A stretch of DNA of 64,000 nucleotides from NCBI GenBank assembly GCA_947373185.1, contig CANBWP010000012.1:1-64000 (forward strand), in the 5' to 3' direction. Shown here piece by piece: positions 1-64,000 of this stretch; position 1 is the stretch's first letter, and every line of letters begins with the position of its first letter. The notes under the pieces are model-generated. The model did no database searches. It saw only the letters and a program-made list of their open reading frames with translations, and was not told where the DNA came from. Made by a program: the position numbers and the translations under genes. The stretch comes from Comamonadaceae bacterium (GTDB taxonomy: Bacteria > Pseudomonadota > Gammaproteobacteria > Burkholderiales > Burkholderiaceae_C).

Positions 1-53
1 TCACCGTCACGAACCGAGTACGGCAGGTTGCCGACGTATAGTTTTTTGCCCAT
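1..53 (-). CDS. RNA-binding protein (RRM), N-terminal fragment
   Basis: Only the first 17 codons lie in the window; the gene runs off the left edge. The reading starts MGKKLYVGNLPYSVRD, which is the beta-1 strand and RNP2 motif (LYVGNLPY) of an RNA recognition motif. A GGAG ribosome binding site sits just upstream of the ATG at 51-53. Small single-RRM proteins of this kind are common in Burkholderiales and are often cold-inducible. What follows the RNP2 motif cannot be seen. Confidence 0.75.
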   Translation of the reverse strand, partial: MGKKLYVGNLPYSVRDG

Positions 54-314
54 TGAAAGGGACTCCTCTAAACACAGAAACAAAAGCGATGGAGCCCCAA
101 AAACGCATCAACAAACCTAAAAAACTCTGGAAGGAAGCGAAACTGACACCTGTACACCGCGAACTAAACACACGCTCTTGGAACGTGTGTTAAGCCATTA
201 TGGGCCATAAAACAAACTGTTTGGCAAGTTAATTCTGCGAAAGCCCTGTAAATACTTGCTTTGAGACATGTTTTTGTCTCATTCGCTTGCAATCAGGGCC
301 TTTTCAGGAGCGCC
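54..314. other. Intergenic region with three inverted repeats
   Basis: No gene is visible. The region lies between the start of the RRM gene and the end of amt, both leftward. It holds an 8-bp perfect stem with a 9-nt loop at 167-191 (AACACACG and CGTGTGTT), a 13-bp dyad TTATGGGCCATAA at 198-210, and a nested pair at 243-299 (outer GCCCTG/CAGGGC, inner GAGACA/TGTCTC at 263-280). The last pair lies just past the amt stop and may end amt transcription, although it lacks a good T-run. The others lie in the probable leader or promoter of the RRM gene. Confidence 0.5.
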
Positions 315-1517
315 TTACCAGCTCACCTCTCTGTCAGGTGTTGCGCTGATTTTGTGAACAGTCAAGTCAGCGCCTTCATATTCTTCTTCTGGGCTGAGCT
401 TCAATCCCATGACTAATTTCAAAACGCCATAGACCACGGTGCCACCTAACAACGCCCACGCAATGCCCATCAAGGTGCCAATTACTTGTGCATGAAAACT
501 CACGCCGCCCAAGCCACCCATTGATTGAAGTCCAAAAATACCAGCCGCAATCCCGCCCCAAGCACCGCAAACACCATGCAAGGGCCAAACGCCCAGCACA
601 TCGTCAATCTTCCATTTATTTTGTGTCAGGGTGAACATCACCACAAACAGCGCACCCGCCACAGCGCCTACAGCCAAGGCACCAAAGGGATGCATCAAAT
701 CTGAACCGGCACACACGGCCACCAAACCGGCCAGAGGGCCGTTGTGCACAAATCCAGGGTCGTTCTTGCCCAAGAGCAAAGCGGTCAAGGTACCGCCCAC
801 CATGGCCATCAGCGAGTTGACGGCCACCAAGCCAGAAATCTTGTCCAGGGTTTGCGCACTCATCACGTTAAAGCCAAACCAACCCACAATCAGAATCCAA
901 GCACCCAATGCCAAGAATGGAATGTTGGAAGGCGGGTGGGCGGATACAGCGCCATCTTTGCGATAGCGGTTGTAGCGTGCGCCCAGCAAAATGACTGCGG
1001 GCAAGGCAATCCAGCCCCCCATGGCGTGCACCACCACAGAGCCCGCAAAATCATGAAACTCTTCTCCCGTTGTGGCTTTGATCCAAGCCTGGACGCCAAA
1101 GTGTTGGTTCCAGGCAATGCCCTCAAAGAAGGGGTATACAAAACCCACAATGCATGCGGTTGCAATCAACTGGGGCCAGAACTTGGCGCGTTCTGCAATC
1201 CCCCCCGACACGATGGCCGGAATGGCGGCCGCAAAAGTCAGTAAGAAAAAGAATTTGACCAACTCGTAACCATTTTTGGCCGCGAGTTGTTCAGCGCCCA
1301 CAAAGAAGCCGGTGCCATAGGCCACGGCATAGCCCACCACAAAATAAACCACCGTGGAGACTGAGAAGTCCACCAAGATTTTGACCAAGGCATTCACCTG
1401 ATTTTTTTTGCGAACGGTTCCCAGTTCCAAAAAGGCGAAACCCGCATGCATGGCCAACACCATGATGCCGCCCAACAAAATAAAGAGCGCATCCGCGCCC
1501 TGTTTTAGTGCTTCCAT
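315..1517 (-). CDS. amt: Ammonium transporter (Amt/MEP/Rh family)
   Basis: This 400-residue inner-membrane protein has about 11 hydrophobic segments. It carries the family hallmarks: the conserved aspartate in HDFAGS (D156), the first pore histidine H164 in VVHAMGG, and the second pore histidine H314 in WPLHGVCGAWGG. These correspond to D160, H168 and H318 of E. coli AmtB. It should conduct ammonium/ammonia inward when nitrogen is scarce. The ATG at 1517 follows a good AGAGAAGAG ribosome binding site. A sigma-54-type promoter is readable upstream. A glnK gene, the usual partner, is not next to it here, although glnE is elsewhere in the window. Confidence 0.95.
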   Translation of the reverse strand: MEALKQGADALFILLGGIMVLAMHAGFAFLELGTVRKKNQVNALVKILVDFSVSTVVYFVVGYAVAYGTGFFVGAEQLAAKNGYELVKFFFLLTFAAAIPAIVSGGIAERAKFWPQLIATACIVGFVYPFFEGIAWNQHFGVQAWIKATTGEEFHDFAGSVVVHAMGGWIALPAVILLGARYNRYRKDGAVSAHPPSNIPFLALGAWILIVGWFGFNVMSAQTLDKISGLVAVNSLMAMVGGTLTALLLGKNDPGFVHNGPLAGLVAVCAGSDLMHPFGALAVGAVAGALFVVMFTLTQNKWKIDDVLGVWPLHGVCGAWGGIAAGIFGLQSMGGLGGVSFHAQVIGTLMGIAWALLGGTVVYGVLKLVMGLKLSPEEEYEGADLTVHKISATPDREVSW

Positions 1518-1545
1518 ACTCTTCTCTGTTTATTTTTGAATTAAA

Positions 1546-1583
1546 TTGGTGCGCAAAAAGCACTTTCGCGCAATTCGCACCAA
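1546..1583. repeat. Inverted repeat TTGGTGCG / CGCACCAA
   Basis: Two perfect 8-nt arms (1546-1553 and 1576-1583) flank 22 nt between the divergent amt and UPF0016 genes. The arms contain the half-site core GCACCA/TGGTGC seen in NtrC operators, but in the outward orientation and at the wrong spacing. They also fall at or after the predicted amt transcription start. The pair may be an operator or an mRNA hairpin; no regulator can be named. Confidence 0.35.
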
Positions 1584-1587
1584 AAAC

Positions 1588-1605
1588 AAGCAAAAAACAC
1601 GCCAA
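1588..1605 (-). promoter_or_regulatory. Candidate sigma-54 (-24/-12) promoter of amt
   Basis: On the minus strand the sequence reads TTGGCGTGTTTTTTGCTT. It fits the RpoN consensus TGGCACG-N4-TTGCW at all but two positions, with exactly 10 nt between the GG and GC dinucleotides. Transcription would start near 1578, giving a leader of about 60 nt before amt. Amt genes are classic RpoN/NtrC targets, which supports the reading. No clear NtrC site was found just upstream, a stretch that is already inside the divergent gene. Confidence 0.5.
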
Positions 1606-1637
1606 ATTCGAACATGGTCCAAAGTTATGATCGGCGT

Positions 1638-2282
1638 ATGGAAGCATTTTTGATCTCTACCGGTATCGTGGCCCTGGCTGAAATGGGCGACAAAACACAA
1701 CTTTTGTCCTTGCTCTTAGCGGCCCGGTTTCGCAAACCTTGGCCTATCGTCTGGGGCATTTTGGTGGCCACCTTGGCCAACCACGGTCTCGCTGGCGCTG
1801 TGGGCAGTTGGGTGACGACGCAACTGGGCCCACAAGCCTTGCGCTGGGTATTGGGTGCATCGTTCTTGGCCATGGCCCTCTGGATTTTGGTGCCTGACAA
1901 ACTGGACGATGAGGCAGAAAACACCCGCCCCCGGTTTGGTATTTTTGCCACGACCGTCGTCGCCTTCTTTTTGGCCGAGATGGGTGACAAGACCCAAGTC
2001 GCCACCGTCATGTTGGCGGCGCAGTTTCAAAGTTGGTTTTGGGTGGTGGCTGGCACCACCTTTGGCATGATGCTGGCCAATGCGCCTGTGGTGTGGCTGG
2101 GCGACGCCATCACGCGCAAAATTTCGCTCACCTGGGTTCACCGAATCTCAGCCGTGGTGTTTGCTGTTTTGGGCGCGCTCGCCTTGTGGGGCGGAACAGG
2201 CGCTTTGCCCGAAAAAAATCTGGCGCCAGCCGAACTTCAGCAAAGTACCGCCCCTGCCGTCGTGGACACACCCAAACCCTAA
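1638..2282 (+). CDS. UPF0016/GDT1 (TMEM165) family cation transporter
   Basis: The 214-residue protein is made of two homologous halves of three membrane segments. Each half carries the family signature EMGDKTQ (residues 15-21 and 114-120), whose acidic residues line the cation path. Bacterial members (MneA type) export Mn2+; relatives also move Ca2+/H+. An in-frame ATG at 1614 would add eight residues. I prefer the ATG at 1638 because the family normally begins a few residues before the first helix. Neither start has a Shine-Dalgarno. A TATGAT hexamer at 1626-1631 would put the transcript start at the ATG itself. The substrate here is inferred only from the family. Confidence 0.88.
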   Translation: MEAFLISTGIVALAEMGDKTQLLSLLLAARFRKPWPIVWGILVATLANHGLAGAVGSWVTTQLGPQALRWVLGASFLAMALWILVPDKLDDEAENTRPRFGIFATTVVAFFLAEMGDKTQVATVMLAAQFQSWFWVVAGTTFGMMLANAPVVWLGDAITRKISLTWVHRISAVVFAVLGALALWGGTGALPEKNLAPAELQQSTAPAVVDTPKP

Positions 2283-2337
2283 AGCAGGCTTAAAGCGCTG
2301 ATAATTGGCCAAACCGCATTTTCGGGTTGAACCATCC

Positions 2338-3504
2338 ATGCCATTGTTTGCTACGCCACAGTCGATGTTTTTTGAGGCACCACTTGATTTGCAAAGTGGC
2401 GCCTCTCTTCGCGCCTATCACCTGGCCTACGAAACCTACGGCACACTCAACGCCGACAAATCCAATGCCGTTTTGATCTGTCACGCGCTCAATGCGTCAC
2501 ACCATGTCGCGGGCGTGTACGAAGGTCAAGACAAGAGTGAAGGTTGGTGGGACAACATGATTGGCCCTGGCAAACCCGTCGACACCAACCGATTTTTTGT
2601 CATTGGCGTCAACAACTTGGGCTCTTGTTTTGGCTCGACCGGTCCGATGCACACACACCCCGACACCGGTGAAATTTATGGTGCTGACTTTCCGGTGGTC
2701 ACCGTGGAAGATTGGGTCGATGCGCAAGCCAGGCTGCTTGACGCCTTGGGCATTCAAGCTTTGGCCGCCGTCATGGGCGGCAGTTTGGGCGGCATGCAAG
2801 CCTTGTCATGGACATTGCGCTACCCGGCGCGTGTTGCCCATGCTGTGGTGGTTGCCAGCGCACCAAACCTGACGGCAGAAAATATTGCTTTCAATGAAGT
2901 GGCACGGCGCGCGATCGTCACCGACCCTGATTTTCATGGCGGGCACTTTTACAAGCATGGTGTGGTTCCGCAGCGCGGGCTTCGCATTGCCCGCATGATT
3001 GGCCACATCACTTATTTAAGTGACGACGTGATGAATGAAAAATTTGGCCGTGAACTTCGCGATGCCGTCACCCACAATGCCACGGGTTACCGCTACTCAA
3101 CACAAGACGTCGAATTTCAAATTGAAAGCTACTTGCGCCATCAAGGTGACAAGTTCAGTGAGTACTTTGATGCCAACACCTATTTGTTGATTACCCGCGC
3201 ACTGGATTATTTCGACCCAGCACGCACACTGGGCGGTGACTTGACGGCAGCCTTGGCCAAAGCCACTTGCAAATTTCTATTGGTGAGTTTCACCACCGAT
3301 TGGCGCTTCTCACCTGCACGCAGCCGTGAAGTCGTGCGCGCTTTGTTAGACAACAAACGCGATGTGAGCTACGCCGAAATCGATGCACCCCATGGCCACG
3401 ACGCATTCTTGTTAGACGATGCACGTTACATGAGTGTGGTGCGCTCTTATTTTGAGAACATTGCCAAAACGCTCTCCGTGGTGCCCGAAGGAGGACACGC
3501 ATGA
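2338..3504 (+). CDS. metX: Homoserine O-acyltransferase (MetX family)
   Basis: The 388-residue alpha/beta hydrolase acylates homoserine, the first committed step of methionine synthesis, in the cytoplasm. The catalytic triad is visible: nucleophile S149 in GGSLGGMQ, D321 in FTTDWRFSP and H354 in HGHDAFLLD. Proteins named MetX use either acetyl-CoA or succinyl-CoA, and several proteobacterial members are succinyltransferases, so the donor is left open. The ATG at 2338 matches family N-termini; a TTG at 2305 would add 11 unlikely residues. The gene overlaps metW by 4 nt, the usual metX-metW pair. Confidence 0.95.
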
Positions 3505-4082
3505 GCGAGCACGTGAACTTGCATGCCATTGCGCGCTTGGTGCCCGAGGGCGCACGCGTGCTGGACCTGGGCTGTGGCGACGGCGCTTTGCTGGACCACC
3601 TGCAAAAGCATCGAAACTGTTCAGGCTATGGCGTTGAAATTGACGATGCCAACATTCAGGCTTGCGTCAAACGTGGCGTCAACGTCATTCAATTGAATTT
3701 GGATGAAGGCCTCAACATGTTTGCAGACCAATCCTTCGATGTAGTTTTGCAAATTGACACCTTGCAGCATTTGCGAAATGCAGAAGTGATGTTGCGTGAA
3801 ACCGTGCGCGTTGGCCGTACAGGCATTTTGGCATTTCCCAATTTTGCACACTGGCCCAATCGACTGAGCATCTTGACTGGCCGCATGCCTGTGACCAAAC
3901 GCTTGCCTTACCAGTGGTACGACACGCCCAACATTCGGGTCGGCACCTACGCAGACTTTGCACAACTGGCGGTCAAAAACCATCTGAAAATCCTGGACAG
4001 TTTTGGCTTGCAAGAAGGCCAAGAGGTCCGGTACTGGCCCAATCTCATGGCCGGCACCGCTGTATTCAAATTGCAGCGCTGA
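3501..4082 (+). CDS. metW: Methionine biosynthesis protein MetW
   Basis: The 193-residue protein has a class I methyltransferase fold with the SAM-binding motif [12 protein letters not shown] near residues 22-33 and a downstream acidic motif (YGVEID). MetW partners MetX in many proteobacteria and is thought to be needed for full homoserine acyltransferase activity; a methyl acceptor is not established. Its ATG overlaps the metX stop (ATGA), so the two are translationally coupled. The length is typical. Confidence 0.93.
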
Positions 4083-4114
4083 AGCTGCTGTGAACATCTC
4101 TTAGAAAGATTTCG

Positions 4115-5119
4115 ATGACGCTTCCACCCACCATGAATTTCGTTGACCATGGCACAGGCGGAGGCCCTGAAGTCTTGCGCCTCGGTCAATGCAGCACGCC
4201 CACCCCCCACGCCGGTGAGGTCTTGGTCAAAGTAGCGTTCGCGGGTGTCAATCGTCCCGATTGCCTGCAGCGCAGCGGTCGTTACCCGCCGCCGCCTGGC
4301 GCCAGCAGCATTGTCGGTTTGGAAATTTCTGGCGAAGTGGTGGCACTTGGCCATGGGGTCAGCAAATGGCACGTGGGTGACAAAGTTTGTGCGCTGACCA
4401 ATGGCGGGGCTTACGCAGAATATGCCACCGTCCCAGAAGGACAGGCCTTGCCCATTCCCCAAGGTTTTTCCATGCTGCAAGCGGCCGCGTTACCTGAAAA
4501 CTTCTTCACCGTCTGGACCAATGTGTTTCAGCGCGGCAAACTGAAAAGCGGCGAAAGCATTTTGGTTCACGGTGGCTCATCGGGCATTGGCCTGACCGCC
4601 ATTCAGTTGGCTCATGCTTTTGGTGCCCGCGTATTTTGTACGGTGGGCAATGCAGAAAAAGTTGCGGCTTGTGTGAAAGCCGGGGCGCATACCGCCATCA
4701 ATTACAAAACGCAAGATTTTGTCGAAGAAGTTTTGACACTCACCGATCACAAAGGCGTGAACGCCATTTTGGACATGGTGGGCGGCAGTTACATCCAGCG
4801 CAACTTGAAAGCGCTGGCCATCGAAGGGCGCTTGTTACAAATTGCCTTTTTGCAGCCCTCCAAAGTAGAAGTCGATTGGGTCTCTCTCATGACCAAACGC
4901 CTGTGCTTTACCGGCTCGACACTCAGACCCCGCAGTACACAAGACAAGGCGCACATTGCCGATGAATTGCTCGCGCAGGTCTGGCCCTTATTGGCCAGCC
5001 ACAAAGTCGCGCCCGTGATTCATCAAGTATTTGACTTGAAAGATGCCGCTCAAGCGCATGCGCTGATGGAGTCATCGCTGCACATCGGGAAAATCATGCT
5101 CAACGTGACCGGAGAATGA
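4115..5119 (+). CDS. NAD(P)H quinone oxidoreductase, zinc-independent MDR family
   Basis: The 334-residue protein belongs to the medium-chain dehydrogenase/reductase superfamily, quinone oxidoreductase/PIG3 branch. An N-terminal GroES-like half (VLVKVAFAGVNRPDCLQR, around residues 36-53) is followed by a Rossmann half with the nucleotide loop HGGSSGIGLTAIQLA (around 152-166). Zinc ligands of true alcohol dehydrogenases are absent. It would reduce quinones or enones with NADPH in the cytoplasm. It starts 32 nt after metW and ends 4 nt before ltnD, so it may be read with either group. Its real substrate is unknown. Confidence 0.85.
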   Translation: MTLPPTMNFVDHGTGGGPEVLRLGQCSTPTPHAGEVLVKVAFAGVNRPDCLQRSGRYPPPPGASSIVGLEISGEVVALGHGVSKWHVGDKVCALTNGGAYAEYATVPEGQALPIPQGFSMLQAAALPENFFTVWTNVFQRGKLKSGESILVHGGSSGIGLTAIQLAHAFGARVFCTVGNAEKVAACVKAGAHTAINYKTQDFVEEVLTLTDHKGVNAILDMVGGSYIQRNLKALAIEGRLLQIAFLQPSKVEVDWVSLMTKRLCFTGSTLRPRSTQDKAHIADELLAQVWPLLASHKVAPVIHQVFDLKDAAQAHALMESSLHIGKIMLNVTGE

Positions 5120-5123
5120 CATC

Positions 5124-6056
5124 ATGAATACAAGCTTATCAGTCGGCGTGATCGGTTTGGGTGCCATGGGAATGGGCATGGCGCAATCCCTCAGGCGTGC
5201 GGGCCACACCGTTCATGTGTTTGATGTGCGCGCAGAAGTGGCACAAAAATTTGCCAGCGAAGGCGGGGTTGCCTGCGCCACATTGGCCGACATCGCGAAG
5301 GCCACTGATGTCTTGGTCTCTGTCGTGGTGAATGCAGCACAAACCAACGCAATTTTGTTTGGTGATCATGATGAAGTCTGCGCGAAGCACATGAAACCCG
5401 GTAGCGTGTTTGTCATGTGTTCAACCGTCGATCCCGCTTTTTCTGTTGGCTTAGAGAAGCAATTGAACGACCGAGGTTTGCTCTACATCGATGCACCCAT
5501 TTCTGGGGGCGCAGCGAAGGCCGCTTCGGGTCAAATGACCATGATGACTGCGGGCACACCCGCAGCGTACGAAAAGGCCGAAGTTTTTTTAAATGCCATG
5601 GCCGCCAAGGTCTACAAACTTGGCGACAGCGCAGGCGCAGGCAGCAAAGTGAAAATCATCAACCAACTCTTGGCCGGTGTGCACATTGCCGCAGCAGCTG
5701 AAGCCATGGCCTTGGGTTTGCGCGAAGGCGTTGACGCCGAAGCTTTGTACGAAGTCATCACCCACAGCGCTGGCAACAGTTGGATGTTTGAAAATCGCAT
5801 GGCCCATGTCTTGGCAGCAGACTACACACCTTTGTCGGCCGTCGATATCTTTGTCAAAGATTTGGGCCTGGTGCTCGACATGGCCCGCGCCAGTAAATTT
5901 CCGCTGCCACTCTCAAGCACTGCGCATCAGATGTTCATGCAGGCCAGCACTGCTGGCTTTGCCAAAGAAGACGACAGCGCAGTGATCAAAATTTTCCCGG
6001 GCATTGAATTGCCAAAAGGCAAAAACACCGACCCAAACAAGGGCGGCAACCCATGA
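5124..6056 (+). CDS. ltnD: L-threonate 2-dehydrogenase (beta-hydroxyacid dehydrogenase family)
   Basis: The 310-residue enzyme has the NAD-binding motif GLGAMGMGMA (residues 11-20), the substrate loop APISGGAAKAASGQ (124-137) and the catalytic lysine K177 in GAGSKVKIINQ. By sequence alone it could be a 2-hydroxy-3-oxopropionate reductase. The downstream otnK-otnC-otnI genes make L-threonate (or a C4 acid sugar epimer) oxidation to 2-oxo-tetronate the best call. It overlaps otnK by 4 nt. The product feeds OtnI, then OtnK and OtnC. Confidence 0.85.
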   Translation: MNTSLSVGVIGLGAMGMGMAQSLRRAGHTVHVFDVRAEVAQKFASEGGVACATLADIAKATDVLVSVVVNAAQTNAILFGDHDEVCAKHMKPGSVFVMCSTVDPAFSVGLEKQLNDRGLLYIDAPISGGAAKAASGQMTMMTAGTPAAYEKAEVFLNAMAAKVYKLGDSAGAGSKVKIINQLLAGVHIAAAAEAMALGLREGVDAEALYEVITHSAGNSWMFENRMAHVLAADYTPLSAVDIFVKDLGLVLDMARASKFPLPLSSTAHQMFMQASTAGFAKEDDSAVIKIFPGIELPKGKNTDPNKGGNP

Positions 6057-7333
6057 AACTAGGCTGCATTGCCGACGACTTCACCGGCGCCACCGATTTG
6101 GCCAACAACTTGGTGCGATCGGGCATGCGCGTGATGCAAACCTTTGGGGTGCCGACCGAGCCTTTGTCGACAGAGGTGGATGCCGTGGTGGTGGCCCTCA
6201 AGTCCAGAACCATTCCAGCCCAGCAAGCCGTTGCACAATCTTTAGCCGCCTTAAAGTGGTTGCAAGCCCAAGGGGCTGGCCAAATTTATTTCAAGTATTG
6301 CTCGACCTTTGACAGCACGCCCGAAGGCAACATCGGGCCTGTGACAGAAGCTTTGATGGACGCCTTGGCATGCAACTTCACGATTGCCACACCAGCGTTT
6401 CCAGACAACGGCCGCACTGTGTTCAAAGGCTATTTGTTTGCAGGCGCCGTCTTGTTGAATGAAAGCGGCATGCAAAACCATCCGCTCACGCCCATGACAG
6501 ACGCCAACTTGGTTCGCGTCATGCAAGCCCAAACCCAACGCAAAGTGGGCCTGATCGATCACACCGTGATGGCGCGTGGCTCGCAAGCCATTGCCGAAAA
6601 AATCAAACAGCTTGCGTCTGAGGGGGTTGGCGTTGCCATTGTGGATGCCACCAGCAACCAGGACTTGCAAACGCTTGGCCCGGCCTTGAAAGACATGGCC
6701 TTGGTCACAGCCGGCTCTGGCGTTGCCATTGGATTGCCCGGCAATTGGGGTTTGCAAAGTTCAGCCCAAGCATCGGCCTTGCCCAAAGCGCAAGGCCATC
6801 AAGCCATCGTGTCTGGCAGTTGCTCTTTGGCAACCCAAGGACAAGTGGCGCATTACAAATCGCTGGGTTTGCCCAGCTGGCAATTCAAGCCGCTGGATTG
6901 GTCGCCAAGCGAGGTGCCGCAGCAAATTCAAGCCGACGTGACCAAGGCGCTGGCATGGGCCAAACCTTTGCTCAGCCAGGGTCCTGTGCTCATTTATGCC
7001 ACCACCGATGCAGACACGCTGCAGCAAGTGCAAGCCAAGTTTGGCCGCGAACAAGCCGGCGAGTGGATGGAGTCCGCGCTCGCTCAAGTCAGCGCGGGCT
7101 TGCAAGCACTTGGCGTCAAGCAGTGGGTCATTGCGGGCGGAGAAACCTCTGGTGCCTGCGTGCAGGCCTTGAACATTGCACAAATGCAAATCGGCGTGCA
7201 AATTGATCCTGGTGTGCCTTGGTGCTTTGCACCTCAACATCCAGCAGGCCACCTCACTTTGAAGTCTGGTAATTTCGGCACGCCAGACTTTTTCACCAAA
7301 GCATTCCAAATTCTGAACGAGGCCGCAGTATGA
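6053..7333 (+). CDS. otnK: 3-oxo-tetronate kinase (four-carbon acid sugar kinase)
   Basis: The 426-residue protein is a DUF1537 kinase. The N-terminal domain opens with the signature GCIADDFTGATDLANNL (residues 4-20), and the C-terminal nucleotide-binding domain holds a glycine-rich loop (IAGGETSGACVQAL). It phosphorylates 3-oxo-tetronate at O4 with ATP. The start overlaps ltnD and the end overlaps otnC, each by 4 nt, so these genes form one translation unit. The length is usual for the family. Confidence 0.92.
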   Translation: MKLGCIADDFTGATDLANNLVRSGMRVMQTFGVPTEPLSTEVDAVVVALKSRTIPAQQAVAQSLAALKWLQAQGAGQIYFKYCSTFDSTPEGNIGPVTEALMDALACNFTIATPAFPDNGRTVFKGYLFAGAVLLNESGMQNHPLTPMTDANLVRVMQAQTQRKVGLIDHTVMARGSQAIAEKIKQLASEGVGVAIVDATSNQDLQTLGPALKDMALVTAGSGVAIGLPGNWGLQSSAQASALPKAQGHQAIVSGSCSLATQGQVAHYKSLGLPSWQFKPLDWSPSEVPQQIQADVTKALAWAKPLLSQGPVLIYATTDADTLQQVQAKFGREQAGEWMESALAQVSAGLQALGVKQWVIAGGETSGACVQALNIAQMQIGVQIDPGVPWCFAPQHPAGHLTLKSGNFGTPDFFTKAFQILNEAAV

Positions 7334-8025
7334 CGTTTCAGATCCTGGGCAACACCAGCGAAACCAAAGCGCGTGAAGAAATTTGTCGCGTAGGCCTGAG
7401 CCTCTTTCAGCGTGGCTATGTGCATGCCACAGCAGGCAACATCAGCATGCGCGTGGGCGACGGCTTTTTGATCACCCCCACCGATGCTGCCTTGGGATTT
7501 TTGGACCCAACCGACTTGGCGCTGCTGAATAGAAACGGCACGCAAATCAGCGGCAAACGCGCCAGCAAAACCATCGCCTTGCACCGTTCAATTTATGAAG
7601 CATCCGACAACGCGGCGGGCAGTTTGGCCGCGCAATGCATCATCCACACCCACAGTTCGCACTGCGTGTCGCTCAGTCTGAACGCGCAGGATGCGGAACT
7701 CTTGCCACCCCTCACACCTTACTTTGTGATGAAAGTTGGGCGCGTCCCCCTGATGCCTTATTTTCGGCCAGGCGACGCTGCTGCCGCGGCCACAGTGGCT
7801 CAAACCATTCAAACCTATGCACAGCGTGGCACGCCCATTCGAGCGGTCATGCTCGCCAAACTCGGCCCCAACGTCTGGCACCAAGATTTGGCCAGTGCCA
7901 TGGCCACTTTGGAGGAGCTGGAAGAAACCGCCAAGCTGATGCACCTCGCCAAGGCGACACCCGAAAGCGGATTGACTGAGCCCCAAATCGAAGAACTGCG
8001 TCAACAGTTTGGCGCCTCCTGGTGA
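7330..8025 (+). CDS. otnC: 3-oxo-tetronate 4-phosphate decarboxylase (class II aldolase family)
   Basis: The 231-residue protein has the class II aldolase/adducin fold: the phosphate-binding loop ATAGNISMR (residues 36-44), the follow-on LITPTDAALG, and a metal-binding IHTHSSHC that supplies paired histidines. Family members decarboxylate 3-oxo-tetronate 4-phosphate to dihydroxyacetone phosphate, which enters glycolysis. The 4-nt overlap with otnK fits a channelled pathway. Related proteins include L-fuculose phosphate aldolase; the assignment here rests on the neighbours. Confidence 0.88.
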   Translation: MTFQILGNTSETKAREEICRVGLSLFQRGYVHATAGNISMRVGDGFLITPTDAALGFLDPTDLALLNRNGTQISGKRASKTIALHRSIYEASDNAAGSLAAQCIIHTHSSHCVSLSLNAQDAELLPPLTPYFVMKVGRVPLMPYFRPGDAAAAATVAQTIQTYAQRGTPIRAVMLAKLGPNVWHQDLASAMATLEELEETAKLMHLAKATPESGLTEPQIEELRQQFGASW

Positions 8026-8062
8026 ATCCACTTCGCGCGCACCCTTTACTTGAAAGCTGAAC

Positions 8063-8893
8063 ATGCCTCAATTTGCTGCCAATCTTTCCATGATGTATCC
8101 CGACATGGATTTCTTAGACCGCTTTGAAGCAGCGGCCAAAGATGGCTTCAAAGCCGTTGAGTATTTATTTCCCTATGCCTACGCCCCTGAAGAGTTGGCA
8201 GCCCGCCTCCAAAGCAACAGTCTGCAGCAAGTCCTCTTCAACATGCCGCCAGGCGGCACAGACGATGTCAGCACATTGAGCGCGTGGGAAAGAGGCGACC
8301 GCGGCACGGCTTGTACGCCAGGTCGTGAAGCGGAATACAAAGCGGGCGTGCACCGTGCCATGCGATACGCAGAGGCCTTGGCTTGCCCCCGCATTCATTC
8401 CATGGCGGGCGTCTTGCCTGCCGGCGTTTCTCGTGAACAAGCTCAGGCTGCTTTGGTTGCCAATTTGAAATGGGCCTGCCAAGAAGTTCGCAGCTTGGGT
8501 CTGGATGTCTTGTTAGAGCCGATCAACCCACGTGGCATTCCCGGATTCTTTGTCAATCGACAAGATCACGCACACGAAATTTTGGCCCTGGTGGATGCCC
8601 CCAACTTGAAAGTCCAAATGGATTTGTTTCATTGCCAAATTGTCGAAGGCGATGTCACCACCAAGCTTGAGCGTTATTTGCCCAGTGGCAACGTGGGCCA
8701 CATTCAAATTGCCGATGTTCCGCTGCGCCATGAGCCTGGCACGGGCGAATTAAACTGGCCTTATTTGTTTGACTTGATTGATCGATTGTCTGCAGAATCC
8801 GGCTGGCAAGGCTGGGTGGGGTGTGAATACATTCCTGCAGACATCACGGCCGGTGGCACCTCACGCGGCTTGTCTTGGCTGACTTCGAATTGA
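8063..8893 (+). CDS. otnI: 2-oxo-tetronate isomerase (hydroxypyruvate isomerase family)
   Basis: The 276-residue TIM-barrel protein of the xylose isomerase-like superfamily begins MPQFAANLSMMYPDMDFLDR, as hydroxypyruvate isomerase-like proteins do. It retains the metal-site glutamates in LLEPINPR and VGCEYIPA, and the histidines in VQMDLFHCQ and VGHIQIAD. In this context it converts 2-oxo-tetronate to 3-oxo-tetronate, linking LtnD to OtnK. It lies 37 nt after otnC. An alternative reading is hydroxypyruvate isomerase (Hyi), but no glyoxylate carboligase gene is present. Confidence 0.88.
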   Translation: MPQFAANLSMMYPDMDFLDRFEAAAKDGFKAVEYLFPYAYAPEELAARLQSNSLQQVLFNMPPGGTDDVSTLSAWERGDRGTACTPGREAEYKAGVHRAMRYAEALACPRIHSMAGVLPAGVSREQAQAALVANLKWACQEVRSLGLDVLLEPINPRGIPGFFVNRQDHAHEILALVDAPNLKVQMDLFHCQIVEGDVTTKLERYLPSGNVGHIQIADVPLRHEPGTGELNWPYLFDLIDRLSAESGWQGWVGCEYIPADITAGGTSRGLSWLTSN

Positions 8894-8905
8894 TGGGAGA
8901 TTTTC

Positions 8906-10387
8906 ATGAACGCACCGATCCACAAAGAACTGCCTGCACATGTGTTGGATGCAGAAACAGCCCTGAGCGACGTGACACGCGCGTGGGACACGCAAATTGT
9001 GAAAGCGCTGACGCACTACATTGGCATTCCAGCCAAGTCACCCTCTTTTGATGCCAACTGGGAAGCCAACGGCTATTTGGACACGGTGCTGCGTCAAACC
9101 GCTGAGTGGATTGAAGCGCAAAAGGTGGCCGGTCTGACTTTGGAAATTGTGCGACTGCCCGGCCGCACCCCCGTGCTGTTTTTTGACATCCCTGCCACGC
9201 GCGCGCAAGCAGACAGTTCGGGACAAACCGTTCTGATGTACGGTCACCTCGACAAACAACCTGAATTCAGTGGCTGGCGAAATGACTTGGGCCCATGGAC
9301 GCCCAAATACGAAGATGGCAAGTTGTATGGCCGCGGTGGCGCAGACGATGGGTATGCAGCCTACGCCAGCATTGCCGCTGTTCAGGCTCTGAAAAGTCAG
9401 AACACGCCTCACCCTCGCATTGTGGGTTTGATTGAAACCTGCGAAGAGTCGGGCTCTTACGATTTGTTGCCCTACGTCGATGCCTTGCGTCCGCGCTTGG
9501 GCGATGTCGGCTTGGTCATTTGCTTGGACAGTGGCGCAGGCAATTACGACCAACTCTGGCTCACCACCAGTTTGCGGGGCATGGCCAGTGGTACCTTGAA
9601 AGTAGAAATCTTGACGGAAGGCATTCACTCTGGTGACGCCTCTGGCTTGGTGCCGTCTAGTTTTCGGATCATGCGCCAAGTGCTGGACCGTTTGGAAGAC
9701 AGCCAATCGGGCCGTTTGTTGCCCGCCAGCTTTCACTGCGAAGTGCCTGCTGACCGATTGGCACAGGCCAAGGCCACAGCTAACATTTTGGGTGAAGAAG
9801 TTTACAAACGATTCCCTTGGGCACATTACGACTGCGGCGGCTCGACCACTTTCGCTTTGCCCACCACCACCGACCCTTTGCAAGCCTTGCTCAATCGGAC
9901 TTGGACGCCCACCCTCAGTGTGACGGGTGCAGAAGGATTCCCCTCGCTAGAAAATGCAGGCAACGTGCTTCGCCCCTACACCGCATTCAAACTGAGCTTG
10001 CGCTTGCCACCGTTGGTCGAAGCCGACCAAGCTGTTGCTGAAATGAAAAAGTTATTGGAAGACAACGCACCTTATCAAGCGCGCGTGACGTTTGAGTCCA
10101 ATGGCGGCGCCACCGGTTGGAACGCCCCCAGCAGCACACCCTGGTTTGAGCAAGCCTTGCAACACGCCAGCCAAGCGCACTTTGGCGCGTCGGTGGGTTA
10201 CATCGGACAGGGCGGCACCATTCCCCTGATGAACATGTTGAGCCAAGGTTTTCCAACAGCGCAAATGATGGTCTGCGGTGTGCTCGGCCCCAAAAGCAAT
10301 GCCCACGGACCGAATGAGTTTTTGCATGTGCCTTATGCCAAGAAACTCACAGCTTCGGTGTCCGAAGTGATGGCCGCCATGCCCTGA
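8906..10387 (+). CDS. M20 family metallopeptidase (dipeptidase-like)
   Basis: The 493-residue cytosolic zinc hydrolase shows the M20 metal site: H114 and D116 in YGHLDKQP, D147/D148 in GRGGADDG, catalytic base E180 and ligand E181 in ETCEESGS, D208 in CLDSGAG, and a final histidine in NEFLHVPY. A lid/dimerisation domain occupies the middle. It starts 12 nt after otnI with a GGGAGA ribosome binding site, so it appears to be the last gene of the threonate operon. No step of that pathway needs a peptidase, so its link may be accidental or point to an amide-linked substrate. Confidence 0.88.
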   Translation: MNAPIHKELPAHVLDAETALSDVTRAWDTQIVKALTHYIGIPAKSPSFDANWEANGYLDTVLRQTAEWIEAQKVAGLTLEIVRLPGRTPVLFFDIPATRAQADSSGQTVLMYGHLDKQPEFSGWRNDLGPWTPKYEDGKLYGRGGADDGYAAYASIAAVQALKSQNTPHPRIVGLIETCEESGSYDLLPYVDALRPRLGDVGLVICLDSGAGNYDQLWLTTSLRGMASGTLKVEILTEGIHSGDASGLVPSSFRIMRQVLDRLEDSQSGRLLPASFHCEVPADRLAQAKATANILGEEVYKRFPWAHYDCGGSTTFALPTTTDPLQALLNRTWTPTLSVTGAEGFPSLENAGNVLRPYTAFKLSLRLPPLVEADQAVAEMKKLLEDNAPYQARVTFESNGGATGWNAPSSTPWFEQALQHASQAHFGASVGYIGQGGTIPLMNMLSQGFPTAQMMVCGVLGPKSNAHGPNEFLHVPYAKKLTASVSEVMAAMP

Positions 10388-10423
10388 GGGCATGCCCTCA
10401 AAAAAGCATAACGCCTGTCAAGA

Positions 10424-11596
10424 TCATGCGGGGGTGTGGTTTTTGCGAATCCACACCAGCCACAACAAAGCCACGGCAGTCAGGGTCACAGGCACCAAAG
10501 AGCCATAGTTCAACCAGTCCCAGCCTTGGGTGGTGACAAGGGCACCTGATGCAAAAGACGTGAACGCCATGGTGGCGAACACACAGAAATTGATCGCGGC
10601 TTGTGCACGGTCTTTTTCTTCAGGGCGCCAGGCAGTCATCGACAAGGTGGTGCTGCCCGTGAACAAAAAGTTCCAGCCAACACCCAATAAAAACAAAGCC
10701 ACCACGAACTGACTCAGGTCTGTACCAGTCAATGCCACGGCGATGCATGCAAAGTTGAGCAACACGCCAACACCCATGATTTGCAGCGTGCCATATTTTT
10801 TGATCAGGCTGCCCGTCACAAAACCTGGTGCAAACATGCCAATCACGTGCCACTCCAAGACGAAAGCGGCATCGCTGAATTGATAGCCACAGACCTGCAT
10901 GGCCAAGGGGGTGGCCGCCATGAGCAAATTCATCACGCCATAACCCAGTGCCGCTGCCGCTGCAGACACGATGAACACCGGTTGTTTCATGATTTCAGAA
11001 AGCGGGCGTCCTTCTGTACTGCCTTTGGCTTTTTCAACCACAGGCGGGAACTTCACAAAATGCATCAGCGCCATGCCCATCACGGCCACCACCGTGAGGG
11101 CCACGTAAGCGCCCATAAAGGGTGTCTCAAACCAGCCCTTGCTGCGCGAAGCCAAGTTAGGACCCACAATGGCGCCGATCAGGCCACCGGCCATGACCCA
11201 AGACACCGCTTTTTCACGGAACGACGCTTCGGCCAATTCGGCCGCTGCAAAGCGATACAGCTGACCGTTGGCGCTGTAGTAGCCGGCCACCACCGTGGCC
11301 GTCACCAGCAACGCAAAGTTGTGTGTGTGAGCGGCGTACGCCGCCAATACAGCGGACAACAAACCCACCAACAAACCCAGCTGAAATGATACTTTGCGGC
11401 CCCACTTGGCTTGCGACTTGGCCACCAAGCCCGTCGACAGCGCGCCTCCCACCACATAGCCCATGACGGGCAAAGTGGCCATCCAGCCAACGGGCGCCAA
11501 ACTGAGCCCCACCAAGCCATTGATGGCGATGAAGGTGACGTTGTTGGTGAGGAATAAGCCTTGGCACAAGGCCAATAAAAAGAGATTGGGGTTCAT
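10424..11596 (-). CDS. MFS transporter
   Basis: The 390-residue protein has 12 probable membrane helices and the MFS loop motif around KSQAKWGRKVSF after helix 2. It starts with MNPNLFLLALCQGLFLTNN at the ATG ending at 11596. The open frame reaches much further upstream, but that part is an out-of-frame reading of rsmE and has no membrane or family character. The gene follows rsmE by 14 nt and is likely co-transcribed with amgK-rsmE. The substrate cannot be told; lipid-like or drug export is as likely as sugar uptake. Confidence 0.85.
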   Translation of the reverse strand: MNPNLFLLALCQGLFLTNNVTFIAINGLVGLSLAPVGWMATLPVMGYVVGGALSTGLVAKSQAKWGRKVSFQLGLLVGLLSAVLAAYAAHTHNFALLVTATVVAGYYSANGQLYRFAAAELAEASFREKAVSWVMAGGLIGAIVGPNLASRSKGWFETPFMGAYVALTVVAVMGMALMHFVKFPPVVEKAKGSTEGRPLSEIMKQPVFIVSAAAAALGYGVMNLLMAATPLAMQVCGYQFSDAAFVLEWHVIGMFAPGFVTGSLIKKYGTLQIMGVGVLLNFACIAVALTGTDLSQFVVALFLLGVGWNFLFTGSTTLSMTAWRPEEKDRAQAAINFCVFATMAFTSFASGALVTTQGWDWLNYGSLVPVTLTAVALLWLVWIRKNHTPA

Positions 11597-11610
11597 ACAC
11601 CCGAGTGTAT

Positions 11611-12381
11611 CTAGATCAACGCACTCAAAACAGACAAAACAGCAATCGGTGCCGTTTCGGCTCTTAAGACCCTGCGACCCAAACTCACAGGCAAAAACCC
11701 AGCCTCTAAGGCTTGCGCTTCCTCGACAGGGCTGAGTCCGCCCTCCGGACCGCTCAGCAAGGTGATGTCGAGGGATTGCCCAGATGCCGCAATTTGAGCA
11801 TTGGCCAAAGCCACTTTCAAACTTTGGGTGCCCTGAGACAGCGACAAGACCCAACGCACGGGGGTCGTACTGCCTTCTTTGGCGGGGCTGATGTGGCTGA
11901 CAATCGCCTCGGCCAAACTCAGGGGCGAAGCCACCTGAAGCACCCGATTGCGACCACACTGCTCGCTGGCGGCCACTGCAATGGCTTGCCAATGGGCCAA
12001 TTTCTTGTCCGAACGCTCGCCTTTCAATTTCAAAACACTGCGCTCCGCTGTGATGGGCAGCACGCTTGCCGCGCCCAACTCCGTGACCTTTTCTAACAAC
12101 CAGTCCATGCGCTCGTTGGCAGTTACGCCACACCATACGTTCACATTCACGGCCAGTTCACGTGAGACTTCGGTTTGCTCAACCACCCGCACAGCCACAT
12201 CACTGCGGCCCATGCGCAAAATGAGTGCTTGATACTCACAGCCGTCGCCGTTGAACAACGTGATGGCGTCGTCAGGTTGCAAACGCCGCACTTGGACATG
12301 GCGCGCGGTGCCTGCGGGCAAGTCCAATTCGTCGCCGGGATGCAACGCAGAAGGGCAATGAAAACGTGGCAAATTTGACAT
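11611..12381 (-). CDS. rsmE: 16S rRNA (uracil1498-N3)-methyltransferase
   Basis: The 256-residue SPOUT-family enzyme methylates U1498 of 16S rRNA. Visible features are the N-terminal PUA-like domain (HVQVRRLQPDDAITLFNGDG), the block KVTELGAASVLPITAERS, the ATP/SAM-site segment LLSGPEGGLSPVEE, and the C-terminal SLGRRVLRAETAPIAVLSVL that forms the trefoil knot. The length is normal. It starts 11 nt after amgK. Confidence 0.95.
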   Translation of the reverse strand: MSNLPRFHCPSALHPGDELDLPAGTARHVQVRRLQPDDAITLFNGDGCEYQALILRMGRSDVAVRVVEQTEVSRELAVNVNVWCGVTANERMDWLLEKVTELGAASVLPITAERSVLKLKGERSDKKLAHWQAIAVAASEQCGRNRVLQVASPLSLAEAIVSHISPAKEGSTTPVRWVLSLSQGTQSLKVALANAQIAASGQSLDITLLSGPEGGLSPVEEAQALEAGFLPVSLGRRVLRAETAPIAVLSVLSALI

Positions 12382-12392
12382 GAAGTGTTCGC

Positions 12393-13481
12393 TTACAAAC
12401 GGCCAAATGCAAAGCCGGTCAAGCCATCAGCACCTTCAACGCCTTCGATCAAGCGCAACAATGGCTTCAGCTCAATGTAACGTGACGCTGTGGCGCGGAT
12501 GTACGCGATGAAGCGCGGCGCATCCGCCAAGTACTTTTCTTTGCCGTCGCGAAGCGTCAGCCGAGCAAAAATGCCGGCCACTTTCAGGTGCCGCTGCAAA
12601 CCCATCCACTCCACTGCGCGGTAAAACGCGCCGAAGTCTTGGTGCCAATCTTCAAAGTCCAACAAGCCCACTTTGCGCGCTTTTTCCCAATACCGAATGG
12701 TCACGTCAAGCACAAAATCTTCTTCCCATGTTAAGAACGCATCGCGCATCAAACTGGCCACGTCATAGGTCACGGGGCCATAGACAGCATCTTGGAAGTC
12801 CAAAACGCCCAAAGCCGAATCTGCACCGACCGGCATCATGAGATTGCGGGGCATGAAGTCACGGTGCACAAACACAGACGGTGCAGCCACATTGCGTGCC
12901 ACCACGGTTTGAAAGGTGCTGTCCAAGGTTTGGCGCATCTTGCCTTCAACTGCAACACCTCGGTGTTGCGTCAAGTACCAATCTGGGAACAAGCTCAACT
13001 CTCGTTGTAACAAAGCCTCATCGTAGGCGGGCAAAACGCTGGGTTTGGAAGACAGTTGCCAGGCGATCAGGGTCTCCACCGCTTGCATGTAAAGGGCATG
13101 GTTGGCCTGCGGATTTTGCACGTCGATGGCTGACATCATGGTGCGATCGCCCAAATCGGTCAGCAACATGAAACCCTGCGCTTGGTGCCAAGCCAACACC
13201 TCCGGCGCCTTTAAGCCTGCGTCTTTCATGAGTTGCGCCACTTTGACAAAAGGTTCGCAATTTTCTTTGTCCGGCGGCGCATCCATCACGATCAAGCTTT
13301 GGCCGGCTTGCGTGTCCACCCGCAGATAGCGCCTGAAACTGGCGTCTGCCGAAGCGATTCGCAAACTTTGGGGCAGCAGGCCATGGGCTTGGGCCATGCC
13401 TTGCAACCACGCCTCACAGGCTAATTGGCGCTGCGGGTCGGCCCACATCACCGTGTCTTTGTTGTGTTGATCAGAATTCAA
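12393..13481 (-). CDS. amgK: N-acetylmuramate/N-acetylglucosamine kinase (AmgK-like)
   Basis: The 362-residue protein has the aminoglycoside phosphotransferase fold: catalytic loop VHRDFMPRNL (H206, D208, N213) and the DFQDA metal motif (D228-D231). Beside lptD, this family is AmgK, which phosphorylates MurNAc at the anomeric carbon so that MurU can make UDP-MurNAc. This recycles peptidoglycan and bypasses MurA, the fosfomycin target. The frame opens with TTG preceded by AGGACGAG; an ATG 11 codons on (13448) is an alternative start. murU itself lies 10 kb away in this window. Confidence 0.88.
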   Translation of the reverse strand: MNSDQHNKDTVMWADPQRQLACEAWLQGMAQAHGLLPQSLRIASADASFRRYLRVDTQAGQSLIVMDAPPDKENCEPFVKVAQLMKDAGLKAPEVLAWHQAQGFMLLTDLGDRTMMSAIDVQNPQANHALYMQAVETLIAWQLSSKPSVLPAYDEALLQRELSLFPDWYLTQHRGVAVEGKMRQTLDSTFQTVVARNVAAPSVFVHRDFMPRNLMMPVGADSALGVLDFQDAVYGPVTYDVASLMRDAFLTWEEDFVLDVTIRYWEKARKVGLLDFEDWHQDFGAFYRAVEWMGLQRHLKVAGIFARLTLRDGKEKYLADAPRFIAYIRATASRYIELKPLLRLIEGVEGADGLTGFAFGRL

Positions 13482-13629
13482 GTTCTCGTCCTAGGAAAAG
13501 GGCGGTGCGCTGAGCATCAAAGCACCCCTACAAACAACAAGTCGGCAGGTTCATCACTTTTCAGGACCTCTCTGCCAGCACTCATGGATAATCCATTCTA
13601 CAAACACCCGTCAAACCGGACGACAGCCC

Positions 13630-16050
13630 TTGAAGACCACACACCCATTTCAGACCAAAAAGCTTGCACAAGCACTGACATTGTGTGGCATCTTATTGTG
13701 GCAAACACTTAGCCTTGCACAAACTCAAGGACCCGCGCCTGTTCCTGCACCTGGCAGCTCAGGCGTCGTCTTACAAAACAGCCTGCGCCTCGAAGAAAAG
13801 ATTTCTGACCAAGAGCGCAAGCAAGCGCCCCTGTTTGTGTCGGGTCAACGCATCCATGCCAGGCCCGATTTGGACATCGTGATCGAAGGCGATGCCACCC
13901 TTCGCAAACAGGGATTGAACGTCAAGGCCCAACGCATCGAATACGACCAGTCGCAAGACAAAATCAAGGCCGAAGGAGATGTCCGCATCCGGCGCGAAGG
14001 CAACCTTTTTTATGGGCCCGCCCTGAGCTTGCAAGTGGACGCCTTTGAGGGCACGTTTGTGCAGGCGCAATTCGAGCTCCTCAAAGGTGGTGGCCATGGT
14101 CAAGCCTCAGAAATTGAATTCATTGACCCTCATCGGGCCATCATCAAAAACGCCACATACACCACCTGCTCGCGCGTGCCAGGTCCCAGTTGGTTGCCCG
14201 AGTGGGTCTTGAAGGCCGCTAGCTTTCAAGTCAACGAAGAAGACAACACCATCCAGGCCAAAGATTTGCAGCTGCGCTTCAAAGATGTGCCCATTTTGGC
14301 GGCACCTTCTTTGACCTTCCCCTTGGACAGCAATCGGCAATCCGGATTTTTAGCCCCACTCATTGGCATCGACTCCGTCAGTGGTTTCGAGGTGTCCTCA
14401 CCTTATTACTGGAACATTGCCCCCAACCGCGATGCCACCTTAACGACCACGCTCATGTCCAAACGCGGTGTCGCCTTGGACTCTGAATTCCGTTATTTGG
14501 AGACTGTCAGCCAAGGTCAAACCCGTTTGAACTGGATGCCCACCGACTCTTTGCGACAACAGTCGCGTTGGGGCTTGTCCAGTCAAAACATCGGTGAAAT
14601 TGACACAGGCATTTCTGGCTTGGGACGTCTTGGCATGAACGTCAACATCAATCGGGTCAGCGATGACAACTATTGGCGCGACTTTCCGCGTGCCGGACTG
14701 TCGTTGACTCAACGCTTGCTGCCTGCCTCTGGCAGTTTGAACTGGTCTGAAGGTGACCTGTCCATGATGGCGCAGGTCTTGCAATTCCAAACGCTCCAAG
14801 ACATCAGCTCGCCCATCACCCCGCCTTATAACCGCTCTCCGCAAATTGTGGCTCGCTACAACAAGTGGGACGTGCATGGGTTTGACTTCTCGCTCACGGC
14901 CGATACCACACGCTTTGAAGCCGACTACAGTCAAATTCCGGGGGGCGCCAGCACCTTGCTGCGCAACGGCCAGCGAAGTTATGCCGCTGCTCAATTGAGT
15001 CGCCCTTGGATCAGTTCATGGGGGTTTATCACGCCCAAGGTTCAGCTGCACGGCACGCGCTACCAACTGGACTCGCCACTGTCCAATGGCCAGCTGGAAG
15101 CCAATCGATTGCTGCCGACCTACAGCTTAGACACCGGTTTGATTTACGAACGTGACGCGTCCTTTTTTGGCCGTGGATTGCGGCAGACCCTCGAGCCCCG
15201 GGCCTTTTTTGTCAGAACGCCTTACAGAGACCAAAGTCAATTGCCCAGCTACGACAGCGGTGCAACCGACTTCAACCTCACGACGATCTACTCAGAAAAC
15301 CCCTATGTGGGCCAAGACCGGATTGCAGACAACAACTTGGTGACACTCGGCGTGAACAGCCGTTTCTTTGATGCCAATACAGGGGCAGAATTGGCGCGAT
15401 TCGGTTTTGCACAGCGCTTTCGCTTTTCTGATCAAATGGTTCGACTCCCAGGCGAGTCAGCCGTAGCCTCTGGCTTCAGCGACATTTTGTTAGGTGCCGG
15501 CACCCGTTGGGACAATCGCTGGTCGTTTGACTCTACGTTGCAATTCGATGCGCAAACGCATAAAACGACTCGAACCACGCTCACGTCTAGATTCAACCCA
15601 AGCCCCTACCGAGTCTTCAACACAGCTTATCGTTTTACACGTGATCAAAGTGAACAAATCGATGTAGGCTGGCAATGGCCTTTGCAAGATGTGTCCTTCT
15701 TCAAGCCAGAGACCGATACTTCAGGCCCCGTTCTTGGCCCCGGTCAAGGCCTGGGTGCAGACCGCTGGTACAGCGTGGGCCGCATGAACTACAGTGTGAA
15801 AGACCGAAAAGTGGTCGACACCTTGCTAGGTTTCGAATATGACGCAGGTTGTTGGTTGGGACGCGTGGTCTATGAACGCCTCCAAAGTACGACCAGCACA
15901 TCGCGCAGTCGCATTTTGTTTCAGCTCGAATTTGTGGGTTTAGCCCGAGTTGGCTCCAGCCCGCTGAAAACATTGCGCGACAATATCCCCCGTTACCAAT
16001 ATCTTCGAGAAGACTTGGCGCCTACCAGCAGATTCAGCAACTATGACTAA
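13630..16050 (+). CDS. lptD: LPS-assembly protein LptD
   Basis: The 806-residue outer-membrane beta-barrel inserts lipopolysaccharide into the outer leaflet with LptE. It has a signal peptide with a basic start and hydrophobic core ending LSLAQTQ, an N-terminal LptA-like jellyroll (VEGDATLRKQGLNVKAQRIEYD region), and a C-terminal barrel with the conserved NYWRDFP. Only two mature cysteines are seen, C180 and C741, where E. coli has four. The start is TTG, since no in-frame ATG or GTG fits. The gene is divergent from amgK and overlaps surA by 8 nt. Confidence 0.95.
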   Translation: MKTTHPFQTKKLAQALTLCGILLWQTLSLAQTQGPAPVPAPGSSGVVLQNSLRLEEKISDQERKQAPLFVSGQRIHARPDLDIVIEGDATLRKQGLNVKAQRIEYDQSQDKIKAEGDVRIRREGNLFYGPALSLQVDAFEGTFVQAQFELLKGGGHGQASEIEFIDPHRAIIKNATYTTCSRVPGPSWLPEWVLKAASFQVNEEDNTIQAKDLQLRFKDVPILAAPSLTFPLDSNRQSGFLAPLIGIDSVSGFEVSSPYYWNIAPNRDATLTTTLMSKRGVALDSEFRYLETVSQGQTRLNWMPTDSLRQQSRWGLSSQNIGEIDTGISGLGRLGMNVNINRVSDDNYWRDFPRAGLSLTQRLLPASGSLNWSEGDLSMMAQVLQFQTLQDISSPITPPYNRSPQIVARYNKWDVHGFDFSLTADTTRFEADYSQIPGGASTLLRNGQRSYAAAQLSRPWISSWGFITPKVQLHGTRYQLDSPLSNGQLEANRLLPTYSLDTGLIYERDASFFGRGLRQTLEPRAFFVRTPYRDQSQLPSYDSGATDFNLTTIYSENPYVGQDRIADNNLVTLGVNSRFFDANTGAELARFGFAQRFRFSDQMVRLPGESAVASGFSDILLGAGTRWDNRWSFDSTLQFDAQTHKTTRTTLTSRFNPSPYRVFNTAYRFTRDQSEQIDVGWQWPLQDVSFFKPETDTSGPVLGPGQGLGADRWYSVGRMNYSVKDRKVVDTLLGFEYDAGCWLGRVVYERLQSTTSTSRSRILFQLEFVGLARVGSSPLKTLRDNIPRYQYLREDLAPTSRFSNYD

Positions 16051-17443
16051 ATTCACTTTCTCACCTTCACATGCCCATGACGCGCCTTTGACATTGGCCC
16101 CAATGACAAGCAAGGTGAACCAAGCGCTAGCGCAATGGGCTTCAGGCATTGTGTTGTCGCTGGGGCTTGGCTTGTTGGGTGCTGCAAACGCACAAGCACC
16201 GTTGAAGGCCCGTCCCGCCGATTACATTGTGGCGGTTGTGAACTCCGAACCCATCACCAACAACGAAGTCCAAAGTCTCAAAACGAGGATGGAAAAACAA
16301 ACGCCGCCAGGCGTCCAGCTGCCTGAAGCCAAGGTGTTGATGCAGCAAGCCCTTGATCAATTGATCATTGAAAAAGCACAGTTGCAAGTCGCACGTGAAA
16401 ACGGCATTCGGATCGATGACCTGGAAGTTGATCAAACGGAGTTGACCATTGCGCGACAAAACCAACTGAGCAAAGAAGAGCTCTACAAGCGCTTGGGCCA
16501 AGATGGTTTGACAGTCGCTACGTTCAGAGAACAGGTTCGCACACAGATCACCATCAACCGTTTGCGCGAAAGAGAAGTTGAAAATCGTGCGCGGGTTTCT
16601 GACACTGACGTTGAAAAATTCATCCAAACCCAACAGTCCAACAAGCTGACAACGTCTGCGCAAGTGGATTTGAATTTGGGCATGATTTTGATTGCCGTGC
16701 CCGAAAACAGCACCGATCAAGAAATCGCAAACCGCCAAGCCAAAGCACTCGAAGTTTCACAGCGGGCCAAGCGAGGTGAAAACTTTGCAACGCTGGCCAG
16801 CACATTCTCAGAGGCTGCCGACAAAGGCGCCAATGGCGGCGAAATGGGTCTGCGGCCTGCCGACCGTTACCCCGCACTTTTCACGGAAGGTGTTCAAGCA
16901 TTGACCAAAGGCGACATCTCTGAACCCTTGCGTTCTGGCGCTGGCTTTCACATTTTGAAAGTTCTTGAGAAAAAGCAAAGTGATTTGAGTGGTCTGAACA
17001 TCATTCAAACTCGTGCGCGCCACATTTTGCTGCGCCTGGGAAATGACCTGAACGAAAACACCGCTCGCAATCGCCTGATGACTTACAAACAGCGCATTCA
17101 ATCGGGCACAGACTTTGCAGAATTGGCGCGCCAGTTCTCACAAGATGGCAGCGCTTCTGCAGGCGGTGATTTAGGTTGGGCCAGCCCCGGGCAATTTGTG
17201 CCTGAGTTTGAAGAGGTCATGTCCCGCTTGCGGCCCGGTCAGGTGAGTGATCCATTGGTCTCACGTTTTGGCGTGCACCTCATCCAAGTCATGGAGCGTC
17301 GTGAAGTGCCTGTCACGGTTCGCGAACAACGAGAAATGGTCCGCAATCAATTGCGCGAAAAGAAAATGGAAGAGCTTTACACCACTTGGGTCGAAGAGTT
17401 GCGCGGTCGCGCCTATGTTGAGTTGCGCGAACCTCCCCAATGA
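16043..17443 (+). CDS. surA: Periplasmic chaperone/peptidyl-prolyl isomerase SurA
   Basis: The 466-residue protein has an N-terminal chaperone domain with the start [18 protein letters not shown]. Two parvulin domains follow: one near residues 205-310, with [16 protein letters not shown], and one near 325-425, with [20 protein letters not shown] signal peptide ends [10 protein letters not shown] second in-frame ATG at 16103 would give a cleaner signal peptide ([12 protein letters not shown]) and may be the true start. SurA escorts outer-membrane proteins, including LptD, through the periplasm, so the lptD-surA overlap makes sense. Confidence 0.95.
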
Positions 17444-18195
17444 AGCACATCGCTCGCAAACGTTTCGGTCAGCACTTTTTGTCAGATGGTGGGATCATTG
17501 ACGCCATCGTAGATGCCATCCATCCACAATCAGGCCAGCCCATGGTGGAAATTGGGCCCGGCCTCGCCGCACTGACGCAACCCTTGGTAGAACGTTTAGG
17601 TCACCTCACGGTCATTGAACTTGACCGAGATTTGGCACTCCGACTTCGCCTGCACAAACAACTGAGTGTGGTGGAATCGGATGTGCTTCGCGTTGACTTC
17701 ACGGCTCTGGCAGAAGGCAAGAAATTGCGCGTGGTTGGCAATTTGCCCTACAACATTTCAACGCCTATTTTATTTCACCTGCTTGAGCACGTCGACGTGA
17801 TCACCGATCAGCACTTCATGTTGCAAAAAGAAGTCATTGACCGCATGGTGGCGTCGCCTTCGACCTCAGACTACGGCAGGCTCTCCGTCATGCTGCAGTG
17901 GCGCTACGAAATGGAAAATGTGCTGTTCGTGCCGCCAGAGAGTTTTGACCCCCCCCCGCGTGTTGACAGTGCGGTGGTGAGAATGGTGCCGCGCGCTGAA
18001 CCCGCGCCCATTGAGCCCAAACTTCTTGAAAAATTGGTGCAAGTGGCTTTCAGCCAACGTCGAAAACTGCTCCGACACACGCTGGGCGCTTGGCTCACTG
18101 AAAGAAATTTCGCCGGTCACTTTGACGTGCAGCGTCGTGCGGAAGAAGTTCCGGTGCAAGAGTATCTTGCGCTGGCTTTGGCATTGAACGCCTGA
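17440..18195 (+). CDS. rsmA: 16S rRNA dimethyladenosine transferase (KsgA)
   Basis: The 251-residue enzyme dimethylates A1518 and A1519 of 16S rRNA. SAM-binding motifs are [14 protein letters not shown] and VIELDRDL; the catalytic NLPYNIS motif is at about residues 104-110. The gene overlaps surA by 4 nt. In many relatives pdxA sits between surA and rsmA; here it does not. The gene ends at a strong bidirectional terminator. Confidence 0.96.
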
Positions 18196-18208
18196 ACATT
18201 TCACACAC

Positions 18209-18250
18209 AAAAAAATGGTGCAGTGGCTCTGCGCCCTTGCACCATTTTTT
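18209..18250. terminator. Bidirectional Rho-independent terminator
   Basis: A perfect stem TGGTGCA/TGCACCA (18216-18222 and 18238-18244) is flanked by an A-tract on the left and TTTTTT on the right. It can therefore end rsmA from the left and the barstar gene from the right. A second 7-bp hairpin CGACGAT-GTG-ATCGTCG follows at 18264-18280. Confidence 0.85.
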
Positions 18251-18301
18251 GGGGATCACTTACCGACGATGTGATCGTCGACAGCGATGATTCAATTGTG
18301 A

Positions 18302-18913
18302 TTACGCAGCAGCGAGCCAATAACCCGCGTTGAACGGACTGCTCATGCGAAGCGCCAAAGGTGACACATCCACCAATTTGTCGGTTGGCATTTTCTCGCC
18401 TTCTTCGGCCACCATTTCAACACCGTCTGCATCCAGCTCGGGCGTTGTTTCTGCCAGCTTCTCAGCGCCAGCCGTGGCAGCACGTGCCACAGAGAACGAG
18501 TAAAAGCAGCGGAAGGGCACTTTGCGGTCACCCCAGTAATCGGCGGTGTCGCGGAAGATGTCGAGCAATTGCTCACGTGCTTCCTTGTCAAACTTGGCAT
18601 GCGCAGGAATTTGCTCCAAGACCACGATAAAGCCAGGCTGTGGGCCAGACTTGTGCAATGGATCTGTCATGCTGTCATACAAAGCGTCAAAGTTTTTGCC
18701 GAAATGCGAGGGCAATGTGAACTGACCTGCGATCAAATCGAGAACGTCTTGCTTGCTCTGGGCTTTAGACAAATTGGCGTACAAAAAGTGGTGCCCCAAA
18801 CCCTGTGCCGCTTCCTGCAAATCGCTCACACGAAATGCACGAATCGACTGGACGATGTTCGTCCGTACACCTTTCAAAGGTGTCTCTTGGTCCTGTCGAA
18901 TTGGCTGGTCCAT
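18302..18913 (-). CDS. Barstar-family ribonuclease inhibitor
   Basis: The 203-residue cytoplasmic protein has a barstar core from about residue 20 to 140. The signature FTLPSHFGKNFDALYD (65-80) matches the helix by which barstar plugs the active site of barnase-type RNases. A 60-residue acidic tail of unknown role follows and makes it longer than classic barstar (about 90). The ATG at 18913 is preferred over a GTG at 18925 because the GAGAGTGAGA stretch is then a usable ribosome binding site. The secreted RNase gene lies directly upstream on the same strand. Confidence 0.85.
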   Translation of the reverse strand: MDQPIRQDQETPLKGVRTNIVQSIRAFRVSDLQEAAQGLGHHFLYANLSKAQSKQDVLDLIAGQFTLPSHFGKNFDALYDSMTDPLHKSGPQPGFIVVLEQIPAHAKFDKEAREQLLDIFRDTADYWGDRKVPFRCFYSFSVARAATAGAEKLAETTPELDADGVEMVAEEGEKMPTDKLVDVSPLALRMSSPFNAGYWLAAA

Positions 18914-18972
18914 CGCCGTTCTCACTCTCTAATTTTTTAATTCAGCCTTGTGGGCTGTGATTGACAAACACC

Positions 18973-18994
18973 GAATGCTCGCTTGCAAGCATTC
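18973..18994. repeat. Inverted repeat between RNase and inhibitor genes
   Basis: Arms GAATGCT and AGCATTC (18973-18979, 18988-18994) enclose 8 nt, with an inner palindrome GCTTGCAAGC. It lies in the roughly 120-nt gap after the RNase stop and before barstar. It could be an attenuator or mRNA-stability hairpin that sets the ratio of inhibitor to toxin. No T-run follows on either strand, so full termination is unlikely. Confidence 0.4.
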
Positions 18995-19035
18995 ATCTCT
19001 TGACTCATTTCTGGCTCTGGCAACACCCACCGTTT

Positions 19036-19440
19036 TCACGGCACGTTCACAATTTCCCGAAAACTTGTGTAGTGGTCCTGTGTATAAAAACACTGCTTGG
19101 GCAAACGAACTTGCTCACCTCCACACACAATTCGACGGGCGCCTCGGCTCTTTTCACCTGGGGTTTTGACGGTGTACTCGCGGTAATAACCGCGATCTGC
19201 ATGGGGCAAATGCCGCTCCCGATTGCCAAAAACAATCCCATCTTTTTCATATTGAAAAGGCCCACCCTGACGGATGCGCTGATAGGTGTCTTGACCCTCT
19301 TTGGGCAAATCCTGTAATGCAATGGGTGCAGTGACAACGAAGTCAGGGGAAGCTTTGGCCTGCACCAAATTTGTGCAAAACCCCAATGACAATCCCAAAC
19401 ATACGGCAAAAGCAGCGAAACTGAGCGTTTTTTTGCGCAT
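19036..19440 (-). CDS. Secreted guanyl-specific ribonuclease (barnase/RNase Sa-like)
   Basis: The 134-residue precursor starts at ATG 19440, 10 nt after an AGAGA ribosome binding site. A Sec signal peptide (MRKKTLSFAAFAVCLG onward) ends near VQAKA. The mature part of about 105 residues has the microbial N1/T1 RNase core: GGPFQYEKDGIVFGNRE, the general base E88 in YYREYT, R103 in ARRIV and the general acid H123 in TQDHYTSF. Two cysteines (C106, C117) could pair. It should cleave RNA 3' of guanosine outside the cytoplasm, for scavenging or antagonism. An upstream in-frame start at 19467 is not supported. Confidence 0.9.
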   Translation of the reverse strand: MRKKTLSFAAFAVCLGLSLGFCTNLVQAKASPDFVVTAPIALQDLPKEGQDTYQRIRQGGPFQYEKDGIVFGNRERHLPHADRGYYREYTVKTPGEKSRGARRIVCGGEQVRLPKQCFYTQDHYTSFREIVNVP

Positions 19441-19585
19441 GAAATCTCTGTTACTCACGGCCACCAACCCACTTCAAACCCTCAAAATCCCCGGGTAAAC
19501 CCGGAAATTCGAAGGCGCTAGTGTGCCGCAATGTCCAAATTTTTGCAAGCATTTTCCCCAAACAAGGGGATTTGCTTGCTGGGGA

Positions 19586-21886
19586 TTAACGCACGGCGTT
19601 GGCGTCTGCCACTGTCAACGCCGTCATGTTGACAATGCGTCGAACGGTGGCGCTAGGGGTCAGAATGTGCACCGGTTTGGCGGCACCCAGTAGAACGGGT
19701 CCCACAGCAATGTTGCCGCCCGCCGCTGTTTTCAACAAATTGTAAGAAATGTTGGCCGCATCGATGTTGGGCATGACCAAAAGGTTGGCATCGCCGTCCA
19801 AGGTGCCGTTAGGCATCTGAAGCGCGCGGGCATCGCCGTCCAAGGCAATGTCGCCATGCATTTCGCCATCCACTTCCAACCAAGGTGCATTTTTCTGCAG
19901 CAATGCCAATGTTTGGCGCATCTTCACTGCACTGGGCTCGTTGGAGGTGCCAAAGTTGGAATGCGACAACAACGCTGCCTTAGGACGAATGCCAAAACGC
20001 TTCATTTCATGGGCCGCCATGATGGTAATTTCTGTCAACTGCTCAGCTGTCGGATCGTAATTCACATGCGTATCGACCAAGAAAATCTGGCGATTGGGCA
20101 GCATCAGACCATTCATACAGGCAAAGGTGTTCACGCCGGCGCGCTTACCAATGACTTGCTCAACATAAGGCAAATGCGTTGCGTTGGTTCCCCAAGTACC
20201 GCAAATCAGGCCATCCACATCACCTTTGTGAAGCAACATGGTGCCAATCAATGACAAACGACGGCGCATTTCAATTTTGGCAACTTGAACCGTGATGCCT
20301 CTGCGCTCGGTCATGCGGTGGTAGGTTTGCCAGAAATCGCGGTAGCGATCGTCTTGCTCAACATTCACGACGTCATAGTCCAGCCCTTCCTTCAGGCGCA
20401 AACCAAACTTCTCGATGCGCTCAGCAATGACTGCGGGGCGACCAATCAGGGTGGGCCGTGCCAACCCTTCATCTGACACGATTTGGGCTGCGCGCAAGAC
20501 ACGCTCTTCCTCCCCCTCGCTATAAGCCACGCGTTTCTTCAAGCCTTTTTTGGCCGCTGTGTAAATCGGCTTCATGGTCGTGCCTGAGGCATACACAAAG
20601 CTTTGCAAGCGTTCGCGGTAGGCTTCCATGTCGGTGATGGGGCGTGAAGCCACACCACTGTCAGCGGCAGCTTGCGCCACCGCCGGTGCAATCTTGATCA
20701 TCAAGCGAGGATCAAAGGGTTTGGGAATCAGATATTCTGGGCCAAACACCAAAGGCTCGCCAGCATAGGCCGCCGCCACCACTTCGCTTTGTTCGGCTTG
20801 CGCCAATTCAGCAATGGCGTAAACAGCGGCAATTTCCATCTCTTGGGTGATCGTGGTGGCACCACTGTCCAAGGCGCCCCTGAAAATATAGGGAAAGCAC
20901 AACACGTTGTTGACTTGGTTAGGGTAGTCGGTGCGTCCTGTTGCCATGATGGCGTCGTCGCGAACTGCCTTCACATCTTCCGGCAAGATTTCGGGGTTGG
21001 GATTGGCCAAGGCAAAGATCAGTGGCTTGGCTGCCATCTTCTTGACCATGTCTTGTTTCAAGACGCCACCCGCCGACAAGCCCAAGAACACATCGGCCCC
21101 TTCAATGGCCTCTGTCAATGTGCGCTGCGATGTTTTTTGAGAAAACTGAATTTTGTCCTCGTCCATCAGCTCGGTGCGGCCTTCGTAGACCAAACCGGCC
21201 AAGTCAGTCACCCAAATGTTTTCGCGAGGAATGCCCAACTTGACCAACAAGCCCAAGCAAGCCAAGGCGGCAGCCCCAGCACCTGAGGTGACCAATTTGA
21301 CCTTGCTAGGATCTTTGCCCACGACCTTCAAACCATTCAAAATGGCAGCGCCCACTGTGATGGCGGTGCCATGCTGGTCGTCGTGGAAGACGGGGATCTT
21401 CATGCGCTCGCGCAATTTGCGCTCAATGTAGAAACAATCTGGCGCCTTGATGTCTTCTAAGTTGATGCCGCCAAATGTTGGCTCCAGTGCCGCAATGATT
21501 TCGACCAATTTTTCGGGGTCTTTTTCATTGATCTCGATGTCAAACACATCGATGCCCGAAAACTTCTTAAACAAAACGGCTTTGCCCTCCATGACGGGCT
21601 TGCCCGCCAAAGGCCCAATGTCACCCAATCCCAAGACGGCGGTGCCATTGGTCACCACACCCACCAAATTGCCTCGACTGGTGTATTTGAAGGCGGCAGC
21701 AGGGTCTTTGACGATTTCCTCGCAGGGCGCAGCAACGCCTGGTGAGTAAGCCAAAGCCAAATCGTGTTGATTCACCAGCTGTTTGGTGGCGGCAATGGAA
21801 ATCTTGCCGGGGGTAGGGAACTCGTGATACTCAAGCGCAGCACGACGCAGTTGTGAGCGACGTTGTTCGGGATTGGTGATGGGCAT
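19586..21886 (-). CDS. maeB: NADP-dependent malic enzyme with phosphotransacetylase-like domain
   Basis: The 766-residue cytosolic enzyme decarboxylates malate to pyruvate with NADP. The N-terminal malic domain (to about residue 420) shows [14 protein letters not shown], the catalytic block [13 protein letters not shown] and a Rossmann site ([16 protein letters not shown]). The C-terminal third is the phosphotransacetylase-like domain typical of MaeB, which serves regulation and has no known catalytic role. It is a single-gene unit, with an 8-bp hairpin at 21914-21934 in its leader. Confidence 0.95.
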
Positions 21887-22050
21887 GTTCTGTCTCCTAA
21901 GGAGCAGTCAAGGCCCTCTCACCGAGTGAGGGGGCTCAAGTCCTGCATGGGTTCATTTTAGACCTCTGTCGCAAGCGCCCTGGATGTGGAAAACCGCAGT
22001 CTTGTTCGACTGGGTTTTCTCTGCAAATTTGCCGAAAGTCAAAGGAATGG

Positions 22051-22079
22051 CAAAAAGAGGGCGCCGAAAAAGGCGCCGC
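22051..22079 (-). terminator. Rho-independent terminator after pepP
   Basis: On the minus strand a GGCGCC-TTTTTC-GGCGCC stem is followed by CTCTTTTTG, six nucleotides past the pepP stop. It separates pepP from maeB. Confidence 0.8.
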
Positions 22080-22084
22080 TGTGC

Positions 22085-23485
22085 CTATGCCCGCATCAAT
22101 GCCTCAATCTCGTCCGCTTTCACGGGCACATCTCGGGTGATCAACTCACAGCCTTTGGCGGTCACGACGGCATCGTCTTCAATCCGAATGCCAATGTTGT
22201 GGAAACGCTCAGGCACACCTGGCGCAGGTCGCACATAAATGCCCGGCTCAATGGTCAGAACCATGCCAGGTCGCAGAATTCGGCTGGGCCTGTCTTTGAT
22301 CAACTCTCCGCTCAAGGGGTCTTTGCGCTCGCTGAATGTGCCAACTTCCGAAGGCTCGACATAACTGCCGCAGTCATGCACATCCATGCCCAACCAATGG
22401 CCCGTGCGATGCATGTAAAACTGAAAATAACTTCGGTTGGCAATCACATCCTGTGCATTGCCCACCTTGTTGGCATCCAACAAGCCGACATCCAGCATAC
22501 CCTGCGCCAAGACCTTCACGGTGGCTTCATGGGGATCGACAAAGCGCGCGCCTTCGTGCGTGGCCGCAATCGCCGCTTCTTGTGAAGCCAACACCAAATC
22601 GTAAAGTTCTCGCTGCGCAGAACTGAACTTGCCGTTGGCTGGGAAGGTTCGGGTGATGTCACTGGCGTAACCATCCAGCTCACAGCCTGCATCGATCAAC
22701 ACCAGATCACCACTCAAAATGGGAGCCGCATCGGCGCGGTAATGCAAGACGCAGGCATTGGCACCACCGGCCACGATCGAGCCATAGGCTGGGTATTGGG
22801 AGCCGTGCTGACGAAACTCATGCAACAACTCAGCATCCAAATGGTACTCACGCACATCTTGGCCTGCACGCAGCATGGCCACGGTGCGCTTCATGGCACG
22901 TATGTGAGCGCCCGCACTGATTTGTGAGGCGCGGCGCATGATGGCCAACTCGTGCGCATCTTTGACCAAACGCATTTCATCCAAAATGCCGCACACATCA
23001 CGCTGCTGCTCTGGACACAAAGCGCCATAACGAACGCGGGCGCGAACCGCATTCAAGCCAGTTTCGATGCGCGACGACAAGTCTTTGTGCGTTGCAAACG
23101 GGTACCAGACCACAGATTTGTTTTCCAACAAGGCTGGTAATTTGGCGTCCAAAGCCGCCATTGACCAAGCCTCATGAACGGCCAACTGCGCAGGCGCCGC
23201 TTCTGGACCCAAGCGCACACCATCCCAAATTTCACGTTCTAAATCTTTGGGTTGGCAAAACAGCGTGGCCTGTCCCTCAGAGGTCAAGATCAGCCAGGCG
23301 TTGGGCTCGGTAAACCCGGTGAGGTAATAAAAATAACTGTCATGCCTGAACAAGAAATCGCTGTCGCGATTACGCTGCCGCTCAGGTGCCGTGGGAATGA
23401 TGGCAATGCTGTTGGGCGCCAGCGCCGCCATGTGTGCGGCCAATTGGGCGCGACGTTTTGCATACAAGTTGGAGTCAATGGTCAT
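22085..23485 (-). CDS. pepP: Xaa-Pro aminopeptidase P
   Basis: The 466-residue M24 metallopeptidase removes N-terminal residues that precede proline. The pita-bread catalytic domain shows the two-metal site: DAGCELDGYASDITRTF (two aspartates), H in HRTGHWLGMDVHD, E in LTIEPGIYV and E in GIRIEDDAV. The N-terminal creatinase-like domain begins NLYAKRRAQLAAHM. The gene follows murU by 30 nt and is probably read with it. Confidence 0.95.
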   Translation of the reverse strand: MTIDSNLYAKRRAQLAAHMAALAPNSIAIIPTAPERQRNRDSDFLFRHDSYFYYLTGFTEPNAWLILTSEGQATLFCQPKDLEREIWDGVRLGPEAAPAQLAVHEAWSMAALDAKLPALLENKSVVWYPFATHKDLSSRIETGLNAVRARVRYGALCPEQQRDVCGILDEMRLVKDAHELAIMRRASQISAGAHIRAMKRTVAMLRAGQDVREYHLDAELLHEFRQHGSQYPAYGSIVAGGANACVLHYRADAAPILSGDLVLIDAGCELDGYASDITRTFPANGKFSSAQRELYDLVLASQEAAIAATHEGARFVDPHEATVKVLAQGMLDVGLLDANKVGNAQDVIANRSYFQFYMHRTGHWLGMDVHDCGSYVEPSEVGTFSERKDPLSGELIKDRPSRILRPGMVLTIEPGIYVRPAPGVPERFHNIGIRIEDDAVVTAKGCELITRDVPVKADEIEALMRA

Positions 23486-23515
23486 GTTTTAAAGTCGTAA
23501 CAACGTTCAAAGAGT

Positions 23516-24328
23516 TTAAAGGGCTGCGGACGATTGGTTCAATTCCCTCAAGCGCTCAGGGGTACCCACATCGGTCCAGGCGCCCGTATAAAGGCTAGCG
23601 CTCACTTGCCCTCGATCCATTGCGGCTCTGAGCAAGGGCTCCAAAGGTGCGGCCTTACCCTGGGGATTGCCACTGGGCATGCCTGTGAGTTCTGGTGAAA
23701 AAAATGCTTGTTTGTACAAAGCAAATGTGCTGAAAGTGAAGCGTTGGGCAGGCTTTGGCACATTGAGCGCTTGGCCCTGTTCAGACAAACCAAAGTCGCC
23801 ATCGGGGTTGTGCGCAGGGTTGGGCACCAGCCAAATGTGCGCGAGGTTTTGGCTGTTTTGAAACTTCGCCATGTCGACCTCTGCAAATTGAAAGTCAGGC
23901 GCGTAAATGTCGCCAGCAAGCACCCAAAACACAGGCGCCAAAAAGGGCAGGGCCCGCACAATGCCGCCGGCGGTTTCTAGCGCATAGCCAAAATCTTTGC
24001 CTTCGTGGGAATAGCGCAAACGGATGCGGCCCACCTCGGGTAAATCGGGGTTCAGGCCAAAATGAGACTCGATTTGGGGACCCAACCATGCGGTGTTGAT
24101 GAGTTGGTCATGATGACCGGCCTTGGCGAGGGCTTGCATGTGCCATTGCATCAAGGGCTTGCCCTGAACGGCCAGCATGGGTTTGGGCATGCTGTCGGTC
24201 AACGGCCGCATGCGCTCGCCGCGGCCTGCCGCCAATACCATGGCCGTTGCCAAGGTCTCGGCCGAGGTGCCCGCCCATTCTTGGGAGGCATCTGTCTGTA
24301 AATTGGATTCCGAGGTATTCAAACGCAT
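23516..24328 (-). CDS. murU: N-acetylmuramate-1-phosphate uridylyltransferase (MurU-like)
   Basis: The 270-residue sugar nucleotidyltransferase has the signature MVLAAGRGERMRPLTDSMPK, which binds UTP. MurU-type proteins are short (about 220-240), and the cell needs one beside AmgK, so I read it as MurU rather than a glucose-1-phosphate enzyme. The annotated start gives an unusual 29-residue N-terminal extension; the internal ATG at 24241 would give the standard N-terminus. It lies 10 kb from amgK, upstream of pepP. Confidence 0.82.
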   Translation of the reverse strand: MRLNTSESNLQTDASQEWAGTSAETLATAMVLAAGRGERMRPLTDSMPKPMLAVQGKPLMQWHMQALAKAGHHDQLINTAWLGPQIESHFGLNPDLPEVGRIRLRYSHEGKDFGYALETAGGIVRALPFLAPVFWVLAGDIYAPDFQFAEVDMAKFQNSQNLAHIWLVPNPAHNPDGDFGLSEQGQALNVPKPAQRFTFSTFALYKQAFFSPELTGMPSGNPQGKAAPLEPLLRAAMDRGQVSASLYTGAWTDVGTPERLRELNQSSAAL

Positions 24329-24450
24329 GCCGCTATGTTGCCACGCTGTAGGGGTTGCGCAAGCTCATGCGCAGTAAAATATCGGGCTGAGTTGTTAATT
24401 TCATTGGCAACTGCAATGTCATCCTCACACGAATTTTATTTGGAGCCCCC

Positions 24451-26493
24451 ATGGCAATCACCCAACCCGCAGCTCATCAAATGGCCAACGCAATCCGTGC
24501 CCTGGCCATGGACGCTGTTCAACAAGCCAATTCGGGCCACCCAGGTGCGCCCATGGGCATGGCCGACATGGCCGTGGCTTTGTGGGGCGAACACTTGCAA
24601 CACAACCCCAAAAACCCCCACTGGGCCAACCGCGACCGCTTTGTTTTGTCCAATGGTCACGGCTCCATGCTCATTTATGCATTGCTGCACCTCACAGGCT
24701 ACCCACTGCCCATCACTGAGTTGAAAAACTTCCGCCAGTTGCACAGCAAAACTGCGGGGCACCCTGAAGTGGGCATCACCCCTGGCATTGAAACCACCAC
24801 CGGTCCTTTGGGTCAAGGCATCACCAATGCGGTGGGCATGGCCTTGGCCGAAAAATTGTTGGCTGCCGAATTCAACCAAGCTGAACACAAGATCGTTGAC
24901 CATCACACGTATGTGTTCATGGGCGATGGTTGCTTGATGGAAGGCATCAGCCACGAAGCTTGCGCTTTGGCGGGCGCTTGGAAGCTCAACAAACTGATCG
25001 CTTTGTATGACGACAACGGCATTTCGATTGACGGTCAAGTGGCCCCTTGGTTCATCGACAACACACCGCAGCGTTTTGCAGCGTACGGCTGGAACGTGAT
25101 TGATGCAGTGGACGGCCATGACGCTGCTGCTGTGAGCAAAGCCATTGCTGACGCCAAAAACAGCGCCGACAAGCCCACCCTGATCGTTTGCAAAACATCG
25201 ATCGGCAAAGGCAGTCCGAACCGTGCCAACACATCAAAGGCTCATGGCGAACCCCTGGGCGCAGAAGAAATCAAACTGACACGTGAAGCCTTGGGCTGGG
25301 CGCATGAGCCTTTCGTCATTCCTAAAGACGTGTATGCCAATTGGGATGCCAAACAAAGTGGTGCCGCACGCGAAGCCGAGTGGAACAAAACATTTGCAGC
25401 TTACAAAGCCGCTCACCCCACATTGGCCAAAGAATTTGTACGCCGCATGAAGGGCGAGTTGCCCAAGAACTTTGCACAAACCGCCGTAGACGCGGTCATT
25501 GCAGCGCACACCAAAGCCGAAACCGTGGCCAGCCGCAAGGCCAGCCAATTGGCCTTGGAAGCTTTCACAGCGGCACTGCCAGAAATGCTGGGTGGCTCTG
25601 CCGACCTCACCGGTTCCAACCTCACCAACACATCCTCCACACCTGCGCTGCGCATGAACTTGGCAGGCGATGTGGTGAAAAATGACAAAGGCCAAATTGG
25701 CCGTCACATCAACTACGGTGTGCGCGAATTCGGCATGGCCGCCATCATGAATGGCGTGACCCTTCACGGTGGCTTCATTCCTTACGGCGGCACCTTCCTG
25801 ACGTTTAGCGATTACTCACGCAACGCCATTCGCATGGCCGCGCTCATGAAGCAACGCGTGGTGCATGTGTTCACACACGACTCTATTGGTTTGGGCGAAG
25901 ACGGTCCCACTCACCAGTCCATCGAACACGCGGCCAGCTTGCGCTTAATTCCTGGCCTCGATGTGTGGCGTCCTGCAGATACAGCCGAGACCACTGTGGC
26001 CTGGGCCGTGGCTTTGGAAAACAAAGACCGCCCCACCGCTTTGTTGTTGTCACGCCAAAACTTGCCTTATGCACCCAAGTCCGATTTGGGTGAGATCAGC
26101 CGCGGCGCTTATGTGCTGGCCGAGCCTTCACGCGTGGGCATTGCCAAAGCCAAGGCCGTGATCATTGCCACCGGCTCTGAAGTTCAGTTGGCCTTGAAAG
26201 CACAAGAGTTGTTGGCCGAGAAGAAAATTGGCGTGCGCGTGGTGTCGATGCCCAGCACCACCACCTTCGATCGTCAAACCAGCAGCTACAAATCTGAAGT
26301 CTTGCCAGCCGGCTTGCCACGCGTGGCGGTTGAAATGGGCAGCACCGATGGCTGGTGGAAATATGGTGTGGCAGCCGTTGTCGGTATCGACACCTATGGC
26401 GAGTCTGCACCGGCACCTGTGCTCTTCAAACACTTTGGTTTCACCGCAGAGAACGTGGCCGAAACCGTGCAAGCCGCTTTGCAGAAAAAGTAA
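24451..26493 (+). CDS. tkt: Transketolase
   Basis: The 680-residue thiamine diphosphate enzyme moves two-carbon units in the pentose phosphate pathway. Visible are the N-terminal [18 protein letters not shown], the ThDP-binding segment [14 protein letters not shown] through [14 protein letters not shown], the pyrimidine domain with [15 protein letters not shown], and the C-terminal domain. Its length is standard. A ribosome binding site (TTGGAGCC) precedes the ATG, and gap follows 44 nt later in the same direction. Confidence 0.97.
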
Positions 26494-26534
26494 ACCATTA
26501 CAAAACTTTTCAAATTTAACTTTAAAGGAAATAG

Positions 26535-27536
<1,002 letters not shown>

Positions 27537-27552
27537 TGCACCTTTGCAGCCA

Positions 27553-27568
27553 TCACGCTTCGGCGTGA
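27553..27568 (+). other. UUCG-capped hairpin after gap
   Basis: TCACGC-TTCG-GCGTGA forms a 6-bp stem with a very stable C(UUCG)G tetraloop, 16 nt past the gap stop and just before the terminator. It probably protects or defines the 3' end of the abundant gap mRNA. Confidence 0.6.
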
Positions 27569-27572
27569 ATGC

Positions 27573-27607
27573 AAAAAGCCCAACCATTTCTGGCTGGGCT
27601 TTTTTTT
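27573..27607. terminator. Bidirectional terminator between gap and topB
   Basis: The stem AAAAAGCCCA..TGGGCTTTTT (27573-27607), with an inner CCA/TGG pairing region, has T-runs on both strands. It can end gap from the left and topB from the right. Confidence 0.88.
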
Positions 27608-27650
27608 GCCTTGTTGAACCCTCGAAGCTTTGACGCCTCGAGGCTTTCAA

Positions 27651-30617
27651 TTAAGACAGGTGTTTGCCAATCAAACCGGCCAACTCGAACATCGTGATTT
27701 GATCTTTGCCAAACACGGGTTTGAGTTTGGCATCGGCGTTGATGGCGCGTTTGTTGGTAGGGTCTTGCAAGCCTTGCGCCTTGATGTAGTCCCACAATTT
27801 CTTCACCACCTCTGTACGCGCCACTTTGTCAGTGCCAATCACGGCGGCCAAATCGGCGCTGGGCGTGAGGTTGCCCACTGCCGCTTTGCGCGGTGTTTTA
27901 GCGGCCGCCGTTTTCTTAGCAGCTGCTTTTTTGGCAGGCGCTTTGGTTTTCGCGGCGGCCTTGCCCGTGGTTTTTCCAGCAGCTGTTTTGGCGCCAGCTG
28001 CATATTTAGCGGGCGTCTTGCGCGGCGGGAACTTGCTGGTGCGCGGCTCAAACTCAAACACCACTTTGTCTTCCTCCGCGTTCCACGACAAAAAGGCCTT
28101 GAAGGCGCGACGCGTGCGATTGCTCACAAACTTTTCCAACAAGTCTGTTTTGCCGGCGCTGAGCAGCTTGGCAATTTGCTCGCGTTCCACCACTTGCTGC
28201 AACACAATTTTGCCGCTCTTGAAATTACAAGTGGGGGTGGGTTGCGCTTCAGTGGGCACTGACTTTTCACACACATAGTTGCTGCCGTGCTCGTGCACAG
28301 CGCCGCCACATTTGGGGCAAGCGCCTAAAGACTCACTACCGGTGAAGTCAACAATCTCGCCGGTCTCTTCGCTGTTTTTGTCGTTGCCAAAGTCAAACTC
28401 CAGCTTCCAGTTTTTCTCTTCTTCGTTGTACTTCAGGGCAATTTCAGAAGTGAATGGCCAGCCGGCTTTAGAGCGGAAGCCTTCCAGTGGGCCAATCTTC
28501 TTGTCGCGCAAAAATTGCTCGACTTCGGTTTGTTCAAAGGTGCGGCCCGCAGGTGTTTTGCCAAACGAGAAACCACAACCCGCAGCAGCGGTGTCATCGG
28601 CGCCAGCGTCTTTGCCCACGCAGGCATAACGGCGGTAATTCTCTTTCACAACACCGCCGCAGGTGGGGCAGGGTGTGCTCAAGGTGGCGTAGTCACCGGG
28701 AATGGTGTCGCGGTCGTATTCCTTGGCCTTCTTGACGATGTGCTCGGTCATGTCGGCAATTTGCTTCATGAAGTCTTCGCGGCTGAGCTTGCCTTGCTCC
28801 ATTTGCGACAACTTGTATTCCCATTCACCGGTCAACTCGGGCTTGGACAATTCCTCCACCCCCAAGCCGCGCAGCAAAGTCATCAGTTGGAAGGCTTTGG
28901 CCGTGGGAATCATTTCGCGGCCGTCACGCAACATGTATTTCTCGTTGATCAGGCCCTCAATGATGGCCGCACGCGTGGCTGGCGTGCCCAATCCTTTTTC
29001 CTGCATGGCTTCACGCAATTCGTCGTCATCCACCATCTTGCCGGCGCCTTCCATGGCGCCCAACAAGGTCGCTTCTGAATAGCGAGCGGGTGGCCGTGTT
29101 TTGAGTGGCTTGGTTTCAATCGAACCCACACCCACTTGCTCTCCTGGCGTTACAGCCACCAAGTTTTGGCCTTTGTCGCCTTCTTTGGCGTCGTCCACTT
29201 CATTGGCGGCTTCTTTGCCGTAAATGGCCAACCAGCCTGGTTTGACCAAGACCTTGCCTTCCGTTTTAAAGCTGTGACCGGCAGCCGTGCTGATGCGGGT
29301 GGTCACCATGTACTCGGCGCTGGGGAAAAACACCGCCATAAAACGGCGAACGACCAAGTCGTACAGCTTTTGTTCGGCCTCAGACAAGCCAGAAGGCGCC
29401 TGCAAGGTGGGAATGATCGCAAAGTGATCGCTGACCTTGGCGTTGTCAAAAATTCGCTTAGAAGGCTTGATATAGCCATTGTTCAGCGCTGTGAGGGCAT
29501 GCGGCGCCAAATGCTTCATGCCGCTGTCGGCCAGCATGTTGAAGGTGTCCTTGGCCACGGGCAAGTAGTCTTCAGGCAAAGCACGCGAATCGGTACGGGG
29601 GTAGGTGAGGGCTTTGTGGCGCTCATACAAAGACTGCGCCAGCGACAAGGTGGTCTTGGCCGAGAAGCCAAACTTGCCGTTGGCCTCGCGCTGCAAAGAT
29701 GTCAAGTCAAACAGCAGGGGGCTGGCCTGCGTGGTGGGCTTGGCTTCTTCTGTCACCGTGGCTTTGGCGCCTTTAACGGCTTGCACAATGGCCTCGGCCT
29801 CGGCCGCACTCCACACGCGGTCGGCTTTTTTCTCGGCGTCTTCAGCGTCTTTCTTCCAGGCCGTGTTGAACCACTTGCCAGGATAGGTCCCTGCCGCGGC
29901 ATCAAACTGCGCGTGCACTTCCCAATAGTCACGGCTGATGAATTTGCGAATTTGCTCTTCACGTTCCACCACCACGGCCAGCGTAGGCGTTTGAACACGG
30001 CCCACGGTGGTTAAGAAGAAACCACCATCGCGAGAGTTGAAGGCCGTCATGGCACGGGTGCCATTGATGCCCACCAGCCAATCGGCTTCAGAGCGGCTGC
30101 GCGCGGCATCGGCCAAGCCTTGCATTTGTTGGTTCGAGCGCAGCTTGTCAAAACCATCGCGAATGGCTTGGGGGGTCATGCTTTGCAGCCACAAGCGCTG
30201 CACGGGCTTGCCCAAAGGAATGGTCTGCCCTGCTTTTTGCGTGCCGGCATACTGTTCAATCAGACGGAAGATCAACTCACCTTCACGCCCCGCGTCACAG
30301 GCGTTGACCAAGGCGCCTACGTCTTTGCGCTTGGCCTGCTTAATCACCGCATTCAGCCGGGTTTTGGTTTTGTCCACCGGCTTCAAGTCAAAGTAGGGCG
30401 GGATGACGGGCAAATGGGCAAAGCTCCACTTGCCGCGTTTCACGTCAAATTTCTCGGGCGCCTGAATTTCGACCAAGTGGCCAACGGCGCTGGTCACCAC
30501 ATAGGTTTCACTCTCAAAGTGGTCCTCGTGTTTCTCAAATTTACCTGCGATCGGCGTCAAAGCGCGCACGATGTCTTGAGCCACTGAAGGCTTCTCTGCA
30601 ATCACCAATGTTTTCAT
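27651..30617 (-). CDS. topB: DNA topoisomerase III with C-terminal SWIB domain
   Basis: The 988-residue type IA topoisomerase starts MKTLVIAEKPSVAQDIV (Toprim, with DAGREGE further on) and carries the active tyrosine Y339 in LTYPRTDS. Two C4 zinc-finger-like units follow (CPTCGG..., CPKCGG...). After them comes a lysine/alanine-rich stretch (about residues 866-915) like a histone H1 tail, then a SWIB/MDM2 fold (about 916-988: KKLWDYIKAQGLQD, FELAGLIGKHL). E. coli TopB has neither. The frame extends 24 codons upstream through a GC dinucleotide tract, but the ATG at 30617 is the family start. Confidence 0.95.
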   Translation of the reverse strand: MKTLVIAEKPSVAQDIVRALTPIAGKFEKHEDHFESETYVVTSAVGHLVEIQAPEKFDVKRGKWSFAHLPVIPPYFDLKPVDKTKTRLNAVIKQAKRKDVGALVNACDAGREGELIFRLIEQYAGTQKAGQTIPLGKPVQRLWLQSMTPQAIRDGFDKLRSNQQMQGLADAARSRSEADWLVGINGTRAMTAFNSRDGGFFLTTVGRVQTPTLAVVVEREEQIRKFISRDYWEVHAQFDAAAGTYPGKWFNTAWKKDAEDAEKKADRVWSAAEAEAIVQAVKGAKATVTEEAKPTTQASPLLFDLTSLQREANGKFGFSAKTTLSLAQSLYERHKALTYPRTDSRALPEDYLPVAKDTFNMLADSGMKHLAPHALTALNNGYIKPSKRIFDNAKVSDHFAIIPTLQAPSGLSEAEQKLYDLVVRRFMAVFFPSAEYMVTTRISTAAGHSFKTEGKVLVKPGWLAIYGKEAANEVDDAKEGDKGQNLVAVTPGEQVGVGSIETKPLKTRPPARYSEATLLGAMEGAGKMVDDDELREAMQEKGLGTPATRAAIIEGLINEKYMLRDGREMIPTAKAFQLMTLLRGLGVEELSKPELTGEWEYKLSQMEQGKLSREDFMKQIADMTEHIVKKAKEYDRDTIPGDYATLSTPCPTCGGVVKENYRRYACVGKDAGADDTAAAGCGFSFGKTPAGRTFEQTEVEQFLRDKKIGPLEGFRSKAGWPFTSEIALKYNEEEKNWKLEFDFGNDKNSEETGEIVDFTGSESLGACPKCGGAVHEHGSNYVCEKSVPTEAQPTPTCNFKSGKIVLQQVVEREQIAKLLSAGKTDLLEKFVSNRTRRAFKAFLSWNAEEDKVVFEFEPRTSKFPPRKTPAKYAAGAKTAAGKTTGKAAAKTKAPAKKAAAKKTAAAKTPRKAAVGNLTPSADLAAVIGTDKVARTEVVKKLWDYIKAQGLQDPTNKRAINADAKLKPVFGKDQITMFELAGLIGKHLS

Positions 30618-30634
30618 CTCATACAATCCGGTCT

Positions 30635-30685
30635 CGCGTGCGCGCATGCGCACGTGTACACACACGGGCACGCGCACACGCGCGC
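30635..30685. repeat. Alternating purine-pyrimidine (Z-DNA-prone) tract
   Basis: Positions 30635-30666 are 32 bp of unbroken pyrimidine-purine alternation (mostly CG and CA/TG steps). After a one-base break, a second alternating run spans 30668-30685. The tract lies between the divergent topB and SET genes, within the topB leader or promoter. Such sequence can flip to left-handed Z-DNA under negative supercoiling. It also produces the odd arginine/valine-rich upstream extension in the topB frame. Confidence 0.8.
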
Positions 30686-30719
30686 CCACATGTTTTCACC
30701 ATAACAAATTTTTAACGCC

Positions 30720-31346
30720 GTGGTCAAAAAAACTGTTCTGTCGACAAAATCGACTTTAAAGCCCGCCGCCAAGCCCCAAGCCAAGCCAGCGGTCGTCCCG
30801 GCCTCCGGCCGACGGGTCCAAGTGCGCCGCTCAGGCGTCCACGGCAAAGGGGTGTTTGCACTGCAAGACATTGCAGAGGGCGAGACCTTGTTTGAATATG
30901 TGGGTGAAATCATCAGCTGGGACGAGGCCCAAGACCGCCATCCCCATGATCCCTCAGACCCCAATCACACCTTCTACTTTCATGTGAACGAAGACAAGGT
31001 GATTGACGCGCTGCATGGTGGCAACTCTTCCCGCTGGATCAACCACAGCTGCAACCCCAACTGTGAAGCGGATGAAGACAACGACCGCATTTACATCAAA
31101 GCCCTGCGCAACATCAAGGCCGGTGAAGAGCTCAATTACGACTATGGCTTGATCATTGACGAGCCCTACACGCCCAAACTCAAGGCAGAGTACCCCTGCT
31201 GGTGTGGCAGTGCCAATTGCCGCAAAACATTGCTGGCACCTAAGCGCCGACCTGCTACGCCCAAAATTCCCAGTCAAATTAAAAAGATTGAGAAGAAAAT
31301 CAAGAAGCTCAAGAAAGAGCTGAAGTCCGTCAAAAAGAAAGCTTGA
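30720..31346 (+). CDS. SET-domain protein lysine methyltransferase
   Basis: The 208-residue protein has a full SET core: GVHGKGVFALQDIAEGE at the start, RWINHSCNPNC (N108, H109) and the catalytic tyrosine region ELNYDYG (Y140, Y142). A post-SET zinc motif C160-W-C162...C167 pairs with C111. Lysine-rich tails flank the core, the last (KKIEKKIKKLKKELK) probably a coiled coil. SET enzymes move methyl groups from SAM to protein lysines. The start is GTG at 30720. Divergent to topB; the substrate is unknown. Confidence 0.92.
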   Translation: MVKKTVLSTKSTLKPAAKPQAKPAVVPASGRRVQVRRSGVHGKGVFALQDIAEGETLFEYVGEIISWDEAQDRHPHDPSDPNHTFYFHVNEDKVIDALHGGNSSRWINHSCNPNCEADEDNDRIYIKALRNIKAGEELNYDYGLIIDEPYTPKLKAEYPCWCGSANCRKTLLAPKRRPATPKIPSQIKKIEKKIKKLKKELKSVKKKA

Positions 31347-31394
31347 CGTTCACCCTCTGCAACAACGCACAAGGCGCTTCAAGCCAACTGAACC

Positions 31395-32186
31395 ATGAGC
31401 GACTGGGCCCCCATTCAACGCTGGCCTGCAGAGGCCATCTGGCAAGCGGTGGTGCCGCAGTGGCCTGGTTTCAGCCTTGAAATCCTGCCATGCATAGACT
31501 CCACCAACACCGAACTCATGCGGCGTGCCCGCGAAGGCCGGCATGAGCCTCTCTTGTTGTTGGCTGAACGTCAAACCGCTGGGCGCGGCAGACAAGGCAG
31601 AAGTTGGACAGGCGAGATTGGCGATGCCCTCACTTTTTCCATCGGACTGCCCTACCAGCCCGTCAATTGGTCTGGTTTGTCTTTGGCCGTCGGCTTGAGC
31701 TTGGCGGAATCACTGGGTGGCGATGTTCAACTGAAGTGGCCCAACGACTTGTGGCGCAACCAAAGGAAATTGGGTGGCATCTTGATCGAGGCGGCCAGCC
31801 AAGGGGCGCAGAGTTATGCCGTCATCGGTGTGGGCCTGAACGTTCACAAACCCGCGGCCACTGACCTCAGAACCCCCGCAGCGGCCGTTGACGAGTTTTG
31901 GCAAGGGGTTGATGCGCCCAGCCTCCTGGAGCGCGTTGCGGCGCCACTGTTTGACGCGCTCTTGCGGTTTCAATCCGAAGGCTTTGAACCCTTGCGTGAA
32001 AGATTCAATGCCCGCGACGCACTGCTGGGACATCAGGTCATCACCAGCGATGGGCAAGAAGGCCTGTGCGAAGGCGTCGATGGCAGCGGCACACTGCGCA
32101 TGCACACGCACCAGGGGCGGGTCCACATCAACAACGCAGAGGTCAGCGTTCGGCCTTTCAGCCCGCCAATTGGAAGCGCGCCATGA
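31395..32186 (+). CDS. birA: Biotin--[acetyl-CoA-carboxylase] ligase
   Basis: The 263-residue enzyme attaches biotin to the AccB carrier protein. Motifs are the biotinyl-AMP loop GRGRQGRSW (residues 63-71), KWPNDLW and the downstream KLGGILIEA. There is no N-terminal helix-turn-helix, so it is a group I ligase and should not repress biotin genes. Its stop overlaps the next small gene by 4 nt. Confidence 0.95.
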   Translation: MSDWAPIQRWPAEAIWQAVVPQWPGFSLEILPCIDSTNTELMRRAREGRHEPLLLLAERQTAGRGRQGRSWTGEIGDALTFSIGLPYQPVNWSGLSLAVGLSLAESLGGDVQLKWPNDLWRNQRKLGGILIEAASQGAQSYAVIGVGLNVHKPAATDLRTPAAAVDEFWQGVDAPSLLERVAAPLFDALLRFQSEGFEPLRERFNARDALLGHQVITSDGQEGLCEGVDGSGTLRMHTHQGRVHINNAEVSVRPFSPPIGSAP

Positions 32187-32365
32187 AACACATGAAGTTG
32201 CGCTGGTTCATTTTGCTCTTGATGATTTTGAACGCCTTGTTTTACATTTGGCAAGACGGTTTTTTTCAAGCTTGGGGCTTTGCGCCATCCAGCGTGCGAG
32301 AACCTGAGCGAAAACTGCAACAAGTTAACCCAGACAATGTACTGATCACAAGGAACCCCTCATGA
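32183..32365 (+). CDS. Small single-pass membrane protein (60 aa)
   Basis: The ATG overlaps the birA stop and the end overlaps the following GST start, each by 4 nt, which argues for translation. The product has one N-terminal membrane helix (RWFILLLMILNALFYIWQ) and a short polar tail with the segment APSSVREPERKLQQ. This resembles the N-terminus of longer SPOR-domain proteins encoded after birA in related bacteria, but no SPOR domain follows. I read it as a shortened or remnant form. Confidence 0.7.
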   Translation: MKHMKLRWFILLLMILNALFYIWQDGFFQAWGFAPSSVREPERKLQQVNPDNVLITRNPS

Positions 32366-33018
32366 GCTTGAAACTTTACTTCGCGCCAGGCGCGTGTTCG
32401 TTTGTACCGCATTGCTTGCTGGAGCTTTCCGGTGCCCCCTACGAGCCCCTCATGGTCAAGCTGCACAAGGGCGAACAAAATGAGGCCGCTTACAAGGCGA
32501 TCAATCCTCGCGGCCAAGTGCCCGTGTTGGTCGACCAGGCGCAAGTGATCACGCAAATACTGGCCATCATTTTGTATGTGGACCAGAAATTCCCAGCGGC
32601 GCAGTTTCTGCCAGCGGACCCCTTGGCGCGTGCCAAAGCCATTGAAACCTTGGCCTGGATGAACAATACCGTGCACCCCACTTTCACGCACATTTTCATG
32701 CCGCAAAAGTACAGCGACCAAGAATCGGTGCAGGCTGCATTGAAGGTGTTCAACACGCAGCTGTACCGCGGCTTGCTGGCTGAATTAGAAGGCTTCGTTC
32801 ACAGCTTGGCGGGCACAGGCCATTGGTTGTCGGGCGCGCGCTTGGGTCCGCTGGATGTTTACGCTTTGACGCTGACACGCTGGGGCTCCATTGCAGGCAT
32901 TGATCCCAATGCCTATCCGGCTTTATGGGCCCACATTCAGAAAGTCGCTGCTGATAGCGCAGTCGCCCGTGTCATTGAGCGCGAACGACTGCAACTGAAC
33001 TTGTACAGACCCAGCTGA
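32362..33018 (+). CDS. Glutathione S-transferase family protein
   Basis: The 218-residue cytosolic protein has a thioredoxin-like N-terminal half (LYFAPGACSFVPHCLLE, then NPRGQVPVLV with the cis-proline) and an all-helical C-terminal half. The APGACS start places it near the beta-class bacterial GSTs, in which the cysteine contacts glutathione. The substrate is unknown. It is the last gene of the birA unit and lies 8 nt from the convergent histidine kinase gene. Confidence 0.9.
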   Translation: MSLKLYFAPGACSFVPHCLLELSGAPYEPLMVKLHKGEQNEAAYKAINPRGQVPVLVDQAQVITQILAIILYVDQKFPAAQFLPADPLARAKAIETLAWMNNTVHPTFTHIFMPQKYSDQESVQAALKVFNTQLYRGLLAELEGFVHSLAGTGHWLSGARLGPLDVYALTLTRWGSIAGIDPNAYPALWAHIQKVAADSAVARVIERERLQLNLYRPS

Positions 33019-33026
33019 CCTGCGGT

Positions 33027-34529
33027 TCAAGCAATACGGGTCCTGAATCGGTTGGTGGTTCGCGCAAATCGAATGGTGAAACACGCACCTGGCGGTGTTT
33101 GACCGGGATGCGCCACATCGACAGAAACCGTCGCCCCATGTCGCTGCGCAATTTCTCGCACAATGGGCAAGCCCAAACCTGAGCCATCGACATTGCTGCC
33201 CAAGGCACGGTAGAAGGGCTCAAAGACACGTTCTCGCTCGGCCAGCGAAATACCGGGGCCGTTGTCTTCCACTTGCACCGCCAAGGCTTGACTGTAAGGG
33301 TCCACCAACAAACGAACGGTGATCACGCCCATTCGCTCTTCAGTGCTGGGGGTGTAGTGGATGGCGTTGTCCACCAAGTTTCGAATCATCTCTTTGAGCA
33401 ATGTAGGGTTGCCTTGAACATTCAAGAAGCGGCGTTTTTCTTCTGAGTCGACACCGTCGTAACCCAAGTCCAAACCCTTGTCCATGGCGCGAGGCAAAGA
33501 GTCATGGAGGACTTCGCTGACCAGTGCCTCCATGTCACACGATTGCAAATCGATGGCGCCGCCACCTTCTGCGCGCGCCAATGAGAGCAATTGATTAACC
33601 GTGTGGGTGGCTTGCACACTGGCACGGCCAATTTGCTTGAGGGAGTGTTTCAAGTCTTCTTCGCTGGCGCCTTTTCTTTGGGCCAAATCAGCTTGCATGC
33701 GCAGACCCGCCAGGGGTGTTTTGAGTTGATGCGCAGCATCTGCCAGAAACCTTTTTTGGGTCGCAATGGAGTCTTTCAAGCGACCCAACAAGTCATTGAC
33801 CGATGACACCAATGGCGCTACCTCAATGGGCACCGCCTTCTCGTCCAGGGGGCTCAAGTCGTCAGACTTTCTGGCACGAATTCGTTCTTCCAATTCAGAC
33901 AGCGGCTTGATGCCGCGCACCAAGGCCAGCCATACCAAGAGCACCGCCAAAGGCAGGATTGCAAACTGCGGCAACATCACGCCTTTGATAATTTCAGTGG
34001 CCAAGACCGAACGTTTTTCTCGTGTTTCAGCCACTTGCACCAGCACAGCACCGAGATTGCCTGGTGATTTTTCAGACGTCAAATTGACCCACGTGTAGGC
34101 GACGCGAACTTCTAGGCTTCGCATTTCATCGTCACGAATTTTGACTTCGTAACTGCCCAACTTTTCTTCGTCTTGAGGTTGCGGCAAATCACGATCACCG
34201 CCCAGCAATTCGCCTTTGGGACCCATCACCTGGTAGTACACCAAGTCGGCATCATCGGCTCGCAGCAACTCACTGGCTGGTTGCGGTAAGTTGAATTGCA
34301 CGCGCTGTTGGTCTGGGCTAAGCTTGACCAACTGCGCCAATGCTTGCGCGTTGTAAATGAGCGCTCGGTCAAATGGCTTGTTGGCAAGTCCTTGTGCGAC
34401 CAACCAAGTCAGTGCCAAACTCACAGGCCACAACAACAACAAAGGCGTCAGCATCCAATCCAAAATTTCGCCAAACAGCGACCGCTGCTCACGGCGAAAA
34501 ATAGACATTTGCCAGTTTTTAGGTTTCAT
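33027..34529 (-). CDS. Two-component sensor histidine kinase (TctE-like)
   Basis: The 500-residue inner-membrane kinase has a first membrane helix near residues 24-46, a periplasmic sensor of about 135 residues (2CSK_N type), and a second helix near 184-205. An HAMP linker follows, then the phosphorylated H267 in DAAHQLKTPL, and the ATPase boxes NLVDNAIHY, EDNGPGIS and DGSGLGLPIV. It pairs with the response regulator 49 nt upstream. TctE senses tricarboxylates, but no tctCBA transport genes are here, so the signal is open. Confidence 0.92.
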   Translation of the reverse strand: MKPKNWQMSIFRREQRSLFGEILDWMLTPLLLLWPVSLALTWLVAQGLANKPFDRALIYNAQALAQLVKLSPDQQRVQFNLPQPASELLRADDADLVYYQVMGPKGELLGGDRDLPQPQDEEKLGSYEVKIRDDEMRSLEVRVAYTWVNLTSEKSPGNLGAVLVQVAETREKRSVLATEIIKGVMLPQFAILPLAVLLVWLALVRGIKPLSELEERIRARKSDDLSPLDEKAVPIEVAPLVSSVNDLLGRLKDSIATQKRFLADAAHQLKTPLAGLRMQADLAQRKGASEEDLKHSLKQIGRASVQATHTVNQLLSLARAEGGGAIDLQSCDMEALVSEVLHDSLPRAMDKGLDLGYDGVDSEEKRRFLNVQGNPTLLKEMIRNLVDNAIHYTPSTEERMGVITVRLLVDPYSQALAVQVEDNGPGISLAERERVFEPFYRALGSNVDGSGLGLPIVREIAQRHGATVSVDVAHPGQTPPGACFTIRFARTTNRFRTRIA

Positions 34530-34578
34530 TCATGTTGGCCGATGAGGCCACACTTCATGCGTCATAGCGAGCAGAAAA

Positions 34579-35253
34579 TTACCCAGGAATTTTTTCGAGG
34601 CAGTAGCCCAGTCCGCGCACGGTCGCAATGCGAATGGGCCCTTTCTCAATTTTCTTGCGCAAGCGATGGATGTAGACCTCAATCGCATTGTTGCTCACCT
34701 CTTCGCCCCACTCACACAGACGCTCAACCAATTGGTCTTTGCTGACCAGTCTGCCGGCGCGTTGGAGCAAAACTTCTAAGAGCCCCAACTCACGTGCAGA
34801 GAGCTCCACCATCTTGCCATCAATCGTGGCGACACGGCCCGACTGGTCATAAATCAGAGGGCCATGTTTAATTTGCGACGTGGCGCCGCCCATGCCCCTG
34901 CGAGTCAGTGCGCGAACGCGTGCTTCCAACTCTTGCAAACTGAATGGTTTGGCCATGTAGTCGTCTGCGCCGTAGTCCAAGCCTTTGACACGCTCTTCAA
35001 CACTGTCAGCTGCCGTCAAAATGAGGACGGGCAACGTAGAGCCTCTGGCGCGCAGTTTTTTGAGCACGTCCAAGCCGTGCATTTTGGGTAAGCCCAGATC
35101 CAAGATGAGCAAATCAAATTCATTGTTGGTCATGAGCGCGGCATCTGCCTCAGAGCCGCTGGCCACATGATCGACTGCTGCACCCGCACTGCGCAAACTG
35201 CGTAACAAGCCATCGGCCAGCACCTGATCATCTTCGGCAATCAAAATACGCAT
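34579..35253 (-). CDS. OmpR-family response regulator (TctD-like)
   Basis: The 224-residue regulator has a receiver domain with acidic pocket E7-D8-D9, phosphorylation site D52 in LILDLGLPKM and the conserved lysine in AKPFSLQE. A winged-helix output domain follows (LSARELGLLEVLLQ, NAIEVYIHRLRKKIE, IRTVRGLGY-like end). It is read first, then the kinase. A strong TAGGAGACAACC ribosome binding site precedes the ATG. Confidence 0.93.
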   Translation of the reverse strand: MRILIAEDDQVLADGLLRSLRSAGAAVDHVASGSEADAALMTNNEFDLLILDLGLPKMHGLDVLKKLRARGSTLPVLILTAADSVEERVKGLDYGADDYMAKPFSLQELEARVRALTRRGMGGATSQIKHGPLIYDQSGRVATIDGKMVELSARELGLLEVLLQRAGRLVSKDQLVERLCEWGEEVSNNAIEVYIHRLRKKIEKGPIRIATVRGLGYCLEKIPG

Positions 35254-35346
35254 GGTTGTCTCCTACTTTGCGGCCGGTGGCCTTTTTGGTTTTTTCAATC
35301 TTGTTTGCAAAATGCTTCACAACATCTCACGCAAATTTTAGTCGAC

Positions 35347-35865
35347 TCACATGCAGTACGCCTCAAGTCCCAGCGCCACAACGGTGGCAACTTCTGCGCC
35401 CACGGATTCCTTGAACTCTGCCTCTGCTTGCGCAACAGCCATTTGAAACGCTGCCAACCACGTCAAGCCTGCTTCCGTGAAGACCACACGCCTTGCGCGC
35501 GCATCGCGTGTGTCGCTGGTTCTTGTGACCAAGCCCCAGGCCTCGCACTGGTCCACCAAATTTCCCATCGCCTGTTTGCTCATGCCTGCAGCTTGCGCCA
35601 GATCCGTCAGTCTTGAGCCTTGAAGCGACAGGTGTCTCGTGATGTGCACATGCGCCGCGCTGATTTGATCTCTGGCCGCCAAATTTGACAATGCCAAGGG
35701 CACATGGTCGTTGTTAGCCATGAGGCTGAGCACCCTGGCATCAAATCGGCGCATGGCATGGCCCATGAGCCGCCCCAGATGGGTCTCGCGCCAACGGTCA
35801 TCCATGGACTTGGTTAAGTGCTTTTGCAGGTCTGGATTGGGTAAAAAACTGTCATTCACTGGCAT
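35347..35865 (-). CDS. MarR-family transcriptional regulator
   Basis: The 172-residue winged-helix protein (ATG at 35865; an upstream TTG at 35892 is less likely) has the MarR core: SRLTDLAQAAGMSKQAMGNLVDQCEAWGLV as recognition helices, here in two parts (SRLTDLAQAAGMSKQ; AMGNLVDQCEAWGL), then a beta-wing with DTRDARARRVVFTEAG. Such proteins bind small aromatic ligands and repress a neighbouring gene. No obvious target is adjacent: recA is divergent and the two-component system is downstream. Confidence 0.88.
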   Translation of the reverse strand: MPVNDSFLPNPDLQKHLTKSMDDRWRETHLGRLMGHAMRRFDARVLSLMANNDHVPLALSNLAARDQISAAHVHITRHLSLQGSRLTDLAQAAGMSKQAMGNLVDQCEAWGLVTRTSDTRDARARRVVFTEAGLTWLAAFQMAVAQAEAEFKESVGAEVATVVALGLEAYCM

Positions 35866-35900
35866 TCGATAATAGTAAGGCAAACTGACCAAAAAATCTA

Positions 35901-35929
35901 TTTACGCACCGAGACAATGGGGTTACAGT
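35901..35929 (+). promoter_or_regulatory. recA promoter (-35/-10)
   Basis: TTTACG at 35901-35906 and TACAGT at 35924-35929 are separated by exactly 17 bp, a plausible sigma-70 promoter. The start of transcription would fall near 35936, inside the LexA-like box. Confidence 0.6.
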
Positions 35930-35948
35930 ACTGTTCAAGCATCCAGTC
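35929..35948. promoter_or_regulatory. LexA (SOS) box of recA
   Basis: TACTGT-TCAAGCAT-CCAGTC matches the CTGT-N8-ACAG SOS operator with one mismatch in the core, and keeps the outer TA on the left. It overlaps the -10 end and the transcription start, the right place for repression of recA by LexA. Confidence 0.65.
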
Positions 35949-36005
35949 TTTGATCAACCCTCTGAATGCAAATTTTTTAACCCGTTGATTTTCAAGGAGA
36001 TTTTC

Positions 36006-37034
36006 ATGAGCGACCAAAACAGCGACAAAACCAAAGCCCTGCAAGCAGCCCTGGCCCAAATTGAAAAACAATTCGGCAAAGGCACCATCATGCGCCTAGG
36101 CGAAGGCGAAGTCATCGAAGACATCCAGGTCGTGTCCACGGGCTCCTTGGGTCTCGACATCGCATTGGGCGTCGGTGGTTTACCCCGCGGCCGCGTTGTT
36201 GAAATATACGGTCCAGAGTCTTCCGGTAAAACCACACTCACCTTGCAAGTGATTGCCGAAATGCAAAAAATCGGCGGCCAATGTGCCTTCGTCGATGCCG
36301 AGCATGCCTTGGACATCCAATACGCTCAAAAACTTGGCGTCAACTTGCAAGACCTGCTCATCAGCCAACCCGATACCGGCGAACAAGCGCTTGAAATTGT
36401 TGACAGCCTGGTCCGCTCCGGTGCCGTTGACCTGGTCGTCATTGACTCTGTGGCTGCACTCACCCCCAAAGCCGAATTGGAAGGCGACATGGGCGACTCT
36501 CTGCCCGGCCTGCAAGCCCGCCTCATGAGCCAAGCCCTGCGCAAGCTCACGGCCACCATCAAGAAAACCAATTGCATGGTCATCTTCATCAACCAAATTC
36601 GCATGAAGATTGGCGTCATGTTCGGATCGCCCGAAACCACCACGGGTGGCAATGCGCTCAAGTTTTATGCGTCTGTGCGTTTGGACATTCGCCGCACAGG
36701 CACCATCAAGCGTGGCGACGAGGCCATTGGCAATGAAACCAAAGTCAAGGTCGTCAAAAACAAGGTGGCACCGCCATTCAAAACCGCAGAGTTCGACATC
36801 CTGTTTGGCGAAGGCATCAGCCGCCAGGGTGAAATCATCGACATGGGCGTCGAAGCCAAAATCATCGACAAGTCCGGCGCTTGGTACGCCTACAACGGCG
36901 AAAAAATCGGCCAAGGCCGCGACAACGCCCGTGAGTTTTTGCGTGAAAACGCAGAGCTGGCGGCAGAAATAGAAAACAAAGTTCGCGAATCCTTGGGCAT
37001 TCCTTTGTTGGCCGAAGCCGTGGCTGCGGCCTAA
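36006..37034 (+). CDS. recA: Recombinase RecA
   Basis: The 342-residue ATPase forms filaments on single-stranded DNA, drives strand exchange and triggers LexA cleavage. Walker A is GPESSGKTT (near residues 66-74) and Walker B is [11 protein letters not shown]. The L2 loop region is [20 protein letters not shown], given here as the marker of the DNA-binding loop. The ATG at 36006 follows CAAGGAGATTTTC; the open frame begins seven codons earlier. recX follows after 41 nt. Confidence 0.98.
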
Positions 37035-37075
37035 CGGGGTCACGAACTCTGTTTCACAGTTGCGCTCCTTGATCA

Positions 37076-37549
37076 ATGGCTCAGCCCGGGTTTAAGTTGT
37101 CCCTCAAAGGACGTGCGTTGCGGCTTTTGTCGCAACGCGAACACTCACGGGCTGAGCTGGTTCGCAAACTGACCTCTTACGAAGAAGTGCCAGGCGAATT
37201 GGCACAAGCTTTAGACGACTTGCAAGCCAAGGGTTTCATCGACGAAACCCGCGTGTTGGAGTCGGTGCTGAACCACCGTGCGTCCAAACTTGGCAATGGC
37301 CGCATCAAACAGGAGTTACAAGCCAAAGGTTTGGCGCCTGCGGCCGTGGCGCAAGCCATGCTCGACTTGAAAGACTCTGAATTTGATCGCGCCCAAGGCG
37401 TTTGGCACAAAAAGTTTGGCTCCGTCGCCGTCGATGCCAATGAACGGGCCAAGCATTACCGGTTTTTACTCACGCGTGGCTTTTCTGCCGAGGTGGTTCG
37501 CAAAGTGGTCAAACAAGCCGGCTCAAGCGACGAAGACGGAGACAACTAA
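37076..37549 (+). CDS. recX: RecA regulator RecX
   Basis: The 157-residue protein is made of three-helix repeats (LKGRALRLLSQREHSRAEL; GRIKQELQAKGL; HYRFLLTRGFSAEVV). RecX caps RecA filaments and limits recombination. The position directly after recA is diagnostic. The 3' end converges on argC with a 39-nt gap. Confidence 0.93.
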   Translation: MAQPGFKLSLKGRALRLLSQREHSRAELVRKLTSYEEVPGELAQALDDLQAKGFIDETRVLESVLNHRASKLGNGRIKQELQAKGLAPAAVAQAMLDLKDSEFDRAQGVWHKKFGSVAVDANERAKHYRFLLTRGFSAEVVRKVVKQAGSSDEDGDN

Positions 37550-37588
37550 CCCGCACTTTGGTGCGAGCGCTAGGCGGCGCGAAATTGC

Positions 37589-38515
37589 TCAGGACAGTCC
37601 CAACATCAGCTTCAGGTTTTGGACGGCGGCGCCACTGGCGCCTTTGCCCAAATTGTCCAAGCGGGCGATCACCACGGCTTGTCGATGGGCCTCGTTGCCA
37701 AACACACGCAACTCCATTTTGTTGGTGTCGTTGTTGGCTGTGGCGCCCAATTTGCCACTGTCTTGTGCTGGCAAAACATCCACCCAACCACCATTTTTCA
37801 GGCTTTCGGCATAGTGACTCAACAAAGCTTGGTGCAAATCGGCCAGCTTGGGCTTGCTGGGCAAGTCGTCCAAATGCAAAGGCAATTGCACCAACATGCC
37901 TTGTCGGAAGTTGCCCACTGAGGGCATAAAAAGCGGTCTGCGGGTGAGACCGGTGTACTTCATGATCTCGGGCACGTGCTTGTGTTGAAGGCTCAAGGCG
38001 TAAGCCTCGTGAAGGGGCGCACGACCCGCTTCATAGTCTTCAATCATGGGACGACCGCCACCGGAGTAACCACTTACTGAGGGCAAGGCTATTGAAAAAT
38101 CAACAGGGATAATCCCGGCACTGACCAAGGGTGCCAAGATGGCAATGGCCCCCGAGGCATAGCACCCAGGGTTGCTGACGCGCTCGGCCTTGATCACAGC
38201 TTCACGCTGGCCAGCACGCATTTCAGGAAAACCAAAAACCCAACTGTCATTGACGCGGTGAGCCGTTGAAGCATCGATGATGCGTGGTTTGTGTCCTGTC
38301 ATGGCATCAATCATGGCCACAGACTCGCGAGCGGCATCGTCGTGCAAACACAAAATGACCAAATCGACCTGGGCCATGAGTTCACGTTTGGCCTCTGGGT
38401 CTTTGCGGCGCTCTGGCGCGATGCTGACCACTTCAATGCCAGGCATGGCCAAAAGGCGCTCCCTGATTAAAAGTCCAGTGGTTCCAGCTTCGCCGTCGAT
38501 GAATATTTTGGCCAT
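37589..38515 (-). CDS. argC: N-acetyl-gamma-glutamyl-phosphate reductase, short form
   Basis: The 308-residue enzyme catalyses the third step of arginine synthesis, reducing N-acetylglutamyl phosphate with NADPH. It starts [14 protein letters not shown], carries the catalytic cysteine in [11 protein letters not shown] (about residue 117) and the block [17 protein letters not shown]. The length marks it as the type 2 (short) ArgC. It interrupts the rightward recA-recX / sucC-sucD series on the other strand. Confidence 0.95.
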
Positions 38516-38685
38516 TCAGGGCTCTCCCAAGAAATTTCATGCCGCCGTCATGTCACTGTAAGTGACTCGGCTCAAGATTGGTGCGTTGCAACATGATACA
38601 GTCGCCGGCTGCAGTGTCCAGTGCTTGTTTAGGGCAATTCACCCTGACTGGCTGGTGAGAATAACCACCCTCTGAGAGAAACCTC

Positions 38686-39849
<1,164 letters not shown>

Positions 39850-39853
39850 TTAC

Positions 39854-40747
39854 ATGTCTATCTTTATCAACAAAGACACCAAAGTCATTACCCAAGGTAT
39901 CACCGGCAAGACCGGTCAGTTCCATACTGAGAAATGCCAAGAGTACGCCAACGGTAAAAACTGCTTCGTTGCAGGTGTGAACCCCAAAAAAGCGGGCGAG
40001 TCCATCTTCAACATCCCCATTTACGCTTCCGTCAAAGAAGCAGCATCTGACACTGGCGCTACTGTGTCTGTGATCTACGTGCCGCCAGCAGGCGCAGCCG
40101 CAGCCATCTGGGAAGCCGTTGAAGCCGACCTCGACTTGGCCATCTGCATCACCGAAGGCATTCCTGTCCGTGACATGCTCGAAGTGCGCAATCGCATGCG
40201 CGCCAAAGAAGCGGCTGGCGGCAAGAAAACTTTGCTGCTCGGCCCCAACTGCCCCGGTTTGATCACCCCCGATGAAATCAAGATCGGCATCATGCCCGGT
40301 CACATTCACCGCAAGGGTCGCATTGGCGTGGTGTCACGCTCAGGCACATTGACTTACGAAGCTGTGGCGCAATTGACCGAAATCGGTCTGGGCCAGTCTT
40401 CTGCGGTCGGTATTGGTGGTGACCCCATCAACGGCTTGAAGCACATCGACGTGATGCGCGCTTTCAACGACGATCCCGACACCGATGCCGTGATCATGAT
40501 CGGTGAAATTGGTGGTCCCGACGAAGCCGAAGCGGCTCGCTGGTGCAAAGACAACATGAAAAAGCCTATCGTTGGCTTTATCGCTGGGGTCACAGCGCCC
40601 GCAGGCAAGCGCATGGGCCACGCCGGTGCCTTGATCTCTGGCGGCGCCGACACAGCCGATGCCAAATTGGCCATCATGGAAGAGTGCGGCTTCAAAATTA
40701 CCCGCAATCCTTCAGAAATGGGCCGTTTGCTGAAAGCCATGCTGTAA
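39854..40747 (+). CDS. sucD: Succinyl-CoA ligase subunit alpha
   Basis: The 297-residue subunit has the CoA-binding Rossmann domain (QGITGKTGQFHTEKC) and the phosphohistidine loop GKRMGHAGALISGGADT near residue 250. The histidine shuttles phosphate to the SucC nucleotide site. The pair sucC-sucD is a tight operon. Confidence 0.97.
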   Translation: MSIFINKDTKVITQGITGKTGQFHTEKCQEYANGKNCFVAGVNPKKAGESIFNIPIYASVKEAASDTGATVSVIYVPPAGAAAAIWEAVEADLDLAICITEGIPVRDMLEVRNRMRAKEAAGGKKTLLLGPNCPGLITPDEIKIGIMPGHIHRKGRIGVVSRSGTLTYEAVAQLTEIGLGQSSAVGIGGDPINGLKHIDVMRAFNDDPDTDAVIMIGEIGGPDEAEAARWCKDNMKKPIVGFIAGVTAPAGKRMGHAGALISGGADTADAKLAIMEECGFKITRNPSEMGRLLKAML

Positions 40748-40764
40748 GCACAAATACGGATTAG

Positions 40765-40848
40765 ACGGGTGGTTTTAGCCCGTTACACTCTGCCCACAGA
40801 GTTTCGAGAGCGCTGTCAACGAAAGTTGTCAGCGCTTCTTCCTTTTCT
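40765..40848 (+). other. Structured region before terC: three hairpins, last a probable terminator
   Basis: Three inverted repeats stand in a row: ACGGG/CCCGT (40765-40783), ACTCTG/CAGAGT (40787-40802) and a long stem AGCGCTGTCAAC-GAAA-GTTGTCAGCGCT (40809-40836) with a GNRA loop and one mismatch. The last is followed by TCTTCCTTTTCT. It can end sucCD transcription, or be a switchable leader for terC, which begins 17 nt later. It does not show the known yybP-ykoY motif. Confidence 0.6.
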
Positions 40849-40865
40849 ATTGCTGGAGATAAAAC

Positions 40866-41564
40866 ATGGAATTTTTGCAAACAAGCGAGTTCTGGATAGG
40901 TTTGTTGAAGATCATTTGGATCAACATCATTTTGTCCGGTGACAATGCCGTGGTGATTGCATTGGCTGCGCGCTCATTGCCAACAGAGCAACAAGGCAAA
41001 GCCATCATGTTTGGTTCTGGCGCGGCCGTTGTGTTGCGCGTCGCTTTAACCGTCGTGGCCGCCAAACTTTTAGAAGTCTCCTATTTGCAAATTGTGGGCG
41101 GCCTGTTGTTGCTTTGGATTGGTGCTCAATTGCTGAGCGAAGAAGACGAAGAAGAAGGCGGCGAGCCGACGCAGTCCACCATGGGCGCAGCCATCCGTAC
41201 CATTCTGATTGCCGACTTGGTGATGAGCTTGGACAACGTGATTGGCGTGGCCGCTGCCGCCAAAGGCAGCATGACCTTGCTCATTTTGGGCTTGGCCATC
41301 AGCATTCCCTTGGTGGTGTTTGGCAGTTCCATGATGATCAAACTCATGACGCGCTTTCCCATTGTGGTGACCTTCGGCGCGTGTTTGATCGGCTGGGTGG
41401 GCGGCGAGACCATCGCCAGCGACGTGGCATTGCGTGAGTTCTCTGCGGCCAATCCTTGGCTTCATTACACGGCTGCAACGGCTGGTGCGTTGGCTGTATT
41501 GGCCATTGGCAAGTATTTCCAAACCAAGCACTCAGCCTCAGAAGCGCCAGAAGCAAACGCTTGA
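40866..41564 (+). CDS. TerC-family integral membrane protein (YjbE/YkoY-type)
   Basis: The 232-residue protein has seven membrane helices with two conserved aspartate motifs, LSGDNAVV in helix 1 and MSLDNVIG in the middle. Acidic residues EEDEEEGGE fill the cytoplasmic loop. Family members export Mn2+ or load metals to exoenzymes. A GGAG ribosome binding site is present. With the UPF0016 protein it is the second possible Mn exporter in the window. Confidence 0.9.
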   Translation: MEFLQTSEFWIGLLKIIWINIILSGDNAVVIALAARSLPTEQQGKAIMFGSGAAVVLRVALTVVAAKLLEVSYLQIVGGLLLLWIGAQLLSEEDEEEGGEPTQSTMGAAIRTILIADLVMSLDNVIGVAAAAKGSMTLLILGLAISIPLVVFGSSMMIKLMTRFPIVVTFGACLIGWVGGETIASDVALREFSAANPWLHYTAATAGALAVLAIGKYFQTKHSASEAPEANA

Positions 41565-41587
41565 TTGGGCTGCAAGCATTTGTGTCC

Positions 41588-41615
41588 AAGCCGACCCCTT
41601 GTGGTCGGCTTTTTT
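41588..41615 (+). terminator. Rho-independent terminator after terC
   Basis: AAGCCGACC-CCTTGT-GGTCGGCTT is a perfect 9-bp stem followed by TTTTTT, 24 nt past the terC stop. Confidence 0.92.
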
Positions 41616-41667
41616 ACGTCTCAGAATGACAGCACAAGATTAAAATTCATGTTTAGCAAGGAACACC

Positions 41668-42162
41668 ATGACCCATCAACGCTCCAATTATTTTCGCGGC
41701 TTCACCCTGATTGAACTCATGGTGGTGATTGCCATCATCGGCGTCTTGGGTTCCTTGGCGTTACCGGCTTACCAAGATTACGCTGTGCGCGCCAAAGTGT
41801 CGGAAATGATGCTGGCCGCAACCCAGTGCAAAACAGCGGTGAGCGAGGCCGTGAGCACGGCATCTCAAGCCGACATCAGCGCGGTACTGCCTGCCACATG
41901 CCCCTCGCAAAGTACCAAATATGTGAGCAGCATGTCTGTGGATGCCAATGGCATCATCACTGTGGTTGGCAACCCCGAATCCCTTCGCGGCAATACCAGC
42001 GCCACGGCCAATGCTTTGGCACTTTCCCCCCTCCAAACCGGCAGCACGCCACTGGTTGGCACCACCGATGGCGGCAAAGCCATTGGCACCTGGCTGTGCG
42101 GTCCTGCAGGCACCAACCCTTTGGACTTGAAATACCTGCCCAATTCCTGCAAAGGTGCGTGA
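41668..42162 (+). CDS. pilA: Type IV pilin (PilA-like major pilin)
   Basis: The 164-residue prepilin has a short basic leader cut by PilD after G11 (RG|FTLIELMVVIAIIG) and the conserved Glu at mature position 5. A hydrophobic assembly helix and a globular domain follow, with a C-terminal disulphide pair (LCGPAG...NSCKGA). It forms pili used for twitching, attachment or DNA uptake. It has its own promoter region after the terC terminator; no other pil genes are near. An AAGGAAC ribosome binding site precedes the ATG. Confidence 0.92.
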   Translation: MTHQRSNYFRGFTLIELMVVIAIIGVLGSLALPAYQDYAVRAKVSEMMLAATQCKTAVSEAVSTASQADISAVLPATCPSQSTKYVSSMSVDANGIITVVGNPESLRGNTSATANALALSPLQTGSTPLVGTTDGGKAIGTWLCGPAGTNPLDLKYLPNSCKGA

Positions 42163-42230
42163 GGAAATATAGCGCTCACCCTGCAGCCAGCGCTTCTATA
42201 CTTCGGCCAAAACAACGACCGGAGACCTTC

Positions 42231-42992
42231 ATGAAAACTTCCACCTGGCTTGCCAGTGCTTTATTCGCTGGCTTAGGCCTGACTTTCCATGCGGCACAAG
42301 CTGTTGAACTCAAAGTTCTGAGTGGCAATGGCTCGCGTCCAGCAGTCATTGCACTCACCAAGCAATTTGAACAAGCGACTGGCCACAAAGTCACCGTGGA
42401 CTTTTTCGTCAATCCAGACGTGAAGAAAAAAATCGAAGGCGGCGAATACTTTGACGTCACAGTTCTCAATCCGCCTGTTTTGGACGAGCTGATCAAAAAA
42501 GGCAAAGTCGCCGCTGACTCGCGCGCTGTGATTGGGCGCATTGGCCTGGGCGCCGCCATCAAAGCCGGCGCGCCGAAACCCGACATCTCCACTGTCGAGG
42601 GCTTTAAAAAGACGATGCTCAGCCTCAACTCCGTGGCTTATCCAGGCGACGGTGCCAGTGGCATTTACTTTGTCAGTCTGCTTGATCGCATGGGCATTGG
42701 GGCAGAAATGAAGTCTAAATTGCGCCCTATGCCCGGCGAGTACAACGTTGAAGTGGTGGCCACGGGCACGGTCGACATGGTGGTGGTGGTGGCCTCGCGC
42801 ATCTACGGCGTGCCTGGCGTTGACATGTTGGGTCTCATTCCCAGCGAACTTCAAACTTGGATTGGCTTTGCCACAGGCATCAACCCACAGTCTCAGCACG
42901 CAGAAGCCGCTCGCGCTTTGACCAAATTTTTAAGCACCCCGCCTGCCGATTCAGTGCTCAAACCCATTGGCATCGAGCCCTTTGTGGAATAA
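42231..42992 (+). CDS. Periplasmic binding protein, molybdate-binding (ModA/SBP_bac_11) type
   Basis: The 253-residue precursor starts MKTSTWLASALFAGLGL with signal cleavage after AAQA. The mature protein is a two-lobe binding protein (VELKVLSGNGSRPAVIALTK; YPGDGASGIYFVSLLDR). It resembles ModA-like proteins, yet no modB/modC transport genes are near, so oxyanion binding is only inferred. The open frame extends upstream through pilA in another frame; that part is not real. A CGGAGACC ribosome binding site fixes the start. moaC lies next door, convergent. Confidence 0.82.
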   Translation: MKTSTWLASALFAGLGLTFHAAQAVELKVLSGNGSRPAVIALTKQFEQATGHKVTVDFFVNPDVKKKIEGGEYFDVTVLNPPVLDELIKKGKVAADSRAVIGRIGLGAAIKAGAPKPDISTVEGFKKTMLSLNSVAYPGDGASGIYFVSLLDRMGIGAEMKSKLRPMPGEYNVEVVATGTVDMVVVVASRIYGVPGVDMLGLIPSELQTWIGFATGINPQSQHAEAARALTKFLSTPPADSVLKPIGIEPFVE

Positions 42993-43024
42993 GCCAGCAG
43001 GCCGTCAAACCCTCAAGGCGATCA

Positions 43025-43531
43025 TCAAGGGGCCAACCAATGCCCCGACTTGCCGCCTTGCTTTTCCAGCAGCTTCACATTGGTGATGGTCATACCTCTG
43101 TCAACTGCTTTGCACATGTCATAAATGGTCAGCAAGGCCACTTGAACGGCTGTCAGCGCCTCCATTTCCACGCCCGTCTGCCCCACTGTTTCGGCGGTGG
43201 CTGTGCACACAATGGTTGGCGTCTGCGCTGATGGTGGAATGTCGAATGCAAGGGCCACACGTGTTAAAGCCAAGGGGTGGCACAAAGGAATCAGATCAGA
43301 AGTTCTTTTGGCGCCTTGGATCCCGGCGATGCGCGCAATGCCCAAGACATCGCCTTTTTTGGCAGTTCCGGCTTGAACCAAAGCCAAGGTGGCAGGTAAC
43401 ATGTGGATTTGCCCCGTGGCCACGGCCACACGATGTGTCGAAGCCTTGCTGCCCACATCGACCATATGGGCTTGACCTTGTGCGTCAAAATGAGTCAGTG
43501 GCGATGATGAGTTTGGCAAAGTGTTGGACAT
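43025..43531 (-). CDS. moaC: Cyclic pyranopterin monophosphate synthase
   Basis: The 168-residue enzyme makes cPMP in molybdenum cofactor synthesis. It shows HMVDVGSKA near the start, the active-site block [13 protein letters not shown], and [23 protein letters not shown] in two pieces at the C-terminal half. The ATG at 43531 follows TCAGGTC; the frame opens 11 codons earlier. It converges with the ModA-like gene. Confidence 0.95.
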
Positions 43532-43634
43532 GACCTGATACTTCAATGGGGAGGGGAAAACCATTTACAAAAGCTTGACTTAGTTCGCGCATGATACGTG
43601 TTTCAGATTCTCCACAGAATTCGGTAGCCCCACT

Positions 43635-45218
43635 TTGAAGCTGACGTCTCCCAAATCCAAAGCACTGATCGCCTTACTGGCGACTTCCCTGTGGCTCACG
43701 CCCGTGTGGTCACAGTTGCCGCCAAGCTCACAAGGCCTGCCCTCTCTTGGCGATGGCGCTGATATCACCTTGAGCGCAGAGCGCAAGCTGGGCGATCGAA
43801 TTGCCCGAGAGCTCTACCGCGACCCGGATTACTTAGAAGATCCTGTCCTCGACGAGTACTTGCAAAATATTTGGCAGCCCTTGGTGAAGGGCGCTCAAGC
43901 GCGCGGGGAACTGACGCCCGAATTGCAAGAGCGCTTTGCTTGGAAAATTTTGATTGGTCGCGATCGTTCGGTCAATGCCTTTGCCTTGCCTGGCGGCTAT
44001 TTAGGCATTCATCTGGGATTGATCAGTGTCGTCAACACCCGCGATGAGCTGGCGTCCGTCATGGCGCACGAACTCAGTCACGTGACGCAAAGGCACATCT
44101 CTCGCTCCATGGGCGATCAAGCACGCATGACGCCTTGGCTCATTGGCGCCATGATCTTAGGCATGTTGGCGGCTGGTAAAAGCGCACAGGGCGCGCAAGC
44201 CATGATTGTGGGCGGCCAAGCGGTTGCCGCGCAATCTCAACTGAATTTTTCTAGGGACATGGAGCGAGAGGCTGATCGCATTGGCTACGGCGTGATGTCA
44301 GAAGCCGGCTTTGACACGCAAGGCTTCGTGACCATGTTTGGCAAACTGCAACAGGCTTCTGGGCTGAATGACAACGGTGGCTTTCCATATTTGCGAAGCC
44401 ACCCCTTGTCCACAGAACGCATGGCGGACATGCAGGCGCGCCAACAACTTCAGACCCCCAAGGCCAGCAACCTCGACAACGATTTGATACAAGCCATGAT
44501 GTCTTCCAGGGCCCGTGTGTTGGCGCAGCCAGGGGTTGATGCGTTGCGGGCTTGGGCCAACGAGGCTTCGGACAAGGGCGTTGAGCAACTGCCTGTTGCC
44601 AAGCGCATGGGCATCTTGTACGGCGCTTATCTTTCTTTCCTGCAATTGCGTGACTTTCAACCAGCGCGGGGTCTACTGTTGCGATTGAAAAAGACGGCTG
44701 GGGAACACCCGCCTGCCATGCGTTTGGTGCAATTGCTTGAGACCGAGTTGGCATTCAAAGAAGATGACATGCGTGGGGCCATCCAATCATTGAGCGCAGT
44801 GACCCGGCAAGCCCCTTCCAGTTGGCAGCGACCCGAAATGATCTTTTTGGCCCAAGCCAGTTCACGCCTCCAAGTAGCAGCACCGACACAAAACAATGCT
44901 GAGTTGCTTGCCAGTGCCACCTCCGCCTTGCAACGTCATGTCCTTCTCAACCCACAAGATGCGCAAGCCTGGCAGATATTGGCCACGGCACTCTCGGCGC
45001 AAGGACGCCCATTGGCCAGTTTGCGCGCAGAAGGCGAAGCGCAATTGGCTCGCATGGATGTTGGCGCTGCGGTTGATCGCTTGAGAGCGGCTCAAGATGC
45101 ATCTCGAAAAGGGACCGCTCAAATGAGTGATCACATTGAAGCGTCGATTGTGGATGCACGTTTGCGTTTTGCCCAAGGTTTGCTCAAAGAGCAAATGATG
45201 GAGCGGCCTGAACGCTAA
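43635..45218 (+). CDS. M48 family periplasmic metalloprotease (BepA-like)
   Basis: The 527-residue protein has a signal peptide (LIALLATSLWLTPVWS), an M48 zinc protease domain with H145-E-L-S-H149 and E212 in MEREADRIG, and a C-terminal TPR-like helical half. E. coli BepA helps LptD form correct disulphides and degrades stuck barrels; lptD and surA are in this window. The start appears to be TTG at 43635. The 3' end overlaps the convergent lipoprotein gene by 35 nt. Confidence 0.9.
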   Translation: MKLTSPKSKALIALLATSLWLTPVWSQLPPSSQGLPSLGDGADITLSAERKLGDRIARELYRDPDYLEDPVLDEYLQNIWQPLVKGAQARGELTPELQERFAWKILIGRDRSVNAFALPGGYLGIHLGLISVVNTRDELASVMAHELSHVTQRHISRSMGDQARMTPWLIGAMILGMLAAGKSAQGAQAMIVGGQAVAAQSQLNFSRDMEREADRIGYGVMSEAGFDTQGFVTMFGKLQQASGLNDNGGFPYLRSHPLSTERMADMQARQQLQTPKASNLDNDLIQAMMSSRARVLAQPGVDALRAWANEASDKGVEQLPVAKRMGILYGAYLSFLQLRDFQPARGLLLRLKKTAGEHPPAMRLVQLLETELAFKEDDMRGAIQSLSAVTRQAPSSWQRPEMIFLAQASSRLQVAAPTQNNAELLASATSALQRHVLLNPQDAQAWQILATALSAQGRPLASLRAEGEAQLARMDVGAAVDRLRAAQDASRKGTAQMSDHIEASIVDARLRFAQGLLKEQMMERPER

Positions 45219-45828
45219 GGGGCTGCACAGTGCTTCCCTCCGCATCACACTGCATCCAACCGCTGTTTGCTTTATGGCATGCCAAGACCCCATCCGGGAT
45301 AGCGCTAGGGTGACCGGCAAATTGCCAACCATGGCGTGTTTTTGCAAAACGGTAGTTGTCTCGAAAATTCACAGTGGGTTGGCCCTGCTGCGTGTAAAAA
45401 TAATCGGTTGTGAATTGAATGTCTGCTTCAGTCACTTGCCAATTTTTGAGGGTGCGGACATACAACGGCGTTTGCACGTCCAAGTTTTGAATGCGGCGGA
45501 TACTTCGAACTTCTGGCTCGGCAGAAGCTTGCATGTGCGATGCACTGGCAGTGGACAACAGTTGCTGCGTGAACGCTGCAATGGCTGGCATGGCATCACG
45601 AAGCGTTTGCAGCTGAGCGCCGTCTAAGTTCTCGTCTCGAAGTTTGAATGCTTTTTTGACAAAGAGATGCGGCGGCAATATTTTGAATGCAACCCCCGCC
45701 ACGACATCGACGTGCCCCTCGTCTACAAAAAATTCAGAGGCACACCCTGACAAAAATAGCGCCAGGAAGCCGACGACGACTTGCATGGTGATGCGTGCCA
45801 TGCTGAATGACAAACCTGAAGTCAACAT
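45184..45828 (-). CDS. Lipoprotein, possible partner or immunity protein of the PLA2-like gene
   Basis: The 214-residue protein has a lipoprotein signal peptide ending FLALFLSGC, with C29 to be lipidated. No known domain was recognised. The mature part has a charged helical N-half and a beta-rich C-half (TDYFYTQQGQPTVNFRDNYRFAK) with two cysteines. The ATG at 45828 is chosen because it lies 5 nt after the upstream stop, as in coupled genes; ATG 45801 would also give a valid lipobox. The gene ends inside the convergent M48 gene. Confidence 0.75.
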   Translation of the reverse strand: MLTSGLSFSMARITMQVVVGFLALFLSGCASEFFVDEGHVDVVAGVAFKILPPHLFVKKAFKLRDENLDGAQLQTLRDAMPAIAAFTQQLLSTASASHMQASAEPEVRSIRRIQNLDVQTPLYVRTLKNWQVTEADIQFTTDYFYTQQGQPTVNFRDNYRFAKTRHGWQFAGHPSAIPDGVLACHKANSGWMQCDAEGSTVQPLSVQAAPSFAL

Positions 45829-45833
45829 CACGC

Positions 45834-46238
45834 TCAACTGCCTATCATGCAGCTTTCGGATTGCGCCTTTTGATAAGCACTTTCGCCCAACAAGCTCACA
45901 CTCACGTAATAAATGCTGGAGATGGCGTGGCAAGTGATGGGGCCGCCTCCCTGTGAGGCACATTCACTCAAAATGTTGGTGGCGAGTTTGGTGTCTGCGG
46001 TGTCACGGTTAAAACCACACATTGAATAACTTTGATCGTGCTGAACGCACGCTTGTGAAATGTCAATGCCAAAGAGCATGTCCGGGACATAGGCATCGCT
46101 TTTGACGGTGCCACAGCCTGCGCCCAAAGCATTGCCATCTGCTCTGGCGCCATTGCTGGTGCCTGAGTCGAATTGAAAGAAACTCCAAAAGCCACCGCCA
46201 TGCACGTGGCTGGCCATTTCTGAATTGAAAGTTTGCAT
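45834..46238 (-). CDS. Phospholipase A2-like small protein with candidate double-glycine leader
   Basis: The 134-residue protein starts at ATG 46238 after an AAGGAA ribosome binding site. It has no Sec signal. It opens MQTFNSEMASHVHGGG, which looks like a GG-type leader cut by a peptidase ABC transporter. A PLA2-type core follows: DMLFGIDISQACVQHDQSYS (H67, D68, Y71), DTADTKLATNI and CHAISSIYYVSVSLLG. Six cysteines (42, 64, 74, 93, 103, 130) could form three disulphides. The fold resembles prokaryotic PLA2. A lipoprotein gene follows after 5 nt. Family call and leader are inferences. Confidence 0.72.
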   Translation of the reverse strand: MQTFNSEMASHVHGGGFWSFFQFDSGTSNGARADGNALGAGCGTVKSDAYVPDMLFGIDISQACVQHDQSYSMCGFNRDTADTKLATNILSECASQGGGPITCHAISSIYYVSVSLLGESAYQKAQSESCMIGS

Positions 46239-46397
46239 GATGAGTTCCTTGTGAAAATGAAAAAGGCTGAAACAAGAAATCAATGCTAGGCGCGCACGGC
46301 AATTTCAGGGCCTGCTTTGGCTTGCAATGACGCCGCACAAGGCCGGCCTGAAACCGTTAGAATTCGCATCCCTCTCTTCAAAGTAGCTTCTGTTTCA

Positions 46398-46859
46398 ATG
46401 GCAGGCATCCACATCACCGACATCGAAGCGGCCATCAACTACTGGCGTGAAAAAAATCCGTCACCTGATGGTGTGGCCTTGCCACGCGAGTTGCGAGCAC
46501 TCGCCGAGGTGTATGCCTTGATGGTGTACTTCAAAGAAGACGAGGCTGACGAGTTCAGATTGCCTTTGGCTGCTGCAGAGGCATGGCAGGCTTGGTATGC
46601 CAGCACACCCGACACCCCATGCATTGCCATTTGCTCCACCTTTCAAGGTGACCCCGAATGCAAAGGCTGCGGCCGAAGCTTCGAAGAAGTGCAGCTGTGG
46701 ACCGAAATGAGCCCTGGTGAAAAACGCACTGTTTGGCGCCGCATCACTGTCGATGGCACCTCGTGGCGCTTCAATCGCTATGCCGAGCGCGCTGCCGAAG
46801 ACCGAAGCCTGGCCCGGGCTGCGGCCGATGCCCAAGTCCCCTTAGGCTTTCAAGGCTGA
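46398..46859 (+). CDS. DUF3717-DUF1289 fusion protein
   Basis: The 153-residue protein joins two small domains: an N-terminal DUF3717 (HITDIEAAINYWREKN, about residues 4-60) and a C-terminal DUF1289 with four cysteines (PCIAICSTF...ECKGCGRSFEE) that probably bind a metal. DUF1289 proteins have no firm function. The ATG at 46398 is chosen by domain fit; the frame is open 27 codons further. Its stop abuts the convergent yaeQ stop without any gap. Confidence 0.82.
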   Translation: MAGIHITDIEAAINYWREKNPSPDGVALPRELRALAEVYALMVYFKEDEADEFRLPLAAAEAWQAWYASTPDTPCIAICSTFQGDPECKGCGRSFEEVQLWTEMSPGEKRTVWRRITVDGTSWRFNRYAERAAEDRSLARAAADAQVPLGFQG

Positions 46860-47420
46860 TTATTTCCAGCGCACCACTTCAAGGTGCACACTGTCTTTTG
46901 AATTGCTCAAAGTCAAGGCGCCTTCTTGCACAGTGGCCTGCAACTGCATGCTGCGTTCCGCCAATTTGGCAAGCGCTTGGCTGGCGTCTGTCGGCACGCG
47001 CCAGACCTGCAATTTTTCCATGCGGGTGAGCTTGTTCTCGATGCCTTTCCACCAGATTTCGGCGGCATGGTTAAAGCAATACACCATCACAGCATCGGCC
47101 TTTTGGCACGCCTTGTTCAAGGGCTTGTCTTCAGGTTGCCCCACTTCTACCCACAGCCGTGTTTGGCCCGTGAAGTCGCGCAAGGACAAATCTGGATCAT
47201 CCACATCCGACAAGCCTGCGCCAAAAGCCAACACGCCATCGCCATTTAAATCGGCTTGCAATTTGTGGGCATTCAAGGCCAATGCCAGCAGACGAATCAT
47301 CATGCGCTCATCTGTTTCGCTAGGGTGGCGCGCCAGTGTCAGCGCATGGTCGGCGTAATAACTGTTGTCAATGTCGGCAATCGAAAGATTGACTTTGTAG
47401 ATGGTGGATTTCAGTGCCAT
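46860..47420 (-). CDS. yaeQ: YaeQ family protein
   Basis: The 186-residue protein begins MALKSTIYKVNLSIADIDN and contains the conserved HPSETDERMMIRLLALALNA and LWVEVGQPEDKPLNKAC, both YaeQ hallmarks. The family has a PD-(D/E)XK nuclease-like fold; in E. coli, YaeQ was linked to RfaH suppression, but its activity is not settled. It starts 5 nt after purB and so is in its operon. Confidence 0.92.
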   Translation of the reverse strand: MALKSTIYKVNLSIADIDNSYYADHALTLARHPSETDERMMIRLLALALNAHKLQADLNGDGVLAFGAGLSDVDDPDLSLRDFTGQTRLWVEVGQPEDKPLNKACQKADAVMVYCFNHAAEIWWKGIENKLTRMEKLQVWRVPTDASQALAKLAERSMQLQATVQEGALTLSNSKDSVHLEVVRWK

Positions 47421-47425
47421 GCCAT

Positions 47426-48898
<1,473 letters not shown>

Positions 48899-48940
48899 TT
48901 AGACGCGTATTTTTGAATTATTTTTGACAAGACTCACCCC

Positions 48941-49555
48941 ATGAAATTGATCGGTTCACTGACCAGCCCCTATGTCCGCAAGGTTTGCATTGTGATGGCT
49001 GAAAAAAAACTGGATTACCGCATGGTGATTGAAGATGTTTGGTCAGCCGATACCCACATTCACGCCTCCAACCCCTTGGGCAAGGTGCCTTGCTTGGTCT
49101 TGGAAGGTGGCGAGGCGGTGTTTGATTCACGCGTGATTGTGGAATATTTGGACACCTTGTCGCCCGTTGGCAAGCTCATCCCCAGCAACGGCCGCGAACG
49201 TGCCGAAGTCAAAACCTGGGAAGCTTTGGCCGATGGCCTGCTAGACGCTGCATTGTTGGCGCGCATGGAAACCATCTGGCCTCACCGAACCCAAGAACAG
49301 CGCAGTCAAGCCTGGATTGACAGGCAATTGGCCAAAATTGCAGAGGCTCTGCGCGCCATGTCACATGGGCTTGCCGACAAGCCTTATTGCTCGGGCCCTC
49401 ACTTGAGCCTGTCTGACATTGCTGTGGGATGCGCCCTTGGCTACTTGGATTTCCGTTTCCCGCAAATCGATTGGCGCGGCAACTACCCCAACTTGGACAA
49501 ACTGTTGGCCAAATTGATGCAGCGTCAAAGCTTCATCGACAGCTTGCCCAAGTAA
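48941..49555 (+). CDS. Glutathione S-transferase (YibF-like)
   Basis: The 204-residue cytosolic protein starts MKLIGSLTSPYVRKVCIVMAE in the manner of YibF GSTs, with the active serine/tyrosine region TSPYVRK, NPLGKVPCLV and an acidic DSRVIVEYLD that binds glutathione. The C-terminal half is helical. The substrate is unknown. It lies divergent from purB and converges on the next operon with a 2-nt gap. Confidence 0.92.
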   Translation: MKLIGSLTSPYVRKVCIVMAEKKLDYRMVIEDVWSADTHIHASNPLGKVPCLVLEGGEAVFDSRVIVEYLDTLSPVGKLIPSNGRERAEVKTWEALADGLLDAALLARMETIWPHRTQEQRSQAWIDRQLAKIAEALRAMSHGLADKPYCSGPHLSLSDIAVGCALGYLDFRFPQIDWRGNYPNLDKLLAKLMQRQSFIDSLPK

Positions 49556-49557
49556 GC

Positions 49558-49992
49558 TCAGGCGTTAGCTCGCCTTTTCAGCCAACGCATCAAACTGCCT
49601 ACCCAGGGGAGTTTTTCATACAACTCCTCGGCCGCGTCCCAATAGTCTCGGTGCAAGATGATTTGGTCTTGTGCATCCAAGACCAAATGGGTGGTGCCCA
49701 AAATGACTTGCTCGGTGCTGGTGTCAAAGCGTTTGAACTTGAACTTAAATTGCCAAGTTAAAAACGCCTGAGATCCCTCCACCACCTGGCCCGTGATGAC
49801 AAAGCGCGGATTCTCAAGAGACACAAACATGTGCTGGAAAATGCCGTCAATGGCGGGCAAACCTTGCACCTCATTGAACGGATCCTTGAAGCGCGCTTGT
49901 GCGCTGTAGTAACTTTTCAAGCCCACCAATGTCTGTGGCGTCAAGCTTTCAAAGTAGGCTGCAATGCGGTCGAATTGTTGACGCTGCGTCAT
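49558..49992 (-). CDS. NTF2-like (SnoaL-type) protein, end of lipid-modification operon
   Basis: The 144-residue single-domain protein has the cone-shaped NTF2-like fold pattern: helices, then PFNEVQGLPAIDGIFQHMF and strands ending HRDYWDAAEELYEKLPWVG. Proteins with this same ending occur beside cfa-type genes in several proteobacteria. A ligand or isomerase role is likely but undefined. It is the last of nine leftward genes, 3 nt after the SDR gene. Confidence 0.8.
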   Translation of the reverse strand: MTQRQQFDRIAAYFESLTPQTLVGLKSYYSAQARFKDPFNEVQGLPAIDGIFQHMFVSLENPRFVITGQVVEGSQAFLTWQFKFKFKRFDTSTEQVILGTTHLVLDAQDQIILHRDYWDAAEELYEKLPWVGSLMRWLKRRANA

Positions 49993-49995
49993 GGC

Positions 49996-50874
49996 TTAAA
50001 GTCCCGTAAATCGACGAACCAACGCAAAATACAAACGATAAGGCAACAAGCGCATGAGCTTGAGCCAAACCGTGAAACGTTTTGGAAAGTGAATGTCAAA
50101 TAAGCCTTTGGCCCAACCTTGGAGCATGGCCTGTGCCGCTTGCTCGGGCGAGAGCAACGCCGGCATCTGAAAACTGTTTTGTGCTGTCAGCGGCGTGGCC
50201 ACAAAGCCCGGACTGATCAAGCTCACCCCAATGCCTTTGTCTTGCAAATCCATGTACAAAATTTCGGCCAAGTTGGTCATGGCAGCCTTGGTCGGCCCAT
50301 AAGCCAAGCCATTAGGCAAACCCCGCCAGCCGGCCACACTGCTGACCAAACTCACATGACCAAAGCCTTGTTGCAAGAAGACCGGTAAGGCTTCAGCCAA
50401 GACCCGCAACAGGCCGTTGTAATTGACGTCTTGGTGGCGCAACATGTCGGCCAAATCAAACTCTGTGGCTCGCTGAGCGCGGTAATGCCCTGCACAGTAC
50501 AACATCAAGTCGACCTGGCCGCCCATCGCTACTTGCCGCGTCACATACTTCACTTGCAAACTGTCCGTCACATCAAGTGGCATCAATGCCACCGGTGGAC
50601 CCTGTACCCCGCACGCTCGCGCCCATTCCCCAAGTGCGCCCAATTCACGGGCGGAAATCACCACAGAGGCACCTGCCGCCTGCAATGCTTTGGCACACGC
50701 CAATCCAATGCCACTCGAAGCACCCACCAACCAAACACGTTTGCCTTGCCACTCGCGCATGGGCGCATTCAAGGGCTGTCCCCAGCGCCGCACAGCCTTT
50801 CTTGACGGCTCACCTTGCAAGGGCAGAGGGCCACGAACCTTCAACTCGAGGACATCCGATGCTGGCGTACTCAT
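49996..50874 (-). CDS. Short-chain dehydrogenase/reductase
   Basis: The 292-residue protein has a classical SDR fold: the NAD(P) motif GASSGIGLACAKAL (about residues 52-65), the NAG-like CAG triplet, catalytic serine in SLVSSVAG, and YGPTKAA with Tyr and Lys. An extra 40 residues precede the fold. It may reduce or oxidise a lipid intermediate. It overlaps the DUF3833 gene by 4 nt. Confidence 0.88.
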   Translation of the reverse strand: MSTPASDVLELKVRGPLPLQGEPSRKAVRRWGQPLNAPMREWQGKRVWLVGASSGIGLACAKALQAAGASVVISARELGALGEWARACGVQGPPVALMPLDVTDSLQVKYVTRQVAMGGQVDLMLYCAGHYRAQRATEFDLADMLRHQDVNYNGLLRVLAEALPVFLQQGFGHVSLVSSVAGWRGLPNGLAYGPTKAAMTNLAEILYMDLQDKGIGVSLISPGFVATPLTAQNSFQMPALLSPEQAAQAMLQGWAKGLFDIHFPKRFTVWLKLMRLLPYRLYFALVRRFTGL

Positions 50875-51476
50875 GATTGGCCTTGATTGGCAACAGGGGT
50901 GCGCCGGGTAAAGGACAAGGTGACCTCCCCCAAACGAACACCGAGTTTGCTCATGACGGCCTTGTTCAACATGACGCGGTCATCCATCAAATACATCCAA
51001 TCGTCAAATTGCACATTCCAAACCGTACCGTCCACGGGCAAAGCCAATGTGTATTGCCAGTGAAACGCATTGCCCTGCGTTTCACCCTGGGCCACACCCA
51101 CCACATCGTCCGCGCGTCCTTCGTAACGGCCATGGGGTAAGGCTTTGAGGCGCCAAATACGGCGTTGCTGCGTCCCATCGGCATACACAAAAGCTTCGTC
51201 CAACACACCCTCATCACCTTGCCACTTGCAGTTCATCTGAACCGTGAATCGCTTGACCACGGCGCCACTGCGATCTGTGAACAGACCCCATGCATCCACC
51301 ATGCCGTCAAAGTAAGTGCGCAAATCGAGCACTGGTTTTTGGTTCCGATAGTCGGCAACTTGTGGCCCCGCACAACCGGTCGCCGTTGCCGCCAAACCCA
51401 GCACCGCCGTGTTGGTGAGCAGCCAAGGGGCCGTCAAGCCCCGCGCCATTTTTTGCAATGTGTGTCGACGATTCAT
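50871..51476 (-). CDS. DUF3833 lipoprotein
   Basis: The 201-residue protein has a signal with a lipobox-like ATATGC (C35), preceded by a twin-arginine-like MNRRHTLQK. The DUF3833 core is readable: TYFDGMVDAWGLFTDRSG, ADDVVGVAQGE and FDDWMYLMDDRVMLNK. The family is conserved beside cfa/MFS/SDR genes but has no assigned role. It overlaps both neighbours by 4 nt. Confidence 0.85.
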   Translation of the reverse strand: MNRRHTLQKMARGLTAPWLLTNTAVLGLAATATGCAGPQVADYRNQKPVLDLRTYFDGMVDAWGLFTDRSGAVVKRFTVQMNCKWQGDEGVLDEAFVYADGTQQRRIWRLKALPHGRYEGRADDVVGVAQGETQGNAFHWQYTLALPVDGTVWNVQFDDWMYLMDDRVMLNKAVMSKLGVRLGEVTLSFTRRTPVANQGQS

Positions 51477-52753
51477 ATTGAATTCCTAGAGTTGTACAGC
51501 CCAAAAGCCGCGCACAGTTTCAAAGCACAAGGAAACAAGCCGTAGGCCCATGTCAAAGCGTGCAGGCCTTCGACGTGCTGGGCGCCAGGGACATAGCCCC
51601 ACCAAGACAGCAGCGGCAAACTGAGACCTGCCGCCAAGGCCAAGTTCAATTTGGTTGCCAAATTCCACCAACCTAAATACAGCCCTTCAGTTTTGCCCCG
51701 ATGACCCAAACGCTGGATCAGACCATTGAGCATGGCGCCCGGCACGACCAAGTCAGCACCCAAAGCGGTACCAGAAGCCAAACACACACAGAAAAATGGC
51801 CAGACATCCCCGGCTCCAAGTTGGGTCACGCCCATGAAACTGAAGACCGCCAACAACATCCCCGCCAACCAGATTCGCGGCAAGTCAAATCGCTGGATGG
51901 CTTTCAACCACAAGGGCAGTGACAACGCACCAGACAAAAAATACGCACCTAAAAACAAAGGCGCTTGAGAAGCGGGTGCACGAATTTGATCTTCCACAAA
52001 AAACAAAACGAGACTTGCAGGCACTGCGCTGGCAATACCGTTGATCACAAAGATCAGAAGCAGTTTGGCAAACGCAGGGGCATTGAAGGGCGCAAAAAAA
52101 TGCCAGTTCATCGGCAATGAATGGAGGGCACCAGCCAGACCGCCCAAAGGGCTGGTCTCCTCCCTTTGAAAAACCGCATGCCAAGCCCACAAACCGAGCC
52201 CCAGCAACAAACCCAGCAGGGCTGCGGTCTGCGTCCAACTCAGCCACACAGGCAACATGGCCGCCATCACAACACCCCACAAGCCCGCACCTTCGCGCCA
52301 AGCCAACACTTGCGATTGCTGAACCGCATCACCGCCCAAACGCGTCGCCCAGGCTTGATGAAGAATGCTCAGGCCACTGTAGGCCAGATGACAGACCGTG
52401 ACGCACAACCCAACCCATGCCGCATAAAAAGCCGTGTCCGACAGGTGCGGTGGATTGAACAGTGCGGCAAAAGCCACCGCGAGCAAGAGGGCAAAACAGC
52501 CCGCCCACATGAAAAATTTCAACCGCGTTTGCGCGTAGAGCCAATCACTCAAGCGCCCTAAAAATGGATCTGTCAGGGCATCCATCAAGCGACTGCCTAG
52601 CAAGACAAAGCCGAGGAGCGCCAAAGGCACTGACAAGTGCGTGGCGTAAAAATGCGGCACATTGACGTACATCGGCAAAGCCACAAAAGCCAAGGGCAGG
52701 GCCAAAAACCCGTAGGCCATTGCGTCGGCATGTGACACACATTGCGGTTTCAT
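51473..52753 (-). CDS. MFS transporter (GPH/melibiose-type)
   Basis: The 426-residue protein has 12 membrane helices. The second and third helices bear SRLMDALTDPFLGRLSD, the GPH-family signature. It may flip or carry a lipid or its precursor, given its neighbours; sugar transport is not suggested by context. It overlaps the DUF3833 and chalcone isomerase-like genes by 4 nt each. Confidence 0.87.
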   Translation of the reverse strand: MKPQCVSHADAMAYGFLALPLAFVALPMYVNVPHFYATHLSVPLALLGFVLLGSRLMDALTDPFLGRLSDWLYAQTRLKFFMWAGCFALLLAVAFAALFNPPHLSDTAFYAAWVGLCVTVCHLAYSGLSILHQAWATRLGGDAVQQSQVLAWREGAGLWGVVMAAMLPVWLSWTQTAALLGLLLGLGLWAWHAVFQREETSPLGGLAGALHSLPMNWHFFAPFNAPAFAKLLLIFVINGIASAVPASLVLFFVEDQIRAPASQAPLFLGAYFLSGALSLPLWLKAIQRFDLPRIWLAGMLLAVFSFMGVTQLGAGDVWPFFCVCLASGTALGADLVVPGAMLNGLIQRLGHRGKTEGLYLGWWNLATKLNLALAAGLSLPLLSWWGYVPGAQHVEGLHALTWAYGLFPCALKLCAAFGLYNSRNSI

Positions 52754-53319
52754 GGCTGCGCCATCCAGGCTTGCCGGATTGCAGGTGCGGCGGTGGCTTC
52801 ATGCAGCCAGATGCCAAAAAACAGCCTGGCAAATTGAGGGTCGGCAATGAACCCCAAACGTTTGTGTTGAGACCAAAACTCAGCCCCCGCATTGGGTTTG
52901 TGAATGCCCAGCAATTGATCGCCTTTTTCAACATTCGGAAACATATCGCTCATCGCTTTGCGCCAAGCCATTTCTTGGTCAGCGCTGAAGGCGCCAATGC
53001 GCTTCATTTCATCGATAGAGCGTTTGGCAATGTCTTTGCCCTCAAAACTTCTCAAATACGTCAACTCCAAAGCAAAAACTTGCTCGCTGTATTGCGACAT
53101 TGAAAAGCCTGCCGATGTCCATAAGCGGGCGTCATAAATTTCAAAGCCCCAAATTTTCAAACGTTGCGGGGCTGAGGGTTTGGTGCCAGGCAGGGCCACA
53201 TCGTTGGCACCTGCAACTTGAGCGAGGAGGACAGAAACCAGCACCAACGAAGACGACAACAAACGCCGACGCGTGCCACAACACGCCTCCTGCAGCACCG
53301 TCGGGCTTATGTCGTTCAT
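52750..53319 (-). CDS. Chalcone isomerase-like periplasmic protein
   Basis: The 189-residue protein has a signal peptide (RRRLLSSSLVLVSVLLAQVAGA) and a chalcone isomerase-like domain (KIWGFEIYDARLWT, ALELTYLRSFEGKDIAKRS). Such bacterial proteins lack the plant catalytic residues and probably bind fatty acids. It sits between cfa and the MFS gene, which supports a lipid-binding role. Confidence 0.82.
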   Translation of the reverse strand: MNDISPTVLQEACCGTRRRLLSSSLVLVSVLLAQVAGANDVALPGTKPSAPQRLKIWGFEIYDARLWTSAGFSMSQYSEQVFALELTYLRSFEGKDIAKRSIDEMKRIGAFSADQEMAWRKAMSDMFPNVEKGDQLLGIHKPNAGAEFWSQHKRLGFIADPQFARLFFGIWLHEATAAPAIRQAWMAQP

Positions 53320-53322
53320 ATT

Positions 53323-54546
53323 TCAGGCACGCTTTTGCAAAGTGAACTGGATCACGTCCGTATTGGCTTCGTCAAATGCGGCTTCACAGTAGGCCAAATA
53401 AAACTCCCACAAACGCAAGAACTTGGTGTCAAAACCCAAGGTCAAGACTTGCGCTTCTTGCGCCATGAATTCGTGGCGCCATCGGCGCAGGGTCTCTGCA
53501 TAGTCTGGGCCAAATTTCAGCTCATCTATCACGTCCAAGCCGGCCATGCGAGCTTGCTTTCTAAATTCTTCAGGGCTTGGCAAACAGCCACCAGGGAAGA
53601 TGTATTGCTGAATGAAGTCGGTCGATTTCACATACCGATCAAACAAGGCATCATCAATCACAATGCTTTGAATGCAAGCCTTGCCACCTGGTTTAAGAAG
53701 CTTGCTCACCGTTTGGAAGTAGGTAGGCCAATATGATTGGCCAACCGCTTCAATCATTTCAATCGAGCACACTGCGTCATACGGACCATCGTCGATGTCG
53801 CGGTAGTCTTGCAAACGCAAATCGGCTTGTTCAGATTTGCCAAGCCATTTCATACGCGCCTTGGCAAAGGCCAGTTGCTCGGTGGACAAGGTCACGCCAG
53901 CCACATGAGCGCCGAAATCGACGGTGGCCATTTCCGCCAAAGCGCCCCAGCCACAACCAATTTCCAACACCCGAGAGCCTGCTGCCACATCGGTCATTTT
54001 CAAAGCGCGCCGTACTTTGGCCTGCTGTGCTTGTGCCATGCTTTGGCCAAAGTCGCCCTCAAACAATGCGGACGAATAGTTCATGGTGCCGTCCAACCAC
54101 AACTCATAAAAAGCATTGCCCAAATCGTAATGGGCGTGAATGTTTTTACGGCTGTTGGTTTTGTTGTTCCGATTCAACAAATGACGCACGCGATAAGCCA
54201 TGCGGCCCCACCAAGAGCCATAAATGAGGTCTTCCACAGCGCGCCTGTTTTGAATCATGACACGCAACAGATCACTCAACGAAGGTGTACGCCAATCGCC
54301 TGCCATATAGGTTTCTGCAAAACCGATATCGCCCGACTTCATGCTGGCTGAAAAAACGTTCCAATTGCGCAAACTGATCGCAGCATGAGGCAAGGTGGCA
54401 TTGCCATACACCTTCGTGCTTCGATCTGGAAACTGAATGGTCAAGGTGCCGTGCTCAATTTTTTCGAGCAAACGCAAGACACGTCGCGCAGCCAGGGGGG
54501 CTGATTGAATGGTCAAGTCCGTTTGGTGTGTGGTGCTTGTGTTCAT
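53323..54546 (-). CDS. cfa: Cyclopropane-fatty-acyl-phospholipid synthase
   Basis: The 407-residue enzyme methylates double bonds of membrane phospholipids with SAM to form cyclopropanes. It has an N-terminal lipid-binding domain, HYDLGNAFYELWLD, the SAM motif VLEIGCGWGALAE and the block IEMIEAVGQSYWPTYF. Some relatives make branched or furan-type acids instead. It lies 3 nt upstream of the chalcone isomerase-like gene. Confidence 0.93.
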   Translation of the reverse strand: MNTSTTHQTDLTIQSAPLAARRVLRLLEKIEHGTLTIQFPDRSTKVYGNATLPHAAISLRNWNVFSASMKSGDIGFAETYMAGDWRTPSLSDLLRVMIQNRRAVEDLIYGSWWGRMAYRVRHLLNRNNKTNSRKNIHAHYDLGNAFYELWLDGTMNYSSALFEGDFGQSMAQAQQAKVRRALKMTDVAAGSRVLEIGCGWGALAEMATVDFGAHVAGVTLSTEQLAFAKARMKWLGKSEQADLRLQDYRDIDDGPYDAVCSIEMIEAVGQSYWPTYFQTVSKLLKPGGKACIQSIVIDDALFDRYVKSTDFIQQYIFPGGCLPSPEEFRKQARMAGLDVIDELKFGPDYAETLRRWRHEFMAQEAQVLTLGFDTKFLRLWEFYLAYCEAAFDEANTDVIQFTLQKRA

Positions 54547-54557
54547 GAACAGATGAT

Positions 54558-55379
54558 TTAAGAAGAAGTCGTTGACGGGGTTTGTGCAGGCGTGACGAAT
54601 TGCGCTGGGGCTTCTGGTTTGCTAAAAAACGGCACGCGCTTTCGCCATAGCAGAAATGCATGCCAATGAATTCGCACCATCACTGCCAATGTGAAAAATG
54701 GATATTTGAGCAAGGCACGTCGAATGGCTTTGGCGTCTGCCGGCTTGAGAACGCCACTCAAGCTGGTTTGAATCAATGCGCCCTGCGCATCATCATGGTC
54801 AACCCGTGCGACCAATCGCTCTTGGCCTTGCAACTCGGTTCGCATGAATCTGAATTGATAACTGCCCGTCACTTCGCAAAAAGGTGACACATGAAATGCT
54901 TTGCTGGCATAGGCCGTTTTTCCATAGTGCGGTGCGTCCAATAAATAACAATGACGCTCACCAAAGGTGTTGTGCACCTCTGCCACGATGGCGGCCAAAC
55001 TGTTGTCCGCTCTATGGCAATACCAAAAACTCACGGGCTTGAAGGTGTAACCAAAGACCCGCGGAAAAGTCTGCAACCAAACTTCACCTTGCGCATCCAC
55101 AATGTTTTCCTGTTGAAGCACGTCTTCTAACCAACCTAGCGCACCACCTTGTTCGAGCGTACGTCCATCGCCATGGTCCACATCGTGGAACGACAAAAGG
55201 CCTGCGCGGTTGATGGCCAGACCCTGATTCAGGGCTTCGCTTTGCTGCGCACGCAGTAGGCGAATGCGCCGCATGGGCAGCATCAAAAAATAGGCGCCGT
55301 AGTGAAACGCGTGGTGCACAGGTCTGAGGCGTAAGTGCCTGACTTGGCCTTCACCGATCAGCGCGCCACTGGTGGTCAT
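54558..55379 (-). CDS. DUF1365 family protein
   Basis: The 273-residue protein starts SGALIGEGQVRHLRLRPVHH and contains the DUF1365 landmarks FGYTFKPVSFWYCH and EVHNTFGERHCYLL. It is conserved with the FAD protein and Cfa, and is likely to work on the same lipid; the reaction is unknown. It overlaps the FAD gene by 4 nt. Confidence 0.9.
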   Translation of the reverse strand: MTTSGALIGEGQVRHLRLRPVHHAFHYGAYFLMLPMRRIRLLRAQQSEALNQGLAINRAGLLSFHDVDHGDGRTLEQGGALGWLEDVLQQENIVDAQGEVWLQTFPRVFGYTFKPVSFWYCHRADNSLAAIVAEVHNTFGERHCYLLDAPHYGKTAYASKAFHVSPFCEVTGSYQFRFMRTELQGQERLVARVDHDDAQGALIQTSLSGVLKPADAKAIRRALLKYPFFTLAVMVRIHWHAFLLWRKRVPFFSKPEAPAQFVTPAQTPSTTSS

Positions 55380-56671
55380 GCATTCACCTTCAACAAAAGT
55401 TCTCTGGCAACCGCCAAGCCAGATTTCAAACCATCTTCATGGAAGCCATACCCCAACCAGGCGCCCGCATACCAAGTGTTGTGCTGGCCTTGAATGGACG
55501 GCATGTGTTGCTGTGCATCCATGGCGGCTTGGTCAAACACAGGGTGCGCGTAATCAATGCTGCGAATGATTTTTCTGGGGTCAATGGCTTTGCTCGGGTT
55601 CAAGGACACGACGACGGCTTGCTCATAGGGCAATGGCTGCAGTTTGTTCAACAAGTAGTGCAGGCATACGTTTGCGCTCTCTTGTTGTTCACTGTCTGCC
55701 CGTTCATAGTTCCATGCGGCCCAGGCTTTTCGCCGCTTGGGTAACACCCCCTCATCGGTGTGCAAGACCGCCACATTGTTTTGATATCGAATGGCTGACA
55801 AATAAGCTTGCTCTTGCGCACTCGGGGCTTTCAACATGCGCAAGGCCTGGTCTGAATGAGTGCACACCACCACGTCATCAAATCGCTCGGCATGGCCATT
55901 CGTCATCACGCGCACACCCTGCGCATCTCGTTCGATCAATTCGACGGGCGTGTTCAACCGTTTGTCAGCAATGCCACTGACTATTTTTTCCACATAATTT
56001 CTGGAGCCACCTGTCACCGTGAACCAACGGGGCCGATTGCTGACCTGAATCAAGCCGTGGTTGTGGCAAAACCGAATCATGGTGGCCACCGGAAAAGCCA
56101 ACATCTGGTCTGTTGGACAACTCCAAATGCAACCCATCATGGGCAAGAAATACCAATTTTTGAAGGCCTCACTGAACTGATGCTGCTTCAAAAATTCAGA
56201 CAAGGGCTGACGCATCTCAGTTTCTTTTTGCGCCTGTGCAATGCGGGTGCACAGGGCGTTGAAACGCAAAACGTCTGCCAACATTTTTAAAAAAGCAGGT
56301 CGAAGCAAATTTTTGCGCTGTGCAAAGACAGTGTCTAAATTGCTGCCGCTCCACTCCAAGGCTTCTTCACCCCAGACCTTGGGCGCTTGAACAGAAAACG
56401 ACATGTCCGACAAGGACGTCTCAACGCCCAACTCTGCAAACAGATTGATCAAATTCGGATAGGTCCGTTCATTGAAGACCAAAAATCCCGTGTCCACACC
56501 GTGCGTCACCAAGCCCTTCTGGGTTGGCAAAGTGATGTCGACCGTATTGGCATGGCCCCCAAAGTAGCTACCGGCCTCAAACAACGTGATGTCCGCTTGA
56601 CCTTTCAAACTGTGTGCCACGGCCAAGCCTGAAACACCTGAACCCACAATCGCAATTTTTTTGAATGTCAT
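55376..56671 (-). CDS. FAD-dependent oxidoreductase (amine oxidase-like, COG2907)
   Basis: The 431-residue flavoprotein begins with the FAD-binding motif IVGSGVSGLAVAHSLKG and ends with the family motif YAGAWLGYGFHEDGLKSG. A middle motif LPMMGCIWSCPTDQ is typical of this family. It probably oxidises or desaturates an acyl chain, as part of the Cfa-linked lipid pathway. It is read just after the glutathione peroxidase gene (7-nt gap). Confidence 0.9.
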   Translation of the reverse strand: MTFKKIAIVGSGVSGLAVAHSLKGQADITLFEAGSYFGGHANTVDITLPTQKGLVTHGVDTGFLVFNERTYPNLINLFAELGVETSLSDMSFSVQAPKVWGEEALEWSGSNLDTVFAQRKNLLRPAFLKMLADVLRFNALCTRIAQAQKETEMRQPLSEFLKQHQFSEAFKNWYFLPMMGCIWSCPTDQMLAFPVATMIRFCHNHGLIQVSNRPRWFTVTGGSRNYVEKIVSGIADKRLNTPVELIERDAQGVRVMTNGHAERFDDVVVCTHSDQALRMLKAPSAQEQAYLSAIRYQNNVAVLHTDEGVLPKRRKAWAAWNYERADSEQQESANVCLHYLLNKLQPLPYEQAVVVSLNPSKAIDPRKIIRSIDYAHPVFDQAAMDAQQHMPSIQGQHNTWYAGAWLGYGFHEDGLKSGLAVARELLLKVNA

Positions 56672-56678
56672 GATTGAT

Positions 56679-57290
56679 TCAGGGTGCTTTCATGGCCAGG
56701 TTTTTCTCAATCGCCTGTATTAAATTCTTGTTGTCAGGACTGGTCATGCTGTTGTAGCTGTCCAGCAACTTGCCATCTCGTCCGATCAGGTATTTGTAGA
56801 AATTCCATTTAGGTTTTTGACCCGGCTCCAGCGCCAATTGTTTGAAAAATGGCACCGCTGCGTCGCCCGTCACCGCAGTTTTGGTAAACATTGGAAACTT
56901 CACGCCAAAGGTGTTTTCGCAGAAGTCTGCAATTTCCTGGTTGCTGTTTTTCTCTTGCGCAAAGTCGTTAGAGGGAAAACCCAAAACGACCAAGCCTTTG
57001 TCCTTGTATTTGCTGTACAGGTTTTCTAAGCCCTTGTACTGCGGGGTAAAGCCGCAATAGCTGGCGGTGTTCACAACCAATATCACTTTGCCGCTGTATT
57101 GGCACAGCGATTGTGACTTCTCATCTTGCAGCCTTGGAAAGCTGTGGTTGAGCAGTGCAGGGCACGTCTGCGGGCTGACGGCAGGGGAAGACACCGCGGT
57201 ATTTTGGGCATGCAAGGACATGCTGCAAAAGAGCAGCCCTATTGAAACGCCAAAACCAAGTCCTTTGAAATTAGCCATTGAACTACTCAT
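56679..57290 (-). CDS. Exported glutathione peroxidase-like thiol peroxidase
   Basis: The 203-residue protein has a signal peptide (GFGVSIGLLFCSMSLHA) and a peroxidase domain with a catalytic cysteine C79 in VNTASYCGFTPQY, then GFPSNDFAQE and WNFYKYL. It uses cysteine, not selenocysteine. In the periplasm it would remove lipid or hydrogen peroxides, so it fits the oxidative-stress theme. As first gene it probably carries the operon promoter in the 43-nt gap after glnE. Confidence 0.9.
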   Translation of the reverse strand: MSSSMANFKGLGFGVSIGLLFCSMSLHAQNTAVSSPAVSPQTCPALLNHSFPRLQDEKSQSLCQYSGKVILVVNTASYCGFTPQYKGLENLYSKYKDKGLVVLGFPSNDFAQEKNSNQEIADFCENTFGVKFPMFTKTAVTGDAAVPFFKQLALEPGQKPKWNFYKYLIGRDGKLLDSYNSMTSPDNKNLIQAIEKNLAMKAP

Positions 57291-57333
57291 TCTATTTTGT
57301 GACTGGGCAGTTTACTTCTAATTTCTCAGCTTG

Positions 57334-60096
57334 TCACGGAATGATCGAATGCCTCTTGACCTCGGGGAAAACAGCCTGCCATAGCGCGAGAATCGCCCTC
57401 ATTTCCGCGTCCACCGAGGCCGCTTGAACTTGGGTCGGCTCTTCATTCAGACGCGCTTGGTGCTGCACCTTGCGCAATGCGCGGTAGGCAGAGGAGGCTG
57501 CAAAACCCACACCCGTTGGCAACAAGCCAGCCGTTTCAGCGCGCTGTAGCAGGGCAATGTTGCCCACGTTGTCGGCCAATTCAGGATGGTTCGCTGTGTG
57601 GACCAAGACCAAGAACTGCACCGCGAACTCGGCATCAACCATGCCACCGGCACTGTGCTTCACATCAAACAAACCGGACTTGATGGGATGCGCGGCGCGC
57701 ACCCGATTGCGCATGGTCACAATCTCTGCCTTCAGGGCGACCTCATCGCGGCGGGCGCTGATGACGGCGCGCCGAACATCGCCAAAGCGCTGCTTCATGT
57801 CTGCATCGCCCATGACAAAGCGGGCACGTGTCATGGCCTGATGCTCCCATGTCCAGGCCGTGTTGCTGCCGCGTTGCTGTTGGTAGTCAGCGTATGCGTC
57901 GAAAGTGGTTACCAACAAACCTGAGCTCCCATTGGGTCTGAGGGCGGTGTCGATTTCAAACAAATCGCCCTCGGCTGTTTTCACGGTGAACCAATTGATG
58001 AGCTTTCGGACAAAGCCCGCGTAGACCTCTTGGGCCCGCTCGTCTGCGTCTTCGTACACAAAAACGATGTCCAAATCACTGCCATAGCCCAGCTCTTTGC
58101 CGCCCAATTTGCCATAAGCAATGATGGCAAATTGGGGGCTGTCCCGGTGCCGGTTTTTCAGACACGACCAACACCACTGTGCTGTGACGCGCAGCACGGC
58201 ATCGGCCATCGCACTCAAATCATCTGCCACCTGCTCAACTGTCAAGCGGCCTTCTACATCGCGGGCCAAAGTTCGGAAGACTTCGGCGTGGTGGGCTCGC
58301 CTCAGCAAATTTAACAAGCTCTCTTCGTCATCTTCGCCGGTTCGCGCAAGGGCGTTTCTGCGCGCCATGAGTTCGGCCTCAAAGTCATCGGCCACAAAGC
58401 GCTGCTGCAGCACCTCACCATTGGCCAACTCGTCGATCACACCGGGGTGCTGAACCAAATAACGTGCCGGCCATTTGGCCGCACCCAACAACCTCAACAG
58501 ACGTTCGTGGACGTTGGGGCGCTCCAGCAGCATGGCCAGGTAACTCTCACGCCGCATCAAGGGCTCCATCCAGTCGGCCATGCGGACCACGGCCACGGAC
58601 TCGACTCGCCCTTCCTTGAGCCACTGCGCAGTGCGCTGCAAAAGCCGCATCAAGCGCGCCCGCGCGTCATCGCGCAGGCCTTTCACTTTGGGACTGTCCT
58701 GCCAATGCGCCAAACGCGTTCGCGCCTCGCCCTCAAACAAATCCAAAACCGCCTCTAGCTCGGGACGTTCACGGGCACTTGCCGTGTTGCAAGATTTGCA
58801 CGCCTTGTCGCCGCCCAACAGAATGTCAAATTCATGGGCCACAACTTCTCGGTGAGCATCCAAATCGGTCAGAAAATCGCAACTGTCGCCGTAGCCCATG
58901 GTCTGCGCAATCCAGCTCAAATCCTCGTCCTGCGTGGGCAAGACATGGGTTTGTTGGTCGTCCAGGTACTGAATCCGATGCTCTACTTTGCGCAAAAAAA
59001 CATAGGCCTTGGACAGCGCCTCGGCCGTCTCGAAGGGCATCAAGCCAGCCTTGGCCACGCGCTTCAAAGCATCCAAGGTGGGCCGCGTTCTGAGCTCCGG
59101 AAATTGGCCCCCTCGCACCACTTGCAAAAGTTGGACCGTGAACTCAATCTCTCGAATGCCACCACGCGAGAGCTTCACATCGTTGGCTCGCTCCGGATGA
59201 CCAGCGCTGCGCTTGGCCGCATGGTCCCGAATTTGTTGATGCAGGGTGCGCAAGGATTCAAAAACGTTGTAATCCAAATAGCGGCGAAAGACGAAAGGCA
59301 AGATGAGCGTGCGAAGGCTGGCAGCAGAGCCATCTTCAATGGCGCGGCGCGGCGCTATGACGCGACTCTTCATCCAAGCAAAGCGTTCCCACTCACGGCC
59401 CTGGACCAGCAAATACTCTTCCAAAGCACCGAGTGATACAACGCTGGGACCCGAGTTGCCGTTGGGCCTGAGCGCCAAATCCACGCGGAAGACAAAGCCA
59501 TGTTCGGTCGTCTCTCCCACCAAGGTGTAAATGGCTTTGACGGCGCGGCTAAAGTACTCTTGTACAGAAATACGCCCAAGACCTTGGGCATTGCCCGCTG
59601 TCTCACCGTCTTCGTCGTAAACGTAAATGAGGTCAATGTCGCTGGAGACGTTCAACTCGCGTGCGCCCAACTTGCCCATGCCAATGACCCAGAATTGGGC
59701 CCTCGCGCCTGCTGCCGTCAACGGCGCACCGTGCCGAGCATCTAAATCTTGAAATGCCTGCAGACAGGCTTCATCGAGCGCAATTTCCGCCAAATGCGTG
59801 ACCGCCAAGGTGACCGTTTCAAGGGTGGCCCCTTGTTCGCAATCCAGGGTCAGCAGACGCGCGAGTGTCCATTGACGCAAGATCCGCAATGCGGCGCCCA
59901 CCTCGTAGCCCTGCGCGCGCAATTGGGCATAGGCTGTTTTGAGCAGTTCTCGTTGCGGAACACCCTCTGGCAAAGCAGCAAATACATCGGCATAGCGCCG
60001 TTGCAGCCTCTGATAAAACCGCGACCCCTCCGCCATGGCCGGACTCCGCCTGGATTCAATCGCCTTGCCTGCCTCAAACGCTTGTATGGCAGTCAT
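57334..60096 (-). CDS. glnE: Bifunctional glutamine synthetase adenylyltransferase/adenylyl-removing enzyme
   Basis: The 920-residue enzyme switches glutamine synthetase off and on by adding or removing AMP, under PII control. Two nucleotidyltransferase-fold domains are seen: the N-terminal removing domain with GMGKLGARELNVSSDIDLI, and the C-terminal adenylating domain with YGKLGGKELGYGSDLDIVF. Between them lie the helical regulatory segments, with GGIREIEFTVQLLQ. The length is normal. Only 20 nt separate its start from the divergent yhdP-like gene. Confidence 0.96.
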   Translation of the reverse strand: MTAIQAFEAGKAIESRRSPAMAEGSRFYQRLQRRYADVFAALPEGVPQRELLKTAYAQLRAQGYEVGAALRILRQWTLARLLTLDCEQGATLETVTLAVTHLAEIALDEACLQAFQDLDARHGAPLTAAGARAQFWVIGMGKLGARELNVSSDIDLIYVYDEDGETAGNAQGLGRISVQEYFSRAVKAIYTLVGETTEHGFVFRVDLALRPNGNSGPSVVSLGALEEYLLVQGREWERFAWMKSRVIAPRRAIEDGSAASLRTLILPFVFRRYLDYNVFESLRTLHQQIRDHAAKRSAGHPERANDVKLSRGGIREIEFTVQLLQVVRGGQFPELRTRPTLDALKRVAKAGLMPFETAEALSKAYVFLRKVEHRIQYLDDQQTHVLPTQDEDLSWIAQTMGYGDSCDFLTDLDAHREVVAHEFDILLGGDKACKSCNTASARERPELEAVLDLFEGEARTRLAHWQDSPKVKGLRDDARARLMRLLQRTAQWLKEGRVESVAVVRMADWMEPLMRRESYLAMLLERPNVHERLLRLLGAAKWPARYLVQHPGVIDELANGEVLQQRFVADDFEAELMARRNALARTGEDDEESLLNLLRRAHHAEVFRTLARDVEGRLTVEQVADDLSAMADAVLRVTAQWCWSCLKNRHRDSPQFAIIAYGKLGGKELGYGSDLDIVFVYEDADERAQEVYAGFVRKLINWFTVKTAEGDLFEIDTALRPNGSSGLLVTTFDAYADYQQQRGSNTAWTWEHQAMTRARFVMGDADMKQRFGDVRRAVISARRDEVALKAEIVTMRNRVRAAHPIKSGLFDVKHSAGGMVDAEFAVQFLVLVHTANHPELADNVGNIALLQRAETAGLLPTGVGFAASSAYRALRKVQHQARLNEEPTQVQAASVDAEMRAILALWQAVFPEVKRHSIIP

Positions 60097-60116
60097 AATT
60101 CCATGCCTAAGCCAAT

Positions 60117-63100
60117 ATGTCCCATCCCGTATTCCGAATGCTCAATTTTTCTTCGTGGTCCAAGCTGATCAACGTCACGCTGCGCATGGCTGCCTGGGCC
60201 CTGCTGGTCGTGGGCTTGGTCTTGGCGATGGCATGGACGGCATTGCATTTTTGGATTGTGCCGCGAATTGAGGATTTCCGTCCTAAGTTGGAAAACATGG
60301 CCAGTCAAACCATTGGGGTTCCCGTTCAAATGGGACGCTTGGTGGCAGTTTCTTCTGGCTGGATGCCCACCTTTGAAATCCACGACCTCACGTTGCTAGA
60401 TCCTGAAGGACGCCGCGCGCTCACGCTGCCTAAAATTGTTTTTGCCATCAGCGTCAGATCCGTTCTCAATTTGGGCGTCGAACAACTGGTGATCGACTCG
60501 CCCACGCTGGACATCCGCAGAACAGCACAAGGCGATTGGCGCATCGCTGGACTGGCCCTGAAAAAAGAGACCGACACCGATTCGGCGGCCGTCGATTGGC
60601 TTTTTTCACAAAAGGAAATTGTCATTCAGCACGGTACCGTCGTCTGGACTGATCAATTCAATCCGCGTCAAAAGGACAAGCCCTCGCTGAATTTGAACGA
60701 TGTGTCTTGGGTACTTCGCAACTCTGCCCGGCATCATCAGTGGCGTTTGGATGCAACACCGCCCACGGGTTGGGGCGATCGCTTTGTGCTCATGGGCGAT
60801 CTTCACCGAAGTCTTCTGTCGACCCACGCTGGTCGATTCAAAGACTGGAGTGGCCAAGTTCATGTGCAGTTTCCAGACGTCAACTTGGCAGAACTGGGGC
60901 CTCATTTGCCTTGGAAATTCAATGCCACCCAAGGCCAAGGGGCCCTTCGCATGTGGGTTGACATGCAACACGGCAATGTCAAACAAGCCACAGCGGACTT
61001 GGTGCTAGAAAACGCAACCGCGCAACTCAGACCAGAGTTACAAGCCTTGTCATTTAAAAACATTGCGGGCCGTGTTGCCATCAAACCTCAGCACAGCGGC
61101 TTTGATGTTTCAACAGAAGGCCTGCGCTTTGATACCGCAGATGGCTTGCACTGGCCCGGCGGCAACGTCAACATCTCCTACCTCGAAGCAGAGAATGGTC
61201 AGTCCGCCAAAGGTCACTTTCAAGGGGACAAGCTCGACCTATTCGCCTTGCGTAACATTGCCTTGCAATTGCCTTTGCCCGAAACAGCCCGGCAACGCTT
61301 GATCGATCACAAGGTCAATGGCCTGGTCAACACCTTGAACCTAGAATGGACTGAGCAGCAAACGGCACAAGGCAAGTCAATTGACGTCCAACTTGCCAAC
61401 GGCCAAATTGAAGACTTTTCCTTTGAAGGCGGCAAACCTGGCTCAAGGTCTGAAAACTGGCCTGGCATTGAAAACGCCAATATCCATTTCGACGTCAACG
61501 CCAACGGCGGCCAATTCAAGGCCGTCATTCAAAATGGCGCCGTCAGCATCAACCGCATTTTTGAAGACCCACGCATTCCCCTGGAGAAAATGCAAGCCAG
61601 CATGAAGTGGCAAAACCAAAAGGGGCAGGTTGTTGTTCCTGAGTGGCAGCTCAGTGTGCACAACCAAGACGTCACGGGCGAATGGCATGGCAGTTGGAAG
61701 CCCAGCACCATGCCCAACAGCTTGGGGGTTTTAGATTTGCAAGGCACGATCATCCGTGGCGACGCGACCAAAGTGCACCGCTATTTGCCCTTGTCCATTC
61801 CGCAGTCCGTCCGCTACTACGTGCGTGACAGCATTCTCAAAGGCAGCGTCAAAAACATGGCCGTCAAAATCAAGGGCGACCTGCATGAGTTGCCCTTTGC
61901 CAATCCCAAAGACGGCGACTTCCGCTTTGCGGGCAAGGTAGAAGACGTTCAATACGCCTATGTGCCCGTCAGCATCGCAGGCACCTCGAATCGCAATGCC
62001 GCCAATGAGCCCTTGTGGCCTGCGATGAACAATGTGAGCGGTGATGTACTCTTCGATCGCCTGAGCTTCAAAGTCAATGGCGCCAGCGGCAAGTGGGGCA
62101 ACGTTCCCTTTGCGCAAATCAAAGCAGAAATTCCCAACCTCCGGGCAGACGTCGTTGTCAATGTGCAGGGCGAAACCAAGCCGAGCGCCAAACAATTGCT
62201 CACAGAGCTTCGTCAATCGCCCGTGAACAACATGCTGAGCGGCGCGTTGACGCAAGCCAGCAGCACGGGCGCATTGAGTGCACGGCTGAAATTAATTTTG
62301 CCCCTCGCAGCATTGGACAAAACAGTGGTTCAAGGCAGCGTGACCTTTGCAGGCAACGATGTCCGGATGCTGTCCTCCTTGCCTGCCTTTGAAAAAACAC
62401 AAGGCAGCATCAACTTCAATGAAAGCGGTTTTAGCCTGGCTGGTGTCAATGCGCAATTTTTAGGCGGCGCCGTTAAATTGGACGGTGGCACACGCAAGTT
62501 GGCGGCAAAAAGCACTGACGCCAATCCGCTCATTCGCATTCAAGGTCAAGCCACGGCCAATGGCATGCGTCAAGCCCAAGAAATTCCGCTCCTGAGCCTG
62601 TTGGCTCAACAAGCCAGTGGCGCCACCGCCTACACAGCCAGCTTGGGCTTCAAGGGGGGGCAGAGTGAGTTGAGCATTCAGTCGCAGCTTCAAGGGCTGG
62701 CATTGAATCTACCGGCCCCTTTGAACAAACGCCCAGATGAGATGGTGGCGGTGAAATTTGAGAACATCATTCAAAGCACAAGCAATGCAAGTCTCAACAA
62801 AGCGCAGCGCGATCAGGTACAAATTGCTTGGGGCCGGGCGTTTTCTGCGTTCTACACACGCGATGTCAGTGGCAATGAACCGCGTGTTCTGAGTGGCCGC
62901 TGGGTCGTGGGTGATGCGTTCTCAGCAAGCACCAATGCAAATGACACGGGTGTCATTGCCAGCCTCAATTTGACGTCCTTTTCGATTGACGACTGGCTGC
63001 AAATTTTTGCGCCACCCAAGTCCGGCGCAACCCATCAACTTGCACAAAACACAAATCTTTCAAGTTCGGCTCAGGCCTATTTACCGACCCGCATGAACTT

Positions 63101-64000
63101 GAAAACCAATGAATTGTTCGTGCAAGGTAGAAACTTGCACAACGTGGTCGTCAATGGTTCTCGTGACGGTTATTTGTGGCGCACCAACTTAGACGCCAAA
63201 GAGCTGAGCGGCTACTTAGAGTACCGTCAGCCCAATCAACAAAATACAGCTCGCATTTACGCGCGTTTGGCGCGTTTGAGTTTGCCGCCTTCCGCCGATC
63301 AAGCGGTTGAGTCTTTGCTGGAAGACTCGCCCGTTGCCATTCCGGCACTGGACATCGTGGTCGACGAGCTGGAGTTACGCGGCAAGAAGATGGGCCGCGT
63401 CGAAATTGAAGCCGTCAACACCGACAGCGCGCCCTCCAAAACCAATACGGGCCGCGAATGGCGCCTGAACAAATTGAACATCACGGTGCCAGAAGCAAGT
63501 TTCAAGGCCAACGGCAAGTGGGTGACCTCCAGAGATGGCACTGTGCAAGCCAACACAGACATGGTATTTAAACTAGACGTCTCAGATGCCGGCGAGTTGC
63601 TGAATCGACTTGGCACCAAGGATGCGCTCAAAGGCGGTGGCGGCAAGCTAGAAGGCCAAGTCAGCTGGCAAGGCTCGCCCCTGACGTTGCACTACCCCAG
63701 TTTGAATGGTCGTTTTAACGTCAACATCGGCAGAGGGCAGTTTTTGCAAGCAGAACCTGGCGTCGCCAAGCTGTTGGGCGTTTTGAGTTTGCAAGCTTTG
63801 CCAAGGCGTTTGTTGCTCGATTTTCGCGATGTCTTCAGTGCGGGTTTTGCTTTCGACACCGTTCGTGGTGACGTCAGTATTCAACAGGGCATTGCGAGCA
63901 CTCGAAATTTGCAAATGAAAGGGGTCAATGCGCTGGTGCAAATGGAAGGCAGTTCGGACATTGCCCGAGAAACTCAAAATTTACGCGTGGTGATCTTGCC
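60117..64000 (+). CDS. YhdP-family AsmA-like envelope protein (3' end outside window)
   Basis: The frame is open from 60117 (or ATG 60138) to the window end, about 1294 codons, without stop. An N-terminal membrane helix (AAWALLVVGLVLAMAWTA) is followed by a long periplasmic beta-rich AsmA/DUF3971 region. The C-terminal part reads FRDVFSAGFAFDTVRGDV and MKGVNALVQMEG, typical of the last 150 residues. YhdP and relatives bridge the envelope and move phospholipids to the outer membrane. By family length only about 60-100 codons are missing. Confidence 0.9.
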   Translation, partial: MSHPVFRMLNFSSWSKLINVTLRMAAWALLVVGLVLAMAWTALHFWIVPRIEDFRPKLENMASQTIGVPVQMGRLVAVSSGWMPTFEIHDLTLLDPEGRRALTLPKIVFAISVRSVLNLGVEQLVIDSPTLDIRRTAQGDWRIAGLALKKETDTDSAAVDWLFSQKEIVIQHGTVVWTDQFNPRQKDKPSLNLNDVSWVLRNSARHHQWRLDATPPTGWGDRFVLMGDLHRSLLSTHAGRFKDWSGQVHVQFPDVNLAELGPHLPWKFNATQGQGALRMWVDMQHGNVKQATADLVLENATAQLRPELQALSFKNIAGRVAIKPQHSGFDVSTEGLRFDTADGLHWPGGNVNISYLEAENGQSAKGHFQGDKLDLFALRNIALQLPLPETARQRLIDHKVNGLVNTLNLEWTEQQTAQGKSIDVQLANGQIEDFSFEGGKPGSRSENWPGIENANIHFDVNANGGQFKAVIQNGAVSINRIFEDPRIPLEKMQASMKWQNQKGQVVVPEWQLSVHNQDVTGEWHGSWKPSTMPNSLGVLDLQGTIIRGDATKVHRYLPLSIPQSVRYYVRDSILKGSVKNMAVKIKGDLHELPFANPKDGDFRFAGKVEDVQYAYVPVSIAGTSNRNAANEPLWPAMNNVSGDVLFDRLSFKVNGASGKWGNVPFAQIKAEIPNLRADVVVNVQGETKPSAKQLLTELRQSPVNNMLSGALTQASSTGALSARLKLILPLAALDKTVVQGSVTFAGNDVRMLSSLPAFEKTQGSINFNESGFSLAGVNAQFLGGAVKLDGGTRKLAAKSTDANPLIRIQGQATANGMRQAQEIPLLSLLAQQASGATAYTASLGFKGGQSELSIQSQLQGLALNLPAPLNKRPDEMVAVKFENIIQSTSNASLNKAQRDQVQIAWGRAFSAFYTRDVSGNEPRVLSGRWVVGDAFSASTNANDTGVIASLNLTSFSIDDWLQIFAPPKSGATHQLAQNTNLSSSAQAYLPTRMNLKTNELFVQGRNLHNVVVNGSRDGYLWRTNLDAKELSGYLEYRQPNQQNTARIYARLARLSLPPSADQAVESLLEDSPVAIPALDIVVDELELRGKKMGRVEIEAVNTDSAPSKTNTGREWRLNKLNITVPEASFKANGKWVTSRDGTVQANTDMVFKLDVSDAGELLNRLGTKDALKGGGGKLEGQVSWQGSPLTLHYPSLNGRFNVNIGRGQFLQAEPGVAKLLGVLSLQALPRRLLLDFRDVFSAGFAFDTVRGDVSIQQGIASTRNLQMKGVNALVQMEGSSDIARETQNLRVVIL

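Follow-up and report, generated by a model that had tools for sequence, protein, structure and literature searches.

Here, a gene pair encoding a phospholipase A2 (PLA2)-like protein with a double-glycine leader and a partner lipoprotein is described from the window, the whole 64,000-nucleotide stretch of DNA that was analysed, which comes from a bacterium whose genus lives in fresh water. The explanation that best accounts for the data, with a probability of roughly 0.55, is a microcin-like, exported PLA2 that attacks neighbouring cells and is matched by a protective partner in the producer's own envelope. The original prediction of a two-gene unit holds: both open reading frames lie on the minus strand where they had been placed, 5 nt (45829-45833) separate the stop of the PLA2-like gene from the lipoprotein ORF, and the motifs claimed for the first protein, H67, D68, Y71, DTAD (79-82), CHAISSIYYVSV and six cysteines (residues 42, 64, 74, 93, 103 and 130), are all present. 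The second gene had been read as encoding a lipoprotein, and its translation does contain a Sec signal and the lipobox LFLSGC. The features are as follows.

45834..46238, minus strand: PLA2-like protein gene (gene 1), ORF of 134 aa with an ATG start and an N-terminal double-glycine leader
46194..46238, minus strand: 15-residue GG leader MQTFNSEMASHVHGG, GG at residues 14-15
45993..46040, minus strand: H67-D68-xx-Y71 to D82, predicted PLA2 active site and Ca2+ ligand, aligned with solved PLA2s
46246..46250, minus strand: AAGGA, read directly in the sequence, likely the ribosome-binding site for gene 1
45184..45828, minus strand: partner lipoprotein gene (gene 2), ORF of 214 aa, Sec-exported, NTF2-like fold suggested
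45742..45744, minus strand: lipobox Cys29 (LFLSGC) with Ala as the +2 residue, read directly in the translation

The PLA2-like protein begins MQTFNSEMASHVHGGG, and what follows the GG amounts to 119 residues and 12.4 kDa. The start of the lipoprotein gene is uncertain because three in-frame ATGs (45828, 45801 and 45786) precede the lipobox.

The PLA2-like ORF is no chance reading frame, since 46 homologous proteins, the window protein included, were found at E <= 0.01, and an alignment of 41 of them (A1) holds M1, G14, G15, C64, H67, Y71, C74, A81, D82, C93, C103 and C130 invariant, with D68 and C42 kept in at least 90% of its rows. C64, H67, D68, Y71 and D82 are invariant in all 20 rows of alignment A3, and the stretch from H67-D68-xx-Y71 to D82 is what we take, from the roles of the aligned residues, to be the PLA2 active site and Ca2+ ligand. 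Against Pfam the window protein itself does not reach the cut-off of PF06951 (E 9.2e-4, 19.6 bits, cut-off 34) or of PF09056 (E 9.5e-4, 20.2 bits, cut-off 29.4); its PDB matches to PLA2s are likewise sub-threshold, and it can be aligned with solved PLA2s. Its GG-leader relatives P0063, P0066 and P0067 exceed the PF09056 cut-off, with 52.3, 53.2 and 62.2 bits against 29.4, as does the relative L096. The check proposed for the PLA2 resemblance, a fold with the HD dyad in a helix, is borne out by fold matching: the best matches of the predicted structure, a model of low overall confidence, are PLA2s, and HD lies within predicted helix 61-71. The window protein probably belongs with the PLA2 superfamily, as a PLA2-like protein with putative Ca2+-dependent sn-2 hydrolysis: PLA2s head its fold matches, its Pfam and PDB matches point the same way though they stay below threshold, and the relatives named above exceed the Pfam cut-off.

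The GG-type leader claimed for gene 1 recurs in the aligned homologues, with GG at residues 14-15 in 41 of 41 A1 rows, and the expected GG-peptidase exporter is encoded in the same genome. The only Peptidase_C39 match there belongs to a 713-residue ABC exporter. Ahead of it lie genes for an HlyD-type adaptor, a small protein that faintly resembles CPBP/Rce1 (E 0.012) and a 68-residue GG peptide that begins MRSLNIEELPEVQGGG; TolC-family (OEP) matches fall in 12 stretches. The C39 exporter is on another contig and does not adjoin the gene pair in the window. Leaders of the 18 clade PLA2s with GG were compared with those of 17 peptides beside C39 exporters, which come from 19 exporter loci of the clade's subtype (L052 and L056 gave no peptide) and omit three further GG peptides, the second peptide of L070, L068 and L082. 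All 35 are 15 residues long, end in GG and have V or I at -4; the agreement at GG and -4 is partly selected, because the search pattern demanded GG and V/I/L at -4, while length was free, the GG end being allowed anywhere from residue 12 to 20. The commonest residues in both sets are N, I and E at -11, -10 and -9 and Q at -3, and the L(-12), E(-8) and L(-7) of the peptides are absent from the PLA2 leaders. Across the 24 PLA2-positive genomes of the genus the leader ends in GG in 19 (18 in the clade plus G072), in GQG in four (G010, G028, G039 and G049) and is missing from one, G055. The C39 catalytic Cys is retained in 29 of the 30 loci read (of 50 genus matches), including those of the three GQG genomes that have an exporter locus; the exception is again G055.

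In two relatives the PLA2 gene is itself linked to a C39 gene. At the same chromosomal site in G055, the PLA2 and partner genes run on into an HlyD gene and then a C39 ABC gene, the catalytic Cys of the exporter is replaced by Ala and the adjacent PLA2 has no leader; pairing of C39-like domains with leaderless cargo is described in the accessible part of PMC8277102. The G072 contig starts inside what appears by eye to be the end of an HlyD gene, followed by a PLA2 gene with leader MRVLENTQLGFISGG, the partner, a 141-residue ORF and a C39 ABC gene. G012 has the same exporter subtype as G072, and its HlyD-like and ABC genes are separated by genes for a GG peptide of 61 residues and a membrane-type protein of 166 residues, along with two others. 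The G072 pair occupies a bacteriocin-like position, corresponding to that of the GG peptide and membrane-type protein in G012. We infer from the sequences that the PLA2 is exported by the C39 route, a well supported step and the best backed of those proposed below.

The partner family lies directly 3' of the PLA2 gene in 23 of the 24 genus genomes with a PLA2, and in one of these the pair is broken; in the 24th, G072, the partner is highly divergent and of marginal similarity only. The proposed check on whether homologues keep the lipoprotein neighbour therefore comes out in its favour across the genus. A lipobox Cys was seen by eye in 14 of 23 readable genus partners. Pfam gave no match at E <= 1 for the window partner and only weak scattered matches for 30 members of the family (best 0.031), NCBIfam gave the window partner one chance-level match, and the resemblance of the partner to an NTF2-like fold is weak. 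Partner profile A2 has 25 matches, in the 24 PLA2-positive genomes (that in G072 having been trained on itself) and in G079, and it detected no orphan partner among the 90 genus genomes. G079, one of eight PLA2-negative genomes with a strong C39 match, has its partner at a contig edge, the match starting at base 4. Many immunity genes occur as orphans. In genus g38, five genomes carry a PLA2 gene followed by a G072-like partner, with a C39 match in one of the five; the likeliest ATG start of the g38 PLA2 gives no GG leader. The G072 and g38 partners were considered as homologues of the window partner and set aside: E-values of 6e-9 to 3e-6 were obtained with G072 in the profile, and once it is removed the similarity becomes marginal (best E of 7e-4 in six sequences, 0.23 for G072 itself; profile-profile probability 50% local and 79% global). 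They are related to one another (E 9e-17 to 2e-29).

With its own genome counted, a PLA2 match is present in 24 of 90 genomes of the genus, 13 of 399 in the family sample, where loci L092, L093 and L094 were left unread, and 5 of 399 in the order sample, which was searched with profile A4. The partner profile is absent from all four other order-sample loci, one of which looks RHS-like by eye. In the 23 positive genus genomes besides G072, the PLA2 gene adjoins up180/d186/purB, plus an M48 protease gene where the locus reaches it. The interval at this site measures 1.1-1.6 kb in 20 PLA2-positive genomes versus 49-446 bp in ten PLA2-negative ones whose loci cover both flanks. In a tree built from two neighbour proteins, which leaves out G072 (its loci showed no neighbour genes) and seven of the 66 negatives, the 23 positive genomes group in one clade (local support 0.99) and all 59 placed negatives fall outside it; the gene pair therefore appears to belong to a single lineage. 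A strong C39 match (E < 1e-29) occurs in 20 of 24 PLA2-positive versus 8 of 66 PLA2-negative genomes (Fisher p 4e-10); because the pair is a syntenic trait of a single clade of 23 positives, this co-occurrence is not independent evidence and was set aside as genus-wide proof. No strong C39 match was found in the PLA2-positive genomes G027 (97% completeness), G028, G065 and G087. The exporter subtype LQLQ..ECGLACLCM is found within the clade in 19 genomes that have the PLA2 or, in G079, the partner alone. A viral home was rejected, as the sole viral_contigs match sits in a long frame that by eye is unlike a PLA2 gene. Plasmid records matching P0063 number 11, all actinobacterial and several annotated as phospholipase.

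PLA2 and partner diverge fast and together. Across 19 of the 24 genomes, a set without G072, G028 and G065 (not entered) or G055 and G087 (no neighbour) and in which genome pairs are not independent, the mean distance is 0.33 for the PLA2 and 0.53 for the partner, compared with 0.05, 0.09 and 0.27 for three neighbours, and the partial correlation between PLA2 and partner divergence is 0.83, against 0.40 for a control pair; with 21 genomes and one neighbour it is 0.86. PLA2-like ends are also found on five RHS-type proteins in four genomes (L045, L101, two in L102, and L103), where for L045 Pfam shows the RHS part only and the PLA2-like end comes from tblastn (36% identity, E 8e-10), and for L103 the RHS matches fall just below their cut-offs. 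Such domains were named Tox-PLA2 in a 2012 survey, as given in the accessible part of that paper (Zhang et al. 2012, PMC3482391). Finally, P0068 and P0069 carry a leader and glycine linker near-identical to those of the G072-type PLA2, with a different C-terminus that has no Pfam match; leader and Gly linker are likewise common to P0063/P0064 and P0068/P0069 and the C-terminus is not. In the genus, P0068 has a single match, to the PLA2 gene of G072, over its first 61 residues. The two sequences P0068 and P0069 hint that the leader-linker may act as a carrier for exchangeable cargo; no exchanged C-terminal domain was seen for the window protein.

The data can be assembled into a model in which the PLA2-like enzyme would be made in the cytoplasm with its double-glycine leader. 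A type I exporter (ABC-C39, HlyD and a TolC-type channel) would recognise this leader and remove it with its C39 peptidase. The cleaved enzyme would be released outside in one step and then folded and oxidised there, with up to three disulfides given its six cysteines, and would hydrolyse phospholipids of neighbouring cells, while the lipoprotein at the periplasmic face of the envelope would bind re-entering enzyme and so protect the producer. The toxin and immunity roles draw support from the RHS ends, the G072 position, the adjacent partner with its Sec signal, the co-divergence and the leader-linker shared by P0068 and P0069. Several points weigh against this model: the exporter is unlinked in the window, a syntenic one-clade trait speaks against an arms race, a strong C39 match is missing from four PLA2-positive genomes and GG is replaced by GQG in four, and the PLA2 leaders are without L(-12), E(-8) and L(-7) of the peptides. 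To these are added the window protein's place under the Pfam cut-offs, the leaderless g38 PLA2, the weak NTF2-like resemblance of the partner and the failure to find an orphan partner in the remaining 65 genomes of the genus.

The strongest competitor, itself rather unlikely, is an exported PLA2 that serves feeding or anti-eukaryote defence, releasing fatty acids and lysolipids from algal, protist or detrital lipids while the partner guards the producer's envelope, with bacteria not the target. The syntenic, non-patchy distribution in one clade, with no PLA2-negative genome among the 59 placed falling inside it, fits such a role, as do the relatives, which are mostly Limnohabitans and Comamonadaceae/Burkholderiales MAGs, and the two Pfam families matched, of which one is group XII secretory PLA2; fast co-divergence with a dedicated envelope partner, relatives with RHS ends and the position in G072 fit antagonism better. 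Self-directed lipid remodelling, in which the PLA2 would act on the producer's envelope (outer-membrane turnover, vesicles) and the lipoprotein would regulate or activate it, appears improbable. It would suit the clade-wide conservation and the envelope partner, and a bacterial PLA2 that is cell-associated is on record (TtaP of Salmonella Typhi; PMC11525133, accessible part), but a one-step export leader bypasses the periplasm, and the linkage to C39 exporters and the joint absence of leader and Cys in G055 tell against it. Antagonism is favoured over feeding, anti-grazer defence and self-remodelling by the relatives with RHS ends, the bacteriocin-like site of the pair in G072 and the rapid joint divergence of PLA2 and partner, but clade-wide conservation suggests a steady ecological role.

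There is a slim chance that the protein is a catalytically dead PLA2-fold signal or pheromone-like cargo with the fold as a scaffold, in line with its low scores to known PLA2s and a stretch before the HD helix that, from the alignments, seems unlike prokaryotic PLA2s, but H67, D68, Y71 and D82 are invariant in 20 of 20 A3 rows and D68 is kept in at least 90% of A1. That the leader resemblance arose by chance, with an intracellular protein and the pair a toxin-antitoxin-like or other unit, is barely credible: leaderless members in G055 and g38 and GQG members would agree with it, against which stand GG in 41 of 41 A1 rows, a 15-residue length equal to that of exporter-linked peptides, the exporter linkage and the Sec signal on the partner.

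The exported-toxin reading is built from parts of known kinds, and their combination appears to be new. Prokaryotic phospholipase A2 (PF09056; 1faz, 7ygk, 8k1w) shares the CxxHD helix, the helical core and D82, which corresponds in the alignment to 1faz's second Asp, whereas the window protein falls below the cut-off and has a GG leader and a dedicated partner gene. As far as the accessible part of PMC3482391 describes them, Tox-PLA2 domains of polymorphic toxins likewise use a PLA2 fold as effector, as in the RHS-type proteins with a PLA2-like end found here, but the window protein is stand-alone, with a microcin-type leader and a paired lipoprotein; the Tox-PLA2 table row in that source gives no immunity family, and lists T2SS with RHS and ALF repeats. 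The same pages describe Imm65, a lipoprotein immunity family that resembles the partner in adjoining an effector gene but goes with Tox-JAB-1, and is likened here by description only. Class II microcins with C39 type I secretion, such as microcin V, have a GG leader, a C39 ABC exporter with HlyD and a neighbouring candidate immunity gene (PMC10231218 and PMC8277102, accessible parts); unlike their cargo of under 10 kDa (PMC10231218), that of the window is enzyme-like and 12.4 kDa, and its exporter is encoded elsewhere. RTX type I secretion with a C39-like domain (HlyB; PMC8277102, in part) parallels the G055 exporter without a catalytic Cys and its PLA2 without a leader, but the G055 cargo is small and no RTX repeats were noticed in it by eye. 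In open-access literature, searched by titles and abstract starts, no published account of a GG-leader PLA2 or of this lipoprotein was found among the matches listed.

More tentatively, with odds somewhat short of even, the family may represent enzymatic microcins: PLA2 toxins delivered by GG leader and C39 exporter, with a periplasmic or outer-membrane NTF2-like neutraliser, a swappable leader-linker carrier and at least one lineage gone leaderless via a peptidase-dead exporter. The joint absence of leader and peptidase Cys in G055 offers a natural experiment on how an exporter chooses its cargo. If the exported-toxin reading is true, a cysteine-rich lipase, possibly used as a weapon, would be among the proteins carried by small-cargo C39 type I secretion, which the accessible part of PMC10231218 describes for cargo under 10 kDa. 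A candidate immunity family would then exist for PLA2 toxins, and a system of antagonism or lipid attack would run through a whole clade of bacteria, freshwater Limnohabitans strains among them.

Outside the two-gene unit, PLA2-like domains are found at the end of RHS-type proteins:

L045:2059-6309, RHS-type protein with a terminal PLA2-like domain
L101:10464-12302, the same
L102:959-5398, the same
L102:11477-13414, the same
L103:7841-9754, the same

The RHS-type gene of L101 is followed by one whose product carries ankyrin repeats and begins in a Sec-like manner, and that of L045, judged by eye, by a small membrane-type ORF. In another genus, g38, the PLA2 gene is closely preceded by a small ORF with a C-terminal LGWVVYDWxPGP (L097-L100; 4/5 loci shown). 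Both genes of the pair are broken in genome G028 (L025/L083), where PLA2 is cut near residue 105 and the lipoprotein partner is without its start.

Two proteins, P0068 and P0069, share a near-identical leader and glycine linker with PLA2 of the type found in G072, a genome whose PLA2-partner pair lies just before a C39 ABC gene, but differ in their C-terminus, for which Pfam gave no match. In the clade that holds the remaining PLA2-positive genomes of the genus, 17 of 19 exporter loci encode double-glycine (GG) leader peptides, and the C-terminal part of many of these peptides is of the YN(P/A)MGD type. Peptides of this leader class, and a neighbouring gene, were located as follows:

L082:11700-11885, - strand, GG peptide of 61 residues (MKVLSIQELDEVQGGG...) inside a C39 exporter cluster of G012
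L002:8116-8319, + strand, GG-leader peptide of 68 residues adjoining the C39 exporter of the window's own genome (contig C15)
L002:7575-8099, + strand, small protein that faintly resembles CPBP/Rce1 (E 0.012, below the cut-off)

The 68-residue peptide matched no family in Pfam or NCBIfam. The small protein, encoded between the HlyD-type gene and the GG-peptide gene, is perhaps an immunity protein for this peptide.
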